From NCBI GenBank assembly GCA_944383825.1, contig CALWRA010000006.1, positions 1-64,000 on the forward strand: a DNA stretch of 64,000 nucleotides. The letters are read 5' to 3'. Positions within the stretch are counted from its first letter, which is position 1, and every line of letters starts with the position of its first letter. Of the stretch, positions 1 to 64,000 are shown piece by piece. The DNA comes from an uncultured Acetatifactor sp. GTDB taxonomy: Bacteria > Bacillota > Clostridia > Lachnospirales > Lachnospiraceae. The translations under genes were made by a program, and so were the position numbers. The notes under the pieces are model-generated. The model was not told where the DNA came from, ran no database searches, and was given only the letters and a program-made list of their open reading frames with translations.

Positions 1-54
1 TTTGTTATCCAGCGGATCATCCGGTATCTCATCTACACGATAGATAAAATTCAC
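1..54 (-). CDS. Possible 5' end of a minus-strand gene (partial)
   Basis: Reading leftwards from a GTG at 54 gives 18 open codons that run off the window edge. An AGGA lies about 8 nt before the GTG, giving a weak ribosome site. The protein start has charged, ordinary composition, but is too short to assign. It may equally be chance open frame. Confidence 0.2.
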   Translation of the reverse strand, partial: MNFIYRVDEIPDDPLDNK

Positions 55-112
55 CCTATAATTCCTAATTATCGTTACCAAATTAAAATAAAATAAAAAT
101 TTTTTCGGCAGG

Positions 113-149
113 CCCCTTTACCTAGCGGCAAATTAGGTGAAGGGGTTTT
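113..149 (+). terminator. Intrinsic terminator
   Basis: A 12-bp stem (113-124 with 134-145, one G-T pair) with a 9-nt loop is followed by TTTTCTTTT. It ends transcription coming from the left of the window on the plus strand. Confidence 0.75.
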
Positions 150-180
150 CTTTTGTTCAAAAATATTCCCCTTTTACTGC

Positions 181-575
181 ACTTTGACAACTTCATATCT
201 GTGTATCAGGCACACATCCGACCGGCCGGAGAGCCGGAAAGCACAAGTCAGGGTACGCCATGATGGATAAGTGCGAAAAGAACCACTCTATCTTGAGCGG
301 GAAATATCTGTGGCTTTACTGCCCGTGGTGGGGCAGGATGCGATGATACCGGTCGGAGATAATGATACTTCCAGTGATGGCCCGCATAAGTGGCGGGAAA
401 ATGCACACCCACGTTTGAGAAAGAATGTGGGCGGCTTTTATGATGCCTGCTTACCGGCAGGATGCCTGATGCACTTTTTTAAGCAGTAGAGATCATGGGC
501 TGGATGGAAGCTTATTTTTGTTAATAAAAAGCCAAAACGATACCTTCCAGCCTGTTCCTGTGCTGCTTTATGGCA
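181..575 (+). other. Non-coding stretch with many hairpins upstream of the helicase
   Basis: No convincing gene lies in this stretch. A 72-codon frame (271-489) has no ribosome site and unusual composition. The sequence holds a chain of short perfect hairpins: 222-226/233-237, 319-324/331-336, 381-385/393-397, 408-412/427-431 and 446-450/457-461. A longer stem pairs 498-503 with 547-552. A run of six T follows at 475-480. Such dense local pairing suggests a structured leader or a small RNA of the mobile element. I do not recognise it as a known RNA class. A TTGACA at 184-189 could be a -35 box but has no good -10 partner. Confidence 0.4.
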
Positions 576-601
576 CTAAGAAATTTTAGGAGGCGTAACA
601 A

Positions 602-2611
602 ATGGCGAAAAGTGCAGAAGAATTATTGATTTATTTATTTGATGAGATTTTACCGAAACATGGGATGAACCTGCGAGTGAAGCAGAAAGAGCTTTCCCTG
701 GAGATGCTCCGGGCTTTGCGGGAAAACAAGCTAGCTTTATGTGAGGCAGAGGTGGGGACAGGAAAAACCCACGCATATATCCTTGCGCTGACGGTACATA
801 ACATATATTCAAACAAAAAGGCTCCGGCGGTCATATCCACGTCAACCATAGCCTTGCAGAAAGCATTGACGGAGGAATATATACCGCAGATATCCGGCAT
901 CCTTTTGGAACACCATGTTATCGACAGACCCTTATCCTTTGTGGTGCGAAAAGGAAAACGCCATTATGTCTGTGACTACAGACTAAAGATATATGAGACA
1001 TCTATCAAAAATTTGCAAAGGGAAGCGGATGCCGATTTAATACTGGAACTGGCAAGATTGGGGGAACCGGGGGACGGCAGGATTGACCTGGACAATTCAA
1101 CGCTGACATCTTATGTAAAGGGCAGAATCAATGTGCTTCGCTGTAATCAGTCGTGTCCGTATTTTCTTTTATGCAGATTTATGATTTTGAAGAAGGAGTG
1201 TATGACGGGCAGCTTTGATTTCCAGATTGCGAACCACAATTATATCCTTGCCGATCTGATTGGACAGAGGCAGGGGAAAAAACCTCTTTTCCCGGGATAT
1301 GGGGCAATGGTGTTTGACGAGTCCCACAAGCTGCTAGATGCCGCAAGACAGATGTACAGTACAGTCTGGGACGAGCAGGATGCGGAAACTATCGTGACTT
1401 TGAGTGAAGGGAACAGAAGGGCTGCGGTTGTGGACGAGCTTATTGTATTGCGAGGGCAGTTTGCGGAATATAACAGAAAAATTTTTGGCAGACTGGCGGG
1501 AGATTTAGCAGGAAACCACACCAGGGAGGGAAGCAGGAGTGAAATCGTAATAAGGTCCGTGGAAAAAATCCATATGAGGAACATGGCAAAGGCTTTAGAG
1601 CAGCTTCCCTTGTCCTATCAGGAAAACGGTGGGCAGAAAATGCGCCTGCAAAGCCTGAAAAAGCGTTGTCAGGAGCTGGCGGACAAGCTGACCGTGTTCT
1701 TAAACAGTGATAATTACATCTGCTGGATGGAAAAGAGGGAGAATGGCAGGCTTGCCCTGTGTGCGGTTCCCATGGAGCTGGAACAAGTTTTATTCCGTGA
1801 CTTATGGAGCAGGCAGATACCGGTCATTGTCACCTCTGGCACAATGTCAGTCCGGGAAAATTTCACTCATTTTAAAAGAACGACAGGGATTTCCTTTGCG
1901 TCTCAGTCCAGGATTATGGAAACCAGCAAGCCTTCGCCCTTTGATTTTCAGAGTAATGGTCTGCTCTATATACCGGAGCGTATGCCCTTTCCGAATATCC
2001 GGGATAACAGATACATACAGGCGGCCATGGAGGAAATCATTCAGATTGTGTCCGCCACTCATGGGCATACCCTGATTCTTTTTACATCCTATTGGCTCAT
2101 GGAGAGGGTGTTTTATGGTCTGAAGGAGCAGCTTTCTGATTATCCGCTGTTTCTCATGGGCAGAGGCAGACTGGACGTGATAAGGAAATTTAGAAGAAGC
2201 GGAAACGGAGTGTTGTTTGCCAGTGACAGTGCCGGAGAGGGGATTGACCTTGCAGGAGATATCCTTTCCAGCTTGATTGTGGTAAAACTGCCGTTTCCTG
2301 TGCCGGATCCGGTTATGGAATACCAGAGAAACCAGTATGATGATTTTGATTTATACCGCAGGGAAATCATTATTCCGGAAATGCTGATTAAGCTAAGGCA
2401 GTGGTTCGGGCGCGGTATCCGCAGGGAAAAGGACACGGCGGTATTTTCCATTTTAGACAGCAGGGCATCCCTGCGTGGCAGATACCGGGCAGAGATTTTG
2501 AATACCCTGCCGGCCATGCCGGTCACGGACAGGCTCATGGACGTGGCAGACTTTATTATCAGCAAGAAAGCAGACAGTTATTTTATGGATAAGGAGCGGG
2601 AAGAAGAATGA
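602..2611 (+). CDS. DinG/XPD-type ATP-dependent DNA helicase of the mobile element
   Basis: A 669-residue superfamily 2 helicase of the DinG/XPD kind, expected to unwind DNA 5' to 3'. Walker A is GTGKT at about residues 52-56. The Walker B box reads DESH near 240. Motif VI is in the segment FGRGIRREKD near 602. Cysteines near residues 123, 181, 185 and 191 are placed like the four ligands of the iron-sulfur cluster in XPD/DinG helicases. AGGAGG precedes the ATG by 8 nt. It lies beside three serine recombinases, so it probably supports replication or processing of the element rather than housekeeping repair. Its glutamate-rich Walker A context (EAEVGTGKT) differs from the common EAGTGTGKS of chromosomal DinG. 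Confidence 0.85.
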   Translation: MAKSAEELLIYLFDEILPKHGMNLRVKQKELSLEMLRALRENKLALCEAEVGTGKTHAYILALTVHNIYSNKKAPAVISTSTIALQKALTEEYIPQISGILLEHHVIDRPLSFVVRKGKRHYVCDYRLKIYETSIKNLQREADADLILELARLGEPGDGRIDLDNSTLTSYVKGRINVLRCNQSCPYFLLCRFMILKKECMTGSFDFQIANHNYILADLIGQRQGKKPLFPGYGAMVFDESHKLLDAARQMYSTVWDEQDAETIVTLSEGNRRAAVVDELIVLRGQFAEYNRKIFGRLAGDLAGNHTREGSRSEIVIRSVEKIHMRNMAKALEQLPLSYQENGGQKMRLQSLKKRCQELADKLTVFLNSDNYICWMEKRENGRLALCAVPMELEQVLFRDLWSRQIPVIVTSGTMSVRENFTHFKRTTGISFASQSRIMETSKPSPFDFQSNGLLYIPERMPFPNIRDNRYIQAAMEEIIQIVSATHGHTLILFTSYWLMERVFYGLKEQLSDYPLFLMGRGRLDVIRKFRRSGNGVLFASDSAGEGIDLAGDILSSLIVVKLPFPVPDPVMEYQRNQYDDFDLYRREIIIPEMLIKLRQWFGRGIRREKDTAVFSILDSRASLRGRYRAEILNTLPAMPVTDRLMDVADFIISKKADSYFMDKEREEE

Positions 2612-2687
2612 GATTGGCGAGATTTCAGGTCATAAGACAATCCATATTTTGCATAAGATAGAAGAAACGGAGGAATATAGCAGTTCT

Positions 2688-2972
2688 ATGAGGAAACTAC
2701 AGGATATGAAAGATGCTCAGTGTGAAGATATCCAAAAAACAGATATCATGGAAGTGAAAAAGGGAGATTTATTGGATATTGACACGGTCGCTATCGATAA
2801 AACGCATCCCGTAGAGAAGAAATTGGAAGAATTTGTATCAGGTAACGATGGAGATTTATCAACGCACTTGAATGAGGGATATGTGGTCAGGGTGCATTTC
2901 AGCAAGGACGATTATTCCGCAACAGATGCGCTGAGACATTATCTGAAGCAAATTGCAGAGTTAAAATATTAA
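2688..2972 (+). CDS. Small mobile-element protein, DUF6870-like
   Basis: A 94-residue acidic protein with the pattern DIDTVAID...HPVEKKLEEFV...GYVVRVHFS, which resembles the DUF6870 family carried by many Firmicute mobile elements. That family has no known function. The start is uncertain. The ATG at 2688 fits the family length, but the nearest GGAGG (2669-2673) is 14 nt away. A TTG at 2649 would add 13 residues, and the frame stays open further upstream, out of phase with the end of the helicase gene. It lies between the helicase and the recombinases, where a regulator or directionality factor would be plausible, but nothing in the sequence proves this. Confidence 0.6.
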   Translation: MRKLQDMKDAQCEDIQKTDIMEVKKGDLLDIDTVAIDKTHPVEKKLEEFVSGNDGDLSTHLNEGYVVRVHFSKDDYSATDALRHYLKQIAELKY

Positions 2973-3096
2973 AAAGGATTCGACAAATACAGAAAGTTAT
3001 GTTAATCTAAAGACAGGATTGAAAAGCGGATTCCTGGCTTTAGCATGATATTTGTGAGACTTCTTATTAGCGAATATAAAGTCAGGAGCGATGCAA

Positions 3097-4752
3097 ATGG
3101 ATAACAAAAAAATTTATGATACTGGTCTCTATCTGCGTCTGTCCAAAGATGATGCAGATGTGGACGGCAATAAAAAAACAGAGAGCAACAGTATCAGCAG
3201 TCAAAGAGATATTTTAAGAGCATACGTTCAAAGCCATGAAGATTTGCGGATTTATGATATTTACATTGATGATGGCTATTCGGGAGCGAATTTTGAAAGA
3301 CCGGAATTTGAGAGAATGATGGCAGATGTTCGTGCCGGAAAAGTGAACTGTGTGTTAGTAAAAGATTTGTCAAGATTTGGACGAGATTATATAGAAGCCG
3401 GGCGGTTGATACAAAAGACCTTCCCGGCTTTAAATGTGCGCTTTATTGCGGTTACAGATGGTTTTGACAGCCTGTATGCAGACAATACAGACAGCAGCTT
3501 GATATTGCCAATTAAAAACTTTGTAAATGACAGCTATTGCAGAGATATATCTATGAAGGTCAAGGCACAGCAGAAAGTAAAGCGCATGGAAGGAAAATGT
3601 ATCGGTGCATTTACTGCTTATGGTTATAAGAAGAACCCGGAGGATAAGAACAGCCTGGTTGTTGATGAATATGCTGCAGATATTGTAAGGAAAATTTTTG
3701 CATGGAAGGTAGCAGGAATGAGTATGGCAGCAATCGCAGAAAAACTGAATACCACAGGCGTCTTATCACCACTGGAATATAAAAAATTCCTTGGTATGAA
3801 GTATTATACGGGATTTGAAGGTTCCTCTGCAGCAAAATGGGCGGCGACATCTGTGAAACGCATTTTAGTGAATCCAGTATACATCGGAACTATGGTGCAG
3901 GGAAAACAGGAGAAAGTAAATTATAAGGTAAAAAAGAGAATCAATAAACCGCAGGAAGAATGGATTTGTGTAAAAAATACCCATAAGGCCATTATATCAG
4001 AATTTGAATTTTTAACAGTCCAGGAGCTATTGAAATATGATGGGCGGGCTTCAGGCAACTCAGATAAGGCTAATTTGTTCAGTGGTGTTTTGATGTGCGC
4101 AGATTGTAAAGCCCCGATGATAAAAAGAGTAAATACCTATAAAGGGAAAAAGAAAGTATTTTTTATCTGTCAGACTAAAAATAAGTCCATGGGATGCAGC
4201 AGACACAGTATAGAGGAGGAGACGTTAAAAAAAATTGTATTTAAGGAGATTAAAAAATTCCTTGAATTGATGGCATCCTATTCGGAAGTTGCCGAGTATT
4301 TAGAGCAGATGAATGTCAATTATGAACAGGTGGTTGAATATGATTCACAGATAGCAGCACTCCAGGCAGAATATAACAGATATTATGAGCTGAAGAGCAG
4401 TCTGTTTGCCGACTTAGAGGAAGGGCTGATTGATAAAAAGGAATTTGACGAATTTTATAATTTATATGAAAGAAAATGCAGTGATTTGGAAAGTGCCATG
4501 GCTGCACAGAAGAAAATGATCAAAGATATGTTTCAGAATGGTGTTGTGGCAAAATCACAGCTCGTAAAGATTAAAGAAACATTGGAGCTTCAAGAACTGA
4601 GCAGAGAACTGCTGGTAACAACAGTCCGTAAAATATATGTTCATGAGGACAAAAGACTAGACATAGAGTTTCGATTTTCTAATGAAATGGATAAATTAGC
4701 TGTTATGAACCGGATGTATCACGAAAAAAACTCCATGCAGGAGGTGATATAA
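3097..4752 (+). CDS. Large serine recombinase, first of three
   Basis: A 551-residue large serine recombinase. The catalytic serine is S16 in LYLRLSKDD. The resolvase domain continues through VKDLSRFGRDY. The central recombinase domain is followed by a zinc-ribbon segment (CADC...CQ...GC) near residues 330-368, then a coiled-coil C-terminus. I chose the ATG at 3097 because AGGAG (3084-3088) lies 8 nt before it; an ATG at 3091 is too close. The stop codon directly abuts the ATG of the next recombinase, so the two are probably co-translated. Such enzymes join and excise element ends at attachment sites. Confidence 0.93.
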   Translation: MDNKKIYDTGLYLRLSKDDADVDGNKKTESNSISSQRDILRAYVQSHEDLRIYDIYIDDGYSGANFERPEFERMMADVRAGKVNCVLVKDLSRFGRDYIEAGRLIQKTFPALNVRFIAVTDGFDSLYADNTDSSLILPIKNFVNDSYCRDISMKVKAQQKVKRMEGKCIGAFTAYGYKKNPEDKNSLVVDEYAADIVRKIFAWKVAGMSMAAIAEKLNTTGVLSPLEYKKFLGMKYYTGFEGSSAAKWAATSVKRILVNPVYIGTMVQGKQEKVNYKVKKRINKPQEEWICVKNTHKAIISEFEFLTVQELLKYDGRASGNSDKANLFSGVLMCADCKAPMIKRVNTYKGKKKVFFICQTKNKSMGCSRHSIEEETLKKIVFKEIKKFLELMASYSEVAEYLEQMNVNYEQVVEYDSQIAALQAEYNRYYELKSSLFADLEEGLIDKKEFDEFYNLYERKCSDLESAMAAQKKMIKDMFQNGVVAKSQLVKIKETLELQELSRELLVTTVRKIYVHEDKRLDIEFRFSNEMDKLAVMNRMYHEKNSMQEVI

Positions 4753-6456
4753 ATGGCAAGGACGAAGAAAAGATACTTGGAAATGCCGACAGAGACAGAA
4801 ATTATGGAAGTGCCGGTTGTAAAGTACTCTGTTGGAATATACAGCCGATTATCAGTAAATCATGATGACAGAAAATCCGAATCTATAGAAAATCAGATAG
4901 AAATAATCCGCCAGTATATTACCTCTGAAAACAGTAATCCGAAAAAAAAGCAGATATTTGAAATTTATGATACCTACATAGATCGGGGAATTTCAGGCAC
5001 TTCCTTTGAAAGAGAAGGATTTGACAGGCTGATGGAGGATATAAGAAAGCATAACGTGAACTGCATTATTGTAAAGGATTTATCGAGATTTGGCAGAGAT
5101 TATTTAGAAACGGGAAATTATATAGAAAAAATATTACCGTTTTTAGGGGTTCGGTTTATAGCGGTTACAGATGGATTTGATTCCATGTCTGAAAATGTTT
5201 CGGAAAAAAAACTGGCAATGAACATTAGGAATCTTGTAAATGATATGTATGCAAAGGACATATCAAAAAGAGTTATGGCGGCAAGGAAAATTGCCGCCGG
5301 GAGAGGTGCGTTTATCGGAAGTATCACACCTTATGGATATACTGCGAAAGAAATAAACGGAATAAGGAAACTGGTAATTCATTCCGGAAATGCGGAGATT
5401 GTACGTTATCTTTTTGAAAGCTATGCATCCGGCATTTCTTGGGGCGAAATGGTATCATGCCTTTATCAGAAGAAAGTGCATAGAATCAGCGATTACAATA
5501 AATATGGCCATACATATTGGGAAAAAGGAGAGATACTTCATCAGTGGAATTCAAGTGTTATCATGGGTGTGTTATCAAATCCGGTATACACAGGCAAGCT
5601 CGTGCAATGCAGGAAAAAATCCCGATTACAGGAGGGAGAGAAAGGAAACCGCTATACTGGAGAAAATGAATGGATTACAGTAGAAAACAGCCACGAACCA
5701 ATCGTAGAGCAGGAATTGTTTGAGAAGGTAAATGCGAGATTGAAAAAAACGGAGGAGAGGTCTGCTGATACGAGAAAATCCGGAAAGAGTGCTGTGGCGG
5801 ACGATGAAAATATTTTCCGCCATATTCTTTACTGTGGGAACTGTGGTGGTAAAATGCGCGCAACATATTACCAGAGCAGGGTGAATGGAAAAAAGAGTTA
5901 TTCGTATCATTGCCGGAGAGCCTATTATATTGATGGCAGAAGATGCTCTAAAAATTACATAAAAGAAGAACAGCTTGAACGCTGCTGTTTAGAGCAGATG
6001 AAGCGGATTTTGAAAGAACAGAAGCTTTCTTCCAAGACTCTGACAGATATGAACAATTTAGAATGTGAAAAAAAGAAGGCAGCTTATCTGGAAGAACAAA
6101 ATAAAATCATGCAGGAGAGACAGAAACTCAGTGTGCAGGCAGCAACTTTGTATATGCAGCATAAAGAAGGCTGTGTAAGCGTTCAGGAGTATTTTTCTTT
6201 TCGGGAAAACAGAGCTGAGTATGAGAATTTTTATGAGAAGAGAATGGAGGAATTAAAGCGGAAAATAAGAAAGAGTGAAATAAGGGCAGAGGAACAGAAT
6301 AAGTTCTTGCGTTCCCTGCAGAAAGCAAAAGGATGTAAAAAACTAAATATTCAGCTGATAGAGTCTTTGATAGAGAAGATTACTGTTTCACCGGATGGAG
6401 CGATAGATATCCAGTTCCAGTTTAAAAATGAAGTTGGGGGTGAAGGAGATGCCTGA
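4753..6456 (+). CDS. Large serine recombinase, second of three
   Basis: A 567-residue large serine recombinase. The catalytic serine is S34 in IYSRLSVNHDD, within an N-terminus about 18 residues longer than in its neighbours. The segment VKDLSRFGRDYLE completes the active-site region. A zinc ribbon follows (CGNCGGKM... and a later C...C pair), then a lysine/glutamate-rich coiled coil. AGGAGG lies 7 nt before the ATG, inside the end of the previous gene. The three recombinases differ clearly in sequence, so they are not a recent triplication. Confidence 0.93.
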   Translation: MARTKKRYLEMPTETEIMEVPVVKYSVGIYSRLSVNHDDRKSESIENQIEIIRQYITSENSNPKKKQIFEIYDTYIDRGISGTSFEREGFDRLMEDIRKHNVNCIIVKDLSRFGRDYLETGNYIEKILPFLGVRFIAVTDGFDSMSENVSEKKLAMNIRNLVNDMYAKDISKRVMAARKIAAGRGAFIGSITPYGYTAKEINGIRKLVIHSGNAEIVRYLFESYASGISWGEMVSCLYQKKVHRISDYNKYGHTYWEKGEILHQWNSSVIMGVLSNPVYTGKLVQCRKKSRLQEGEKGNRYTGENEWITVENSHEPIVEQELFEKVNARLKKTEERSADTRKSGKSAVADDENIFRHILYCGNCGGKMRATYYQSRVNGKKSYSYHCRRAYYIDGRRCSKNYIKEEQLERCCLEQMKRILKEQKLSSKTLTDMNNLECEKKKAAYLEEQNKIMQERQKLSVQAATLYMQHKEGCVSVQEYFSFRENRAEYENFYEKRMEELKRKIRKSEIRAEEQNKFLRSLQKAKGCKKLNIQLIESLIEKITVSPDGAIDIQFQFKNEVGGEGDA

Positions 6457-8038
6457 TAATAAACTTGCAGGATACTACCGTCTTTCTGTGGAGGATGATG
6501 ACATTAAGGTGGAAAGCAACAGTATTACAAATCAGAGACGGTTGATTAAGAGATATATTTCAGAGCATCCAGAGCTTTCCTGTTATGAATACTGCGAATT
6601 TTATGATGATGGCGTCTCGGGAACAACAATGGACAGGCCAGGTCTGCAGGCTATGCTTGAAAAAATAAAACAAAATGAAATCAAATGTGTCATTGTGAAA
6701 GACCTGTCACGGTTCTCAAGGGATTACATCGAATTAGGTACTTACATGGAGCAGATTTTCCCATTTATGGGTATCCGTTTTATCTCTGTCGCGGAACATT
6801 ATGACAGTAAGGATTATATAGGGAAAACGGCTGATATTGATATCGGCTTTCAAAGTCTGCTGGCAGACTTTTACTGCAAGGACGTTTCTGAAAAAGTGAG
6901 AAGCTCTGTAATGGCAAAGAAAAATCAAGGCAAATATGCAACGGGAAATACACCTTTTGGATATGTGAAGAATGAGGACAACCGGAAGGAATTACTGATT
7001 GTGCCGGAGGAAGCCGAAGTAATCCGACATATTTTTGAACTGTCTTTGTCAGGGCAGAATTTGACGCAGATATGCAGAACATTGAATGATGAGAAAGTGC
7101 CTACACCGCTGGAATACAAAAATAAAAGAAAGAAACAGAACCGAAAGGAATTGCAACAGGAACATAAATACTGGCAGCCGGGAACCGTAAGAGCAATACT
7201 GACAAATGAAAGCTATCTTGGCAGCATGGTTTATAACAAATCTGTTCAAGCGCAAGTGGGCGGAAGCCGGGCAATTATAAAACCGAGGGAAGAATGGAAG
7301 GTATATAAAAATCATCATTCCGCTATCATCAGCAAAGAAGTGTTTGATAAGGTGCAGGAAAAGTTTTTCTGCAAAAAAGCAATGGTAAGGAAGTCTGTTC
7401 AATATGCACTGAAGGGAAAGGTGTATTGCGAATATTGCCATCGCAGGCTAAGAATTATGAAACTGGCAGGTGACAGATTGTTTTATTATTGTCCGAATCA
7501 AAAGCTGAATAGTAATAATAAATGTCTCTCCGGAAGCGTTAGTAATGAGGTATTAGAGAAAATTATATTGGAAGAAATTAAGGTGCAGATAACAAAACTG
7601 GCAGACTTGGCGAGCGTCAGAAAGGAAGCTGTAGAGGAACAACGCATAAGCACCAGGAAAGCAGATAAAGAAGTGAAGCGTGTAGAAGCAGAAATAACAA
7701 AACTGACAGCGAGCAAGGCTGGCTTGCTGGAGGCATATCATGCGGGTAATTATACGAAAGAGCAGTATATGGAATACCGCAGGCAGCTGGAACAGCAGAT
7801 TTCTGAAAAACGGATGCAGCAGGAGAAGATAAAGAAGAAGTCAGATACTCGTAATAATTTATTGTGTGCAGATACAAGGGATTATGAGAGCTTCCTGCGA
7901 TATGCCAATTTTGGGACACTTACAAAAGAAATGGCGGATGTATTTACGGAAGCGATAGAAATAAGTAATGAGAAAACCATCAACATTTATTGGAAATTTA
8001 ATAATAACGCCAGTCCACGAAGCTTCAAGGAAAAATGA
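6449..8038 (+). CDS. Large serine recombinase, third of three
   Basis: A 529-residue large serine recombinase with catalytic S13 in GYYRLSVEDDD, the conserved VKDLSRFSRDYIE segment, a zinc ribbon (CEYC...CPNQ...KC near residues 330-360) and a long coiled coil. I chose the ATG at 6449, preceded by GGTGAAGGAG. It overlaps the previous gene by 8 nt, so translation is probably coupled. As the last gene before the chromosomal flank it sits where an element's integrase is usually found. Which of the three performs integration cannot be told from sequence. One or two may be partners in a heteromeric complex, as the ccrA/ccrB pair of SCC elements suggests. Confidence 0.93.
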   Translation: MPDNKLAGYYRLSVEDDDIKVESNSITNQRRLIKRYISEHPELSCYEYCEFYDDGVSGTTMDRPGLQAMLEKIKQNEIKCVIVKDLSRFSRDYIELGTYMEQIFPFMGIRFISVAEHYDSKDYIGKTADIDIGFQSLLADFYCKDVSEKVRSSVMAKKNQGKYATGNTPFGYVKNEDNRKELLIVPEEAEVIRHIFELSLSGQNLTQICRTLNDEKVPTPLEYKNKRKKQNRKELQQEHKYWQPGTVRAILTNESYLGSMVYNKSVQAQVGGSRAIIKPREEWKVYKNHHSAIISKEVFDKVQEKFFCKKAMVRKSVQYALKGKVYCEYCHRRLRIMKLAGDRLFYYCPNQKLNSNNKCLSGSVSNEVLEKIILEEIKVQITKLADLASVRKEAVEEQRISTRKADKEVKRVEAEITKLTASKAGLLEAYHAGNYTKEQYMEYRRQLEQQISEKRMQQEKIKKKSDTRNNLLCADTRDYESFLRYANFGTLTKEMADVFTEAIEISNEKTINIYWKFNNNASPRSFKEK

Positions 8039-8039
8039 G

Positions 8040-8237
8040 GATAAAAAAGCTTATAAATTCTACGGCAGCTACTTGACAGGAACGGGGATTGTGAGGGGCA
8101 ATGATTTGTTTTTATACGGAGAGAAGGTAAAGGCATATTTGAGAAACGGCGCAAGACCTATACGGGGAGAGTCAGAATATCCGAATGAACGTGTTGGCTT
8201 TGGCGCATTGTGCGTAGTAGACAGTCTGCCGTTGTAA
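8040..8237 (+). pseudogene. Possible 3' remnant of a gene interrupted by the element
   Basis: An open frame continues without a start or ribosome site from within the end of the third recombinase to a TAA at 8235-8237. Its last 65 codons have normal protein composition (glycine, tyrosine, few rare residues). This fits the C-terminal part of a host gene cut by integration, with the other part at the unseen left end. I do not recognise the protein. It could also be a chance open frame. Confidence 0.35.
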
Positions 8238-8258
8238 AGATTATTCTTATATGCAATG

Positions 8259-8300
8259 AATGCTTAAGAAATCTGAAGGGGCTTCTTAAGCATTGTTTTT
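8259..8300 (+). terminator. Intrinsic terminator after the gene remnant
   Basis: A perfect 12-bp stem (8259-8270 with 8283-8294) with a 12-nt loop is followed by GTTTTT. It ends transcription from the element and the remnant before the sugar-uptake locus. Confidence 0.85.
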
Positions 8301-8409
8301 GCTGTTGTTCACCAATCCCCTGGGCAGTTGCGGCGGCATGTGTGGAAGAAGAAAAGCTCTTTGGGAAAATTGAATAGAAAAAACAAAATTTTTTGGTTAT
8401 ATTGGCAGA

Positions 8410-8457
8410 TTGCTTCTCTTTTCTGAAAATGATACTATTATCTCGGACAATCGCTTG
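8410..8457 (+). promoter_or_regulatory. Promoter and operator of the LacI-type regulator
   Basis: TTGCTT (8410-8415), a 17-bp spacer and TACTAT (8433-8438) form a sigma-A type promoter. CAATCGCTTG (8448-8457) follows, matching the LacI-family half-palindrome CAANCGNTTG. The same box recurs before the binding-protein gene, so the regulator probably represses both units. Confidence 0.6.
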
Positions 8458-8498
8458 CGCACAAGAGCGCGGCGGTTGGTCAGGAATGGAGATAATGT

Positions 8499-9506
8499 AT
8501 GGGAAATGGAAATTTGGATAAAATAATGACCATTCACGATGTGGCCAGGGAGCTGGGTGTTTCTGCCAGTACGGTGTCCAGGGCGATTTCCGGCAAAGGA
8601 AGGATCGGCAGTGCAACCAGAGACCGGGTACTGCAATATATAGATGAGCACGGCTTTTATCCCAATGCGTCGGCTCAGAGCCTTGCGCAATCGCGCACCA
8701 ATAATATTGCCGTTGTTTTGCCGGAGGTAAAGGCGTTGGTGGACATGCCTTTTTTCCACACCTGCATGTATGGAATCGAGGAGATGGCGCAGGCGAATGA
8801 CTATGATATTCTGGTGGTGATCGCCGACGGAAGGGACACGAAACCTTTGGAACGTCTGATTCTGAACCGCAAGGTGGATGGCATGATTCTGACCAGAACC
8901 TATGAGGATGACTTTTTTGCGCATTTTCTGAAGGAAAAGCAGATCCCTTTTGTGACAGTGGGAACGGTGAATGATAAGGGAATCACCCAGGTGGACAATG
9001 ACAATATTGGAGCGTGCAAGGAGCTTGTGACGGTGCTTTTTTCCAAAGGCATCGAAAGGATTGCCTATCTGGGAGGAGGCATGGAACAGACGGTAAACCG
9101 CTGCCGGTATGAGGGGTATCTTGCGGGCTTTAAAAAGTCAGGAAGAGCGGTACGCAGCGACATTATTTATACAAATCTGAATAATCGCGCAATGGTGGAA
9201 AAGGCGGTGGATGAACTGAAGGAAAAGGCGGACTGCATACTCTGCCAGGATGACTATATCTGTAATGAGGTGATACGGCAACTGGCGAGGGAAGGCGTGC
9301 AGGTACCAGGACAGATGAAGGTGGCCTCCTGTCATTATAGCCGCGTACTGGAAAATTATCCCATAACCATCACTTCTCTGAAATTTGACATTATGGATCT
9401 GGGCAGAAGAGCCTGTAAAATACTTTTGGACAGCATCAGCGGAAAAGATGTGCCAATCAGAACGCTGCTGGATTATGAGGTAATTTTAAAGGAGTCAACA
9501 AAATGA
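8499..9506 (+). CDS. LacI-family transcriptional repressor of the galacto-oligosaccharide locus
   Basis: A 335-residue LacI/GalR-type regulator. The N-terminal helix-turn-helix is IHDVARELGVSASTVSRA at about residues 12-29, followed by the hinge helix and a periplasmic-binding-protein-like sensor domain. It lies directly before the binding protein, two permeases and a GH53 galactanase, so the effector is probably a galactose-containing oligosaccharide. This parallels GanR of the Bacillus subtilis gan locus. A CAANCGNTTG box next to its own promoter suggests autoregulation. GGAG precedes the ATG by about 10 nt. The ligand is inferred from context only. Confidence 0.9.
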   Translation: MGNGNLDKIMTIHDVARELGVSASTVSRAISGKGRIGSATRDRVLQYIDEHGFYPNASAQSLAQSRTNNIAVVLPEVKALVDMPFFHTCMYGIEEMAQANDYDILVVIADGRDTKPLERLILNRKVDGMILTRTYEDDFFAHFLKEKQIPFVTVGTVNDKGITQVDNDNIGACKELVTVLFSKGIERIAYLGGGMEQTVNRCRYEGYLAGFKKSGRAVRSDIIYTNLNNRAMVEKAVDELKEKADCILCQDDYICNEVIRQLAREGVQVPGQMKVASCHYSRVLENYPITITSLKFDIMDLGRRACKILLDSISGKDVPIRTLLDYEVILKESTK

Positions 9507-9563
9507 ATAAGAAATTGGTAAAAGTGCACAAAAAAAGACTGCATTATCGGTAAATATGATAAA

Positions 9564-9613
9564 TTGACAATACAGTCAAATCTTGCTAAACTAAGGACGT
9601 ATTCAAGCGGTTG
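9564..9613 (+). promoter_or_regulatory. Promoter and operator of the sugar-transport operon
   Basis: TTGACA (9564-9569), a 17-bp spacer and TAAACT (9587-9592) form a good promoter. CAAGCGGTTG (9604-9613) just downstream fits CAANCGNTTG, and continues with GCGCA? in register with the box before the regulator: both boxes are followed by CGCA. The position near the transcription start suits repression. Confidence 0.7.
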
Positions 9614-9658
9614 CGCAATATTATGATGCATACGCCTGAAGGAAAAGGAGGAAACTAA

Positions 9659-10996
9659 ATGAAAAAGTTAGTGGCATTATTGATGACCATGACCATGGCG
9701 GTTTCATTGGCGGCATGTGGCTCCGACACACAGGGAGATACCGGCAGCGCTGCGGGAACCAGCCAGGCGGCAGAAACGACTGCCGCGGGAGAGAGCACGG
9801 CGACAGCGCCCACAGAGAAGCAGGACGTAAGTCTGACTATGTGGGGAGCGGAGGAAGATCAGGCGCTGCTTCAGAGTATGATCGATTCCTTCACCCAGCA
9901 CTATGCAGATTATGCAAATTTCAACATTCAATTAGGCGTGGAGTCCGAGTCCACGGCAAAAGACACTATTCTCACGGATATTGAGTCTGCTGCGGATGTT
10001 TACGCATTTGCATCGGATCAGCTGATTGACCTTGTAAATGCAGGTGCGCTGCTGTCCATCGATACCATGGATGAGGCGCTGCAGGCTTATGCAGGTAAGA
10101 GCGTTGCGGACATTGAAAGTGCAAACGCATCCGGCTCTGTGGAAGCGGCTACTTACAATGATACTCTGTATGCGTTCCCTATGAGCGCAGACAATGGATA
10201 TTTCCTGTATTATGATTCTACCGTTCTTACGGAAGAAGATGTTGCAAGCTGGGACAGCCTTCTGGCAGCTGCCGATGCGGCAGGAAAGAAGGTTGGTATG
10301 ACCCTGGCGTCCGGCTGGTACAACGCTTCCTTTTTCTATGGGGCGGGCTTTACCACCGGCCTGAATGAGGATGGCAGCACCGCAATGGATTGGAACGGCA
10401 CCGCGGATGCTTCGGGGGTTGAAGTAGTTCAGGCGATGCTTGACATTGCAGGACACAATGCTTTCCTTGCGGTTGCAGATGGAGACATCTCCAATCAGAT
10501 CGCTTCCGGCGCTCTTTGCGCAGCGGTATCCGGTACATGGGACGCTACGGCAGCCCAGAATGCATTCGGCGAAGGCTATGCGGCAACGAAGCTTCCTACT
10601 TTCACCGTAGGCGATCAGCAGATTCAGCAGGGTTCTGTGGCAGGCTTCAAGCTTGTAGGGGTGAATGCGTATTCTCAGAATGCTGGCTGGGCAGCTCTTT
10701 TGGCAGAGTGGATCACCAATGAGGAAAATCAGGCTCTTCGTTTTGAGCAGAGAGAGATTGGACCTTCCAACAGCAATGTAGCGGCTTCCGAGGCGGTTTT
10801 GAGTAATGTTGCCATTGCGGCTTTGTCTGAGCAGTCTGCTTACGGTGTAGTGCAGGTTGTAGGGGGCAATTACTGGGATCCTACAGAAACCTTTGGCGAG
10901 ATGATCGCACAGGGCAGCCTTAACAGAGACGACACTGCGGCAATACAGGAAGCGCTGGATACATTAGTAGAAGGTGTTTCAGCACCAACCCAATAA
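9659..10996 (+). CDS. Sugar ABC transporter substrate-binding lipoprotein
   Basis: A 445-residue extracellular binding protein of the MalE type. It starts with a lipoprotein signal peptide ending in the lipobox LAAC (cysteine at residue 20), followed by a serine/threonine/alanine-rich linker to about residue 58, then the binding domain. It should deliver an oligosaccharide to the two permeases encoded downstream. A GH53 enzyme in the same cluster suggests beta-1,4-galacto-oligosaccharides. AAGGAGG precedes the ATG by 6-8 nt. No ATP-binding subunit is encoded nearby, so a shared MsmX-like ATPase elsewhere is likely. Confidence 0.92.
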   Translation: MKKLVALLMTMTMAVSLAACGSDTQGDTGSAAGTSQAAETTAAGESTATAPTEKQDVSLTMWGAEEDQALLQSMIDSFTQHYADYANFNIQLGVESESTAKDTILTDIESAADVYAFASDQLIDLVNAGALLSIDTMDEALQAYAGKSVADIESANASGSVEAATYNDTLYAFPMSADNGYFLYYDSTVLTEEDVASWDSLLAAADAAGKKVGMTLASGWYNASFFYGAGFTTGLNEDGSTAMDWNGTADASGVEVVQAMLDIAGHNAFLAVADGDISNQIASGALCAAVSGTWDATAAQNAFGEGYAATKLPTFTVGDQQIQQGSVAGFKLVGVNAYSQNAGWAALLAEWITNEENQALRFEQREIGPSNSNVAASEAVLSNVAIAALSEQSAYGVVQVVGGNYWDPTETFGEMIAQGSLNRDDTAAIQEALDTLVEGVSAPTQ

Positions 10997-11043
10997 TCTG
11001 TTAGGAGGCTGTTTCGGGGGGATTTAAAAACTGAAGCAGAGGA

Positions 11044-11094
11044 GAAAGGCGTCCTGAAGCTATGAATGAAGAAACGTAGTGGATGGGCGCCTTT
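11044..11094 (+). terminator. Hairpin between binding-protein and permease genes
   Basis: AAAGGCG (11044-11050) pairs with CGCCTTT (11087-11093), with extra partial pairing inside and a T run at the end. Such intercistronic hairpins commonly lower expression of the permeases relative to the binding protein. Whether it terminates or stabilises RNA cannot be told. Confidence 0.5.
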
Positions 11095-11136
11095 TAAAAC
11101 CCAAAACGTTTGGCAAAGGAAAGGAGTGGGCGGAAA

Positions 11137-12582
11137 ATGAGCCAGGTCAAAAAAGGCTTGCAGTCATTCTTCTGCGCTGTAGGCGGTTTTTTCAAGGAAT
11201 TCGGACAGGCGGTGGCGAAGGGCGACCTTTTTGTAAAACTGTCGCTGATATGGATGGGCGCCGGCTACATTCGGAGAAAGCAGTTTGTGAAGGGAATACT
11301 GATGACAATATTTGAAGCGGCGGTCATCTGGTTTACCCTGGGATTTGCCGTGGAGTATGTTCCCAAGTTCGTCTCACTGGGAACAGTTCAGCAAGAAGCG
11401 GTTTTCAACATTGCCACCATGCAGAATGAATTCAATGATTACGATCATTCGTTCATGATTTTGCTGTTTTCTCTCTTAAGCTTTGTGGTGTGGGCGATTT
11501 TTGCCGTAGTCTGGCTGTGCAATATTGTAAACTGCTACAGACTGCAGAAGCGGTCTGAGGCAGGCCTTCATATCAATACATTCAGCGAGGACATGAAGGA
11601 ATATGTCAACAAGAAATTTTATGTTACGCTTCTTGCCCTGCCGGTAACAGGAGTGGTAGTCTTTACGGTTATTCCGCTTTTGGTATTGATTCTGGTTGCC
11701 TTTACCAACTATGACCAGCAGCACATGCCGCCCAGTGCGCTGTTTGACTGGGTAGGGCTGGACAATTTCAAAAGTTTGTTCAGCAGCGGCGGTTTGACGG
11801 TGACCTTTGGCTATGCGTTTGGAAGAATATTGATCTGGACTTTGGTGTGGGCGGTTTTTGCCACGATTACCACTTATATCGGCGGAATTCTCCTTTCCAT
11901 GCTGATCAATAATAAGAAGACAAAGCTTCCCAGGATGTGGAGAACTATTTTTGTAATTACCATTGCGGTTCCTCAGTTTGTTTCCCTGCTTCTGGTTCGT
12001 AACTTTTTTGCAAACAATGGGATTTTCAATACATTTTGTTCCGGTATCGGCCTTACGGGCTGGCTGAGAGACATGGGGGTGATCAGTACCAGCTATATAC
12101 CCTTTTTATCCGCTCCCATTTGGGCTCATGTAATGATTATTTTGATCAATATCTGGATCGGCGTTCCCTATCAGATGCTGATTGCCACCGGCGTGCTGAT
12201 GAATATTCCCACGGAGCAGCTTGAGAGCGCGAGAATCGATGGCGCTACGCCCAGGCAGACATTTTTTCATATCACCATGCCTTATATGCTGTTTGTGACG
12301 GGCCCCACTCTTGTGACGGATTTTGTAAAAAATATCAATAACTTCAATGTCATTTACCTATTGACAGAGGGCGTTTACACTACGACGGATCAGCTTATGG
12401 CCAATTCCCAGGCAAAGGAAACGGACCTTTTGATTACATGGCTGTTTAACCTGACTCAGAATTATTATAATTACAAAATGGCGTCAACCATTGGTATTGT
12501 GGTGTTTGTGATTTGCGCCGTATTCACCCTCGTTGCCTTTAACCGGTTCCTGAAGGGAGACAGAGAGGAGGCGTTCCGGTAA
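11137..12582 (+). CDS. Sugar ABC transporter permease, MalF type
   Basis: A 481-residue integral membrane protein with an extended N-terminal part before the binding-protein-dependent permease core, as in MalF and GanP. The EAA loop that contacts the ATPase is visible as EQLESARIDGATPRQTFF. The longest frame begins at a TTG (11110), but AAAGGAG lies about 10 nt before the ATG at 11137, so this start is preferred. Its stop codon overlaps the ATG of the next permease by one base, so both are made together and should form a heterodimer in the membrane. Confidence 0.92.
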   Translation: MSQVKKGLQSFFCAVGGFFKEFGQAVAKGDLFVKLSLIWMGAGYIRRKQFVKGILMTIFEAAVIWFTLGFAVEYVPKFVSLGTVQQEAVFNIATMQNEFNDYDHSFMILLFSLLSFVVWAIFAVVWLCNIVNCYRLQKRSEAGLHINTFSEDMKEYVNKKFYVTLLALPVTGVVVFTVIPLLVLILVAFTNYDQQHMPPSALFDWVGLDNFKSLFSSGGLTVTFGYAFGRILIWTLVWAVFATITTYIGGILLSMLINNKKTKLPRMWRTIFVITIAVPQFVSLLLVRNFFANNGIFNTFCSGIGLTGWLRDMGVISTSYIPFLSAPIWAHVMIILINIWIGVPYQMLIATGVLMNIPTEQLESARIDGATPRQTFFHITMPYMLFVTGPTLVTDFVKNINNFNVIYLLTEGVYTTTDQLMANSQAKETDLLITWLFNLTQNYYNYKMASTIGIVVFVICAVFTLVAFNRFLKGDREEAFR

Positions 12583-13424
12583 TGAAGAAAGTATTGAATA
12601 TCGTGCTGAGACATTTGCTTCTGATGTTCCTTGCCTTTATATGGCTGGTGCCCATTGTGTGGCTTTTGGTAACTTCCTTCAGCGCCTATCCGGGAAGGAA
12701 TACGAGCACCTTCTTTCCGGAGGAATGGAGCATTGTGGCTTATAAAAACCTGCTTTTTTCCTCGGACAGTGTGGCGCAGTTTCCGAACTGGTTTAAGAAT
12801 ACCTTTATCATTGCATGCTTTACCTGTGTGATTTCCACCATATTTGTGTTGATGGTGGCCTATGCTACTTCGTGCATGCGGTTTAAGATGCGTAAGCCTC
12901 TGATGAATATTGGCGTTATTCTGAATCTGTTCCCGGGTGTGCTGTCCATGATAGCGGTATACTTCATTCTTCGGACACTGAACCTGACCAACACCCATTT
13001 AGGTTTGATTATTGTTTATACCGCCGGCTCCGGACTTGGATATTTGATTGCAAAGGGATTTTTTGATACCATCCCCGCTTCCCTGAGAGAAGCCGCTTAT
13101 TTGGATGGCGCAAACGAGGTGACTATTTTCTGGAGGGTTGTAATTCCTATGAGCCGTCCGATTATCGTATATACGGTCATCAGCTCCTTCCTGACTCCCT
13201 GGATGGACTTCGTGTATGCAAAGATGATGCTTAATTCAGGGATTTCCTCGCAGTGGACAGTTGCAATCGGACTGTATAACATGCTTGATAAAAGTCTGAT
13301 CAATACCTACTTTACCCAGTTCTGCGCAGGCGGCGTGCTGGTGTCCATTCCCATCTCCATTCTGTTTGTAATCATGCAGAAGTTCTATGTGGAAGGAGTT
13401 ACCGGCGGGTCTGTCAAGGGCTGA
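12582..13424 (+). CDS. Sugar ABC transporter permease, MalG type
   Basis: A 280-residue permease with six predicted membrane segments and the EAA loop REAAYLDGANEVTIFWRVV. It pairs with the MalF-type protein upstream. GAGAGGAGG lies about 10 nt before the ATG, within the end of the upstream gene. The order binding protein, MalF type, MalG type, galactanase matches the gan operon arrangement of Bacillus. Confidence 0.92.
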   Translation: MKKVLNIVLRHLLLMFLAFIWLVPIVWLLVTSFSAYPGRNTSTFFPEEWSIVAYKNLLFSSDSVAQFPNWFKNTFIIACFTCVISTIFVLMVAYATSCMRFKMRKPLMNIGVILNLFPGVLSMIAVYFILRTLNLTNTHLGLIIVYTAGSGLGYLIAKGFFDTIPASLREAAYLDGANEVTIFWRVVIPMSRPIIVYTVISSFLTPWMDFVYAKMMLNSGISSQWTVAIGLYNMLDKSLINTYFTQFCAGGVLVSIPISILFVIMQKFYVEGVTGGSVKG

Positions 13425-13430
13425 GACAGA

Positions 13431-14570
13431 ATGAGAAATGGTACGAATCTTATGAAAGAATTTATTAAAGGAATGGATGTGTCCACCCTGCCCGAGCTGG
13501 TAGGGCTGGGGGCAAGATATTACGATAACGGAAAAGAACAGGAGCTTCTTTCCATCCTGAGAAAATACGGTGCGGATTCCCTGCGGATAAGATTGTGGAA
13601 CGATCCCTACAGTGCGGAGGGAAAACCCTACGGAGCAGGAACCAACGATTTTCACAAGCTGGTGTGGATTGCGGAAGAAGGAAAAAGACAGGGATATACC
13701 TATCTGCTGGATTTTCACTACAGCGATTTCTGGACGGATCCCGGAAAACAGCTTCTTCCTAAGGCATGGCGGGGGCTAGACGCAGAGGGCCTGGAAAGGG
13801 CAGTATATTCCTACACAAAGAAAACCTTGGAAAAGCTTAGGGATAAGAATTTACTGCCCGATATGGTTCAGGTGGGAAACGAGGTAACCAACGGACTCCT
13901 CTGGCCTCTGGGACAGGGAGAAGGCTATGACAATATTGCCCGCTTTATCAGCGCAGGCATCAGGGCGGTCAGAGAAACAGACGCCTCAATTCCCATTATG
14001 CTGCATTTGGACTGTGGCGGAAACAATGAAAAATGCAGGAAATGGTTTGACGAATATAATAAGCGTGGCGAGGATTTCGATGTGATCGGCCTTTCCTATT
14101 ATCCCTTTTGGCACGGCACAATAGAAGACCTGTCAAACAATATGAACGATCTGGCTATGAGATATGGCAAGGAAATTATTGTGGCGGAGGTTTCCATGGG
14201 TCATACCATGAAGGATTATAAAGATTATGAAAAGCTGAACGACGATCAGCGTAAAGGAATGGCAACCAAGCCTCACCTTGCGGAAGCGGTGGAATATCCC
14301 ATGACACCGGAGGGCCAGGCTGATTTCATGAGAGAAATAATGAAGAGAATTACGGAGGTTCCTGAAAACAGGGGCAGAGGCTTTTACTATTGGGAGCCTG
14401 CATGGATACCGGTTCCCGGTTGCGGCTGGGCCAATACGGAATCTTTGGCCTATATGAACGATCCGGGGCCGGGAGGAAACGAATGGGCCAATCAGGCGCT
14501 GTTTGATTATGACGGCAATGCTCTGCCTGCGCTGGCTGTCATTCGGGATTTTCATCCAAAAGGGATGTGA
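13431..14570 (+). CDS. GH53 endo-beta-1,4-galactanase without signal peptide
   Basis: A 379-residue glycoside hydrolase of family 53, which cleaves beta-1,4-galactan. The acid/base glutamate is E151 in VQVGNEVTNG and the nucleophile is E253 in IIVAEVSMG. The length matches a single catalytic domain. Family members are usually secreted, but this one starts MRNGTNLMKEFIKGMD, with no hydrophobic signal, so it should act in the cytoplasm on imported oligosaccharides. It begins 6 nt after the MalG-type gene. AAGGG is about 10 nt before the ATG at 13431; a second ATG at 13452 has no better site. Strict oligosaccharide specificity is an inference from the missing signal. Confidence 0.93.
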   Translation: MRNGTNLMKEFIKGMDVSTLPELVGLGARYYDNGKEQELLSILRKYGADSLRIRLWNDPYSAEGKPYGAGTNDFHKLVWIAEEGKRQGYTYLLDFHYSDFWTDPGKQLLPKAWRGLDAEGLERAVYSYTKKTLEKLRDKNLLPDMVQVGNEVTNGLLWPLGQGEGYDNIARFISAGIRAVRETDASIPIMLHLDCGGNNEKCRKWFDEYNKRGEDFDVIGLSYYPFWHGTIEDLSNNMNDLAMRYGKEIIVAEVSMGHTMKDYKDYEKLNDDQRKGMATKPHLAEAVEYPMTPEGQADFMREIMKRITEVPENRGRGFYYWEPAWIPVPGCGWANTESLAYMNDPGPGGNEWANQALFDYDGNALPALAVIRDFHPKGM

Positions 14571-14605
14571 CATGCGAAAATATAAGATATTGAACGGAGG
14601 TAAAA

Positions 14606-16444
14606 ATGGACAAATTTATTGTAAATATCATTCACCGTCCTGAGATGGTGCCTGAATATGCGGAAAAGGTAACCGGACATGGAAAGGAGGAGGATATTGG
14701 CAGGAAAGCTCTGCTTACGGAATCTCTGGATATTTTTAAATTCCAGCAGGAAACTGCCCATAAATATGGATTAAAAACTACCATACAAATGACATATGCA
14801 TCTCTTTTCAACGATGAAGCCGTAGAGCTTGCAAAGAAGGATCATGAGACCTACGGAGACGAGATTTCTTTGTCCTTGCTGGGACTTCCCTGTAAGGAAT
14901 TTCGGGAGAAATATAAGACAAAGGATTTCTGCATATGGATGTTCTCCATGGAAGACAAGAAATCCATAGTGGATGATGTGTTTGAAAAGTTTTATGAAAG
15001 ATTTGGATTTTATCCCGAATCCACCGGTTCCTATTATATGGATGCGGATCTGACCAATTATATCAAGGAAAAATATCCCAGTGTAAAATGTGAGATTGCT
15101 ACCTGCTGGGAGGAAGGTCCCAAGGCTTACCATACCTGCAATAATTCCTGGTACACATTTATGGATGGCGGTCCCTGGGCTCCATGGATTCCTTCTAAAC
15201 AGAATACCCATGCGCCTGCAGCCAATGAAGCTGAGGACAGCGGCGTGGTTGCGATTCCTCATCTTTCCAGAGATCTTCTTGCCTGCTATGATGGCAATGG
15301 CTCCAATTTCGGCACGCACCCTCAGAATGTGCTCCGCGGTATGATTTATGATACAAAGACCTGGGAATTTCCGTATCTTTATAATCTGATTGACCAGTAC
15401 AGGGATCTTGAGAAATACAATAACGGCTATGCCTACAATATGATGTTTGTAGGACCGGGCTGGCTGAATAAAATGGGACGCTGGGAGCAGCCCTATGAGC
15501 TTTTGAAGAAAAGCTATGAGGATGGTATGGCATACTACGGCAAGCTGAAGAAGGAAGGTAAACTTACCGATATGACCATGGCAGAGTTCGCAGATTATTA
15601 TCGTCAGAAAAAAACCTACACCGAGCCTGAGTGCGCACTGTGGAGAGATATTCTTTATGGTTCTGACAAGCAGCTTTTCTGGTATTGTGATCCTTTCATG
15701 CGGGTGTGCGTAAATATGGATCAAGGCGGCGCTATTGTTGACCTGCGTCCTTATACTGCGAAGCTGGAGTGGCCTGTGGGCATTGGAACAAAGCATGTAA
15801 CGGACGCCTCCTATCCCTTCCTGATCCAGGAGAAATATCGCGCGGGATATTTTACTCATTATGCAGGAGAAGGAACCGTAAGAAGTGCGAAGCTCAAATA
15901 CAACCAAGAAGAGGTAGATTTGTGTCTGTGCCGTACAAAGGCTCATTTTTCCAAGGAGGGCGACACCAGAATTCTGACGCTGGATCCTGTGGATATTGAA
16001 TTCCAGGATCTGACTTTGAAGCTGCAGACAGTGATCTCCTTCAAAGAGGGAAGCTCTGAAATCAAAATCCAGAGAAAGATTTTTGAGATGAGCAATCCTG
16101 ATGCGGAGGTTGAACTCAATGAGTATATGGTTGCCTGTTATGGAACAACCGAGTATTCTGAGGATATGCTGGGAATTACATTGAGCTGCAAAAAAGGCAA
16201 TGAAGAGGAGAAGCTGCCCTATGAGTACAAGTGCCGTGAGTTGGAAATGTCAGGAGCAGAGCAGGTGATTGCAACGGTGCCTCAGATCGAAACAAAGGTT
16301 TCCATGCGCTCCGATGCGGTGAACGCGGTGGGATATGTGAAAGAGGGCTATGCTTTCTCGCCCATGTTTACTTTAGGCTATACTGCAAGAGTAAAAGATA
16401 AGGAGGTAATTGGCACATGGCTCAAGCTGGAAAAGGCAAATTAA
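14606..16444 (+). CDS. Large unrecognised protein of the galactan locus, possibly carbohydrate-active
   Basis: A 612-residue cytoplasmic protein with a perfect GGAGGTAAAA before its ATG. I cannot name its family. The N-terminal half has a pattern (YGLKTTIQMTY, GFYPESTGSYYMDADL) reminiscent of the alpha/beta barrels of polysaccharide deacetylases and GH38/GH57 enzymes. Many tryptophans and acidic residues lie between 150 and 400, as in sugar-binding sites. The C-terminal third looks beta-rich. Its place behind a cytoplasmic GH53 enzyme suggests a role in the same sugar pathway, such as further trimming of imported galacto-oligosaccharides. That is inference from context. Confidence 0.65.
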   Translation: MDKFIVNIIHRPEMVPEYAEKVTGHGKEEDIGRKALLTESLDIFKFQQETAHKYGLKTTIQMTYASLFNDEAVELAKKDHETYGDEISLSLLGLPCKEFREKYKTKDFCIWMFSMEDKKSIVDDVFEKFYERFGFYPESTGSYYMDADLTNYIKEKYPSVKCEIATCWEEGPKAYHTCNNSWYTFMDGGPWAPWIPSKQNTHAPAANEAEDSGVVAIPHLSRDLLACYDGNGSNFGTHPQNVLRGMIYDTKTWEFPYLYNLIDQYRDLEKYNNGYAYNMMFVGPGWLNKMGRWEQPYELLKKSYEDGMAYYGKLKKEGKLTDMTMAEFADYYRQKKTYTEPECALWRDILYGSDKQLFWYCDPFMRVCVNMDQGGAIVDLRPYTAKLEWPVGIGTKHVTDASYPFLIQEKYRAGYFTHYAGEGTVRSAKLKYNQEEVDLCLCRTKAHFSKEGDTRILTLDPVDIEFQDLTLKLQTVISFKEGSSEIKIQRKIFEMSNPDAEVELNEYMVACYGTTEYSEDMLGITLSCKKGNEEEKLPYEYKCRELEMSGAEQVIATVPQIETKVSMRSDAVNAVGYVKEGYAFSPMFTLGYTARVKDKEVIGTWLKLEKAN

Positions 16445-16635
16445 ATTACAGATGTCCTTCCTGCTTTATGAGGGATCTGGATATGGATATGTTTTATGAC
16501 AAAGATAAGGATGAATATTATTGTATCCGTTGCCAGTACAGAGGAAATGAGGCGGATGTACTGGAGAAAAATGAAATGGCAAGATTTCGTTACGGAGCTA
16601 TGGCAAAGCGATATACCAAGTTTGACTTTGATTAG
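16417..16635 (+). CDS. Small zinc-ribbon protein
   Basis: A 72-residue protein with two CxxC pairs (CPSC at about 13-16 and CIRC at 36-39), the layout of a zinc ribbon. A strong AAGGAGGT lies 9 nt before the ATG, within the last codons of the preceding gene, which it overlaps by 28 nt in another frame. This makes it a real, coupled gene rather than a shadow. Function unknown; a nucleic-acid or protein-binding adaptor is possible. Confidence 0.7.
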   Translation: MAQAGKGKLNYRCPSCFMRDLDMDMFYDKDKDEYYCIRCQYRGNEADVLEKNEMARFRYGAMAKRYTKFDFD

Positions 16636-16679
16636 GCTCCGGTAAAACAGTAATTTTTGCCGCTATTAGGATATAATGA

Positions 16680-16718
16680 AAAAGAAAGGGGCTGATGCAA
16701 ATGATTTTGCAGCAGCCC
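16680..16718 (-). terminator. Terminator of the minus-strand 95-residue gene
   Basis: GGGCTG (16689-16694) pairs with CAGCCC (16713-16718), with TGCAAA/TTTGCA pairing inside. Reading leftwards the stem is followed by a T-rich run (16680-16688 complement). A second stem (GGCAGA with TCTGCC, 16728-16754) lies closer to the gene. Confidence 0.6.
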
Positions 16719-16795
16719 TTGTATAAAGGGCAGAAATCACCAGCGCATGATCTCTGCCGTTATAAATAAAAATGCCTCTAAAAACAGATTTATCA

Positions 16796-17083
16796 TTATA
16801 AGTAGTTGTTTTGAGATTTTTTGAGTATAAATTTAACACTGTATCCGGTTTCATCACACACAGCACGTACAATATTTTCCGCTTCGTCACGTACATTGTC
16901 ATTGATGCAGATAATGCAGGAATCCTTTTTTCGGCTGAAGAAGGAGGATTTAGGCCAGCGGATGTAGTAAGAAATGCGGTTTTTTAAAAGCTGGCGCTCA
17001 ATCAGTTTTTTGCATTCCAGATCAATCACCTCGCACAACTCGATTTCATTATTGACTTTTAGTGTAGTATATAATGGCTGCAT
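16796..17083 (-). CDS. Small hypothetical protein
   Basis: A 95-residue protein, start placed at 17083 where AGAGGT lies 6 nt upstream on the minus strand. The longest frame runs further upstream but crosses the promoter. Sequence is mixed alpha/beta with a helical middle (IDLECKKLIERQLLKN) and a conserved-looking end (ENIVRAVCDETGYSVKFIL). I do not recognise it. A clear promoter and terminator make it a separate unit. Confidence 0.7.
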   Translation of the reverse strand: MQPLYTTLKVNNEIELCEVIDLECKKLIERQLLKNRISYYIRWPKSSFFSRKKDSCIICINDNVRDEAENIVRAVCDETGYSVKFILKKSQNNYL

Positions 17084-17155
17084 AGAATTACCTCTTTTGG
17101 AAAATTCATATATAAATCCGGCATGGCCAGTGGCCGTCCTGTCGGGAATAAGGTC

Positions 17156-17185
17156 ATTATACCACAGTATGACGGTAATATGCAA
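17156..17185 (-). promoter_or_regulatory. Promoter of the 95-residue gene
   Basis: On the minus strand TTGCAT (17185-17180), an 18-bp spacer and TATAAT (17161-17156) form a good promoter about 70 nt before the ATG. Confidence 0.7.
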
Positions 17186-17315
17186 TGAAATACTTGCGTC
17201 CTTTATATGGGAGATTTATAATAGGCTTATATTGAGATGAAGACTTGCTTTACCATACAAGCTGGAAGCAAGGTATTTTGACTTGTATCATAATAGGAAT
17301 AAGGAGCGTACGGAC

Positions 17316-17594
17316 ATGGATTTTATTGAGAAAATCGGCGACACAATCTCTGCTAAGGGGAAAGAAGCGGCAGATAAGGCGAAAGAACTGGCTGAAATTG
17401 CCAGTTTAAAGAGCCAGATTGGCACTTGCGAGGAGATCATAAAAAAGAATTATATGGAGATCGGCAGACTTTATTATGAGGAATACGGTAATGAGCAGGA
17501 TGCCCCCTTCGAGAAGCAGTGCAGATATATAAGGAATGCAGAGACGGGGATAAGGGAGCTTCAGGAAAAGATCAAAAAACTAAAAGGGCTGTAA
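17316..17594 (+). CDS. Small coiled-coil protein
   Basis: A 92-residue charged helical protein (MDFIEKIGDTISAKGKEAADKAKELAEIASLKSQ pattern, given here only in outline) with heptad-like spacing at both ends. The ATG at 17316 has AAGGAG 10 nt upstream and the local motif TACGGACATG, which also precedes two genes near 50.3 and 51.0 kb. Function unknown. Similar small helical proteins are common in Lachnospiraceae. Confidence 0.7.
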   Translation: MDFIEKIGDTISAKGKEAADKAKELAEIASLKSQIGTCEEIIKKNYMEIGRLYYEEYGNEQDAPFEKQCRYIRNAETGIRELQEKIKKLKGL

Positions 17595-17636
17595 AAGTTT
17601 TGAAGTTACTTCCAATGCTGTATACTAGAAGGAAAA

Positions 17637-17677
17637 GGGCTGTGGGCTGCAGTTTTTACTGCAATTCACAGCCCCTT
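17637..17677. terminator. Bidirectional terminator between convergent genes
   Basis: GGGCTGTG (17637-17644) pairs with CACAGCCC (17667-17674), with CTGCAGT/ACTGCA pairing inside. T-rich sequence follows on both strands, so it can serve both the small coiled-coil gene and the converging PBP gene. Confidence 0.7.
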
Positions 17678-17719
17678 TGCATGCCTGCAATGCTGTGTGA
17701 TCAGGAGCCGTCCGTCCAT

Positions 17720-20428
17720 CTACTCCTGAGTTGTTTCAGCTTGCTGCTGTGCCTGTTGAGCGGCAATGGCAGCAGCGTTTCTCTGATCAATTTCCCACCG
17801 CTGCTGATTAATCACAGCTTCATAGTCAGGATTTGCATAGAATGTAGCATCATGCTGACAGTGCGTAGTGGTGGAAGAGGTGCTGATGGTTCCATCAGGG
17901 TTGGTTACAATAGAGTTGGAGCCGCTGGCCAGGGAAGGATCCTCAGGCAAAGGCATTTCCATTACGCCCGAATATTTGAAAGGACAGTCGGGACTGGCAG
18001 GAACCTGATCGTAGTCGCAAATATCGCCCTGATAATGCACGTCACAGCTCTCTGTAGGAACAGTTCCCTCTGCGAAATATTCGGTTACCACACAATTTTG
18101 AGTGTCGCATAATCCGGGAATTGGAAGCTTGCCGGATTTGGAGCAGACATGAGCCTGTACGATGCCGTTTGGTATGCCGAACTGTTCGTTTGGCAGATTC
18201 TCATGAATCCTTTCCATAACGGCTCTCCAGAGAGTTCTTGCAACAGCGGATTCATTGTTGGAGCTGCTTGTGCTCATTCCTATATTATTGTCATAGCCGG
18301 TCCAGGTGGTACAGGTATAGTAAGGCGTATAGCCGGCGAACCATACATCGTGATAGTCTGTGGATGTACCGGTTTTGCCTGCGATGGCCACGCCGCCGAA
18401 ATTAACTCTTGCGCCGGTGCCCGTGGTGACAGCGTCCACCATGGCGTCGGTCAGAAGAAAGGCAGTGGTCTCTTTAATCACCTGGCGGGAAGAGGGATTC
18501 GTGTTGTCTAAAATCACGTTGCCGTCAGAATCCGTCACCCTGGTGTAAAGCTTGGGCTCCACGTAGGTGCCTCCGTTTGCGATGGCGGCATAGGCCGCGT
18601 TGAGCTCGTAGGGAGTCACGCCGTAGGTCAGACCCCCTAATGCCAGAGTCTGCTGAACATCCGTAAAGATCTGGCCATTGATTTCCACTCCGTCCGTAAG
18701 GGTGGTAAAACCGAAATTGAGCAAATAATCATAGCCCAGCTGGGGGGTAATGACAGTCAGTGTTTTGACAGCCACAATATTCAAGGATTGTTCAATGGCC
18801 TTGCGTATGGAATTGATGCCGCGGTAGCCTGAATACCAGTTGCTGACCGGTCTGCCGTCCGCATAATTAAAGGGAGCGTCAAGGTAAGGGGTGGCCAGAG
18901 TCTGCCCTGCGCTGTCAAGAGCGGGAGCGAAAGCGGCCAACGTCTTAAAAGTAGAGCCGGGAGACCGGGTGGCATTAGTAGCTCTGTTCAGAGTACGGCG
19001 GCCCTCCTTGGTTCCGCGGCCGCCCACAAGTGCAACCACATATCCTGTGCTCTGATCCTCAATTACCATGGCAGCCTGGGGCTGGGGAGTCATGGAAATG
19101 CTCTCCTCGTAGTTATCCTCAATATCTTCCATGCCAAGATCCGCCATCATTGCGGCACGGTAAACTGCAATGGCCTCGTTTGCTTCGTCCTGTGAGGAGA
19201 AAATAAGATTGAATTTGGAGTCTTCATTTTCCTTAAACCAGGACATCATATTTTCCTTGCTGAAATTGTGGGCCTCCCCGTCCTCTGTCCGGATGGTCAG
19301 AGCATAATCAAGATACCATTTTACATTTTGTGGATAATTGTCCGGATCGGCAAATTCCTCATCTGCAATGGCCTGAATGGTGGGGTCCATGGTAGACTCT
19401 ATTCTCAGCCCTCCGGAGACCATCATGCTCTCTGCAAGGGTTTCGGAGTAGCCTGCCTCTACCAGATCCTCTTTTACCTGTTCATACACTGCATCAGAGA
19501 AATAGGAACCGGAGGTAGTATTTCCCACCCGGTAGTCGGTATCGTAAAGCCCGATGCGTTCATAAACGGCTTCTGTATCCGCCATTGCCTCGTCGTATTC
19601 CGCCTGTGTGATAAATCCGAGCTCCAGCATTTTGTCCAGGCAGGTCTTACGCCTCCTGGCATTATTTTCGGGATAACGAATGGGATTATAGGCGGAAGGA
19701 TTTTGGGTAATGCTGGCAATGACGGCGCACTCGGATAAGGTCAGATCACTGCAGGACTTTCCGAAATAGCGCAGGGAGGCCGCCTCAACCCCCAGGGTAT
19801 TCTGCCCCAGGTTAATCGCGTTCATGTAGCGCAGCAGAACCTCGTCCTTGGAAAGCTGCTTTGTGATCTCAAGGGCCAGATACTGCTCCTGAAGCTTCCG
19901 CTTGACCTTTTTAATCACATTGTCACCTTCGGAAGTCCAGTCCGTAAAGACCGTGTTTTTCAGAAGCTGCTGCGTTATGGTGCTGGCGCCTTGGGTCTCC
20001 TCGCCGCCGGTTATGACAAACTGATAGGCGGCTCTGAGGATGCCTTTTACGTCAATGCCGTTGTGCTCATAAAAGCGCTCGTCCTCAATGGCTACAAAGG
20101 CCTGGCCCAGATGCGCGGGAATCTGATCCATATCCACCTCGATTCGGTTGGAGTTCGTGCTTACGTATTGGTCAATTTCATTTCCCTCGCGGTCGTAAAC
20201 GATAGTTGCCTCACCGGAAGCAATGACGCCGCTTAAGCGGACGGTGGGCGTGGAGGCAAGAATACCCTGAAACGCACCGATACCTGCAGAAACGCCGCAG
20301 ATGGCCATGCCTGCAATCGCTATTAAAACTACCTTGAAAAAGGTAAGAATGATTTTTCTCCCCCACTTTGCAGATTTGGCATTCAGTGCTTTTTGCTTGG
20401 CCCTGACGCCTCGTTTACCATAATTCAT
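17720..20428 (-). CDS. Class A penicillin-binding protein, PBP1A type
   Basis: A 902-residue bifunctional peptidoglycan synthase. A cytoplasmic basic N-terminus and one membrane segment (about residues 24-50) anchor it. The glycosyltransferase domain shows EDERFY at 115-120 with the catalytic glutamate. The transpeptidase domain has SxxK as STFK (S492-K495), SLN in the second motif, and KTGT at 685-688. The tail is rich in glutamine and alanine. The start at 20428 is chosen because AAAGGTG precedes it; the frame stays open for 84 more codons but these cross the promoter (TATAAT at 20474-20469 on the minus strand). Confidence 0.94.
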   Translation of the reverse strand: MNYGKRGVRAKQKALNAKSAKWGRKIILTFFKVVLIAIAGMAICGVSAGIGAFQGILASTPTVRLSGVIASGEATIVYDREGNEIDQYVSTNSNRIEVDMDQIPAHLGQAFVAIEDERFYEHNGIDVKGILRAAYQFVITGGEETQGASTITQQLLKNTVFTDWTSEGDNVIKKVKRKLQEQYLALEITKQLSKDEVLLRYMNAINLGQNTLGVEAASLRYFGKSCSDLTLSECAVIASITQNPSAYNPIRYPENNARRRKTCLDKMLELGFITQAEYDEAMADTEAVYERIGLYDTDYRVGNTTSGSYFSDAVYEQVKEDLVEAGYSETLAESMMVSGGLRIESTMDPTIQAIADEEFADPDNYPQNVKWYLDYALTIRTEDGEAHNFSKENMMSWFKENEDSKFNLIFSSQDEANEAIAVYRAAMMADLGMEDIEDNYEESISMTPQPQAAMVIEDQSTGYVVALVGGRGTKEGRRTLNRATNATRSPGSTFKTLAAFAPALDSAGQTLATPYLDAPFNYADGRPVSNWYSGYRGINSIRKAIEQSLNIVAVKTLTVITPQLGYDYLLNFGFTTLTDGVEINGQIFTDVQQTLALGGLTYGVTPYELNAAYAAIANGGTYVEPKLYTRVTDSDGNVILDNTNPSSRQVIKETTAFLLTDAMVDAVTTGTGARVNFGGVAIAGKTGTSTDYHDVWFAGYTPYYTCTTWTGYDNNIGMSTSSSNNESAVARTLWRAVMERIHENLPNEQFGIPNGIVQAHVCSKSGKLPIPGLCDTQNCVVTEYFAEGTVPTESCDVHYQGDICDYDQVPASPDCPFKYSGVMEMPLPEDPSLASGSNSIVTNPDGTISTSSTTTHCQHDATFYANPDYEAVINQQRWEIDQRNAAAIAAQQAQQQAETTQE

Positions 20429-20678
20429 AGAGATAATCACCTTTCTGCCTGTGGTAACAGACGAAATTATTATAGCAAAAAATATTATGTAAATAAAGGT
20501 TTTCTTTCCCATATTAAGAATTGTTTCACATTTTTGGGGAATTATGCTATATTTTACAGAGAAAGCAGAGCCCGAATCAATCAGCTTTTTTGCGGTATAA
20601 AGTCCTTGAGGGCGTCTTCGCGCTTTCTGAGGAACGAGGATGCGAAAGCGCTGTTCGGGCAAGGAGGTAAAAGACTTC

Positions 20679-21308
20679 ATGGAATTTTACAGAGTGCTTC
20701 TGGAGGGCGGAAGCGGGGAAATAGTGGAGAAAAAGTCACGCTTTATTGCTACCATACAAAAATGTGAGACAGAAGAGGAAGCTGTGGGCTTCATTGATGA
20801 AATGAAAAAACGATATTGGGACGCATCCCATAACTGTTCTGCTTTTGTGATTGGGAGCCGGGGAGAGATTACCAGATGCAGCGACGATGGGGAGCCCTCC
20901 GGCACAGCGGGGCGGCCCATGCTGGAAACGCTTTTGGGAGAGGAGATCAGAAATATTGCGGTAGTGGTGACGAGGTATTTTGGAGGGACGCTTCTGGGAA
21001 CGGGAGGACTGGTAAGGGCTTATACCCGGGCGGTAAAGGAGGGGCTGTCCAACTGCAGGGTTGGCGTCATGCGCTATGGATATGAGGTGAGGATATCCGC
21101 TGATTACAATCATATCGGCAGGGTGCTGTATCTTTTGGGTAAAAAGGGACTGGAGCCTGCATACAGCGATTACGGAGAAGCGGTGACGCTGGATCTTCGG
21201 ATTCCTGCAGAGGAGGAGGAAAGCCTTCGGATTGCCATGACAGAGGCATCCTGCGGCAAAATTCGTTTTGAAAAATTGAATGAAGTTTATTTCATTGACA
21301 AAGAATAG
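20679..21308 (+). CDS. yigZ: YigZ/IMPACT-family protein
   Basis: A 209-residue member of the UPF0029/IMPACT family. The hallmark is DDGEPSGTAGRPML, followed by VVVTRYFGGTLLGTGGLVRAY. The fold has two domains, the second being a ferredoxin-like DUF1949 domain. Eukaryotic relatives act in GCN2 control; the bacterial role is uncertain. AAGGAGGT lies 9 nt before the ATG at 20679, so the longer frame from 20640 is rejected. A hairpin (GCGCTTTC with GAAAGCGC, about 20620-20653) precedes the ribosome site. Confidence 0.92.
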   Translation: MEFYRVLLEGGSGEIVEKKSRFIATIQKCETEEEAVGFIDEMKKRYWDASHNCSAFVIGSRGEITRCSDDGEPSGTAGRPMLETLLGEEIRNIAVVVTRYFGGTLLGTGGLVRAYTRAVKEGLSNCRVGVMRYGYEVRISADYNHIGRVLYLLGKKGLEPAYSDYGEAVTLDLRIPAEEEESLRIAMTEASCGKIRFEKLNEVYFIDKE

Positions 21309-21355
21309 GATGGTAGCTAAAATGAAATAGGCACGGAAAAAGGCATTTTGAAAGG

Positions 21356-21440
21356 TGGTGGTTTTTTATGAATAGTCATATATGCGGTACGGACAATCCT
21401 CTTCCCCGAAGTTGCAGGGGCATAAAAAAACCATCAAAGG
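21356..21440 (+). promoter_or_regulatory. Structured leader before mgtE
   Basis: TGGTTTTTTAT near 21359 can pair with ATAAAAAAACCA near 21424-21435, enclosing a CCCC/GGGG stem. The leader also contains a good ribosome site and ATG (21368) opening a small reading frame that overlaps the start of mgtE. It is too short to be the known M-box magnesium riboswitch. Regulation of mgtE by it is only a possibility. Confidence 0.35.
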
Positions 21441-21449
21441 AGAAATGCC

Positions 21450-22799
21450 ATGGAAAGAATAAAGGATTTGAAGGAACTGCTTGTATTTTTGGATACAAAG
21501 CAGTATACGAAGCTGCGCCAATATCTTGCGGAGCTGAATGAAGCTGACATCGCTGCTTTGCTGGAGCAGCTGGAGGGGGAGAATATGCTGAAGGTATTCA
21601 GAATTCTTCCCAAAGATTTGGCGGCGGATGTTTTTTCTTATCTGGATGTGGACAATCAACAAATGATTATCACTTCCTTAAGCGATAGGGAAGCCGCCGG
21701 CATTATCGATAATTTGATGTCGGATGATGCGGTTGATCTTCTGGAGGAGATGCCTGCTAATGTAGTAAAGAAGCTGCTGGCCAATGCAAGTCCGGATACC
21801 CGAAGGGATATTAACCATCTGCTGCGGTACCCTGAGGACTCCGCAGGCAGCATTATGACGGTGGAGTACGTGGATCTGAAGGCCAGCCTCACCGTGAATC
21901 AGGCCATTGAGCGTATCCGTAAGGTGGGTCTGGACAGCGAGACCATTGACATATGTTATGTGCTGGATCCCCAGCGAAAGCTGCTTGGAACAGTAGCGCT
22001 GCGTTATCTGCTTTTAAGTGATGGCGATGAGGTCATCGAGGACATCATGCACGAAAATGTGATTGCCGTAAACACCTTGATGGATCAGGAAGAGGTGGCA
22101 AAGCAGTTTAAAAAATATGATTTTACGGCAATGCCTGTGGTGGATAATGAAAACCGTCTGGTGGGAATTATCACAGTGGACGACATCGTGGACATCATGG
22201 AAGAGGAAACCACTGAAGACATGGAAAAAATGGCGGCTATTGTGCCCAGTGATAAGCCATACATGAAGACTACTGTATGGGAGACCTATAAAAAAAGGAT
22301 TCCCTGGCTTTTGCTGTTAATGGTATCCGCCACCTTTACCGGAGCTATTATCACCTCTTTTGAGGAGGCTCTGAGCGTATATGCGGTACTGACGGCTTTT
22401 ATTCCCATGCTTATGGACACGGGGGGGAATGCCGGAGGGCAGGCAAGCGTTACTGTAATCCGCGGTCTTTCCCTGGGAGAGATTCAATACAGGGACGTAC
22501 CCAGGGTGCTGTGGAAGGAGGTAAGAGTGGCTATATTTTGCGGAGTAAGCCTTGCGGCCGCTAACTTTGTCAAGCTGATGCTCCTTGACAGGGTAGGATT
22601 TCAGGTTTCTATGGTTGTGAGTCTGACTATTGTTGTAGCTGTTTTAATGGCCATGCTCATAGGCTGTCTTTTGCCCGTAGGTGCAAAGCGCTTGGGATTT
22701 GATCCCGCAGTTATGGCCAGTCCCTTTATTACAACCATTGTGGACGCCCTTTCGCTGCTTGTTTATTTCCAGGTGGCGACGGTGATCCTTAGAATATAG
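21450..22799 (+). CDS. mgtE: Magnesium transporter MgtE
   Basis: A 449-residue MgtE-type Mg2+ channel. It has the N-terminal superhelical domain (about 1-125), two CBS domains (about 130-250, LMDQEEVAKQF and VVDNENRLVGIITVDDIVDIM), a connecting helix, and five membrane segments. The selectivity region reads PMLMDTGGNAGGQ. Length and domain order match the family. The CBS domains are known to close the channel when Mg2+ is high. AAAGGAG lies 8 nt before the ATG. Confidence 0.95.
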   Translation: MERIKDLKELLVFLDTKQYTKLRQYLAELNEADIAALLEQLEGENMLKVFRILPKDLAADVFSYLDVDNQQMIITSLSDREAAGIIDNLMSDDAVDLLEEMPANVVKKLLANASPDTRRDINHLLRYPEDSAGSIMTVEYVDLKASLTVNQAIERIRKVGLDSETIDICYVLDPQRKLLGTVALRYLLLSDGDEVIEDIMHENVIAVNTLMDQEEVAKQFKKYDFTAMPVVDNENRLVGIITVDDIVDIMEEETTEDMEKMAAIVPSDKPYMKTTVWETYKKRIPWLLLLMVSATFTGAIITSFEEALSVYAVLTAFIPMLMDTGGNAGGQASVTVIRGLSLGEIQYRDVPRVLWKEVRVAIFCGVSLAAANFVKLMLLDRVGFQVSMVVSLTIVVAVLMAMLIGCLLPVGAKRLGFDPAVMASPFITTIVDALSLLVYFQVATVILRI

Positions 22800-22879
22800 A
22801 AAAGGAACATGCGCTGGACGGGAAAGTCTGGCGCCTTCTTGTTGCCGGGGAACTCCTTCAGGATCTCCGCACGGTAAAA

Positions 22880-22902
22880 AGCCCTTTGCGCAGGGCTCTT
22901 TT
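22880..22902 (+). terminator. Intrinsic terminator after mgtE
   Basis: AGCCCT (22880-22885) pairs with AGGGCT (22892-22897), followed by CTTTTT. It lies 16 nt before the next gene, so it separates mgtE from the MATE gene. Confidence 0.7.
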
Positions 22903-22917
22903 TGAAGAAAGGATGCG

Positions 22918-24294
22918 ATGTATATGGAACAAAACAGTCAAAGCAATCAAAATAAGCTGGCAGTGATGCCGGTGGGAAAGCTGCTGTTATCTCTGGCGGC
23001 GCCTGCAATAGCGGCACAGATTGTAAATCTGCTCTATAATATGGTGGATCGTATTTATATCGGGCATATTCCGGGCACGGGAGCGCTGGCGCTGACGGGA
23101 CTGGGAGTGACGCTGCCGGTGATTACGTTGATTGCGGCCTTTGCGGCGCTGGTGGGATTTGGAGGCGCGCCAAGAGCTTCCATTGCCATGGGAAAAGGGG
23201 ATTATGACGGTGCGGAAAAAATTCTGGGCAACTGCGTGGTTACCCTCTGTATATTTTCCGTCATATTGACAGTGATTTTTTATGCTTTTGCAGAGCCAAT
23301 TCTGTATGCCTTCGGAGCCAGCGAAGATACTATAGGCTATGCGGTAGATTATATGCGCATTTACGTGCTGGGAACGCTGTTCGTACAGATTACGACAGGA
23401 TTGAATACCTTTATTACCGCCCAGGGATTTGCCTCCACCGGCATGAAGACGGTTCTGATTGGAGCGGGCCTGAATCTGGTATTGGATCCCGTGTTTATTT
23501 TTGGACTCGGGATGGGAGTGAAGGGGGCCGCTCTGGCAACCATTCTTTCCCAGGCAGTGTCGGCAGTATGGGTGATCTGTTTCCTGTCGGGCAAGAAGAC
23601 CACTTTGCGTATCCGCGTAGCAAACCTGAGACTTTCTCCAAGGATTATGGCTCCTGTGCTGGCCCTTGGGGTATCTCCCTTTATTATGCAGGCCACGGAA
23701 AGCCTTCTGTCGGTGTGCTTTAACACTTCTTTGCAGAAATTTGGCGGCGATGTGGCCGTGGGAGCTATGACCATTCTCTCCAGCGTCATGCAGGCGGCCA
23801 TGTTGCCGCTCCAAGGTATGACTCAGGGAATGCAGCCAATCGTCAGCTTTAACTATGGGGCAAATAATTTGCCCAGAGTAAAAAAGGCATTCCTCCTTAC
23901 TCTGGGCTGCTGTCTTGCCTATTCGTTTCTTCTGTGGGGGGCCGCCATGCTCTTTCCTCAATGGCTGGCGCGTATTTTCACTACGGATCAAAGTACGATT
24001 GAATACTCTACGTGGGCGATGCGCATATATATGGCGGCTGCCTGCATATTTGGGGCTCAGCTCGCCTGCCAGCAGACCTTTGTGGCTCTGGGCAAGGCAG
24101 TGCACTCCCTGTTTTTGGCGGTGCTGCGTAAGGTGATCCTGCTGATACCCATGATTTATATACTGCCTAATTTCTTCAGCAATAAGGTATTTGCGGTTTT
24201 TTTGGCGGAGCCTGTGTCGGATACCATTGCGGTGTGCACAACCGTAACTTTGTTCTTCGCAACGGCCTGGAGGCTGATAAACAAAAAGGAATGA
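22918..24294 (+). CDS. MATE-family efflux protein
   Basis: A 458-residue membrane protein with 12 predicted segments and the MATE pattern (APAIAAQIVNLLYNMVDRIY near the start, PLQGMTQGMQPIVSFNYGA in the middle). It resembles the MepA group of Na+/H+-driven multidrug exporters. Substrate unknown. AAAGGA lies before two possible starts, ATG 22918 and ATG 22924; the first has 4-nt spacing, the second 10. The difference is two residues. Confidence 0.92.
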   Translation: MYMEQNSQSNQNKLAVMPVGKLLLSLAAPAIAAQIVNLLYNMVDRIYIGHIPGTGALALTGLGVTLPVITLIAAFAALVGFGGAPRASIAMGKGDYDGAEKILGNCVVTLCIFSVILTVIFYAFAEPILYAFGASEDTIGYAVDYMRIYVLGTLFVQITTGLNTFITAQGFASTGMKTVLIGAGLNLVLDPVFIFGLGMGVKGAALATILSQAVSAVWVICFLSGKKTTLRIRVANLRLSPRIMAPVLALGVSPFIMQATESLLSVCFNTSLQKFGGDVAVGAMTILSSVMQAAMLPLQGMTQGMQPIVSFNYGANNLPRVKKAFLLTLGCCLAYSFLLWGAAMLFPQWLARIFTTDQSTIEYSTWAMRIYMAAACIFGAQLACQQTFVALGKAVHSLFLAVLRKVILLIPMIYILPNFFSNKVFAVFLAEPVSDTIAVCTTVTLFFATAWRLINKKE

Positions 24295-24318
24295 GTTCCT
24301 GAATGCTGCAGTGCCGAT

Positions 24319-26106
24319 CTATTGTTTTAGAAAGTCAAACTGCGACATATAAAGGTTGTAATATTCCCCTCTCCGGGCCAGCAGCTCGTCGTGAGTGCCT
24401 CGCTCCAGAATGCCGCCCTTGTCCACATACATAATACAGTCCGCGTTTTTAATGGTGGAGAGTCTGTGGGCAATAATAAAGGAAGTCCGGCCTTTCAGCA
24501 GCTCGTTTAAGCCCTTCTGCAAAAGCAGTTCCGTTTCCGTGTCAATGCTGGATGTGGCTTCATCCAGAATCAGGATTCTGGGATCGGCAAGAAGGGCTCT
24601 TGCAAAGGAAATTAGCTGCCTTTGGCCTGCGGACAGGCGGCTTCCTCTCTCATTCACTTCCGTATAATATCCGTTTTCCATCTGGGAAATAAATTCATGT
24701 GCACAGACAGTTTTTGCGGCGGCCACCACCTGATCGTCGGTGGCCGCCCGATTGCCGTACCGGATATTGTCCATTATAGTGCCTGAAAAAATAAAACTGT
24801 CCTGCATCATAATACCCATCTGTGTTCTCAGGGACCGTATGGTTACGCTTGAGATGTCCACTCCATCGATCAGAATATGTCCGGAGTCCACATTGTAGAA
24901 ACGGCTGATCAAATTTACAATAGTGGATTTTCCTGCGCCGGTGGGCCCTACAATGGCATGGGTCTCTCCCTGGCGCGCCGTAAAGTTAATGTGATCCAGA
25001 ATCCGGTGCTCCTTCTCGTAGCTGAAGGAGACATCTTGGAATTCCACAGTGCCTGAAATGGGAGGCATGGGAACCGCGTCCGGAGCGTCATGTACCAGCA
25101 CGGGCTCGTCGATGGTTTCAAAAATGCGCTCCAGATAGGAGATTGCTGTCAGCAGGGAGTTGTAAAAGCCTGCCAATGTGTTCACAGGCGCCCAGAAGCG
25201 GCTGATGTAGGAGGTGAATAAAATCAGCGTACCTACCGTAAGGGTCGCGTCGGGAGCCAGAATCCATCGGATTCCCAGCACATAGATAAAAGAGGTGGTA
25301 ATTACGGAAATAACGTCCACACTGGGGCCCATGGTAAAATTGAACATGACAGCCCTCATCCAGGACTTCCGATAGCCCCTGCTGAGATGGTTGAAAATAT
25401 CCGTATTCTCATTTTCCCGCACAAAGGACTGTGTGACCCGTATGCCGTTGATGCTTTCTGCAATGTAGGCGTTTAGGTTGCTCTGTTTGTTGGACTGAAT
25501 CTGCCATGCCTTTCGCTGCTTCTTTTTAATAAAGATCACAACCAGAGAAAGAAGAGGCAGACCGCACAGGCAGACGGCTGTAAGCCGCACATCGCAGAAG
25601 AACATAAATATTATAATGAAAAAAAGGTTGCACAGATCTGTGATGGTGTTTACAATGCCGTTGCTTAAAAGGTCGCTTAGACTATTTACATAATTTACCA
25701 CCCGGACCTGTATTTTACCGTGAGGACGGTCGTCATAATAGGAGAAAGGAAGCTCCTGAAGATGACAGAAAATATCGCTTCGGAGGGCGTGTACGATATT
25801 CTGTCCGATAATGCTCATGGTTTTTATCTTGCATCTGAGGCTGACTGCGGAGTAAACGGCAATGATAAGGGTAAGCACGCTGACCAGGATGATTTTGCGC
25901 ATATCCTTTGAGGGGATATAAATATCCATAATCCGCTGAAAAAATATGGGAATTACCATTGTCAAGGCAGAGGAGGAGAGCATCAGAAATATAATCCCCG
26001 CCATTTTTTTCCTGTAGGGAGCAATATAGCCTGCCAGCCGCTTCAGCTGGCTTATGTCGAAGCTTTCCTCTAAAATCTCGTCCACATCATATCTGTTTCT
26101 GGCCAT
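24319..26106 (-). CDS. ABC exporter half, catalytically complete subunit
   Basis: A 595-residue half-transporter: six membrane segments (about 1-320) then an ATPase domain. Walker A is GPTGAGKST, the signature LSAGQRQ, Walker B ILILDEATSS with the catalytic glutamate, and the switch histidine in IIAHRLS. The partner gene upstream, 6 nt away, has degenerate residues at these positions, so the two should form a heterodimer of the BmrCD/LmrCD type. Drug or peptide export is the usual role; the substrate is unknown. Confidence 0.93.
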   Translation of the reverse strand: MARNRYDVDEILEESFDISQLKRLAGYIAPYRKKMAGIIFLMLSSSALTMVIPIFFQRIMDIYIPSKDMRKIILVSVLTLIIAVYSAVSLRCKIKTMSIIGQNIVHALRSDIFCHLQELPFSYYDDRPHGKIQVRVVNYVNSLSDLLSNGIVNTITDLCNLFFIIIFMFFCDVRLTAVCLCGLPLLSLVVIFIKKKQRKAWQIQSNKQSNLNAYIAESINGIRVTQSFVRENENTDIFNHLSRGYRKSWMRAVMFNFTMGPSVDVISVITTSFIYVLGIRWILAPDATLTVGTLILFTSYISRFWAPVNTLAGFYNSLLTAISYLERIFETIDEPVLVHDAPDAVPMPPISGTVEFQDVSFSYEKEHRILDHINFTARQGETHAIVGPTGAGKSTIVNLISRFYNVDSGHILIDGVDISSVTIRSLRTQMGIMMQDSFIFSGTIMDNIRYGNRAATDDQVVAAAKTVCAHEFISQMENGYYTEVNERGSRLSAGQRQLISFARALLADPRILILDEATSSIDTETELLLQKGLNELLKGRTSFIIAHRLSTIKNADCIMYVDKGGILERGTHDELLARRGEYYNLYMSQFDFLKQ

Positions 26107-26112
26107 TTCTAA

Positions 26113-27888
26113 TTACCTCACTTTCCCGTCAATCTTTTTTTCTTCCTCCAAAAGATCATAAGGAATTTCACCATATTGATTGTGGAAGGCCTTTGCGTAA
26201 TAACCTCCCTGAGCCAAAAGAGAATCGTGGGTTCCTCTCTCAATGATCCGGCCATGATCCATAACCAGAATCAGGTCGGCGTCCTTAATGGAAGAGATCC
26301 GGTAAGCAATTACAAACACGGTGCAGTCGGAAGTCTGCTGAATGGTTTTTAATTGTTTTTGTATGTAGCTTTCCGTTTCCATATCCACTGCCGAGGTAGT
26401 GTCGTCCAGAATTAAAATGGAAGGATTCTTGAGCAACGCCCTTGCCAGGGAGATTCTCTGCTTCTGCCCTCCGGAGAGCCCTACGCCCCGTTCTCCCACA
26501 ATTGTGTCATAGCCTTCGGGCAGCGCTGAAATAAAGTGATTGGCGTCGGCCATAATAGCGGCTTTTTTCACCTCTTCAAAGCTGCAGTTGGGCCTGCCGT
26601 AGGCGATGTTTCCCTCTATGGTATCGGAAAACAGGAATACGTCCTGCATAGCCATGCCGATATTGTCCCGCAAATTATACAGATCCATTTGCCGTACATT
26701 CTTTCCATCCACCAAAACCTCGCCGGAGGTGGCATCATAAAAACGACACAGCAGATTCATCAGGGTGGATTTGCCAGCTCCGGTAGAGCCGATTATGCCC
26801 ACAGTCTGTCCCGCCCGTACCCTGAAATGAATGTCCATGACAATATCCTCGTCATCAGCCCGATAGGATACATTTTTAAATTCCACGTCCCCCCGAATTT
26901 TTTTATGTATCCCGCCTCGCTCAGGGGTTTTTACATTGGGCTCCTCGCTGTAGGTTGCGTATATTTTCTCCACGGAGGTGACAAAATTCTGAATGTCATT
27001 GATCCACCAGCCTGCCATGCGCAGTGGGGTATTCAGCATCCAGAGATACCCGTTTACCTTTACCAGATCGCCCAGAGTAATTTCTCCCTGGATAACCATG
27101 AACCCGCCGTATACCATTAGAATAATAGTCAAAGCGTAGGAGAGGATTTCAAAAACAGGTACGTACTTCATCCATATTTTCGAGGCGTTTATCTGGGAAT
27201 CACGAAATTTGTCATTTTCCTTCTGGAATTTTTCGATCTCGTAGTCCTCCTTGGCGAAGGCGCGCACTACCCGATTACCGCTGACATTTTCCTGTACGAA
27301 GGCGTTCAGGGATGAGAAGCAGTCGCGGTTTCTCTGAAAGGCGGGCTTCACCTCCTTGGATTGCTTCCAGGTGGCAATGGCCGTAAAAGGCAGCACCAGC
27401 AGCATACACAGGGCAAGCCTGGTGCTGACTGTAAACACCATAAGAAGCGCAAAGAAAAAGAGAAGGACATTTTGGTAAACCACATAAATTACATAAGCCA
27501 CAAAATGTCGGATGGCGTCCATATCGCCTGTCTGGCGGCTCATCAGATCTCCGGTTCTCTTCTTATTGTAAAAAGCAAAATCCTCCTGAAGCAGCTTGCG
27601 GTACACCTTATCGCGCATATCGTAAAGTGTTCCCTGGGAAGCGGTCTCAAACACCACCTGATAGAGAAAGCGTAGAATGCCGTTTAAGAAGGTAACGCCC
27701 AAAAGGCAGCCAACCAGAACAGGCAGAAGACTGTAATTGCCTGCCTGAACCACATCATCCACAATGATACCGGAGATGTAGGGATTTACGATGGACAGCG
27801 CCGAAATAACAGTGGTGAGCGCTATTCCCAGAATCATCAGTCCCCGGTACTTTTTGAGAAAGGAAAAAAACCATTTCATAGGCGTCAT
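26113..27888 (-). CDS. ABC exporter half, degenerate-site subunit
   Basis: A 591-residue half-transporter with six membrane segments and an ATPase domain. Walker A is GSTGAGKST and the signature LSGGQKQR, but the Walker B tail reads ILDDTTSAVD with aspartate in place of the catalytic glutamate, and the switch histidine is tyrosine (IAYRISS). These changes mark the non-hydrolysing site of heterodimeric exporters. The start at 27888 follows AGGAAGGAG; the longer frame up to 28005 crosses the promoter region. The AraC-type gene at 28099 is divergent and may control the pair. Confidence 0.93.
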   Translation of the reverse strand: MTPMKWFFSFLKKYRGLMILGIALTTVISALSIVNPYISGIIVDDVVQAGNYSLLPVLVGCLLGVTFLNGILRFLYQVVFETASQGTLYDMRDKVYRKLLQEDFAFYNKKRTGDLMSRQTGDMDAIRHFVAYVIYVVYQNVLLFFFALLMVFTVSTRLALCMLLVLPFTAIATWKQSKEVKPAFQRNRDCFSSLNAFVQENVSGNRVVRAFAKEDYEIEKFQKENDKFRDSQINASKIWMKYVPVFEILSYALTIILMVYGGFMVIQGEITLGDLVKVNGYLWMLNTPLRMAGWWINDIQNFVTSVEKIYATYSEEPNVKTPERGGIHKKIRGDVEFKNVSYRADDEDIVMDIHFRVRAGQTVGIIGSTGAGKSTLMNLLCRFYDATSGEVLVDGKNVRQMDLYNLRDNIGMAMQDVFLFSDTIEGNIAYGRPNCSFEEVKKAAIMADANHFISALPEGYDTIVGERGVGLSGGQKQRISLARALLKNPSILILDDTTSAVDMETESYIQKQLKTIQQTSDCTVFVIAYRISSIKDADLILVMDHGRIIERGTHDSLLAQGGYYAKAFHNQYGEIPYDLLEEEKKIDGKVR

Positions 27889-28027
27889 AGGATGCTCCTT
27901 CCTATGCTCCGGAGGCTTTTTGCCCCGGGCATATACAATGCTGATTGATACCTTCATTTTAGGTGAGAGGATGGAAAAAGAAATGGAGTATCTTGCAACA
28001 AACATGTATGATTTTGTAAAAATACAT

Positions 28028-28056
28028 TTTACTTTTGGACCGGAAAAGGTTAGAAT
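28028..28056 (+). promoter_or_regulatory. Promoter of the AraC-type regulator
   Basis: TTTACT (28028-28033), a 17-bp spacer and TAGAAT (28051-28056), 42 nt before the start codon and in the region divergent from the ABC exporter. Confidence 0.5.
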
Positions 28057-28098
28057 AGGTAATGGACAAAATCCAGTATATACGGAGGCAGAAGAGAA

Positions 28099-28971
28099 AT
28101 GACAGCAGAGAAAAATAACATTGCCGAAGAAAAAAGGAACATTGTCATTGAAGAGCTTGATCCCACTTTTTTATTTACCTGGAAGGGAACCAGAAAAGGG
28201 GATCGGGATCAGTATCACAGTCATGACTTTCCGGAAATTGCCTTTGTGCTGTCAGGTGTGGGAAGATATAAGATAGAAGGCAGACTTTATGAAATCAGAG
28301 AGGGGGATCTTCTGATTTTTAACCCGGGAGTAAGACATCAATCGGTGTCGGAGCCTGACGATGAATTTCCTACAACGGAATTTTTTGTGGGATTCAGCGA
28401 TATACAGATAAAGGATATGCCCCGCAACCATTTTCCGGCTCCCTGCGGAGAATACATAATCCATACCGGGGGAGAGCTGCGTCAGAAGCTGTTCCGCATC
28501 TGTTCATCCATGGAGGCGGAAAACGCCGTATGCCGCCAGGGCAGGTATTTCATGCTGAAGTCTTACCTTGTGCAGATGTTGCTGCTGGTGATCCGGGAGC
28601 AATGCGAACCCATGGTGGTGCACGGAGGATATGCCTTTGAATCGGTCAACAAGAAATATGTGGTGGAGCAGATTGTCAGCTATTTCGAGGATCATTATCA
28701 TGAGAAAATTTCTCTGGATCATATTGCGGAGAACATGTACCTGAGTCCCTTTTACATTTCCAAGATTTTTAAGAGCGAGACGGGAGACACTCCCATCCGT
28801 CATTTAATCAATATTCGTCTGGAAAAAGCAAAGGAGCTTCTGGAGGGAGGAAAGGGAGGAAGCATACAGGAGGTGGCGGCCTCTGTTGGCTATGACGATG
28901 CTTATCATTTCAGTAAGCTGTTTAAAAAGCGCTATGGGATTTCTCCCTCTCAGGCCAAGAAAAAGGCGTAG
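28099..28971 (+). CDS. AraC-family transcriptional regulator
   Basis: A 290-residue regulator. The N-terminal cupin-like sensor contains YHSHDFPEIAFVLSG and a GDLLIFNPGVRH strand near 65-77. The C-terminal domain has two helix-turn-helices (SLDHIAENMYLSPFYISKIF and SIQEVAASVGYDDAYHFSKLF) and ends with the usual YGISPSQ. It is divergent from the heterodimeric ABC exporter (210 nt apart), so it may control it. The sensor could bind a sugar or a drug-like ligand. Confidence 0.9.
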   Translation: MTAEKNNIAEEKRNIVIEELDPTFLFTWKGTRKGDRDQYHSHDFPEIAFVLSGVGRYKIEGRLYEIREGDLLIFNPGVRHQSVSEPDDEFPTTEFFVGFSDIQIKDMPRNHFPAPCGEYIIHTGGELRQKLFRICSSMEAENAVCRQGRYFMLKSYLVQMLLLVIREQCEPMVVHGGYAFESVNKKYVVEQIVSYFEDHYHEKISLDHIAENMYLSPFYISKIFKSETGDTPIRHLINIRLEKAKELLEGGKGGSIQEVAASVGYDDAYHFSKLFKKRYGISPSQAKKKA

Positions 28972-29027
28972 TCCGCCGGGAGGCTTTGACAGTTTTTTAT
29001 CAGTATGTTTTTTTTTCAATACTTGAC

Positions 29028-29065
29028 TGAAAACGGTTTTCAAGGATTGGAGAATTTGCTACAAT
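29028..29065 (+). promoter_or_regulatory. Promoter with overlapping palindrome
   Basis: A perfect palindrome TGAAAAC-G-GTTTTCA (29028-29042) overlaps the -35 box TTTTCA (29037-29042). A 17-bp spacer leads to TACAAT (29060-29065). The palindrome is an operator candidate of LacI/CcpA style but is one base longer than the cre consensus. Confidence 0.55.
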
Positions 29066-29134
29066 CGTACCGGAGAGTATTTGTAAGCGATTACAGGAAG
29101 GTAACGGATGCGCAGGCATCGGAATGGAGGTAGC

Positions 29135-29803
29135 ATGAGATATTTTTTTGAATCCAAAATCGAAAAAAAAGCAAAGGGCTATATGATTCAAATTCCTTTT
29201 AATGTATGGGAGGTATGCAGGCAGCGGGATGTGATACAGGGAGAGGTGGTTCTGGACAATAAAATCATCGACTGCGAATTGCTTCCGAAGGAGAAGGGCA
29301 ATTATGAGATTCACATAGAGGATGAGGATGCTGTGAGCGTGGAGTTGGGGGTTCCTCACAAGATTCTGCTTCATATCAATAATTCTCTGATCCGGATGGA
29401 TCAGAACAGTCCTTACAGCTTCGAACACCCTATCCGCAGGATAGACAGCATGAAGGTGATTATCCAGCCGGATGACGGCCTCTGCGGCCAGGCATGTGTG
29501 GCCATGCTGGCAGATGTCACCATTGCGGAGGTAATCAGCGTAATGGACTGTCGGGAATGGCAGGCAACAATGGGCCGGGTAATTTCGGCGCTGAATTATT
29601 ATGGAATTGATCACACTGAGATTATTGTATATACTGAGGGAAGGGATGCGGTTCTCCCCAAATGCTGTATTATGATGGAGAAAATGGGGCGCTACTGCCA
29701 TTACCTGATTCACTATGATGGAAAGTATTATGATTCCACCCTGGGAGTATTGGAGGAGTACGATATGAGCAAGCTTCTGGGGTATCTGGAGATTAAATGC
29801 TAG
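29135..29803 (+). CDS. DUF1905 domain fused to a C39-peptidase-like domain
   Basis: A 222-residue protein. Residues 1-90 match the DUF1905 pattern (a small beta-barrel: MIQIPFNVWEV, with VIQGEVVLD). Residues 105-222 look like a C39-type papain-fold domain: DDGLCGQACVAMLAD has the Q...C arrangement of that active site, and YCHYLIHYDGKYYDSTLG supplies the histidine and an aspartate. It could be a cysteine protease or an inactive relative. The fusion is unusual. GGAGGT lies before the ATG at 29135, so nine upstream codons in the frame are excluded. A palindromic operator precedes its promoter. Confidence 0.65.
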   Translation: MRYFFESKIEKKAKGYMIQIPFNVWEVCRQRDVIQGEVVLDNKIIDCELLPKEKGNYEIHIEDEDAVSVELGVPHKILLHINNSLIRMDQNSPYSFEHPIRRIDSMKVIIQPDDGLCGQACVAMLADVTIAEVISVMDCREWQATMGRVISALNYYGIDHTEIIVYTEGRDAVLPKCCIMMEKMGRYCHYLIHYDGKYYDSTLGVLEEYDMSKLLGYLEIKC

Positions 29804-29818
29804 CGCAGTGCCGTCGGG

Positions 29819-29846
29819 GCCATCCGTTCGTGAGCGGGTGGCTTTT
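29819..29846 (+). terminator. Terminator after the DUF1905 fusion gene
   Basis: GCCATCCG (29819-29826) pairs with CGGGTGGC (29835-29842, one G-T pair) around an 8-nt loop, followed by TTTT. Confidence 0.7.
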
Positions 29847-30028
29847 GCTGTTCTGACCAGGAGTTGGTAAAAAGATTCAAAACAATTCAGAAAAAAAGTA
29901 TTAAATCATATTTTTGAGGACAAAATAAGAGAATCAAAGAATAATAAAGAAAAACAAAGAAAAATTGAGATAATAAAAAATAAATAACCTTGAATGCGTT
30001 TGCAAACACATACATATAAAATTAATAT
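29847..30028 (+). promoter_or_regulatory. A-rich region and promoter of groES-groEL
   Basis: The intergenic region has no gene. It is strongly A-rich from 29875 to 29990, which may act as an upstream promoter element. TTGCAA (30000-30005), a 17-bp spacer and TAATAT (30023-30028) form the likely promoter. Confidence 0.5.
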
Positions 30029-30040
30029 ATGTCTTAGTGA

Positions 30041-30067
30041 TTAGCACTCAGTTGTTTTGAGTGCTAA
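30041..30067 (+). promoter_or_regulatory. CIRCE operator (HrcA binding site)
   Basis: TTAGCACTC, nine bases, GAGTGCTAA: an exact match to the CIRCE consensus, 37 nt before groES. HrcA represses through it and heat or misfolded protein relieves repression. Confidence 0.97.
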
Positions 30068-30104
30068 CAAGTGAATATGGGAATATGAAAAGGAGGCAGT
30101 TATA

Positions 30105-30392
30105 ATGAAGTTAGTACCTTTAGGCGACAGAGTGGTATTAAAACAATTAGAAGCAGAGGAGACGACCAAATCCGGCATCGTGCTTCCCGGCCAGAGCAAG
30201 GAAAAGCCCCAGCAGGCTGAGGTGGTTGCCGTAGGCCCCGGGGGTGTGGTAGACGGCAAGGAAGTGAAAATGGAAGTGAAGACCGGAGACCAGGTTATTT
30301 ATTCCAAATATGCTGGGAATGAAGTGAAGGTCGGCGAAGAGGAATATATCATTGTAAGACAGAATGATATTCTGGCAGTGGTTCAAAACTAA
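30105..30392 (+). CDS. groES: Co-chaperonin GroES
   Basis: A 95-residue GroES with the start LVPLGDRVVLK and the mobile loop EETTKSGIVLPG. It caps the GroEL ring. AAAGGAGG lies 9 nt before the ATG. groEL follows after 29 nt. Confidence 0.98.
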   Translation: MKLVPLGDRVVLKQLEAEETTKSGIVLPGQSKEKPQQAEVVAVGPGGVVDGKEVKMEVKTGDQVIYSKYAGNEVKVGEEEYIIVRQNDILAVVQN

Positions 30393-30406
30393 TCATAATA
30401 TAATAA

Positions 30407-32047
<1,641 letters not shown>

Positions 32048-32078
32048 GCTGCTTCCCAAAGATGATATAAGAATCAGG

Positions 32079-32114
32079 CAGAAAGCGTCGGCATTTACAT
32101 GTCGGCGCTTTCTG
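32079..32114 (+). terminator. Hairpin after groEL
   Basis: CAGAAAGCG (32079-32087) pairs with CGCTTTCTG (32106-32114), with TCGGCA-like pairing inside. There is no T run after it, so it may end RNA decay rather than transcription. The rest of the gap to 32212 holds nothing clear. Confidence 0.5.
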
Positions 32115-32212
32115 AATAGTGAACCCAGGGGAGTACGTCTTTTAAAGTGTGAAGATTCCGAGCCTGTCTGGAAGTGGAAAGAAAACAGTAAATCTCAATA
32201 TATCCACGGCTG

Positions 32213-32884
32213 CTATAAATCAGGATACATATCCAGAAGCTCGAAATGATCCCTCTGAACCCGGATCAGTCCTTCGTTTTGCATTTTACTCAACTCGTTT
32301 GACATTGCGCTGCGTCCGACGTTCAGGTAGTCGGCCAGCTGCTGACGGTTGAGCGGGATGAAAAAGCTGCGGCAGCCGTTGCGGACAGCCTGGTCCGAAA
32401 GATAGGACAGAAGCCTTCCTCGTATGGATTTAGGGGAAGTATGGAAAATCTTTCTGGATAAATTCAGGTTTTTCCGGGAAGAAAGGGATAGCAGGTTCCG
32501 GATCAGCTTCCCATGATACTCGCAGGAGCGGGAACAGGTGCGCAAGACATGGTTCGCGTTCAAAAAAAGTACAGTTGTATTTTCCGCGGCGATGACATTG
32601 ACCATCAGCGGTTCTCCTGACGCACAGGCATAGGCTTCAGCAAAAATCTGACCGGGTTCAATTTTGTCGAAAACCGTTGTCCGCCCCCAGAAATCATCCG
32701 CCTCAACCATCACACTGCCGCATAGAACGATTCCGAGGGAAGAAACCACGTCTCCGATGCGGTATATCATCTGCCCCTTTGCAAATTTTTTCTGTTCTGC
32801 CTTTAGACAAGTGAGCATAGCTCTTATTTCTTCCGGCTCCGTACCGTGAAACAATACTGTTTTCGTAAGCTCCTGTATCTCCAT
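32213..32884 (-). CDS. Crp/Fnr-family regulator, HcpR-like
   Basis: A 223-residue regulator with an N-terminal cyclic-nucleotide-binding-like domain (GQMIYRIGDVVSSLGIVLCG) and a C-terminal winged helix (LNRQQLADYLNVGRSAMSNELSKM). It is divergent from the hybrid-cluster-protein gene, the usual layout for HcpR, the nitrosative-stress regulator. A perfect palindrome in the shared intergenic region sits at the class II activation distance from the hcp promoter. No CXXC iron-sulfur motif is seen at its N-terminus, so a haem or other sensor would be needed. The effector is unproven. Confidence 0.8.
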   Translation of the reverse strand: MEIQELTKTVLFHGTEPEEIRAMLTCLKAEQKKFAKGQMIYRIGDVVSSLGIVLCGSVMVEADDFWGRTTVFDKIEPGQIFAEAYACASGEPLMVNVIAAENTTVLFLNANHVLRTCSRSCEYHGKLIRNLLSLSSRKNLNLSRKIFHTSPKSIRGRLLSYLSDQAVRNGCRSFFIPLNRQQLADYLNVGRSAMSNELSKMQNEGLIRVQRDHFELLDMYPDL

Positions 32885-32897
32885 ATTCCCTCCTTTT

Positions 32898-32939
32898 GTT
32901 CGTATACGAACGGAAATGTTTTTTTCATTGTAATATAAT
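32898..32939 (+). promoter_or_regulatory. Regulator operator and hcp promoter
   Basis: The palindrome GTTCGTATACGAAC (32898-32911) lies before TATAAT (32934-32939). With a start about 7 nt after the -10 box, the palindrome centre is at about -41.5, and the -35 position is poor. This is the layout of a promoter needing a Crp/Fnr-type activator. The palindrome also lies in the leader of the divergent regulator gene. Confidence 0.7.
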
Positions 32940-33007
32940 GTATCTAAAAGATCAAGATGCTATGAAGTGACATAGCGTTGGATACGGAAAGACAGGAGGA
33001 ATTTAGA

Positions 33008-34645
33008 ATGGAAAATAAGATGTTTTGCTATCAATGTCAGGAGACCGCAGGCTGCACCGGCTGTACACAGGCGGGCGTATGTGGAAAGAAACCGGATGTA
33101 GCTGCCATGCAGGACTTGCTGGTCTATTTGACCAAGGGCCTTTCCGTGGTGACAACGCTGCTCCGCGGCGAAGGAACGGAGGTAACGCCGGAGATAAATC
33201 ATAAGATTACGCTGAATCTGTTTGTTACCATTACCAATGCCAATTTTGACAGGGAGGCAATCGTGGAGCGAATCAGGGAGACCTTGGCGGTTAAGCAGGA
33301 GCTTCTTATGAAAATTAAGGATGTCTCCGGGCTTCCTGAAGCTGCCGTATGGAATGGGAGCGAGGATGAATTTGCCGGAAAAGCCGCGCAGGTAGGGGTA
33401 TTGTCCACAGAGAATGAGGATATCCGTTCCCTGCGGGAGTTAATCACTTACGGGCTGAAAGGGCTGTCTGCCTATTCCAAGCATGCCAACGCGCTGCTTA
33501 AGGATGATGATGAGACGGATGCTTTCCTCCAGAGGGCGCTGGCTTCCACGCTGGATGACAGTCTGGGTGCCGATGATTTGGTGGCTCTGGCGCTGGAAAC
33601 CGGAAAATATGGCGTCAATGTCATGGCGCTTTTGGACAAGGCCAATACAGAAGCATATGGCAATCCTGAGATTACAAAGGTCAATATCGGTGTGGGCAAA
33701 AATCCTGGTATTTTGATATCCGGCCATGATTTGAGGGATCTGGAAATGCTGCTTAAGCAGACGCAGGGAACAGGGGTGGATGTGTATACCCATTCGGAGA
33801 TGCTCCCCGCCCATTATTACCTCGCTTTCAAGAAATACTCTAACTTTGTGGGTAACTATGGAAATGCATGGTGGAAGTAGAAAGAGGAATTTGAATCCTT
33901 CAACGGCCCCATTCTGATGACAACCAACTGTATTGTACCGCCCAAGGACAGTTATAAGGATCGACTTTATACTACGGGTGCAGCGGGATATCCTGGATGT
34001 AAGCATATTCCCGGGGATATTGGGGAGAAAAAAGACTTTTCCGAATTAATCGCTCACGCCAAAGGCTGTGCCGCGCCGCAGGAGCTGGAGCAGGGAGAGA
34101 TAGTGGGCGGATTCGCCCACGCACAGGTGCTGGCCTTGGCAGATAAGGTTGTGGAGGCAGTCAAATCCGGTGCGATCAAAAAGTTCGTGGTTATGGCTGG
34201 CTGCGATGGGCGTGCGAAATCCCGCAATTATTATACGGAATTTGCCAAGGCGCTGCCAAAAGATACGGTCATACTTACCGCAGGATGCGCTAAGTATAAA
34301 TATAACAAGCTGGATTTGGGCAATATAGGCGGCATTCCCCGTGTGATGGACGCAGGGCAGTGCAATGATTCCTATTCTCTGGCGGTCATCGCCCTGAAGC
34401 TAAAAGAAGTTTTTGGACTTGACGACATCAACGATCTGCCAATTGTTTATAACATTGCATGGTATGAGCAGAAAGCGGTTATCGTCCTGCTGGCTCTGCT
34501 GTATTTGGGAGTCAAGAATGTCCATCTGGGCCCTACGCTTCCGGCTTTCCTAAGCCCCAATGTAGCCAAGGTGCTGGTGGACAATTTCGGGATCACAGGT
34601 ATTGGTACGGTGAAAGATGATCTGAAAGTGTTCTTTGGAGAATAA
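33008..34645 (+). pseudogene. hcp: Hybrid-cluster protein (hydroxylamine reductase) gene with in-frame amber stop
   Basis: A continuous 545-codon frame encodes a full-length Hcp apart from a single TAG at 33878-33880 (codon 291). The N-terminal iron-sulfur cysteines are C7, C10, C19 and C25. Ligands of the hybrid cluster follow on both sides of the stop (HSEMLPAH before; TNC, GYPGCKH, AGC and QCND after). In Hcp relatives the stop position is normally glutamine (WWKQKEEF), so CAG has become TAG. The upstream product alone would lack most hybrid-cluster ligands. Either the gene is inactivated, or the stop is read through, or it is a sequencing error. CAGGAGG precedes the ATG at 33008. Hcp protects against nitric oxide and hydroxylamine. 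Confidence 0.9.
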
Positions 34646-34725
34646 AACAGGATTGGATAAAAAATAATGGGAGTCATTGATGTACGGCATCCTGCTGGAA
34701 TTTTAATGGGAAAGGAGGATATACA

Positions 34726-34914
34726 GTGAACCGCTTTGAGTATATTGTGGAGGAAATTGACGGAGATTACGCCCATTTGAGGCGTACGGAGCAGGAGGAG
34801 CAAGCCGAAGGAGAGCTTAAGCTGGTGGCAAGAGCCCTTTTGCCTCCGGAAATTGGGGAGGGAACCAGACTGCTTTACGAATGGATGCAGTATTCTATAA
34901 TAGAGCAGTCGTAA
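34726..34914 (+). CDS. Small DUF3006-like protein
   Basis: A 62-residue acidic protein with the DUF3006 pattern: YIVEEIDGDYAHLRR, then LLPPEIGEGTRLLYEW. The family is thought to be a small beta-barrel of unknown function. It starts with GTG at 34726 with AAAGGAGG 8 nt upstream. It is followed by a strong terminator and forms a short unit behind hcp. Confidence 0.65.
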   Translation: MNRFEYIVEEIDGDYAHLRRTEQEEQAEGELKLVARALLPPEIGEGTRLLYEWMQYSIIEQS

Positions 34915-34956
34915 TCGTAAAAGCGGCAGAGCCGGAAAGCCGTCCCCATGCCATGT

Positions 34957-34986
34957 GCGCAGGAGGTATCATTCCTGCGCTTTTTT
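34957..34986 (+). terminator. Intrinsic terminator
   Basis: A perfect 8-bp stem GCGCAGGA/TCCTGCGC (34957-34964 with 34973-34980) is followed by TTTTTT. Confidence 0.9.
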
Positions 34987-35156
34987 GGCGCCTGAAAGAG
35001 GCGGCATTGGGACTGCCATGGCGCATCTTTTACCACTTACTTGGGTAAAATGACCTCTTGCGCAGAAGCTGTTTACAGAAATAGAATTTCAGATATACTG
35101 GATTTGTAGCAGGAGATGACACACCGGTGTTCTTTGCACACAGAGGAAGGGGCGTT

Positions 35157-35627
35157 ATGAAGGTAAAAATAGAGATAGACGAAGCGCTGGAAGAGGACGA
35201 GGTGATTATCCGCTGCAAGGAACTGGATGATTCCATTATAAGTCTGCAGAGCTATATTGCAGGGAAGAGTGATGTCAAGCAATGTATTTCGCTTTATAAG
35301 GGAGAAACGGAATATTATGTGCCGGTAAAGGACGTTTATTTTTTTGAAACAGATGGCAGGGATATTACCGCGCACACGGCGGACAAAATTTTTACGGCGG
35401 CCTTTAAGCTTTATGAGTTGGAAGCGCTTTTGCCGGGAGGCTTTATGAGAATATCCAAATCGACCATCGTAAATTTGGATCATATCTATTCCATCACAAG
35501 AAACCTGACGGCATCCAGCGCAGTGGAATTTGCAGGCAGCAGTAAAAGAGTCATGGTGTCCAGAGGATATTACAAAGCGCTGATTGAGAGCCTGCGTGTG
35601 AGAAGGCTGGGTCGGCTCAAAGGATGA
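35157..35627 (+). CDS. LytTR-domain DNA-binding regulator
   Basis: A 156-residue protein. The LytTR domain covers about residues 50-150, with VKDVYFFETDGRDITAHT and FMRISKSTIVNLDHI typical of the family. There is no receiver domain, so it works without phosphorylation by a kinase. The start at 35157 follows GAGGAAGGGG. The gene below encodes a LiaF-like membrane protein, and single-domain LytTR proteins are commonly paired with a membrane partner that controls them. Confidence 0.88.
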   Translation: MKVKIEIDEALEEDEVIIRCKELDDSIISLQSYIAGKSDVKQCISLYKGETEYYVPVKDVYFFETDGRDITAHTADKIFTAAFKLYELEALLPGGFMRISKSTIVNLDHIYSITRNLTASSAVEFAGSSKRVMVSRGYYKALIESLRVRRLGRLKG

Positions 35628-35677
35628 ATAACAATATTTGAATGGATGCCCGCCAAAGTGGGCAGGGAGGTGTAAGG

Positions 35678-36400
35678 ATGAAAAGAGGAAAAAAATTATT
35701 TTGGGGAATTTTATTTATTCTGGGAGCCCTTGCCCTGATTGTGGGAAAGCTCGGGTATCTGGAGGGCTTTGGGTTTTGGACGATTCTGTTCACCATCTGT
35801 TTGCTGGGCTTGTTGATTGATGGCATTTTCCGCAGAGGTTTTGGAACCATATTGTTTTCTCTGGCTTTTCTGGCGATTTTGTACGATGAGCTTCTTGGGA
35901 TTGAAGCGATTACGCCTTGGCCGGTACTGGGGGCAGCGTTGCTTGGAACCATTGGACTGGGGATTATTTTTCCGAAAAAAGGAGCCAGGGGAGCCTTTTT
36001 GGGAAAGGGACATATTTATAAAAAAACGGTGAAAAGTGACAGTTATAAATTTCAGGAAAGCATGGACGGAGAGCATGTTGCGTTTGACTGCAGCTTCGGC
36101 CAGGCTGTAAAGTATGTCACAAGCAAGAGTCTCAGCCGTGGGGAGATGGAATGCGCTTTTGGAAGTCTGGAGGTCTATTTGGACGGCGCGTCCCTCAAGG
36201 AGGGCAAGGCTGACATCTATGTGGAATGCTCTTTTGGCAGCATTGTGCTGTATGTACCTGAGGATTGGAAGGTAGTAGTGAACACAAGCGCAGTCTTTGG
36301 AGGTGTGGAGGAGAAGGGAAGCTGTAATCCAATGGGGACGGACATCCTGCAGATTCAGGGAGAGGTGGCTTTTGGAGCGCTGGAGATCCGATATGTCTGA
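35678..36400 (+). CDS. LiaF-like membrane protein
   Basis: A 240-residue protein with four short membrane segments (about 8-105), then a C-terminal beta-rich domain with repeats CSFGQAV, CAFGSLEVYL, CSFGSIVLYV and VAFGALEIRY, the pattern of the LiaF C-terminal domain. LiaF inhibits envelope-stress signalling. The start at 35678 follows GGGAGG. It lies 50 nt behind the LytTR gene and may keep that regulator inactive. Confidence 0.8.
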   Translation: MKRGKKLFWGILFILGALALIVGKLGYLEGFGFWTILFTICLLGLLIDGIFRRGFGTILFSLAFLAILYDELLGIEAITPWPVLGAALLGTIGLGIIFPKKGARGAFLGKGHIYKKTVKSDSYKFQESMDGEHVAFDCSFGQAVKYVTSKSLSRGEMECAFGSLEVYLDGASLKEGKADIYVECSFGSIVLYVPEDWKVVVNTSAVFGGVEEKGSCNPMGTDILQIQGEVAFGALEIRYV

Positions 36401-36452
36401 TACTGCAATATATGCCGTAAATCCGCATCCTTAAAATGAATGACAAAAAGTG

Positions 36453-36481
36453 TTGACATTTCCCTGAAAGGGGACTATACT
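36453..36481 (+). promoter_or_regulatory. Promoter of the rimP-ribF operon
   Basis: TTGACA (36453-36458), 17 bp, TATACT (36476-36481). The next gene start is 85 nt downstream, leaving a leader with a hairpin. Confidence 0.85.
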
Positions 36482-36508
36482 ACGGTTAAATACAATGATT
36501 ACTAGAGT

Positions 36509-36540
36509 AAGAGTGGACGCGCGCCACTCTTTCTTCTTTG
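36509..36540 (+). terminator. Leader terminator/attenuator before rimP
   Basis: AAGAGTGG (36509-36516) pairs with CCACTCTT (36524-36531), followed by CTTCTTTG. It lies inside the leader of the operon, before rimP, so it may attenuate transcription. The operon encodes NusA, itself a termination factor, which suggests feedback. Confidence 0.6.
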
Positions 36541-36565
36541 TGCAGAATGAAAAAGGAGGAGGCAG

Positions 36566-37030
36566 ATGTCCCGAAGGGAAACCTATGAGGCCAGAACGGA
36601 GGAGCTGTTAAAGCCCATCGCACAGGCAAACGAAGTGGAAATCTATGATGTGGAATATGTGAAAGAGGGCGGCGATTATTATCTGCGGGCCTATATTGAT
36701 AAAGAAGGCGGAGTGAATATCCTTGACTGCGAGAATGTCAGCCGCGCGCTGTCGGAAGCGCTGGATCAGGAGGACTTTATTCCCGACGCTTATATTTTGG
36801 AGGTCAGCAGCCCGGGTCTTGGCAGGACTCTTAAAAAGGATAAGCACCTGAAAAAGAGCCTGGGCCGGGAAGTGGAAATCAAGCTTTTTAAACCTGTTGA
36901 CAAATGCAAGGAATTTGCAGGGGTGCTGGAAGGTTTTGACCAGGAGCATATTACCATACTTGAGGGGGACTCTTTGAGAACCTTTGCCCGATCAGATATA
37001 GCATTGATACGTCTTGCTCTTGATTTTTAA
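36566..37030 (+). CDS. rimP: Ribosome maturation factor RimP
   Basis: A 154-residue RimP, needed for 30S subunit maturation. The N-terminal alpha/beta domain (EIYDVEYVKEGGDYYLRAYIDKEGG) is followed by VSRALSEALDQED and YILEVSSPGLGRTLKK, then a small SH3-like domain. It is the first gene of the operon, directly before nusA. Confidence 0.96.
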   Translation: MSRRETYEARTEELLKPIAQANEVEIYDVEYVKEGGDYYLRAYIDKEGGVNILDCENVSRALSEALDQEDFIPDAYILEVSSPGLGRTLKKDKHLKKSLGREVEIKLFKPVDKCKEFAGVLEGFDQEHITILEGDSLRTFARSDIALIRLALDF

Positions 37031-37082
37031 AGCAGAAACGCTCACGAACGGACGATGGCGGTAAGCCGGAATGGAGGAAATG

Positions 37083-38336
37083 ATGAATAAGGAATTGATG
37101 GAAGCACTGGATATTTTGGAAAAGGAGAAAGAAATCAGCAAGGATACGCTGTTTGATGCAATTGAGAATTCTCTTATGACAGCCTGCAAAAACCATTTTG
37201 GAAAGGCGGACAATATAAAGGTGGAAATCAACCGCGACACCTGTGACTTTCTGGTATATGCGGAAAAGGAGGTAGTCCCTGAAAAAGAGGATGTGATTGA
37301 CAGCTGCCTTCAGATTTGTCTGGAGGACGCCAGTCAGATTTCCCAGAAGGCACAGGTGGGAGACGTTCTGAATGTGGAAATACAGTCCAAGGAATTTGGC
37401 CGTATCGCCACTCAGAATGCCAAGAATGTGATTCTCCAGAAGATCCGTGAGGAAGAACGAAGCGTGATCTACAACCAATATTATGAGAAGGAAAAGGATA
37501 TTGTAACCGGTGTAGTGCAGCGTTATATCGGAAGGAATATCAGCATTAATTTGGGAAAGGCGGACGCCATGCTCAATGAAAGCGAGCAGGTGAAGGGAGA
37601 GGTGTTTAAGCCCACCGAGCGAATTAAGGTATATATTCTGGAAGTGAAAAACACTCCCAAGGGTCCCCGCATCAATGTAAGCCGTACTCATCCGGAGCTG
37701 GTAAAAAGGCTGTTTGAATCTGAGGTGACGGAGATTAAGGATGGCACGGTGGAGATCAAGAGCATTGCAAGAGAGGCAGGCAGCAGAACTAAGATTGCCG
37801 TCTGGAGCAACAACCCTAATGTAGATCCGGTGGGAGCCTGCGTCGGAATGAACGGAGCCAGAGTCAACGCGATTGTGGAAGAGCTGAGGGGAGAAAAAAT
37901 TGATATCGTAAATTGGGATGAGAATCCCGGCAATCTGATTCAGAATGCGCTTTCCCCGGCGAAGATTGTAGCGGTTTTTGCGGACCCGGATGAAAAGACG
38001 GCGAAGGTGGTGGTTCCGGATTATCAGCTTTCTCTGGCAATCGGAAAGGAAGGACAAAACGCAAGGCTTGCTGCAAGGCTCACAGGATATAAGATAGATA
38101 TTAAGTCGGAAACTCAGGCAAAGGATGCTCCGGGCTTCCGCTATGAGGATTATGTGGACGATTACGAAGAAGAGGATTATGAGGATGCCTCCTATGAAGA
38201 TGAATCTTATGGGGAAAGGGCTTATGAAGAGGAGTCTTATGGTCAGGAATCTTATGAGGAAGAGCCTTACCTGGAGGATGGAAGTCCGCAGGAGGATTAC
38301 GAAAGCGGCAGTGACGAAGGGTTTGACGAGGAGTAG
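37083..38336 (+). CDS. nusA: Transcription factor NusA with acidic tail
   Basis: A 417-residue NusA: N-terminal RNA-polymerase-binding domain (1-125), S1 domain (about 130-200), and two KH domains (GACVGMNGARV and AIGKEGQNARLAARLTGYKIDI). The ATG at 37083 is 5 nt from GGAGG; the frame's first ATG (37071) overlaps that site and is rejected. Residues 353-417 are an unusual tail of glutamate, aspartate and tyrosine repeats (YEEE, YEDE type), replacing the AR domains of enterobacterial NusA. Acidic tails occur in Firmicute NusA but this one is long. Confidence 0.96.
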   Translation: MNKELMEALDILEKEKEISKDTLFDAIENSLMTACKNHFGKADNIKVEINRDTCDFLVYAEKEVVPEKEDVIDSCLQICLEDASQISQKAQVGDVLNVEIQSKEFGRIATQNAKNVILQKIREEERSVIYNQYYEKEKDIVTGVVQRYIGRNISINLGKADAMLNESEQVKGEVFKPTERIKVYILEVKNTPKGPRINVSRTHPELVKRLFESEVTEIKDGTVEIKSIAREAGSRTKIAVWSNNPNVDPVGACVGMNGARVNAIVEELRGEKIDIVNWDENPGNLIQNALSPAKIVAVFADPDEKTAKVVVPDYQLSLAIGKEGQNARLAARLTGYKIDIKSETQAKDAPGFRYEDYVDDYEEEDYEDASYEDESYGERAYEEESYGQESYEEEPYLEDGSPQEDYESGSDEGFDEE

Positions 38337-38344
38337 GATTTTCT

Positions 38345-38617
38345 ATGGCAAAAAAGATTCCTTTGAGGCAGTGTGTGGGATGCGGTGAAATGAAGGGCAA
38401 AAAGGATATGATGAGGGTGCTGAAAACGGCCGAAGATCAGATTTGTCTGGATACTACAGGCAAAAAGAACGGCCGGGGCGCATATCTTTGTAAGAGCGGC
38501 GAATGCCTTCGGCTTGCCCGGAAAAATAAAGGTTTGGAACGCTCCTTTAAGATGAATATCCCCGGCGAGGTATATGATCTTTTGGAAAAGGAGTTTGAAG
38601 ATTTTGAAGCAGAATAA
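38345..38617 (+). CDS. rnpM: YlxR/RnpM family protein
   Basis: A 90-residue member of the YlxR family, reported to bind and modulate RNase P. The start IPLRQCVGCGEMKGKKDMMRV and the GRGAYLCKSGEC segment are typical. It lies between nusA and ylxQ, the standard position. Confidence 0.93.
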   Translation: MAKKIPLRQCVGCGEMKGKKDMMRVLKTAEDQICLDTTGKKNGRGAYLCKSGECLRLARKNKGLERSFKMNIPGEVYDLLEKEFEDFEAE

Positions 38618-38909
38618 AGTTATGTCTCTGTTGGGGCTTGCTATGAGAGGGCACAATCTGGTCAGCGGTGAGTTTCAGACGCTACAGTCAGTAAAGAATG
38701 GTTCAGCCATGCTGGTAATTATTGCGCAGGACGCATCAGCGAATACCAAGAAATTATTTACTGATAAATGTTCTTTTTATGAAGTTCCGGTATACGAATA
38801 CGGTACGAAAGAAGCTTTGGGCCGGGCTATTGGAAAGGATATAAGGTCTTCTCTGGGCGTATGCGACGCCGGATTGGCGGATGCGGTCATCAAACAGTTG
38901 GAAAGGTAG
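38604..38909 (+). CDS. ylxQ: YlxQ, L7Ae-family RNA-binding protein
   Basis: A 101-residue L7Ae/L30e-fold protein: [18 protein letters not shown], then [11 protein letters not shown]. The start is probably TTG at 38604, which gives the family-typical beginning [13 protein letters not shown] and has AAAAGGAG about 10 nt upstream. It overlaps the end of ylxR by 14 nt. RNA-kink-turn binding is the expected activity. Confidence 0.88.
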
Positions 38910-38943
38910 TAGTTTGCCAAAGACGGCAGAAATGGAGGAAAGC

Positions 38944-41943
38944 ATGGCGAAGATAAAGGTACATGAACTCGCGAAGGAATTAGATAAACAAAGCAAGGAT
39001 ATTCTGAGCTTTTTACAGGAAAGGGGAATTGAGGCAAAGGCCCCTCAAAGCTCCGTTGAGGAGGATGTGGCGCAAATGGTGAGAAATGCGTTTGATAAAA
39101 CGTCTGCCTCTTCTGCAGAGACTCCAAAGGAGCAGAGCGTTAAGGCACAGGAGACGAAAGCAGAGGAAGGCGCAGGGAGAAAATCCGAAAGCTCTGCGCC
39201 CGCAAAAACGCAGAATCAGGCGGTTCCCTCCAGGACAGAGGAGAAAAAGCGGGATGTTGCTCCTGGGGGAGAGGCTCCAAAAAAGAAAAAGAAAATTATT
39301 TTTGTCAGTAACCCTCAAAATTCAAAGATGCCGGGACAAAAACAGGGAGGACAGCAGTCCCGTTTCGGCGGGCAGCCCTCCAAAGCTTCCGGGGGGACAC
39401 AGGGAGGCCGAAGCAATAGACCTCAGCCCCAGGCTCCCGTTCGCCCCATTAAGCCGTTGACTCCGCCTTCGCCAACTCCCAGCGTGCAGATGGTGCCGAG
39501 CAATAAAAATCAGCCTTCCAGACCGCGCCCTGAGAGGTCTCAGAGTGGGGAGAAAGGGAATGAGCAGATCAAAGCCGGCACGCAGCCTTCCCAGACTATC
39601 AGGACTGACAGACCGGTAAGAGAAGCCCATGGACAGGATGGCCGCAGGGAGGAAAACCGGAGTCAGGAGAACCGCAGAGAGGAAAACAGAGGGCAGGAAA
39701 ACCGCAGCCGTGACAACAGAAGCCAGAGCGGACGCATACAGGGACAGGATGCCCGTCAGCAGAATCAGACAGGCAGAGGAGGCGCAGGCAATGGCAGATA
39801 TCAGGGTGAGAGACAGGGCGGTTTCCAGAGGCCTGGGAGACAGGGCGCAGAAGGCGCTCAGAGCGGCCAGAATGATCGCCGGGGGACTGGAGGCGGTCAG
39901 GGCGGTAGCCGGGGCTTTCACAATTCTAACCGCGATAACAGAGGAATGCACGCACCGGGAGCCGGTGGGCAGACAGGTGGATCCAGAGATAACAGAGGGA
40001 GCAAGAGCTTTGCTCCAGAGGCTCCGGCAAAGGATATGGAGAAGAAGCGGGAAGAAGAAAAGAGACGCTTCAGCCAGGAACGTGACAAGCGTTCCAAAAA
40101 GGATCATATCTATGAAGAGGATGTTTTAAAGAATAAGCCCGGAAGATTTATCAAACCGGAGAAGAAAAAGGAAGAGACGGCACAGGAAACCATAAAGGTG
40201 ATTACGCTTCCTGAGTCTATAACCATTAAGGAGCTTGCGGAAAAAATGAAGCTGCAGCCTTCCGTAATTGTGAAAAAGCTGTTCCTGGAAGGAAAGATTG
40301 TCACCGTAAACCAGGAGATTTCCTATGAGGATGCGGAAAATATCGCTATGGAATACGATATTTTGTGCGAAAAGGAAGTAAAGGTGGACGTGATTGAAGA
40401 GCTTCTGCGGGAAGAGGAGGAGGATCAGGCTGATCTGACGGAAAGACCTCCTGTAATCTGCGTTATGGGTCATGTAGACCATGGAAAGACCTCTTTGCTT
40501 GACGCAATCCGAAAGACGAATGTGACGGATAAGGAGGCGGGCGGTATTACGCAGCACATAGGTGCGTATACTGTAAATGTCGGCGACAGAAAGATTACCT
40601 TCCTGGATACTCCCGGACATGAGGCTTTTACCGCAATGCGTATGCGGGGAGCCAACGCCACGGATATTGCCATTCTGGTGGTCGCTGCAGATGACGGCGT
40701 TATGCCTCAGACTGTGGAAGCAATCAGTCATGCCAAGGCTGCCGGCATCGAAATTATTGTAGCCGTGAATAAAACTGATAAGCCCTCAGCCAATATTGAC
40801 CGGGTAAAGCAGGAGTTGGCAGAGTATGAGCTAATTCCTGAGGATTGGGGCGGCAGTACGGTATTCGCGCCTGTTTCCGCCAAGACCGGGGAGGGGATAG
40901 AACAGCTTCTGGAAATGATTCTGCTGACCGCAGACATTCTGGAGCTGAAGGCGAATCCCAACAGACGGGCCAGAGGTCTGGTCATCGAGGCGGAGCTGGA
41001 TAAGGGTCGGGGCCCTGTAGCCACTGTATTGGTGCAAAAGGGAACCCTCCGTGTAGGCGATTTTGTATCTGCAGGAGCAAGCCACGGCAAAGTGAGAGCC
41101 ATGGTGGATGACAAAGGAAAGAGAGTAAAGGAGGCGGGACCCTCCACGCCTGTGGAGATTCTGGGACTTTCCGATGTTCCCAGCGCAGGAGAGGTATTTC
41201 TTGCGCATGAAAGCGATAAGACCGCCAGATCCTATGCAGAGACCTACCTCGCCCAGAACAAGGAAAAAATGCTGGAGGAAACCAAGGGCAGGATGTCTCT
41301 CGACGATTTGTTTTCCCAGATACAGGAAGGCAATTTAAAGGAACTGAACCTGATTGTAAAGGCCGATGTACAGGGCAGCGTGGAAGCCGTGAAGCAGTCC
41401 CTGCTTAAGCTGTCCAATGAGGAAGTGGTTGTAAAATGTATCCACGGAGGCGTGGGCGCCATCAATGAATCCGATGTGACGCTGGCCAGCGCTTCCAACG
41501 CCATTATTATCGGATTTAATGTGCGGCCTGACGCCACGGCAAAGGCTACTGCGGAAAGAGAAGGCGTGGATATACGGCTGTACAGAGTGATTTATCAGGC
41601 CATCGAGGATGTGGAAGCTGCAATGAAGGGTATGCTGGATCCTGTCTTTGAGGAAAAGGTCATCGGTCATGCCGAAGTGCGTCAGATTTTCAAGGCTTCG
41701 GCCATTGGAAACATTGCGGGCTCTTATGTTCTTGATGGAGTGTTCCAAAGGGGCTGCAAGATACGAATAACCAGGGAGGGCAGCCAGATTTATGAAGGAG
41801 AGCTGGCGTCTCTCAAGAGATTTAAGGATGATGTAAAGGAAGTAAAGGCAGGCTTTGAATGCGGTCTTGTGTTCGAGGGCTTTGATCAGATGCGGGAGCT
41901 TGACATAGTGGAGGCTTATATTATGGTTGAAGTGCCGCGATGA
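38944..41943 (+). CDS. infB: Translation initiation factor IF-2 with long disordered linker
   Basis: A 999-residue IF-2. The start has the IF2_N domain ([19 protein letters not shown]). Residues about 55-400 form a disordered linker very rich in R, Q, N, G and E, with many ENR, DNR and RGG-like steps. A second IF2_N repeat precedes the G domain: G1 is GHVDHGKT near 510, then G3 DTPGHEAF and G4 NKTD. Domains II, III and the C2 fMet-tRNA-binding domain follow. The start at 38944 follows GGAGGAAAGC. It delivers initiator tRNA to the 30S subunit. Confidence 0.97.
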
Positions 41944-42020
41944 GAAAAGTTTCGGGCGGGTGAAATATCCCGCCCTGCGTTGCACGCCGCAGGATTCAAA
42001 GCAGATAGGAATGATGTGAA

Positions 42021-42422
42021 ATGAGAAAGAATAGTGTGAAAAATATACGTGTAAATGGAGAGGTGCAGAGAGTCTTGGCGGAGATTATCAGGGGGGAGAT
42101 TAAGGATCCCAGGATCAGTCCATGGACAAGCGTAGTTTCCGTGGAGGTGGCTCCAGATCTGAAAAGCTGCAAGGCGTGGATCAGCGTTCTGGGCGGGGAA
42201 GAGACAAGGGAGGCCACGCTCCAGGGCCTTCGGAGCGCCGAGGGATTTATCAAAAGAAAGCTGGCGCAGATCGTAAACCTGCGAAATACCCCTGATATTA
42301 CCTTTGTTATGGATCAGTCCATCGAGTACGGTGTGAATATGTCCCATAAAATCGATGAGGTAATTGCTCGGGAAGAGCAGGAAAAACAGGAAGAGAAGGA
42401 AGAGCGTGGAGGGCAGGAGTAG
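42021..42422 (+). CDS. rbfA: Ribosome-binding factor RbfA
   Basis: A 133-residue RbfA (KH-type fold): IRVNGEVQRVLAEIIRGEIKDPR near the start and VEVAPDLKSCKAWISVLG. It helps 16S rRNA maturation at the 5' end. A charged glutamate-rich tail closes the protein. The next gene follows within 3 nt. Confidence 0.95.
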   Translation: MRKNSVKNIRVNGEVQRVLAEIIRGEIKDPRISPWTSVVSVEVAPDLKSCKAWISVLGGEETREATLQGLRSAEGFIKRKLAQIVNLRNTPDITFVMDQSIEYGVNMSHKIDEVIAREEQEKQEEKEERGGQE

Positions 42423-42425
42423 CGG

Positions 42426-43391
42426 ATGAATGCAATAAATGTATTGGAAGAATGCAGAAATGCAGCGAGAATTGGCATTGGCGGGCATATCCGCCCGGAT
42501 GGGGACTGTGTGGGATCCTGTCTGGCGCTTTATCAGTACCTTGTCAAATGCTTTCCGGAAATTACGGTAAAGGTTTTTCTGGAAAAACCGGCGGATATTT
42601 TCAGAAGTATTAAGGGCTTTGAGGAAATTCACAGCATTTTCGGAGAGGAAGAAGCATTTGACGTCTTCTTTGCACTGGACTGCGGGGCGGAACGGCTGGG
42701 AGGCTCTGAAAAATATTTTTGGAAAGCAGAAAAGAAGATTAATATTGATCATCATGTGAGCAACGGCGGCAGTGGAGATGTGAATGTGATTGAACCAGGG
42801 ATGGGCTCTACCTGTGAAGTGCTGTATGATCTTCTGGAAAAAGAATGGATTGACAGAGAAATTGCAATGGCTCTTTACATTGGAATGATTCATGACACCG
42901 GCGTTTTTCAGTATTCCAACACTACCCCGGAAACGCTGAAAAAGGCGTCGGAGCTGATCTCCTATGGGTTTGACTTCTCCAGACTGATCCAGGAAACCTT
43001 CTATCAGAAAACCTACATACAGGCTCAGGTGATGGGCCGGGCGCTTATGGAAAGCATCCGCTTTTTGGATGGAAGGTGTATTGTCAGCGCCATGGATAAA
43101 AAAATCATGGAATTTTATGATGTGGAGCCTAAGGATCTGGATGGAATTGTGAGCCAGCTGAGAAATATTAAGGGAGTCAGCTGCGCTATTTTTATGTATC
43201 AGACAGGAGTGCTGGAATATAAAGTCAGTCTGCGCACGGATGAAAAGGTGAATGCGGCCAGGGTGGCGGCCTTTTTCGGCGGCGGCGGCCATGTGAGGGC
43301 AGCAGGCTGTACGATGCGGGGAACCTTCCATGACTGTGTTAATAACCTTTCCCTGCATATTGAGAAGCAGCTGAACGGAGAAGAGGCCTGA
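42426..43391 (+). CDS. nrnA: DHH-family phosphoesterase (NrnA type)
   Basis: A 321-residue DHH/DHHA1 phosphoesterase. The DHH domain shows GHIRPDGDCVGS, DCGAERLG and the DHH motif IDHHVSNGG. The DHHA1 domain has GGGGHVRAAG near the end. NrnA-type enzymes degrade nanoRNAs and pAp. Its place between rbfA and truB is the common Firmicute order. Confidence 0.93.
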   Translation: MNAINVLEECRNAARIGIGGHIRPDGDCVGSCLALYQYLVKCFPEITVKVFLEKPADIFRSIKGFEEIHSIFGEEEAFDVFFALDCGAERLGGSEKYFWKAEKKINIDHHVSNGGSGDVNVIEPGMGSTCEVLYDLLEKEWIDREIAMALYIGMIHDTGVFQYSNTTPETLKKASELISYGFDFSRLIQETFYQKTYIQAQVMGRALMESIRFLDGRCIVSAMDKKIMEFYDVEPKDLDGIVSQLRNIKGVSCAIFMYQTGVLEYKVSLRTDEKVNAARVAAFFGGGGHVRAAGCTMRGTFHDCVNNLSLHIEKQLNGEEA

Positions 43392-43392
43392 G

Positions 43393-44289
43393 ATGTGGAG
43401 CGGCATAATTGTGGTTAATAAGGAGGCGGGATACACATCCCATGATGTTGTGGCCAGAATGCGGGGAATTTTCGGACAAAAAAAGATCGGACATACAGGA
43501 ACGCTGGATCCTGACGCAACGGGAGTGCTGCCCGTATGTCTGGGCACTGCCACACGGCTGTGCGACATGCTGACAAATAAGGATAAGGAGTATGTGGCGG
43601 GGCTTTTGCTGGGCCTTACCACAGATACTCAGGATATGACGGGGAGAGAGCTTTCCCGGAGTGAGGCCATAGTCAGTGAAGAAGAGCTGGTAAAGGCCGT
43701 ATTTGAATTTCAGGGGGAATATCGTCAGATTCCTCCCATGTATTCCGCCCTGAAGGTAAATGGCAAAAAACTTTACGAGCTTGCCAGAGAGGGCAGGGAA
43801 GTGGAGAGAAAGGCCAGAACCGTCTGGATACGGGAGATAGAAATTCTGGAGTGCCGGCCCCCGGAGGCAGTTCTGCGCGTTGTATGCTCCAAAGGCACCT
43901 ATATCAGAACCCTGTGCGCCGACATAGGGGATAGACTGGGCTGCGGAGGGGTGATGAAAAGCCTGAAAAGAATCAGATCAGGAGACTTTAGTCTGGATAG
44001 CGCTTTTACGCTCTCCAGGTTGGAAGAGCTGCGGGATCAGGGACGTTTGGAAGAGGCTCTGATCCCGGTGGACTCTGTATTCCTCTCTGAACCCGCACTG
44101 CATACCGAGTCAGAGGGGACAAGGCTTTTGGAAAACGGTAATGCTCTGAAGCCGTCCCAGACCAAAGAAAAGAAGATTTACGAGTCGGGACGCTGGGTGA
44201 GGATGTATCGGGAAAATGGAAGCTTTGCAGGTATTTACACTTATGATAAAGAACGAAGACGGTACAGACCTGTAAAGATGTTTTTGTAA
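43393..44289 (+). CDS. truB: tRNA pseudouridine-55 synthase TruB
   Basis: A 298-residue TruB. The catalytic aspartate is D39 in HTGTLDPDATG. The PUA-like end (VRMYRENGSFAGIYTY) follows. It makes the T-loop pseudouridine. GAGG precedes the ATG. Confidence 0.96.
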   Translation: MWSGIIVVNKEAGYTSHDVVARMRGIFGQKKIGHTGTLDPDATGVLPVCLGTATRLCDMLTNKDKEYVAGLLLGLTTDTQDMTGRELSRSEAIVSEEELVKAVFEFQGEYRQIPPMYSALKVNGKKLYELAREGREVERKARTVWIREIEILECRPPEAVLRVVCSKGTYIRTLCADIGDRLGCGGVMKSLKRIRSGDFSLDSAFTLSRLEELRDQGRLEEALIPVDSVFLSEPALHTESEGTRLLENGNALKPSQTKEKKIYESGRWVRMYRENGSFAGIYTYDKERRRYRPVKMFL

Positions 44290-44323
44290 TTTGCAGAGTG
44301 CAGCGGAAAGAGTGGTAATACAG

Positions 44324-45277
44324 TTGGAAATCATAACAGGTACAACAGATTTTTATCTGGAAAAGGAAACGGCCGTGGCAATCGGTAAATTTGATGGAGT
44401 TCATGTGGGACACAGAAGACTTCTGGAGGAGATCATTGAGCGAAAAAAGAGCGGGCTGAAAGCCTGTGTGTTTACATTTGAACCGGCTCCTGTGGTGTTG
44501 TTTGGCTTCAGCGATGGCAGAGAGCTTACTGTGAAAGAGGAAAAAAGAACACTTTTTGAACGTATGGGTGTGGATATTCTGGTGGAATTTCCTTTAAATG
44601 CTCGTACGTCGGCTATTTCTCCCGATCTTTTTGTGACGGATGTTCTGGCGAAACGGCTGAACGCCAGATTTGTGGCGGCGGGAAAAGATCTTTCTTTCGG
44701 AGCGGGCGGAGCGGGGGATACGACTCTTTTGCTGTCCTACAGCCAGGAGTTGGGTTACCGGGTAAAGACAATTGACAAAATCTGTTACCAGGGGCGGGAG
44801 GTCAGCTCCACTTATATCAGAAGCCTGGTGGAGGACGGAAATATGGAGATGGCGGGACAACTTTTGGGTATGCCCTACGTGATTATGGGAACCGTGACTC
44901 ATGGCAACCGCATAGGAAGAACTTTGGGATTTCCTACAGTGAACCTGCTGCCTGAGGAAAAGAAGCTGCTGCCTCCAAACGGGGTGTACTATTCCCAGGT
45001 GCGCTATGGAGAAAAAAAGTACCGGGCTATTAGCAATGTGGGATTTAAGCCCACTGTGGCAAGGGAGCGCATTTTGGGCGTGGAATCCTATTTGTATGAT
45101 TTTGATGAAGAAATATATGAAAAAAATATAGAGGTCTATCTGCAACATTTTTGCCGCCGGGAGAAGCAGTTTGACAGTCTTGAGGCGCTTAAGCGGCAGC
45201 TTCAGGAGGACATCGCCGCGGGACGCAGGTTCCAGCCTGCGAATGAGGGTTCTTTGGAAAGTTCAGGAAAAGGTTGA
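44324..45277 (+). CDS. ribF: Bifunctional riboflavin kinase/FAD synthetase RibF
   Basis: RibF of about 317 residues: an N-terminal FMN adenylyltransferase domain (AIGKFDGVHVGHRRLL) and a C-terminal riboflavin kinase domain (GNRIGRTLGFPTVNL, then a GVYYSQV strand). It converts riboflavin to FMN and FAD. The start is uncertain: the frame opens at TTG 44291, but TTG 44324 gives the family-typical beginning EIITGTTDF. Neither has a strong ribosome site. Confidence 0.93.
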   Translation: MEIITGTTDFYLEKETAVAIGKFDGVHVGHRRLLEEIIERKKSGLKACVFTFEPAPVVLFGFSDGRELTVKEEKRTLFERMGVDILVEFPLNARTSAISPDLFVTDVLAKRLNARFVAAGKDLSFGAGGAGDTTLLLSYSQELGYRVKTIDKICYQGREVSSTYIRSLVEDGNMEMAGQLLGMPYVIMGTVTHGNRIGRTLGFPTVNLLPEEKKLLPPNGVYYSQVRYGEKKYRAISNVGFKPTVARERILGVESYLYDFDEEIYEKNIEVYLQHFCRREKQFDSLEALKRQLQEDIAAGRRFQPANEGSLESSGKG

Positions 45278-45302
45278 CAGGGCATATAAAGGATTGTATA
45301 AT
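45274..45302 (+). promoter_or_regulatory. Promoter of the NlpC/P60 gene
   Basis: TTGACA (45274-45279, overlapping the ribF stop), 17 bp, TATAAT (45297-45302): a consensus sigma-A promoter. Confidence 0.9.
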
Positions 45303-45403
45303 CTGAGATGTAGCGTAATAATTTTGTAACAAAGTTGTAATACTAACCAGGACAAAAGTACGAGCGCTTAAAAGAGCGCCTACATACTCAGAGAGGTACT
45401 CAA
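45303..45403 (+). promoter_or_regulatory. Structured leader with WalR-type box
   Basis: TGTAAC-N5-TGTAAT (45325-45341) matches the WalR box TGTWAH-N5-TGTWAH, known from promoters of cell-wall hydrolases. The leader can fold: CTGAG and TGTAG near 45303-45312 pair with CTACA and CTCAG near 45378-45390, and GCGCT/AGCGC (about 45363-45377) form an inner hairpin. The box lies after the promoter, a place that would favour repression. Confidence 0.6.
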
Positions 45404-46447
45404 ATGAATCAAAATAAAAAAGTTTCCAGAAGGATTATGATTGTCTCCGCGGGCCTTGTATTTTCCATGGCGATTACTCCCATTCAGGCATCTGCGGCAG
45501 TAAGCGCTGATGTGCTGCAGACTGCAGGAGTTGCTTCCATATTGGAGGCAAGCTTGTCTGCGGAAGAATATCTGGCCATTGCGCAGCAGGCTCAGGGAGC
45601 TCTTTGGGGATACACAAATTTGGGCATAGCAAATGTGGAAAGCGGTAATCTGAATGTCAGGGAGCAGCCTTCAACAGACAGCAAGCTTGTTGGAAAGCTG
45701 CCGAAAAATGCCGCCTGCGAGATTATTACCGCGGAAAACGGCTGGGCTCACATTAAGTCAGGTGAAGTGGAAGGGTATGTGAATGTAGAATTCCTTCTGA
45801 CTGGGCCCGAAGCGAAGCTGACGGCGGACAATCTGGTCAGAACAGTGGCGACTTCCAATGCGGATGCACTGAATATCCGAGCCCAGGCTACGCTGGACAG
45901 CGAGGTGGTTACCCAAATATCCAAGGGAGTAGAGCTGGAATTTCTGGAAGATCAGGGAGAATGGATCAAGGTATCCATTGACGGAGAGGAAGCCTTTATT
46001 TCCTCTGAGTATGTAGTTGTGGAAGAAAAGCTGGACACTGCCATCACGATGACTGAACTTTTATACGGACAGGGAGTATCCGATGTTCGGGTGGATCTTG
46101 TGGAATACGCAAAGCAGTTTTTGGGAAATCCCTACGTCTGGGGAGGTACCAGTCTGACCAACGGCGCAGACTGCTCGGGTTTTGTATTAAGTGTATTTAA
46201 GAAATACGGAATTACTTTGAGTCATTCCTCAAGGGCGCAGGCCAATGAGGGCACGAAGATCAGCACTTCCGAGCTGAAGCCCGGTGATCTTGTGTTTTAC
46301 GGGAACGGTAGCGGCACCATTAACCATGTGGCAATTTATATCGGCGGCGGACAGGTTATTCATGCCAGCAGTCCTAAGACTGGAATAAAGATCAGCAGTT
46401 ACAATTACAGGACTCCTGTAAAGGCCGTAAGAGTAATCAATGATTGA
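45404..46447 (+). CDS. Secreted NlpC/P60 peptidoglycan hydrolase with SH3 domains
   Basis: A 347-residue secreted protein. A signal peptide covers about residues 1-32 (cleavage near ASA). Two bacterial SH3 domains follow (about 75-133 and 147-207). The NlpC/P60 endopeptidase domain has C257 (NGADCSGF), H308 (TINHVAIY) and H320 (VIHASSP) as the catalytic triad. It cuts peptide bonds in peptidoglycan. A WalR-type box in its leader supports a role in cell-wall homeostasis. The gene is a single unit between a strong promoter and terminator. Confidence 0.95.
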   Translation: MNQNKKVSRRIMIVSAGLVFSMAITPIQASAAVSADVLQTAGVASILEASLSAEEYLAIAQQAQGALWGYTNLGIANVESGNLNVREQPSTDSKLVGKLPKNAACEIITAENGWAHIKSGEVEGYVNVEFLLTGPEAKLTADNLVRTVATSNADALNIRAQATLDSEVVTQISKGVELEFLEDQGEWIKVSIDGEEAFISSEYVVVEEKLDTAITMTELLYGQGVSDVRVDLVEYAKQFLGNPYVWGGTSLTNGADCSGFVLSVFKKYGITLSHSSRAQANEGTKISTSELKPGDLVFYGNGSGTINHVAIYIGGGQVIHASSPKTGIKISSYNYRTPVKAVRVIND

Positions 46448-46448
46448 T

Positions 46449-46495
46449 AAAAAGCTCCATGCAGCGCTTTTGAGGCGTCTGCGTGGAGCTTTTTT
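46449..46495 (+). terminator. Intrinsic terminator
   Basis: AAAAAGCTCCATGCAG (46449-46464) pairs with CTGCGTGGAGCTTTTT (46479-46494, one G-T pair), with T run. It also serves the converging DUF368 gene through its A-rich left side. Confidence 0.9.
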
Positions 46496-46538
46496 ATCCC
46501 GCCCGGCGGGCATCTGTTTCAGAGAAAGAACCGTTTGG

Positions 46539-47390
46539 TCAGTCCTTAACGTCGACCTTACTGTTAAAATGGTCCAGAATAAGAGCCGACGCAATCCCTG
46601 CGGCCAGGCAGACCAGGTTTACTGCGCAGGAGGAGGCCGAAGCGGCAAAGCTGGAAAAGGGGATGATTACCAACGTTGCGGCAGCCACGATTCCCAGGAT
46701 AGCATGGAATGCAAGGGAGTAATGATGCTCAAACAGGGAGTCGATCAACTTGGCCAGGCAGATAACTGTCACAAGTCCTCCGATGCCTCCGGGAATCAGA
46801 ACGCCAAAATCCAGATGTCCGATGCCATCCACAAAAGGAGTATAAAGACCTAAGGGCATCAGCAGGGTTGAGAAGCTCATGCCGGGAGCGATAATGCTGA
46901 GCGCCAGGCAGAAGCCGCAGAAGACATACCATGCGAAGTTAGGAGTAATCACCACCGAGGACAGATTCAGCCCAATCAAAAGAGCCAGCAGCACAAGAAA
47001 GGCGAGACCCATAGAGATATAGGAGCCCGTTGAGCGACCTTTTTCGCCGGCTTCCCTCCAGAGTGAGGGGAACATTCCCACGATCAGTCCCACAAAGAGA
47101 CAGACAGAAGGATCAGGATATTTCTCCAGCAGAAATGCAAGAAGATTGGCAATGCCCATAAAACCGATAACAGCTCCTATAATATAAGGAAGAAGCTTTG
47201 GAACGTGAGTCTTGAAATTGCGAAAGGGGTTGGCCAGAAGCTCCATAATGGTTTTGTAAATACCGAATACTACGCTCAGCACACCACCGGAAATACCGGG
47301 GAGAACTGCGCCCAGACCAATGAGAGCGCCCTGGAGTATCTTAAGCAGAAGCTTTAAAATAGATGGGTTTTCTGTTTGTTTTGTGTTCAT
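46539..47390 (-). CDS. DUF368 membrane protein, likely undecaprenyl-phosphate translocase
   Basis: A 283-residue membrane protein with about eight segments. The start LLLKILQGALIGLGAVLPGISGGVLSV and the second half IIAPGMSFSTLLMPLG are the paired half-motifs of the DUF368 family. Members (PopT) have been described as undecaprenyl-phosphate flippases recycling the lipid carrier. It lies opposite a cell-wall hydrolase gene, which fits an envelope role. Confidence 0.92.
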   Translation of the reverse strand: MNTKQTENPSILKLLLKILQGALIGLGAVLPGISGGVLSVVFGIYKTIMELLANPFRNFKTHVPKLLPYIIGAVIGFMGIANLLAFLLEKYPDPSVCLFVGLIVGMFPSLWREAGEKGRSTGSYISMGLAFLVLLALLIGLNLSSVVITPNFAWYVFCGFCLALSIIAPGMSFSTLLMPLGLYTPFVDGIGHLDFGVLIPGGIGGLVTVICLAKLIDSLFEHHYSLAFHAILGIVAAATLVIIPFSSFAASASSCAVNLVCLAAGIASALILDHFNSKVDVKD

Positions 47391-47548
47391 TTTTATACCT
47401 CAGATTATATTTTATTTACCGCTTCCCGAGGGAAACGGCATACTGCACTCTCCATTGTAACGGATAAGCAGGCATTTGTCACTTGTTATTTTGCAGGTGT
47501 ATATTTTGCGGAGAGCGTAAGCTACGGAACTGGCGAAGGAAAAAAGTG

Positions 47549-47577
47549 TTTACATTTCCGGGGGCTTATGCTACAAT
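47549..47577 (+). promoter_or_regulatory. Promoter of rpsO
   Basis: TTTACA (47549-47554), 17 bp, TACAAT (47572-47577), about 90 nt before the rpsO start. Confidence 0.75.
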
Positions 47578-47590
47578 GTGAAAGTATGAT

Positions 47591-47647
47591 TTAGCCGACG
47601 CTCGGGCGAGGGACGCTCCGACCCTGTCTTAGTGTCCGGCGGTTAAG
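47591..47647 (+). promoter_or_regulatory. rpsO leader, probable S15 autoregulation site
   Basis: TTAGCCG (47591-47597) can pair with CGGTTAA (47639-47645), enclosing GC-rich hairpins. Such leaders before rpsO bind S15 in several bacteria and control its translation; here this is inference from position and pairing. Confidence 0.5.
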
Positions 47648-47666
47648 CGAAAAAGGAGGAAACAAA

Positions 47667-47933
47667 ATGATTTCTAAAGAGAAGAAGACGGCAATTATGA
47701 ATGAATATGCCAGAACTCCCGGCGATACCGGCTCACCGGAGGTGCAGGTTGCAGTCCTTACTGCCAGAATCCAGGAGCTTACGGACCATCTGAAGGATAA
47801 TCCCAAGGATCATCATTCCCGTCGCGGTATGCTGAAGATGGTAGGGCAGAGAAGAGGACTTCTGGAATATCTGAAGAAAAAGGATATTGAGAGGTATCGC
47901 GCCCTGATTGAGAGGCTTGGCTTACGTAAATAA
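47667..47933 (+). CDS. rpsO: 30S ribosomal protein S15
   Basis: An 88-residue S15 of standard length: [21 protein letters not shown] and [15 protein letters not shown] are family hallmarks. It binds the 16S rRNA central domain. AAAGGAGG lies 8 nt before the ATG. Confidence 0.98.
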
Positions 47934-47943
47934 TGTGAGAGGT

Positions 47944-47983
47944 AAAGGCGGAGATGGTCCGATTTTTCGGCCCTCCGCTTTTT
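47944..47983 (+). terminator. Intrinsic terminator after rpsO
   Basis: GCGGAG (47948-47953) pairs with CTCCGC (47973-47978), with CCGA/TCGG inside, followed by TTTTT. Confidence 0.8.
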
Positions 47984-48033
47984 GCGCGGATAAACCGGGA
48001 AATTTGGTTCATGACGACAGGAAACTGCTTTTA

Positions 48034-48120
48034 CGGAACGGAAAGGAATTCCGAGACCGCTGAAAAGAATATGGCCTTTTGCACATGCTTTTTTCAGTAG
48101 TTTCGGTATCTTCCGTTCCG
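48034..48120 (+). promoter_or_regulatory. Long hairpin in the pnp leader
   Basis: CGGAACGGAA (48034-48043) pairs with TTCCGTTCCG (48111-48120). Further in, CCGAGAC/GTTTCGG and CTGAAAA/TTTTCAG continue the stem, giving about 24 pairs with few gaps. In E. coli a comparable pnp leader hairpin is cut by RNase III and PNPase then represses its own synthesis. Confidence 0.7.
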
Positions 48121-48166
48121 CGGAATATAAAACAATTACCGCAGCTGCGGTGGAATGGAGGAATTT

Positions 48167-50257
48167 ATGTATCAAACTTATGAAATGGAGCTTGCCGGCC
48201 GTACTCTGAAGGTTGACATTAACCGTGTGGGCAAGCAGGCCAGCGGATGCGCGTTTATGCGTTATGGAGACACTACGGTGCTCAGCACGGCTACGGCCTC
48301 CGAGAAGCCAAGGGAGGGGATCGACTTTTTCCCCTTGAGTGTGGAATATGAGGAAAAGCTGTATGCGGTGGGGAAAATACCTGGCGGCTTTAACAAGAGA
48401 GAGGGAAAGGCCAGCGAGAACGCTATTCTTACCAGCCGTGTGATTGACAGACCAATGCGCCCTTTGTTTCCCAAGGATTACCGCAATGACGTCACCCTCA
48501 ACAATATGGTGATGAGCGTTGACCCGGAATGTCGTCCCGAGCTGGTGGCTATGCTGGGAGCGTCCATTGCCACATGTATATCTGATATTCCCTTTGACGG
48601 ACCCTGTGCCATGACGCAGATGGGAATGGTGGATGGTGAGTTTATCGTCAATCCTTCCCAAGAGCAATGGAAGAACGGAGACCTGAATCTGACAGTGGCT
48701 TCTACCAAAGAAAAGGTGATCATGATTGAAGCGGGCGCAAACGAGATTCCGGAGGCGAAAATGATCGAGGCTATTTATAAGGCCCATGAGATCAATCAGA
48801 CAATCATTGCCTTCATAGAAAGGATTGTTGCGGAGACAGGCAAGAAGAAGCATGCGTATACAAGCTGTGCCATTCCGGAAGAAATGTTTGAGGAGATCAA
48901 AAAAATCGTTCCTCCAGAGGAAATGGAAACGGCTGTTTTTACAGATGACAAGCAGACCAGAGAGGAAAATATTCGTGTGATCACGCAGAAGCTGGAGGAA
49001 GCTTTTGCTGAGAATGAGGAATGGCTTGCCATGCTGGGCGAAGCCGTATATCAGTATGAAAAAAAGACGGTGCGCAAAATGATCCTGAAGGATCACAAGA
49101 GACCGGATGGACGCGAAATGACTCAGATCCGTCCGCTGGCGGCAGAGGTGGATCTGATTCCCCGGGTGCATGGTTCAGCCATGTTTACCAGAGGACAGAC
49201 TCAGATTTGTAATGTATGCACTCTGGCGCCCCTGTCGGAGCAGCAGAGACTTGATGGTCTGGATGAAAACGAAGTAAGTAAAAGATATATGCATCATTAT
49301 AATTTCCCCTCCTACTCCGTAGGTGAGACAAAGCCTTCAAGAGGGCCGGGAAGACGTGAGATCGGACATGGAGCTTTGGCTGAAAGAGCGCTGCTTCCAG
49401 TGCTTCCAAGTGAGGAAGAATTCCCATATGCCATTCGTACCGTATCGGAAACCTTCGAGTCCAATGGTTCCACATCGATGGCCTCCACCTGTGCTTCCTG
49501 TATGTCCTTGATGGCGGCGGGAGTGCCTATCAGGAAGATGGTTGCAGGAATTTCCTGCGGCCTTGTGACAGGGGACAGGGATGAAGACTTTATACTGCTC
49601 ACCGATATTCAGGGGCTGGAAGACTTTTTCGGAGATATGGATTTTAAGGTTACAGGTACCACGGAGGGCATTACGGCCATTCAGATGGATATTAAAATCC
49701 ATGGACTGACCAGACCCATTGTGGAGGGAGCGATCGAAAGATGCCGGGAAGCAAGACTGTATATTATGGAGAATTGCATGAAAAAGGCCATTGCGGCTCC
49801 CAGGCCCCAGGTGGGGCCCTATGCTCCCAAGATTATTTCCATTCAGATTGATCCGGAGAAAATCGGTGATGTTGTAGGTCAGCGGGGGAAAACCATTAAC
49901 GAAATTATTGCCCGTACAGGCGTTAAGATCGATATTACGGATGACGGCAATGTATCTGTATGCGGTACGGATAAGGAGATGATGGACAAGGCGGTGGAGA
50001 TGGTGAAAATCATTACCACTGACTTTGAGGAAGGCCAGATCTTTAAAGGGAAGGTTGTGAGCATTAAGGAATTCGGCGCATTTTTGGAGTTTGCTCCCGG
50101 AAAGGAAGGCATGGTTCATATTTCCAAGATTGCAAAAGAGAGAATCAACCGAGTGGAGGATGTTCTGACACTGGGAGATGTTGTGACGGTAGTATGTCTG
50201 GGCAAGGATAAGATGGGAAGGATCAGCTTTTCCATGAAGGACGTGGCTCAGCGTTAG
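48167..50257 (+). CDS. pnp: Polyribonucleotide nucleotidyltransferase (PNPase)
   Basis: A 696-residue PNPase: two RNase PH domains with a helical linker, then KH (IGDVVGQRGKTINEI) and S1 (GKVVSIKEFGAFLEFAPGKEGMVH) domains. Residues FxFR-like GGFNKREGK contact RNA. The ATG at 48167 is 5 nt from GGAGG; the frame's first ATG at 48155 overlaps that site. It degrades RNA 3' to 5' with phosphate. Confidence 0.97.
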   Translation: MYQTYEMELAGRTLKVDINRVGKQASGCAFMRYGDTTVLSTATASEKPREGIDFFPLSVEYEEKLYAVGKIPGGFNKREGKASENAILTSRVIDRPMRPLFPKDYRNDVTLNNMVMSVDPECRPELVAMLGASIATCISDIPFDGPCAMTQMGMVDGEFIVNPSQEQWKNGDLNLTVASTKEKVIMIEAGANEIPEAKMIEAIYKAHEINQTIIAFIERIVAETGKKKHAYTSCAIPEEMFEEIKKIVPPEEMETAVFTDDKQTREENIRVITQKLEEAFAENEEWLAMLGEAVYQYEKKTVRKMILKDHKRPDGREMTQIRPLAAEVDLIPRVHGSAMFTRGQTQICNVCTLAPLSEQQRLDGLDENEVSKRYMHHYNFPSYSVGETKPSRGPGRREIGHGALAERALLPVLPSEEEFPYAIRTVSETFESNGSTSMASTCASCMSLMAAGVPIRKMVAGISCGLVTGDRDEDFILLTDIQGLEDFFGDMDFKVTGTTEGITAIQMDIKIHGLTRPIVEGAIERCREARLYIMENCMKKAIAAPRPQVGPYAPKIISIQIDPEKIGDVVGQRGKTINEIIARTGVKIDITDDGNVSVCGTDKEMMDKAVEMVKIITTDFEEGQIFKGKVVSIKEFGAFLEFAPGKEGMVHISKIAKERINRVEDVLTLGDVVTVVCLGKDKMGRISFSMKDVAQR

Positions 50258-50300
50258 GGCATTGCCGCGGGCTGCTGAGATCGAGAACAGAGGTACGGAC

Positions 50301-50879
50301 ATGGAAGATTTGATGAGACTTCTGGAGGGACGCAGAACTTACAGGAGATTTAAGCAAAGACAGATACCCCAGGAGGTGCTTGACGAAATCTTGTATGCGG
50401 CAAGACTGGCCTCCAGCGCTGCCAACAGACAGCCATTGAGCTATATTGTGGTACGGGATGAAAGAAAGATAGCGGAGGTTTTCGTCCATACACGCTGGGC
50501 AGGAGCGCTGCCTCCCGAGCTGGGACAGCCAAAGGAAGGCGAGAGACCCGTGCTGTTCATCGGCGTAGTTGAAAATACGGATATTAGCCGAGACTGCGAC
50601 ACCGACGCAGGCTTGGCGATTGGAAATATGACGCTGGCCGCCTGGAATCGGGGAGTGGGAAGCTGTATCATTGGCGCCTGTAATAAGGAGAGACTGTCCG
50701 GGATGTTTGGGCTCTCGGCCAATCAAAGCCTTCATACTGTGGTGGCATTCGGTTATCCCTCCCATAACAGCCGTATAGCGGATATGGAACCTGAGGGTGA
50801 CTGTAAATACTACTTGGACGATAAAAAGGACTATATTGTGCCCAAGCGCCGGCTTCGGGATGTAGTGACATATCTGTAA
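50301..50879 (+). CDS. Nitroreductase-family flavoprotein
   Basis: A 192-residue FMN-dependent nitroreductase-fold protein: RRTYRRFKQRQIPQEVLDEIL and AARLASSAANRQPLSYIVV near the start bind FMN; GNMTLAAWNRGVGSCIIG is the second hallmark. Substrate unknown. The start at 50301 follows AGAGGT within the motif GTACGGACATG shared with two other genes. It begins 43 nt after pnp and may be co-transcribed. Confidence 0.9.
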   Translation: MEDLMRLLEGRRTYRRFKQRQIPQEVLDEILYAARLASSAANRQPLSYIVVRDERKIAEVFVHTRWAGALPPELGQPKEGERPVLFIGVVENTDISRDCDTDAGLAIGNMTLAAWNRGVGSCIIGACNKERLSGMFGLSANQSLHTVVAFGYPSHNSRIADMEPEGDCKYYLDDKKDYIVPKRRLRDVVTYL

Positions 50880-50894
50880 AAGCCGGGCAGGAGG

Positions 50895-50925
50895 AAAATC
50901 CGTGTCAAAATGACACGGATTTTTT
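50895..50925 (+). terminator. Intrinsic terminator
   Basis: A perfect 13-bp stem AAAATCCGTGTCA/TGACACGGATTTT (50895-50907 with 50911-50923) with a 3-nt loop and T run. Confidence 0.95.
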
Positions 50926-50963
50926 CATTCACTGATTCTTTACAAATGTTTATATTTATTTAA

Positions 50964-50992
50964 TTGTACTTTTGTATGCGATGATCGATAAT
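50964..50992 (+). promoter_or_regulatory. Probable promoter of the second ABC exporter
   Basis: TTGTAC (50964-50969), 17 bp, GATAAT (50987-50992). GATAATAGA is repeated directly at 50987 and 51002. Confidence 0.5.
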
Positions 50993-51025
50993 AGAGCAGA
51001 CGATAATAGAAAGGTACGTACGGAC

Positions 51026-52795
51026 ATGATAAAACTTCTCAGGTATTTTAAAAAGCAGGATTGGATGACTGTGCTTCTGTGTGTTGTTTTTGTGGCTGCC
51101 CAAGTGGGACTTGATCTGACGCTTCCGGATTATATGTCGGAGATCACCAGTCTGGTACAGACAGAGGGAAGCCTTATGGAAGATATTTTTGCCGCAGGAG
51201 TTAAGATGCTTCTGTGCGCTCTGGGCAGTCTTCTGCTGGCCGTGGCGGTGGGATATTTCGCTTCCAGGCTTGCTGCCACGCTGGCGAGAAGAGTCAGGGA
51301 GGCTGTCTTTGAAAAGGTGGAGGGCTTTTCCATGGAGGAAATCAACAGGTTTTCCACAGCCAGCCTGATTACGCGCTCCACTAATGATATTACCCAGGTA
51401 CAAATGATTATTGCCATGGGACTGCAGGTGATGATCAAAGCGCCCATTATGGCGGTATGGGCTATCCTGAAGATTTCCGGCAAAAGCTGGCAGTGGACGG
51501 CGGCTACGGGAGTAGCGGTGGCGCTTCTGATGCTTTTGATTTTGATTCTTATGATTTTTGTGATGCCGAAATTCCGAAGAATTCAGGCATTGACAGATAA
51601 TTTAAACAGAGTTACCAGAGAGAACCTTACCGGTATCCGCGTGGTACGCGCTTATAATGCGGAAGCCTATCAGGAAGAAAAATTTGAGCGGGCCAACGGG
51701 GAGCTGACAGAGAATAACCTTTTTGCCCAGCGCATGATGGCCTTGATGATGCCGGGAATGAATGTTATTTTGAACGGACTGACGCTGTCTATATACTGGA
51801 TCGGAGCCATGCTGATCAATCAGGCGTCTGTCATGGATCGCATCGGACTTTTCTCGGATATGGTGGTGTTTTCCTCCTATGCCATGCAGGTGGTTATGGC
51901 GTTTATGCTGCTGGTAATGATTTTTATCATGCTTCCCAGAGCCAGCGTTTCCGCAAAGCGTATCAATGAAGTGCTGGACACGGAGCCTCGTATTATTGAT
52001 GGAAACAGAACAGAGGGCCTGCCCGGTAAAGAAGGAGAGGTGGAGTTTCGTCATGTGAGCTTTCGCTATCCGGACGCCGCGGATGATGTGCTGAAGGATA
52101 TCAGCTTTACGGCCCGCAGAGGAGAGACCATTGCCTTTATCGGCTCCACAGGAAGCGGAAAATCTACGCTGATCAATCTGATTCCCCGCTTTTATGACGC
52201 TACCCAGGGCGAGGTGCTGGTGGATGGAGTGAATGTGAAGGAGTACACGGCCAAAGCGCTGCATAATAAACTAGGATACGTTTCCCAGAAAGCGGTAATG
52301 TTTGCAGGCACGGTAGAGAGCAATGTATCGTACGGAGACAACGGAAGAGACATTGGAATAGATGAGGAAAATGTTAAGAAAGCGGTGGCCATTGCTCAGG
52401 GCAGAGAATTCGTGGAAAAGATGGAGGACGCTTATCAGGGTATGGTAGCGCAGAACGGCGCGAATCTTTCAGGAGGACAGAAGCAGAGGCTGGCCATAGC
52501 GCGAGCGATTTACAGAAAGCCGGAAATCTATATTTTTGACGATTCCTTCTCAGCTCTGGATTATAAAACAGATAAAATTCTGCGGGAGGCACTAAAAAAG
52601 GAAACCTCTGACACCACCTCCTTTATTGTGGCTCAGCGCATTGGCACCATAAAAAATGCGGATAAGATTATTGTTCTGGACGAAGGAAGAGCAGTGGGGA
52701 TGGGGACACACGGGGAGCTTTTGAGGAGCTGTGAGGTTTACAGACAGATTGCGCTTTCCCAGCTGTCAAAGGAGGAACTTGAAAATGAGCAGTGA
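51026..52795 (+). CDS. ABC exporter half, degenerate-site subunit
   Basis: A 589-residue half-transporter with six membrane segments and an ATPase domain. Walker A is GSTGSGKST, the signature LSGGQKQR. The Walker B end reads IFDDSFSALD, with aspartate for the catalytic glutamate, and the switch histidine is glutamine (VAQRIGT). It should be the non-hydrolysing half of a heterodimer with the next gene. The start at 51026 is within the motif TACGGACATG; AAAGG lies 13 nt upstream, a weak site. The longest frame starts 18 codons earlier but has no ribosome site. Confidence 0.92.
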   Translation: MIKLLRYFKKQDWMTVLLCVVFVAAQVGLDLTLPDYMSEITSLVQTEGSLMEDIFAAGVKMLLCALGSLLLAVAVGYFASRLAATLARRVREAVFEKVEGFSMEEINRFSTASLITRSTNDITQVQMIIAMGLQVMIKAPIMAVWAILKISGKSWQWTAATGVAVALLMLLILILMIFVMPKFRRIQALTDNLNRVTRENLTGIRVVRAYNAEAYQEEKFERANGELTENNLFAQRMMALMMPGMNVILNGLTLSIYWIGAMLINQASVMDRIGLFSDMVVFSSYAMQVVMAFMLLVMIFIMLPRASVSAKRINEVLDTEPRIIDGNRTEGLPGKEGEVEFRHVSFRYPDAADDVLKDISFTARRGETIAFIGSTGSGKSTLINLIPRFYDATQGEVLVDGVNVKEYTAKALHNKLGYVSQKAVMFAGTVESNVSYGDNGRDIGIDEENVKKAVAIAQGREFVEKMEDAYQGMVAQNGANLSGGQKQRLAIARAIYRKPEIYIFDDSFSALDYKTDKILREALKKETSDTTSFIVAQRIGTIKNADKIIVLDEGRAVGMGTHGELLRSCEVYRQIALSQLSKEELENEQ

Positions 52796-54611
52796 GAACA
52801 GACAAAGACCCGGAGCGGCAGGTATGATGCGCGGCCACGGGGCTGCAAGAGGAGCCGGTGAGAAGCCGAAGGATTTTGCAAAAACCTGGGGAAAGCTGAT
52901 CCGCTACTGTAAAAAATACCTTCCTTTTTTGGGGGGAGCGTTGCTTCTGGCTATGGCCGGGGCGCTTTGTGCTCTTATGGGACCGGATAAGCTCAAGGAT
53001 ATGACCAATATCATTACGCAGGGGCTGGCAACGGAGATTGACATGGATGAGGTGAAGCGTATCGCCGTTTTTCTGGTGGGACTCTATGGAGTCAGCGCAG
53101 TGTGTTCTTATATTCAGTCCTTTACAATGGCTACGGTTACACAGTCCGTTACCAGAAAGCTTCGCAGCGACATTTCCGTAAAAATCAATAAGGTTCCTCT
53201 GAATTACTTTAACAAAACCAGCTTTGGAGATGTGCTGAGTCGTGTGACCAATGATGTGGATACCATTGGACAGAGCTTGAACCAGAGTATCGGATCGCTG
53301 GTGACGGCCATCACTATGTTTGTCGGTTCCTTGATAATGATGTTTTATACAAACTGGATTATGGCTGTTACCGCCGTGCTTTCCACATTTCTGGGGTTTG
53401 GAATTATGATGACTATTATGTCAAAGTCTCAGAAACACTTTATGGCTCAGCAAAGAGAGCTGGGACGGATCAACGGGCATATCGAAGAAATTTATTCAGG
53501 ACATAATGTGGTGAGAGCTTATAACGGAGAGGACGCCGCTCTTGCCACCTTTACACAGATCAACGATAAACTGTACAACAGTGCATGGAAAAGCCAGTTT
53601 TTGTCAGGACTTATGATGCCCATTATGAGCTTTATCGGCAATTTTGGTTATGTTGCGGTCTGCGTGGTGGGAGCTGCCCTTGCCATGGATGGCAGGATCA
53701 GCTTTGGAGTGATTGTGGCTTTTATGATGTATATCAGACAGTTTACAAATCCTTTAAGCCAGATAGCCCAGGCTATGACCAGTCTTCAGTCTACAGCTGC
53801 GGCAGGAGAGAGAGTCTTTGAATTTTTGGAGGAGGAAGAAATGCCTGATGAGACCGGCAAGACCTTGCGTCTTGAACACGCGGCGGGAGATGTGGAATTT
53901 CGAAACGTGCGGTTTGGCTATCAGCCGGATAAGATCATCATTAAAAATTTCTCCGCCCATGCAAAAGCCGGACAGAAGATCGCCATTGTAGGGCCTACCG
54001 GAGCGGGAAAGACCACCATGGTCAATCTTTTGATGCGGTTTTATGAACTGAATGGAGGGGATATTCTTATAGACGGTATTTCCACAAAGGATCTGACCAG
54101 AGAAAACGTCCATGATCTGTTCTGTATGGTATTACAGGACACATGGCTGTTTGAGGGAACTATCCGGGAAAATATTGTGTACTGCAAGAAGAACGTCGGC
54201 CAGGAGGAAGTGGAGAGAGCCTGCCGGGCGGTGGGCATTCACCATTTCATCAGCACTCTTCCTCAGGGATATGATACAGTACTTAACGATAAGGCCAATC
54301 TGTCCGCAGGACAGAAGCAGCTGATCACCATTGCCCGGGCCATGATAGAAAATGCGCCTTTGTTGATCCTGGATGAAGCAACCAGCTCTGTGGATACCAG
54401 AACAGAAATCCAGATTCAGAAAGCTATGGATAAGCTGACGGAAGGAAGAACCTCTTTTGTGATTGCACACAGACTTTCCACCATAAAGAATGCGGATATG
54501 ATTCTTGTGATGAAGGATGGAGATATTATTGAGAGCGGTAATCATAATGCGCTTCTGAAAAAGGGCGGCTTTTACGCTGAACTGTACAATAGCCAGTTTG
54601 AGGCGTCATAG
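52785..54611 (+). CDS. ABC exporter half, catalytically complete subunit
   Basis: A 608-residue half-transporter with a glycine/arginine-rich N-terminal extension, six membrane segments and a complete ATPase: GPTGAGKTT, LSAGQKQL, LLILDEATSS, and VIAHRLS. AAAGGAGG lies 9 nt before the ATG at 52785, which overlaps the previous gene by 11 nt. The two halves should be translated together. Substrate unknown; no dedicated regulator is beside it. Confidence 0.93.
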   Translation: MSSENRQRPGAAGMMRGHGAARGAGEKPKDFAKTWGKLIRYCKKYLPFLGGALLLAMAGALCALMGPDKLKDMTNIITQGLATEIDMDEVKRIAVFLVGLYGVSAVCSYIQSFTMATVTQSVTRKLRSDISVKINKVPLNYFNKTSFGDVLSRVTNDVDTIGQSLNQSIGSLVTAITMFVGSLIMMFYTNWIMAVTAVLSTFLGFGIMMTIMSKSQKHFMAQQRELGRINGHIEEIYSGHNVVRAYNGEDAALATFTQINDKLYNSAWKSQFLSGLMMPIMSFIGNFGYVAVCVVGAALAMDGRISFGVIVAFMMYIRQFTNPLSQIAQAMTSLQSTAAAGERVFEFLEEEEMPDETGKTLRLEHAAGDVEFRNVRFGYQPDKIIIKNFSAHAKAGQKIAIVGPTGAGKTTMVNLLMRFYELNGGDILIDGISTKDLTRENVHDLFCMVLQDTWLFEGTIRENIVYCKKNVGQEEVERACRAVGIHHFISTLPQGYDTVLNDKANLSAGQKQLITIARAMIENAPLLILDEATSSVDTRTEIQIQKAMDKLTEGRTSFVIAHRLSTIKNADMILVMKDGDIIESGNHNALLKKGGFYAELYNSQFEAS

Positions 54612-54674
54612 AAATGTAGGGGCGCGTATTTTACAGTGATTGAATGCTTGTGCGGCTTTGGAATGGAGGTAAGT

Positions 54675-55277
54675 ATGAGATATCATGTGATAGCGATAGA
54701 GAGGGAGTTTGCCAGCGGCGGCCAGGAAATAGGACAAAGGACGGCAGAGAGGCTTGGGATTCCCTGCTATGGCAGAGAAATTCTAAAAATGGCGGCCGAA
54801 AAAATGGGCAGGCCGGAGGCATATCTTGAGGAGCTTGAGGAGAAAGCCACAGGCAGCTTTATGTATTCCATGTATTGTCTGGCCGGTCTTTCAAAGGGCG
54901 AATCGCTTTCCCGAGAAAGCCAGCTGTTTTTGGCGGAGGCGGAAATCATTCACAGGCTGACTCAGACGCCGGCGGTGATAGTGGGCAGATGCGCAGCACA
55001 TCCTTTAAAGGACAGGGAGGATGTGCTCAGGGTGTTCATCCACGCGGATGACGCTTTCCGGAAAAGGCGCGCCGGAGAGATATACGGAATTCCGGCCCAG
55101 AAGGAAGCGGAGGTCATAAAAAGGGCCGACAGGCGCCGCAGCAGCTATTACAGAACCAATACCGGGAAGGATTGGAGAGACAACGGCAACTATCATATCG
55201 TTCTGGACAGCGGTCTTTTGGGCATTGAAAGATGTGTTGATATTTTGGAGGCCTGCTGGGACAGCCCCCGCATTTGA
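54675..55277 (+). CDS. Cytidylate-kinase-like protein
   Basis: A 200-residue P-loop kinase of the cytidylate-kinase-like family: the start IAIEREFASGGQEIGQRTAERLGIPCYGREIL has the family's non-canonical P-loop, and VIVGRCAAHPL and RVFIHADDAFRKRR are typical. Members are common in Clostridia and their substrate is not established. The start at 54675 follows GGAGGT. Confidence 0.85.
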   Translation: MRYHVIAIEREFASGGQEIGQRTAERLGIPCYGREILKMAAEKMGRPEAYLEELEEKATGSFMYSMYCLAGLSKGESLSRESQLFLAEAEIIHRLTQTPAVIVGRCAAHPLKDREDVLRVFIHADDAFRKRRAGEIYGIPAQKEAEVIKRADRRRSSYYRTNTGKDWRDNGNYHIVLDSGLLGIERCVDILEACWDSPRI

Positions 55278-55332
55278 AAACGGATGTGCCGATCGGTATG
55301 GAAAACTGAAATGAAGGGATTTGTGAGGAAAT

Positions 55333-55725
55333 ATGAGAGAGAAATTACAGCGATTTATGTGGGGGCGTTACGGAAATGACAGACTGAACCGTTTTTTGAT
55401 GATTGTGGCGTTGATCTGTCTGGTGATTTCCTTTTTCGGAGGAAGCCTGTTTTATCTGTTTGCCCTGGCGTTCATGATTTATGTGTATTTCCGTATGTTT
55501 TCCCGCAACATAACCGGACGTGCTGCGGAAAATCAGTGGTATCTGAGGAAGGAAATGTGGCTTCGGGGACTCTGGCAGAGGAAAAAGAGAGAGTGGGGCC
55601 AGCTGAAAGAATATCACATATACAAATGTCCAAACTGTAGACAGAAGATACGAGTGCCCCGGGGAAAGGGGAGAATTGCCATACGCTGCCGTAAATGCGG
55701 CACGGAATTTATCAAAAAGAGTTGA
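55333..55725 (+). CDS. Membrane-anchored zinc-ribbon protein
   Basis: A 130-residue protein with two membrane segments (about 20-57), a basic middle and a C-terminal zinc ribbon (CPNCRQKIRVP then CRKCGTEF). AGGAAAT precedes the ATG. It is the first of three genes in a tight group with the DUF5685 and J-domain genes and probably works with them. Confidence 0.75.
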   Translation: MREKLQRFMWGRYGNDRLNRFLMIVALICLVISFFGGSLFYLFALAFMIYVYFRMFSRNITGRAAENQWYLRKEMWLRGLWQRKKREWGQLKEYHIYKCPNCRQKIRVPRGKGRIAIRCRKCGTEFIKKS

Positions 55726-55740
55726 CAGGGAGGCAGTTTC

Positions 55741-56595
55741 ATGTTTGGATATATCATAGTCAACAAAGCTGAGATGAAATTTAAGGAATTTGATATATAC
55801 CACTCTTATTACTGCGGACTGTGCCGGAAGCTGAAGGAAAAATACGGGCTTCCAGGGCAGATGTCCCTAAGCTATGACATGACCTTTCTTCTCATGCTAT
55901 TTACAGGTCTTTATGAGCCCAAAACACGGACGGGAAGCTGCAAATGTATAGCGCATCCCTTTGAAAGACATGAAATCAGGACGAATATTTTTACGGAATA
56001 CGCGGCTGACATGAATGTACTGCTCACCCGATATAAATGTCAGGATGACTGGGAGGACGAAAAAAAGTTTTGGAAGCTTGTCTACGGCAAAATGATTGAG
56101 GGCAAAAGCAAGAGGCTTAGGGAAATGTACGCTTCAAAGGTTCGAAACATCAGCCTTTTGATGCACGACTTTTCTGAGGCGGAAAAAGGCGGCGGCGCGG
56201 ATATAGACACAATGGCCGGCCTGTTTGGCAAAATTATGGCTCAGATTGCAGTCTGCAGGGAGGATGAGTGGAGTGAGAGCTTAAGCCGCTTTGGGTTTTT
56301 CCTGGGAAAATTCATATATCTTCTGGATGCCTATGAGGACGTTGAGGAGGATATTAGGAAAGGCAATTTTAACCCTCTGAAAAAGAAATACAATGAGCCT
56401 GACTTTGAGGAGGAGTGCAGAATGATTCTGACCATGATGATGTCAGAATGCTGCAGGGAATTTGAAAGACTGCCTATTTTGGAAAATGTGGAGATTCTGC
56501 GGAACATTCTGTATTCCGGAGTATGGTGCAGATATGAGTCGGTAAGGGAAAAAAGAAAAGCGGCCATGGAGAAAAAAGATGAACGATCCGTATAA
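55741..56595 (+). CDS. DUF5685-family protein
   Basis: A 284-residue protein that fits DUF5685: the start [20 protein letters not shown] and [14 protein letters not shown] are characteristic. It is all-helical, with [20 protein letters not shown] near 200-219, which resembles the acidic metal-binding helix of prenyl-synthase-like folds. This likeness is only visual. Function unknown. GGGAGG lies 8 nt before the ATG. It overlaps the J-domain gene by 17 nt. Confidence 0.75.
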
Positions 56596-57301
56596 GATTC
56601 TGGGAGTGAGCAGAGACGCTTCCGAGGAAGAGATCAAAAAAGCATATAAGGCTTTGAGCCGAAAATATCATCCAGATGCAAACATTAATAATCCAAACAA
56701 GGATCAGGCGGAGGAAAAATTCAAAGAAATACAGGCCGCTTACCAGCAGATTATGAAAGAACGCACGGAAGGCTACAGCTATGGAGGAGGCTACGGCGGT
56801 TCAGGCAACTATGGAGGGGGCTACAGAGGGGCGGACGGCGGCTATGGTCCCTTCGGCGGCTTTGGAGGTTTTGGCGACTTTGGACAGGGGCAGAGCGCCG
56901 GATATGAGGAAGAGCCGCACCTTCGGGCAGCGGGCAGCTATGTGCGCAATGGCTATTACAGAGAGGCGAGAAATGCTTTGGACAGCATGGGACAGCACGA
57001 GAGAGGAGCCAGATGGTATTACTACAGCGCTCTGGCGCATGCAGGGCTGGGCAATAATGTGGCGGCCATGGATCATGCGAAGAAAGCCGCAGCTCTGGAG
57101 CCCGGCAATGCGGATTATCAAAATCTGGTTTACCGTTTTGAAAACGGGGGAACGTGGTACTCCCAAAGACAGGCTGCCTACGGCTATCCCACTTCAGGCG
57201 GAGGAAATATCTGTGTAAAACTCTGTATTGCAAACCTGATCTGTAATCTCTGCTGCAGCGGTGGGGGGATGTGCTGCGGAGGAAGAGGCTTTTACTATTA
57301 G
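56579..57301 (+). CDS. J-domain protein with glycine-rich linker and cysteine-rich tail
   Basis: A 240-residue protein. The N-terminal J domain (about 2-62) has the HPD motif (KYHPDA), so it should stimulate a DnaK-type ATPase. A G/Y/F-rich linker (about 65-105) follows, then TPR-like helices (about 115-185) and a C-terminal segment rich in cysteine ([13 protein letters not shown]). It lacks the zinc domain of true DnaJ. The overlap with the DUF5685 gene suggests coupled translation. Confidence 0.85.
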
Positions 57302-57364
57302 TCCCCGACCGGAAAAGCGATCCGTCTTGTTTGCTGAAAAATCTTGTAGTTTGAAAGAAAAATC

Positions 57365-57445
57365 TTGCATTTTTTCTGAGATGCAACTATAATACAAATA
57401 CAAGATATAGGTGTGGATTAAGTTTTGGAACACAAAATATTGTGC
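57365..57445 (+). promoter_or_regulatory. nrdD promoter with two NrdR-like boxes
   Basis: TTGCAT (57365-57370), 17 bp, TATAAT (57388-57393). Two NrdR-like boxes follow: TACAAGATATAGGTGT (57399-57414) and ACACAAAATATTGTGC (57430-57445). Their centres are 31 bp apart, about three helical turns, as usual for NrdR pairs. NrdR represses ribonucleotide reductase genes when dATP is high. Confidence 0.75.
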
Positions 57446-57588
57446 TGAATTTGCCTGATGCTGGCAGAGCGCATTGGTGTGGCCGTACGGGAAGCCTTTA
57501 TCCCGGTACGGCCATAATCGCGTTTCAGGCGCAGGTTCATGAGAACTGCATGTCTGAAGGCTGAGAAAACAGGCAGGGAGGTATAAGC
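57446..57588 (+). other. Structured leader of nrdD
   Basis: TGGCCGTAC-GGG (57480-57491) pairs with CCC-GTACGGCCA (57502-57514) in a strong hairpin, and GCAGGTTC/GAACTGC within TTCAG...CTGAA (about 57525-57560) forms a second. Neither has a T run. I do not recognise a known riboswitch. Confidence 0.4.
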
Positions 57589-59715
57589 ATGAGAATACAA
57601 AAAAGGGATGGGCGTATTGTGCCCTATGAGGAAGAAAAAATTGTAGAGGCCATCCGGAAGGCGAATAATGAGGTGGAAGAGGAATATCGCGCCGATGAAG
57701 GACTGATCGGGGAGATTCTTGAGGATGTGAAGCGGGAGGGAAGAGAGCTTCAGACCGTGGAGCATGTTCAGGATATTATCGAAGAAGGCTTGGTGGGACA
57801 CAACAAATATGCTCTTGCCAAGAAATATATTGTGTACCGGTATCAGAGAAGTTTGCTGCGCAAATCAAACACCACGGATGAATCGATTCTCAAGCTGATC
57901 CGGAACGAGAATAAGGAGCTTGCAGAGGAAAATTCCAATAAAAATACCAGACTGGCCTCAACCCAGAGAGATTATATTGCAGGAGAGGTGTCAAGGGATG
58001 TGACAAGGCGTCTGCTTCTGCCGGAACACATTGCTCTGGCCCACGATAATGGAGTGATTCATTTTCATGATGCGGATTATTTTATCCAGCCCATATTTAA
58101 TTGCTGTCTTATTAATATTCAGGACATGTTGGATAACGGTACATCCATTAATGGGAAAATGATTGAGTCTCCCAAAAGCTTTCAGGTGGCATGTACCGTC
58201 ACAACTCAGATTATTGCCGCAGTCGCCAGCAACCAGTACGGAGGACAGTCCGTAAATGTAAAGCACTTAGGGAAGTATCTGCGCAAGAGCAGGATAAAAT
58301 TTGAAAAACAGCTGGATGAGGAATTTGGAGACAGCCTTAGCCGGGAGGAAAAGAAAAAAATCGTGGATATACGTCTTAAGGACGAGCTGAGATCCGGCGT
58401 ACAGACCATACAGTATCAGATCAATACTTTGATGACAACAAACGGCCAGTCTCCTTTTGTGACTCTGTTCCTCCACATGGATGAGGAGGATGAATATGTG
58501 GAAGAGACAGTGGCGATCATTAAAGAGATCCTGAATCAGCGCCTGAAGGGCACTAAAAACGAAAAGGGTGTGTTTGTAACGCCCGCTTTCCCAAAACTGG
58601 TTTATGTGTTGGATGAAAACAACTGCCTGAAGGGCGGCAGGTATGACGCTGTTACCCGCCTTGCGGCAAGATGTTCTGCAAAGCGGATGTATCCAGATTA
58701 CATTTCAGCCAAGAAAATGAGGGAAAATTATGAGGGAAATGTGTTTTCCTGTATGGGCTGCCGCTCTTTCCTTTCTCCCTGGAAGGATGAAAAGGGCAGC
58801 TACAAGTGGGAAGGGCGGTTTAATCAGGGCGTGGTGAGTCTGAACCTTCCTCAGATAGGAATTTTGGCAAAAGGGGAGGAAAAGGTTTTTTGGAAACTGC
58901 TTGATGAACGGCTGGAGCTGTGTTATGAAGCGCTGATGTGCAGGCACAAGGCTCTTGAGGGAACTGTATCTGACGTGAGTCCTATTCACTGGCAGTACGG
59001 GGCCATAGCAAGACTGAAAAAAGGTGAGAAGATAGATCAATACCTGCATGGAGGATATTCCACCATGTCCCTTGGATATATCGGACTTTATGAGACTACC
59101 TATCTTATGAAGGGATGTAGCCACACCAGTCATGAGGGAAAGGATTTCGCCCTTCGGGTTATGGACCGGATGAAGAATGCGGCAGCAAGTTGGAAGAAGG
59201 AGACGGGAATCGGCTTCAGTCTTTACGGGACTCCGGCAGAAAGCCTTTGTTACCGCTTTGCGAGGATTGACCGGGAGAAATTCGGGGATATAAAAAATGT
59301 GACGGATAAGGGATACTACACCAATTCCTATCATGTGGACGTGAGGGAAAATATAGATGCCTTCAGCAAGTTTGTCTTTGAGAGTGAGTTCCAGAATAAA
59401 TCCTTGGGAGGGGCTATCTCTTATGTGGAGATTCCTAACCTGAATAACAATCTGGAGGCTCTGGAGGAGCTGATCAAATTTATATATGATAATATTCAGT
59501 ACGGGGAGTTCAACACAAAATCCGATTACTGTCATGTGTGCGGCTTTGATGGTGAAATAGAGATCAACGATGATATGGAGTGGGAGTGTCCCCAGTGCCA
59601 TAATAAGGATCATTCCAAGATGAACGTCACGAGAAGAACCTGCGGCTATCTGGGAGAGAATTTCTGGAATGCGGGAAAAACAAAGGAAATAAGGGCCAGG
59701 GTGCTGCACTTATGA
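57589..59715 (+). CDS. nrdD: Anaerobic ribonucleoside-triphosphate reductase
   Basis: A 708-residue class III reductase. The ATP cone covers residues 1-95 (IQKRDGRIVPYEEEKIVEAI). The catalytic barrel follows. The zinc site CHVCGFDG...CPQCH is near 640-665, and the glycyl radical is G686 in RRTCGYLG. It makes dNTPs without oxygen, activated by NrdG, whose ATG overlaps the stop codon. Confidence 0.97.
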   Translation: MRIQKRDGRIVPYEEEKIVEAIRKANNEVEEEYRADEGLIGEILEDVKREGRELQTVEHVQDIIEEGLVGHNKYALAKKYIVYRYQRSLLRKSNTTDESILKLIRNENKELAEENSNKNTRLASTQRDYIAGEVSRDVTRRLLLPEHIALAHDNGVIHFHDADYFIQPIFNCCLINIQDMLDNGTSINGKMIESPKSFQVACTVTTQIIAAVASNQYGGQSVNVKHLGKYLRKSRIKFEKQLDEEFGDSLSREEKKKIVDIRLKDELRSGVQTIQYQINTLMTTNGQSPFVTLFLHMDEEDEYVEETVAIIKEILNQRLKGTKNEKGVFVTPAFPKLVYVLDENNCLKGGRYDAVTRLAARCSAKRMYPDYISAKKMRENYEGNVFSCMGCRSFLSPWKDEKGSYKWEGRFNQGVVSLNLPQIGILAKGEEKVFWKLLDERLELCYEALMCRHKALEGTVSDVSPIHWQYGAIARLKKGEKIDQYLHGGYSTMSLGYIGLYETTYLMKGCSHTSHEGKDFALRVMDRMKNAAASWKKETGIGFSLYGTPAESLCYRFARIDREKFGDIKNVTDKGYYTNSYHVDVRENIDAFSKFVFESEFQNKSLGGAISYVEIPNLNNNLEALEELIKFIYDNIQYGEFNTKSDYCHVCGFDGEIEINDDMEWECPQCHNKDHSKMNVTRRTCGYLGENFWNAGKTKEIRARVLHL

Positions 59716-60248
59716 ATTACGCTGCGATCAAAAAAACGGATGTGGCAAACGGTCCGGGGGTGCGGGTATCACTTTTTGTGAGCGGCTGCACTCACAGGTG
59801 TAAGGGCTGCTTTAACAGCGAGGCATGGGATTTTTGCTATGGTAATCCTTATAACTGCAATACGGAAAAGGAGATATTGGAGGCGCTGGAACCTTCTTAT
59901 ATCAGAGGTCTGAGCCTGCTTGGCGGAGAGCCGCTGGAGCCCCAAAACAAGGGTCAGGTGCTTTCCCTGGTGAAAAAGGTGCGCCGAACCTATCCTCTAA
60001 AGGATATTTGGTGTTACACGGGATATGACTTTGAAAAGGATCTGCTCACTTGGGTACAGAAGGGAGACCGGCAAATGCTGGAGCTTCTGAAGCAGCTGGA
60101 TGTCATTGCGGACGGAGAGTTTGTGGAAGAGCTGAAGAACCTGCGGCTAGCATTCAGAGGCTCTGAGAATCAGAGACTTATCGATGTAAAGCAGTCTTTT
60201 CTGCAAAAGAGAGTTATTTTGGTAAATCCTGAAATATTTCAGCTTTGA
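59712..60248 (+). CDS. nrdG: Anaerobic ribonucleotide reductase activating protein
   Basis: A 178-residue radical-SAM enzyme with the CxxxCxxC cluster motif at C26, C30 and C33 (SGCTHRCKGCF) and the LGGEPL segment. It generates the glycyl radical on NrdD. It overlaps nrdD by 4 nt (ATGA). Confidence 0.97.
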   Translation: MNYAAIKKTDVANGPGVRVSLFVSGCTHRCKGCFNSEAWDFCYGNPYNCNTEKEILEALEPSYIRGLSLLGGEPLEPQNKGQVLSLVKKVRRTYPLKDIWCYTGYDFEKDLLTWVQKGDRQMLELLKQLDVIADGEFVEELKNLRLAFRGSENQRLIDVKQSFLQKRVILVNPEIFQL

Positions 60249-60605
60249 CAGAAAACTTCGGATTTGAATTAGACATTTTGGTTCATTGGAAAGCACGGAC
60301 GCCAGGACTGATTTTCATAACAGGCACGTAAAAGGTTAGCGTCTTTCTTCCTGCGGAAAGCCATTTTTCTGCTGTAAAAAATGTGATGAGATTCCTCCTG
60401 TTTTATGATTAAGGGGTATTTTGGCAAAATAGTGCTTTCTATTTTGCCAATCTTGTATTATAATGCTTTCAGAAAAGTAATTGATTCATTAAAAGTCAAG
60501 GAACACGTCCATGACCTGTCTGACAAGGAAACCCCTGAGATGCAAAATATATTGTGATAATGAAATTGCAAAAGACTGCTTTGAATTAGGAGGATTTGGG
60601 AGTAA
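60249..60605 (+). promoter_or_regulatory. Intergenic region before rho with a perfect inverted repeat
   Basis: No gene is visible. TTGGCAAAATAG (60421-60432) and CTATTTTGCCAA (60439-60450) form a perfect 12-bp inverted repeat. A TATAAT follows at 60459-60464; its -35 position falls in the repeat, so the repeat may be an operator or a leader hairpin. Rho is often autoregulated through its leader. A weak GACGC/GCGTC pairing (60309-60345) may end nrdDG. Confidence 0.45.
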
Positions 60606-62243
60606 ATGAAAGAAAAATATGAATCATTGGCGCTGGTACAGCTCAAAGAGTTAGCCAAGGTGCGGGGATTGAAAGGCACTTCTTCCATGAAAAAGGCGGA
60701 GCTGGTGGAGGCAATGCTTGCGGAGGACGAAAGGCTGAAGAGTGAGAGCGCGCCGGAAGCAGGGGACGGGCAGAAAAATGAGCTCGAAGCCGTAACCGTA
60801 AAGGAAGGCGAACAGAGGATAGCGTCGGCCGCGGGCACAGAATTTACAAGGAGAAAGGAACGTCAGTCCAAAAGTGAGTCTGCACATAAGGGCGAAGCAG
60901 GAATAAGGAGCGAGACGCTTCACAGAGGAGAAACAGCGGGTAAGGGCGATCAGGTATATAAATCGGGAGCCAGAGTGGAAAACGGCGCCAGATATGAAAA
61001 CGGTGTGAGGGCGGAGGCGGCCCAGCGTAGTGAAAATCCGGCCAGACAGGAGAACAGGGAAAGAGTTCCGCGGACAGGGGAGTCCTATGAGGAGGGCCAA
61101 TATCCAAAAGAGTTGGACAGCGGAGAAGAGGCCAGCGGCATTTTGGAGGTTATGCCAGATGGATACGGCTTTATCCGCTGTGAGAATTATCTTCCGGGAG
61201 AGAACGACGTGTATGTGGCTCCCAGCCAGATCCGCCGTTTTGGGCTAAAAACAGGGGATATTCTACGGGGCAATAAGCGAGTGAAGACACAGCAGGAGAA
61301 ATTTAGCGCACTTTTGTTCGTGCGCTCAATTAACGGCTATACCCCTGAGGAATCCGCAAAGCGCATGGCCTTTGAGGATATGACTCCTGTTTTCCCCAAC
61401 AGACGGATTAGATTGGAAACGCCCGGCTGCAGCATTGCCATGAGAGTTATGGACCTGGTGAGCCCGGTGGGAAGGGGGCAGAGAGGCATGATAGTTTCTC
61501 CGCCGAAGGCGGGAAAGACTACGCTTCTTAAAGAGGTGGCAAAATCCATCCTGCGCACCAGTCCTCATATGCACATGCTGATTCTTCTGATTGATGAGCG
61601 TCCGGAGGAAGTGACTGACATTAAAGAGGCCATTGAAGGAGATTATGTGGAGGTTATTCATTCCACTTTTGACGAGCTACCGGAGCATCATAAAAGAGTG
61701 TCTGAGATGGTGATTGAACGGGCGAAGCGCCTTGTTGAGCACAGAAAGGATGTGGTGATTCTTTTAGACAGTATTACACGTCTTACAAGAGCTTACAACC
61801 AGGTGGTTCCTCCCAGCGGGAGGACGCTTTCAGGCGGACTTGATCCCTCGGCTTTGCATATGCCCAAGCGGTTTTTTGGCGCTGCCAGAAATATGCGGGA
61901 GGGAGGCAGCCTTACGATTCTGGCTACTGCTCTGGTAGATACGGGAAGTAAAATGGACGATGTGGTTTATGAGGAGTTTAAGGGAACGGGCAACATGGAA
62001 ATGGTACTGGACCGCAGACTTTCCGAGAGGCGTATTTTCCCTGCTATTGATCTTGCTAAATCAGGCACAAGAAGGGAAGATCTTCTGCTTTCCCAGGAAG
62101 AGATGGAAGCCATCAACATTATGCGCAGAGCCCTGAATGGGCTGAAGCCAGACGAGGCCACGGATCGCATATTGGATATGTTTGCGCGCACCAGGAACAA
62201 TATGGAATTTGTGGGGATGGTAAAAAAGAATAAATTTATTTGA
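60606..62243 (+). CDS. rho: Transcription terminator Rho with long low-complexity insert
   Basis: A 545-residue Rho. A short N-terminal helical domain ([29 protein letters not shown]) is followed by a charged low-complexity stretch (about 50-175, with ENGARYENG-type repeats). The RNA-binding cold-shock domain begins near 178 ([14 protein letters not shown]). Walker A is PPKAGKTT near 299-306; the Q and R loops follow. Comparable inserts in Rho of other anaerobes are disordered or phase-separating. Confidence 0.96.
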
Positions 62244-62251
62244 TTTAAGTA

Positions 62252-62280
62252 TTGCAAGGGCTGTGACCTTGTGTTACAAT
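62252..62280 (+). promoter_or_regulatory. Promoter of rpmE
   Basis: TTGCAA (62252-62257), 17 bp, TACAAT (62275-62280), about 85 nt before the rpmE start. Confidence 0.75.
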
Positions 62281-62365
62281 AATACCGCTGTTTGTGGTTC
62301 CATAGGCAGTGAGGATGAGAATGCAGAATTATGAATGCGAATTTATTTATAGAGAGGTGAGACAA

Positions 62366-62566
62366 ATGAAAGAAGGAATTCATCCCGCATATTACCAGGC
62401 AACTGTTACCTGCAACTGTGGAAATACCTTTGTAACTGGTTCCACAAAGCCTGAAATCCACGTGGAGGTTTGCTCAAAATGCCATCCGTTCTATACCGGA
62501 CAGCAGAAGACTGTAAGGGCAGACGGACGTATTGATAAGTTCAACAGGAAATACGGTGTCAAATAA
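62366..62566 (+). CDS. rpmE: 50S ribosomal protein L31 (zinc type)
   Basis: A 66-residue L31 with the zinc-type cysteines (CNCGN and [13 protein letters not shown]). AGAGAGGTGAG precedes the ATG at 62366; the longer frame upstream is rejected. Its zinc form suggests a possible paralogue elsewhere for zinc starvation. Confidence 0.97.
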
Positions 62567-62574
62567 GGATGCAG

Positions 62575-62606
62575 AAAAGGTTGAGGTATTTCTATCTCAA
62601 CCTTTT
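62575..62606 (+). terminator. Intrinsic terminator after rpmE
   Basis: AAAAGGTTGAG (62575-62585) pairs perfectly with CTCAACCTTTT (62596-62606). Confidence 0.8.
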
Positions 62607-62686
62607 GTTAACATACGGGCGGTTCGCAGAGCGTGCCGCTCGTTGTTCATAATAACGCAACGACAGCGTGTAAGGATGCAGAAGTT

Positions 62687-63682
62687 ATGGCAAGAAAAAA
62701 ATGCAATCGCTATTCCGGTATTGGCGGACAGGCCGTGCTGGAAGGCATTATGATGAAAAACAAGGATCACTATGCGGTAGCCGTCAGAAAGCCCAATGGA
62801 GAAATTGAGGTGGAACTGGAGCATTTTCAGGGGACGCTGCATGGAAATAAGCTAAAGGACATTCCCTTTGTCAGAGGAATTTTTAATTTTATTGATTCAC
62901 TGATTCTGGGAACGAAGGCATTAAATTATTCCGTCTCCTTTTATGAGGATGAGGATGAACAGGAGACAAAACTTGATAAGGCGCTAAATAAAATGTCGGG
63001 AGGAAACGGGGAAAAGATTCTGACCACTTTGGTGACCGTGATTTCCATTGTGCTTGCGGTAGGCGTTTTTATTCTGCTGCCTTATTTTATCTCTTCTTTT
63101 TTTGACGGCTTTATCCGCAATCGGTCGCTGATGACTATTATTGAAGGTGTAATCCGCATCGTAATCTTTGTGCTGTATGTATGGGGTATCAGCGCCATGC
63201 GGGACATCAAGAGACTGTATGGCTACCATGGAGCGGAGCACAAATGTATTAATTGTATTGAAAGAGGAAGACCGCTCACGGTTCCAAACGTCATGAAAAG
63301 CTCCAGGCTTCACAAAAGATGCGGTACCAGTTTTCTGTTCTTTGTGTTTTTTGTGAGTATTATTTTGTTTTTCTTTATACAGGTGGACAATACCTTGGAA
63401 AAGGTTGTGCTTCGGGTGCTTCTTCTTCCGGTGGTTGCAGGAATTTCCTATGAAATTATTCGGCTTGCGGGACGCAGCGATAATTTGCTTGTCAGAATTC
63501 TTTCCGCGCCGGGCATGTGGATACAGCGAATGACAACGAAGGAGCCTGATGAGAGCATGGCGGAAGTAGCCATAGCGGCTGTGGAGGCTGTGTTTGACTG
63601 GAAGCAATATCTTTATGAAAACTTTGGCTATGAAGTGGAGGAGACTCCTGCGGAGAGAGCGGATCGGCTTGGAGATGACTGA
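62687..63682 (+). CDS. DUF1385 membrane protein
   Basis: A 331-residue protein of the DUF1385 family: GIGGQAVLEGIMMKN near the start and YGYHGAEHKCINCIERG with a histidine/cysteine cluster near 200-214 are typical. About four membrane segments occur. It sits between rpmE and prmC, the usual place in Clostridia. Function is unknown. The start at 62687 has AAGGA upstream; the frame's first ATG is 18 codons earlier. Confidence 0.88.
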   Translation: MARKKCNRYSGIGGQAVLEGIMMKNKDHYAVAVRKPNGEIEVELEHFQGTLHGNKLKDIPFVRGIFNFIDSLILGTKALNYSVSFYEDEDEQETKLDKALNKMSGGNGEKILTTLVTVISIVLAVGVFILLPYFISSFFDGFIRNRSLMTIIEGVIRIVIFVLYVWGISAMRDIKRLYGYHGAEHKCINCIERGRPLTVPNVMKSSRLHKRCGTSFLFFVFFVSIILFFFIQVDNTLEKVVLRVLLLPVVAGISYEIIRLAGRSDNLLVRILSAPGMWIQRMTTKEPDESMAEVAIAAVEAVFDWKQYLYENFGYEVEETPAERADRLGDD

Positions 63683-63700
63683 CAGGATAAAGAGCGGCTT

Positions 63701-64000
63701 ATGACATATGAGGAATGCTTTCATAGAGGAAGGACTGCGCTGGAAAGGGCAGGAATAGATGAGGCAGCTCTGGATGCCAGGTTGTTGCTGGAGCATGTGT
63801 GCCAAACGAACAGAAATGATCTGCTGGTGCATGGAAACAGAGAACTTTCAGAGGAACAGATCAAAGAGTATGAAAACCTCATTGCGGGACGCAGAGAAAG
63901 AAGGCCCCTGCAGCATCTTACCGGTGAACAGGAGTTCATGGGGATTAAGTTTCAAGTAAACGAGCATGTACTGATTCCGCGCCAGGATACGGAAATCCTG
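63701..64000 (+). CDS. prmC: Release-factor glutamine methyltransferase PrmC (partial)
   Basis: The first 100 codons of PrmC, running off the right edge. The N-terminal helical domain (ARLLLEHVCQTNRNDLLVH) and RPLQHLTGEQEFMGIKFQV...LIPRQDTEIL are family hallmarks; the usual IPRPDTE reads IPRQDTE here. It methylates the GGQ motif of release factors. prfA usually follows, outside the window. Confidence 0.95.
   Translation, partial: MTYEECFHRGRTALERAGIDEAALDARLLLEHVCQTNRNDLLVHGNRELSEEQIKEYENLIAGRRERRPLQHLTGEQEFMGIKFQVNEHVLIPRQDTEIL

Follow-up and report, generated by a model that had tools for sequence, protein, structure and literature searches.

A triple large serine recombinase element at an interrupted germination-protease gene in an uncultured Acetatifactor

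Why would a single element carry three large serine recombinases (LSRs), and where does it insert? The window, a stretch of 64,000 nucleotides that is contig C6 of an uncultured Acetatifactor genome (G000) from its first base, raises this question at positions 602-8038, where re-reading of the open reading frames confirmed three intact and coupled LSRs, R1 to R3, behind a helicase and a DUF6870 protein. We conclude that these five genes almost certainly constitute the right end of an integrated triple-LSR element that sits in the gene of a Csp-like germination protease (csp). The full reading, a csp-inserted element whose triad acts as a mixed-complex integrase and excisionase, we place at a probability of about 0.5. 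The features on which it draws are the following (window coordinates unless a contig is given):

361-439, + strand: dinG RNA motif 5' of the helicase gene (Rfam RF03082, 60.6 bits, above the gathering score)
602-2611, + strand: DinG/YoaA-like helicase (Helicase_C_2 and DinG/YoaA models of Pfam and NCBIfam)
2649-2972, + strand: DUF6870 protein, TTG start (PF21757, 40 bits)
3091-4752, + strand: R1, internal LSR (PF00239, PF07508, PF13408)
4753-6456, + strand: R2, middle LSR (PF00239, PF07508, PF13408)
6428-8038, + strand: R3, external LSR, alternative start at 6449 (PF00239, PF07508, PF13408)
8062-8077, - strand: right-arm half-site, read outward as GTCAAGTAGCTGCCGT, with the pattern GG-7 nt-GTCAAG
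8085-8086, no strand: attR core, inferred crossover dinucleotide GG, the first two bases of a csp Gly codon
8085-8237, + strand: 3' fragment of the disrupted csp gene, its last ~50 codons, directly after R3
G000:C24:1431-2879, - strand: 5' part of the same csp gene, residues 2-484

The five genes and the interrupted csp gene

The first-pass annotation had described three divergent LSRs lying head to tail directly behind a DinG-type helicase and a small protein. The ORF positions agree, with the TAA of R1 directly meeting the ATG of R2 at 4752/4753, and the Pfam and NCBIfam models confirm the helicase and identify the small protein as DUF6870. The 8-nt overlap it gave for R2 and R3 (6449-6456) applies if R3 starts at the ATG at 6449, and grows to 29 nt with the ATG at 6428. 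As it had claimed for the catalytic serine and the zinc ribbon, the catalytic residues are kept in all three proteins, whose Resolvase, Recombinase and Zn_ribbon_recom domains all score above the Pfam cut-offs; in line with its suggestion that all three may be active, they are apparently so. The DUF6870 protein, frequent but not universal upstream of the triads collected here, is by its position alone a candidate directionality factor. Elsewhere in G000, six more matches to PF07508 (on contigs C18, C32, C37, C31 and C4) are unrelated to the triad, some of them truncated or with a stop.

The informative part of the locus is its insertion site, overlooked in the first-pass annotation, whose interpretation is therefore only partly borne out; the dinG RNA and the start of the contig inside the element had likewise escaped it. 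In the numbering of an intact relative (P0001), csp is split in G000 into residues 2-484 on contig C24 and only residues 480-533 on C6. The product belongs to the subtilases of Csp type, matching Peptidase_S8 and CspB_prodomain, with germination proteases as its best PDB relatives (e.g., CspB, 4i0w, E 9e-81), and it is intact in most genomes of the genus, mostly as open frames of ~590-700 residues. Past LLMEWG, the piece on C24 runs into GGAGGGAGGTATAATAAGGTTAC, followed by an intergenic stretch and then a ParA gene. With the 3' piece of csp on C6 and the 5' piece on C24 together with ParA, the window represents the right end of the element and C24 its left end; and since C6 begins at the first base of the window, the contig starts inside the element, the middle of which, between C24 and C6, is unassembled. 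Alignment of both ends with intact csp genes, in the manner of the comparison of occupied and empty sites that had been proposed for defining attL and attR, places the putative crossover at GG, within a Gly codon.

As to the kind of element, G000, whose assembly covers the element only in part, yielded no PF03432 relaxase, and no relaxase or conjugation genes are visible in the gene lists of three complete relatives (L041, L044 and L066). A prophage was considered and rejected, there being no phage genes in those lists. Plasmid and phage collections yielded solely relatives of R1, at less than 60% identity, and the attP pattern had no match in viral contigs.

Related insertions, their cargo and three target motifs

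The attR of the window is shared with nine loci (L039 to L046 and L066; L045 is Kineothrix alysoides), and attL is also the same wherever both ends are present among them; several loci in this analysis come from metagenome assemblies, and L043 and L044 are near-identical. The complete elements measure 6.9 kb (L041, with hemerythrin/response-regulator cargo), 8.4 kb (L044) and 10.0 kb (L066, with PAPS-reductase-family and GTPase/APS-kinase proteins, a CysD-/CysNC-like cargo). When the flanks are joined at GG, an open in-frame csp results for the window, L041, L044 and L066, as well as for elements in the genomes G292, G162 and G251; an eighth case, G256, has a frame open across the junction and its two ends on different contigs.

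The five-gene order, for which a search in relatives had been suggested, did not hold as a unit: DUF6870 is not universal, and the helicase is present in the window, L039 and L045 and is missing from the complete elements L041, L044 and L066. It is an optional, variable gene of the element family and would count, with ParA and the rest of the gene content between the two ends, as variable cargo or a maintenance function. The dinG RNA is confined to element loci with the helicase (window 361-439, L039:470-550 and L045:5144-5229).

In L039, where ParA follows the triad, we considered an excised circle and rejected it, as the junction has the csp piece and then a second, different left end. This second left end (TTATAATTGGACTAAGTTAG) and the ParA gene come directly after the attR csp piece (L039:8620-10341), and probably mark a second element at another csp codon (YLYG). 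L040 has two more overlapping LSR genes directly 5' of the triad (L040:100-3224), far from R1-R3 in the tree. The csp element of G292 (L205 and L162; G292:C1:2701000-2726400) spans 23.7 kb and encodes MobC-like and relaxase-like proteins and transporter cargo; by inspection, it is a mobilizable element.

Insertions into csp occur at three motifs, namely the catalytic Asp motif, a site after the Ser helix and a site near the C terminus, with the GG core falling in a Gly codon of csp, inside a run of G; this agrees with the triplet modules, whose insertions lie within protein-coding genes and have repeats of 2-8 bp. The catalytic Asp motif (DSG/I, the slash marking the break) is occupied in G256, by the G191 triad (L170), by a triad of G375 (L171) and by the second element of G028, and the C-terminal site (YG or WG, then an ALC-type sequence) in G292, G162, G251 and G200, where ~nine residues are replaced; in G200, the left end alone was seen. 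In G028, a single csp gene lies in three pieces through two elements, one of 16 kb at DSG/I with a triad of its own and the other the 10-kb L066 after the Ser helix. The apparent cargo of the former (L220:1-18101; G028:C15:30800-48900) comprises CheA, CheB, CheR, CheW, an MCP and response regulators. An unbiased scan of 397 genomes of the family with the left-end pattern GGGGANNNNGTTATAATAAGGTNA returned seven matches, and the reversed pattern returned none. Each of the seven falls in csp, the C-terminal site accounting for four and the position after the Ser helix for three. Because GG forms codon positions 1-2, the truncated Csp is always continued by the left end in the same frame, as a short tail; in the attL of the csp elements L124, L066, L205 and L211 this tail reads, for example, EGVIIRLR or EDVIIRLH before the stop.

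For triads from Streptococcus, Peptoniphilus, Anaerococcus and Clostridium, the Gly codon at the element's end lies in a methylase or helicase motif (N6_Mtase, N6_N4_Mtase, ResIII and SWI2/SNF2), and the L174 triad ends at an M23 peptidase, with L050 looking alike. We found no report of a triple-LSR insertion in csp in the open-access literature; what is new here is insertion at a GG core in a csp Gly codon, at three motifs.

That relatives repeatedly break the csp family, at three different conserved motifs, hints at a connection with spore formation that can be tested. Such a link could be developmental, the element excising at sporulation, like skin or gin, and rebuilding csp once its protease is required for germination, a reading that we consider quite improbable. 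It draws on the nature of the target, a Csp germination protease, on the eight joined frames that are open, on SpoIVA being encoded in all 11 element-bearing genomes tested (11/11), on three separate sites in one gene family, which suggest that the gene itself is favoured, and on the precedents of gin, skin and SP-beta. G000, however, keeps another csp paralogue, insertions at the C-terminal site alter only about nine residues, so that inactivation is not a necessary outcome, and undamaged csp fragments could be no more than a sign of recent insertion. Skin and SP-beta, like the csp elements, are LSR elements that interrupt a sporulation-related gene, but they are prophages or prophage-like and use a single LSR with a directionality factor. 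With gin, located in gerE of Bacillus cereus ATCC10987 (PMC5595907), the csp elements share a non-phage character, three LSR genes, a position inside a gene of the sporulation programme and restoration of the frame by precise excision, here predicted from the joined flanks; they differ in that girC lies apart from girAB and in the gin overlap, CATCTCAAA as against the GG core. Sporulation-timed excision is a demonstrated feature of gin and a hypothesis for the csp elements.

Three recombinases inherited together

We collected 49 groups of exactly three LSRs whose ends abut, overlap or lie close, and this recurrence in ~49 loci means that the arrangement in the window is not a matter of chance. 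An alignment of 50 triads shows no variation, wherever the residues are covered, in the nucleophile Ser or its Arg and Asp partners at any of the three positions. Mean identity is 0.46 for R1, the most conserved, 0.35 for R2 and 0.38 for R3, and the pairwise distances correlate at 0.94, 0.86 and 0.92. In a quick tree of 99 proteins (FastTree), R1, R2 and R3 fall into three groups that share one pattern of sub-groups, except for a few long-branched R2 sequences (L052, L058 and L070) outside the main R2 group. Gene order, coupling, preserved catalytic residues and matching sub-branches thus indicate that the triad is inherited as a unit. The first-pass annotation had named, as the finding that would speak against its reading, one LSR conserved with the element and the other two decayed or absent in relatives; instead, all three are conserved and catalytically intact in ~50 triads. 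Longer runs also occur, with four LSR genes in L089:6802-13209 and a triad plus two more LSRs in L058:8353-17458.

In 20 of the 50 triads, R2 has lost its zinc-binding cysteines and kept its catalytic residues; these are loci of the Streptococcus/Peptoniphilus/Anaerococcus/Clostridium type, and the loss affects solely the middle position, in one lineage. Such confinement fits divided roles among the three proteins.

The annotation had also mentioned recombinase triads in streptococcal ICEs, which matches the published triplets of serine integrases at mutT, traG and hsdM sites (PMC4701971). Clustering by position was already reported for these triplets (Ambroset et al., 2016, PMC4701971); in the triads collected here, it extends across Firmicutes. 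The elements described here resemble them in having three adjacent LSRs in the same direction that cluster by position (external, middle and internal), in interrupting a protein gene, with repeats that are very short, and in the right-arm pattern GG-7 nt-GTCAAG, found in both. Unlike the streptococcal ICEs, they target csp at three motifs, keep the zinc cysteines of R2 and have direct half-site copies at their ends, and the complete elements measure 7-10 kb, with no visible conjugation genes.

SCC elements (CcrA/CcrB/CcrC) are likewise LSR-driven cassettes with more than one recombinase. Membership of the SCC/Ccr family was rejected, the best Ccr model scoring ~125 bits against cut-offs of 700-900 and the target also being different.

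A single LSR might nevertheless carry out integration and excision at csp while the other two travel with the element and act elsewhere, in dimer resolution, cargo exchange or at a second target, and to this we assign a smaller yet substantial likelihood. In gin, the main counter-example to a mixed complex, GirC with GirX suffices and girAB is dispensable (PMC5595907); in the triads, conservation is clearly highest for R1. The precedent is imperfect, since gin has just two of its three LSR genes adjacent, in two sets with different histories, whereas the three studied here are coupled and co-inherited throughout, with their catalytic residues intact. We lean towards the triad as the element's integrase and excisionase, and see a mixed synaptic complex as its likeliest mode of operation, with a chance only slightly below even.

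Half-sites and a possible mixed complex

Inspection by eye gave the half-site motif, which leave-one-out scans then put to the test. Outward from GG, the right arm reads 7 nt and then GTCAAGTAGTTGCTAC, and the left arm 7 nt and then GTTATAATAAGGTTAC; in attP, the two arms thus represent a single 16-bp motif in variant, inverted forms, at a constant spacing of 7 nt from GG. The pattern GG-7 nt-GTCAAG is common to most triads with a findable end, streptococcal ones included. Several relatives repeat the motif at their ends, in an array whose copies have a consensus of about GTTACATTATTGCTAC; the extra copies run in one direction, and L066 has them near both its ends, L044 near its right end and the G292 element at either end. 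With the consensus strings aligned by eye in one register, the array matches the right arm at 11/16 positions (shuffle p 0.0002) and the left arm also at 11/16 (p 0.0006), and the arms resemble each other weakly (7/16, p 0.11). A 21-bp scan trained without the tested element found no motif copies inside the 7-24 kb elements, and its sole match outside L066 is the right end of a neighbouring element.

If the triad does form a mixed complex, different LSRs would occupy the different half-site variants, GTCAAGTAGTTGCTAC in the right arm, GTTATAATAAGGTTAC in the left arm and about GTTACATTATTGCTAC in the array. The complex would then pair attP with the csp motif, and strands would be cut at GG and exchanged.

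Neither L041 nor the window has the repeat array, and insertion hence does not strictly depend on it. In comparison with L039 and L040, ~110 bp carrying motif copies are absent from the window. This raises the prospect that the copy in the window has lost its mobility, a deletion having taken its end repeats and changed the C terminus of R3, which does differ from that of L039 and L040. We regard this as unlikely: the three LSR genes have open frames and intact catalytic sites, neither csp fragment shows damage, and the end of L041 is equally short.

The boldest extension of these findings, which we rate as the least probable of the readings given here, is that spore-forming Lachnospiraceae harbour a widespread class of triple-LSR elements specialised on genes for germination proteases and acting as a reversible switch, a heteromeric LSR complex excising the element during sporulation and rebuilding csp, and that lineages independently evolved three crossover motifs in one gene family. 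For the question of why one element needs three LSRs, the csp clade lends itself to tests: attL, attR, attB and attP are defined, complete elements measure only 7-10 kb, there are three variants of the half-site alongside the three recombinases, and some of its carriers are isolates (Kineothrix alysoides KNHs209 and Lachnospiraceae IMSAGC_003). A kind of element known from streptococcal antibiotic-resistance ICEs repeatedly strikes germination-protease genes in gut Lachnospiraceae, and its insertions in csp could affect spore germination in these bacteria.
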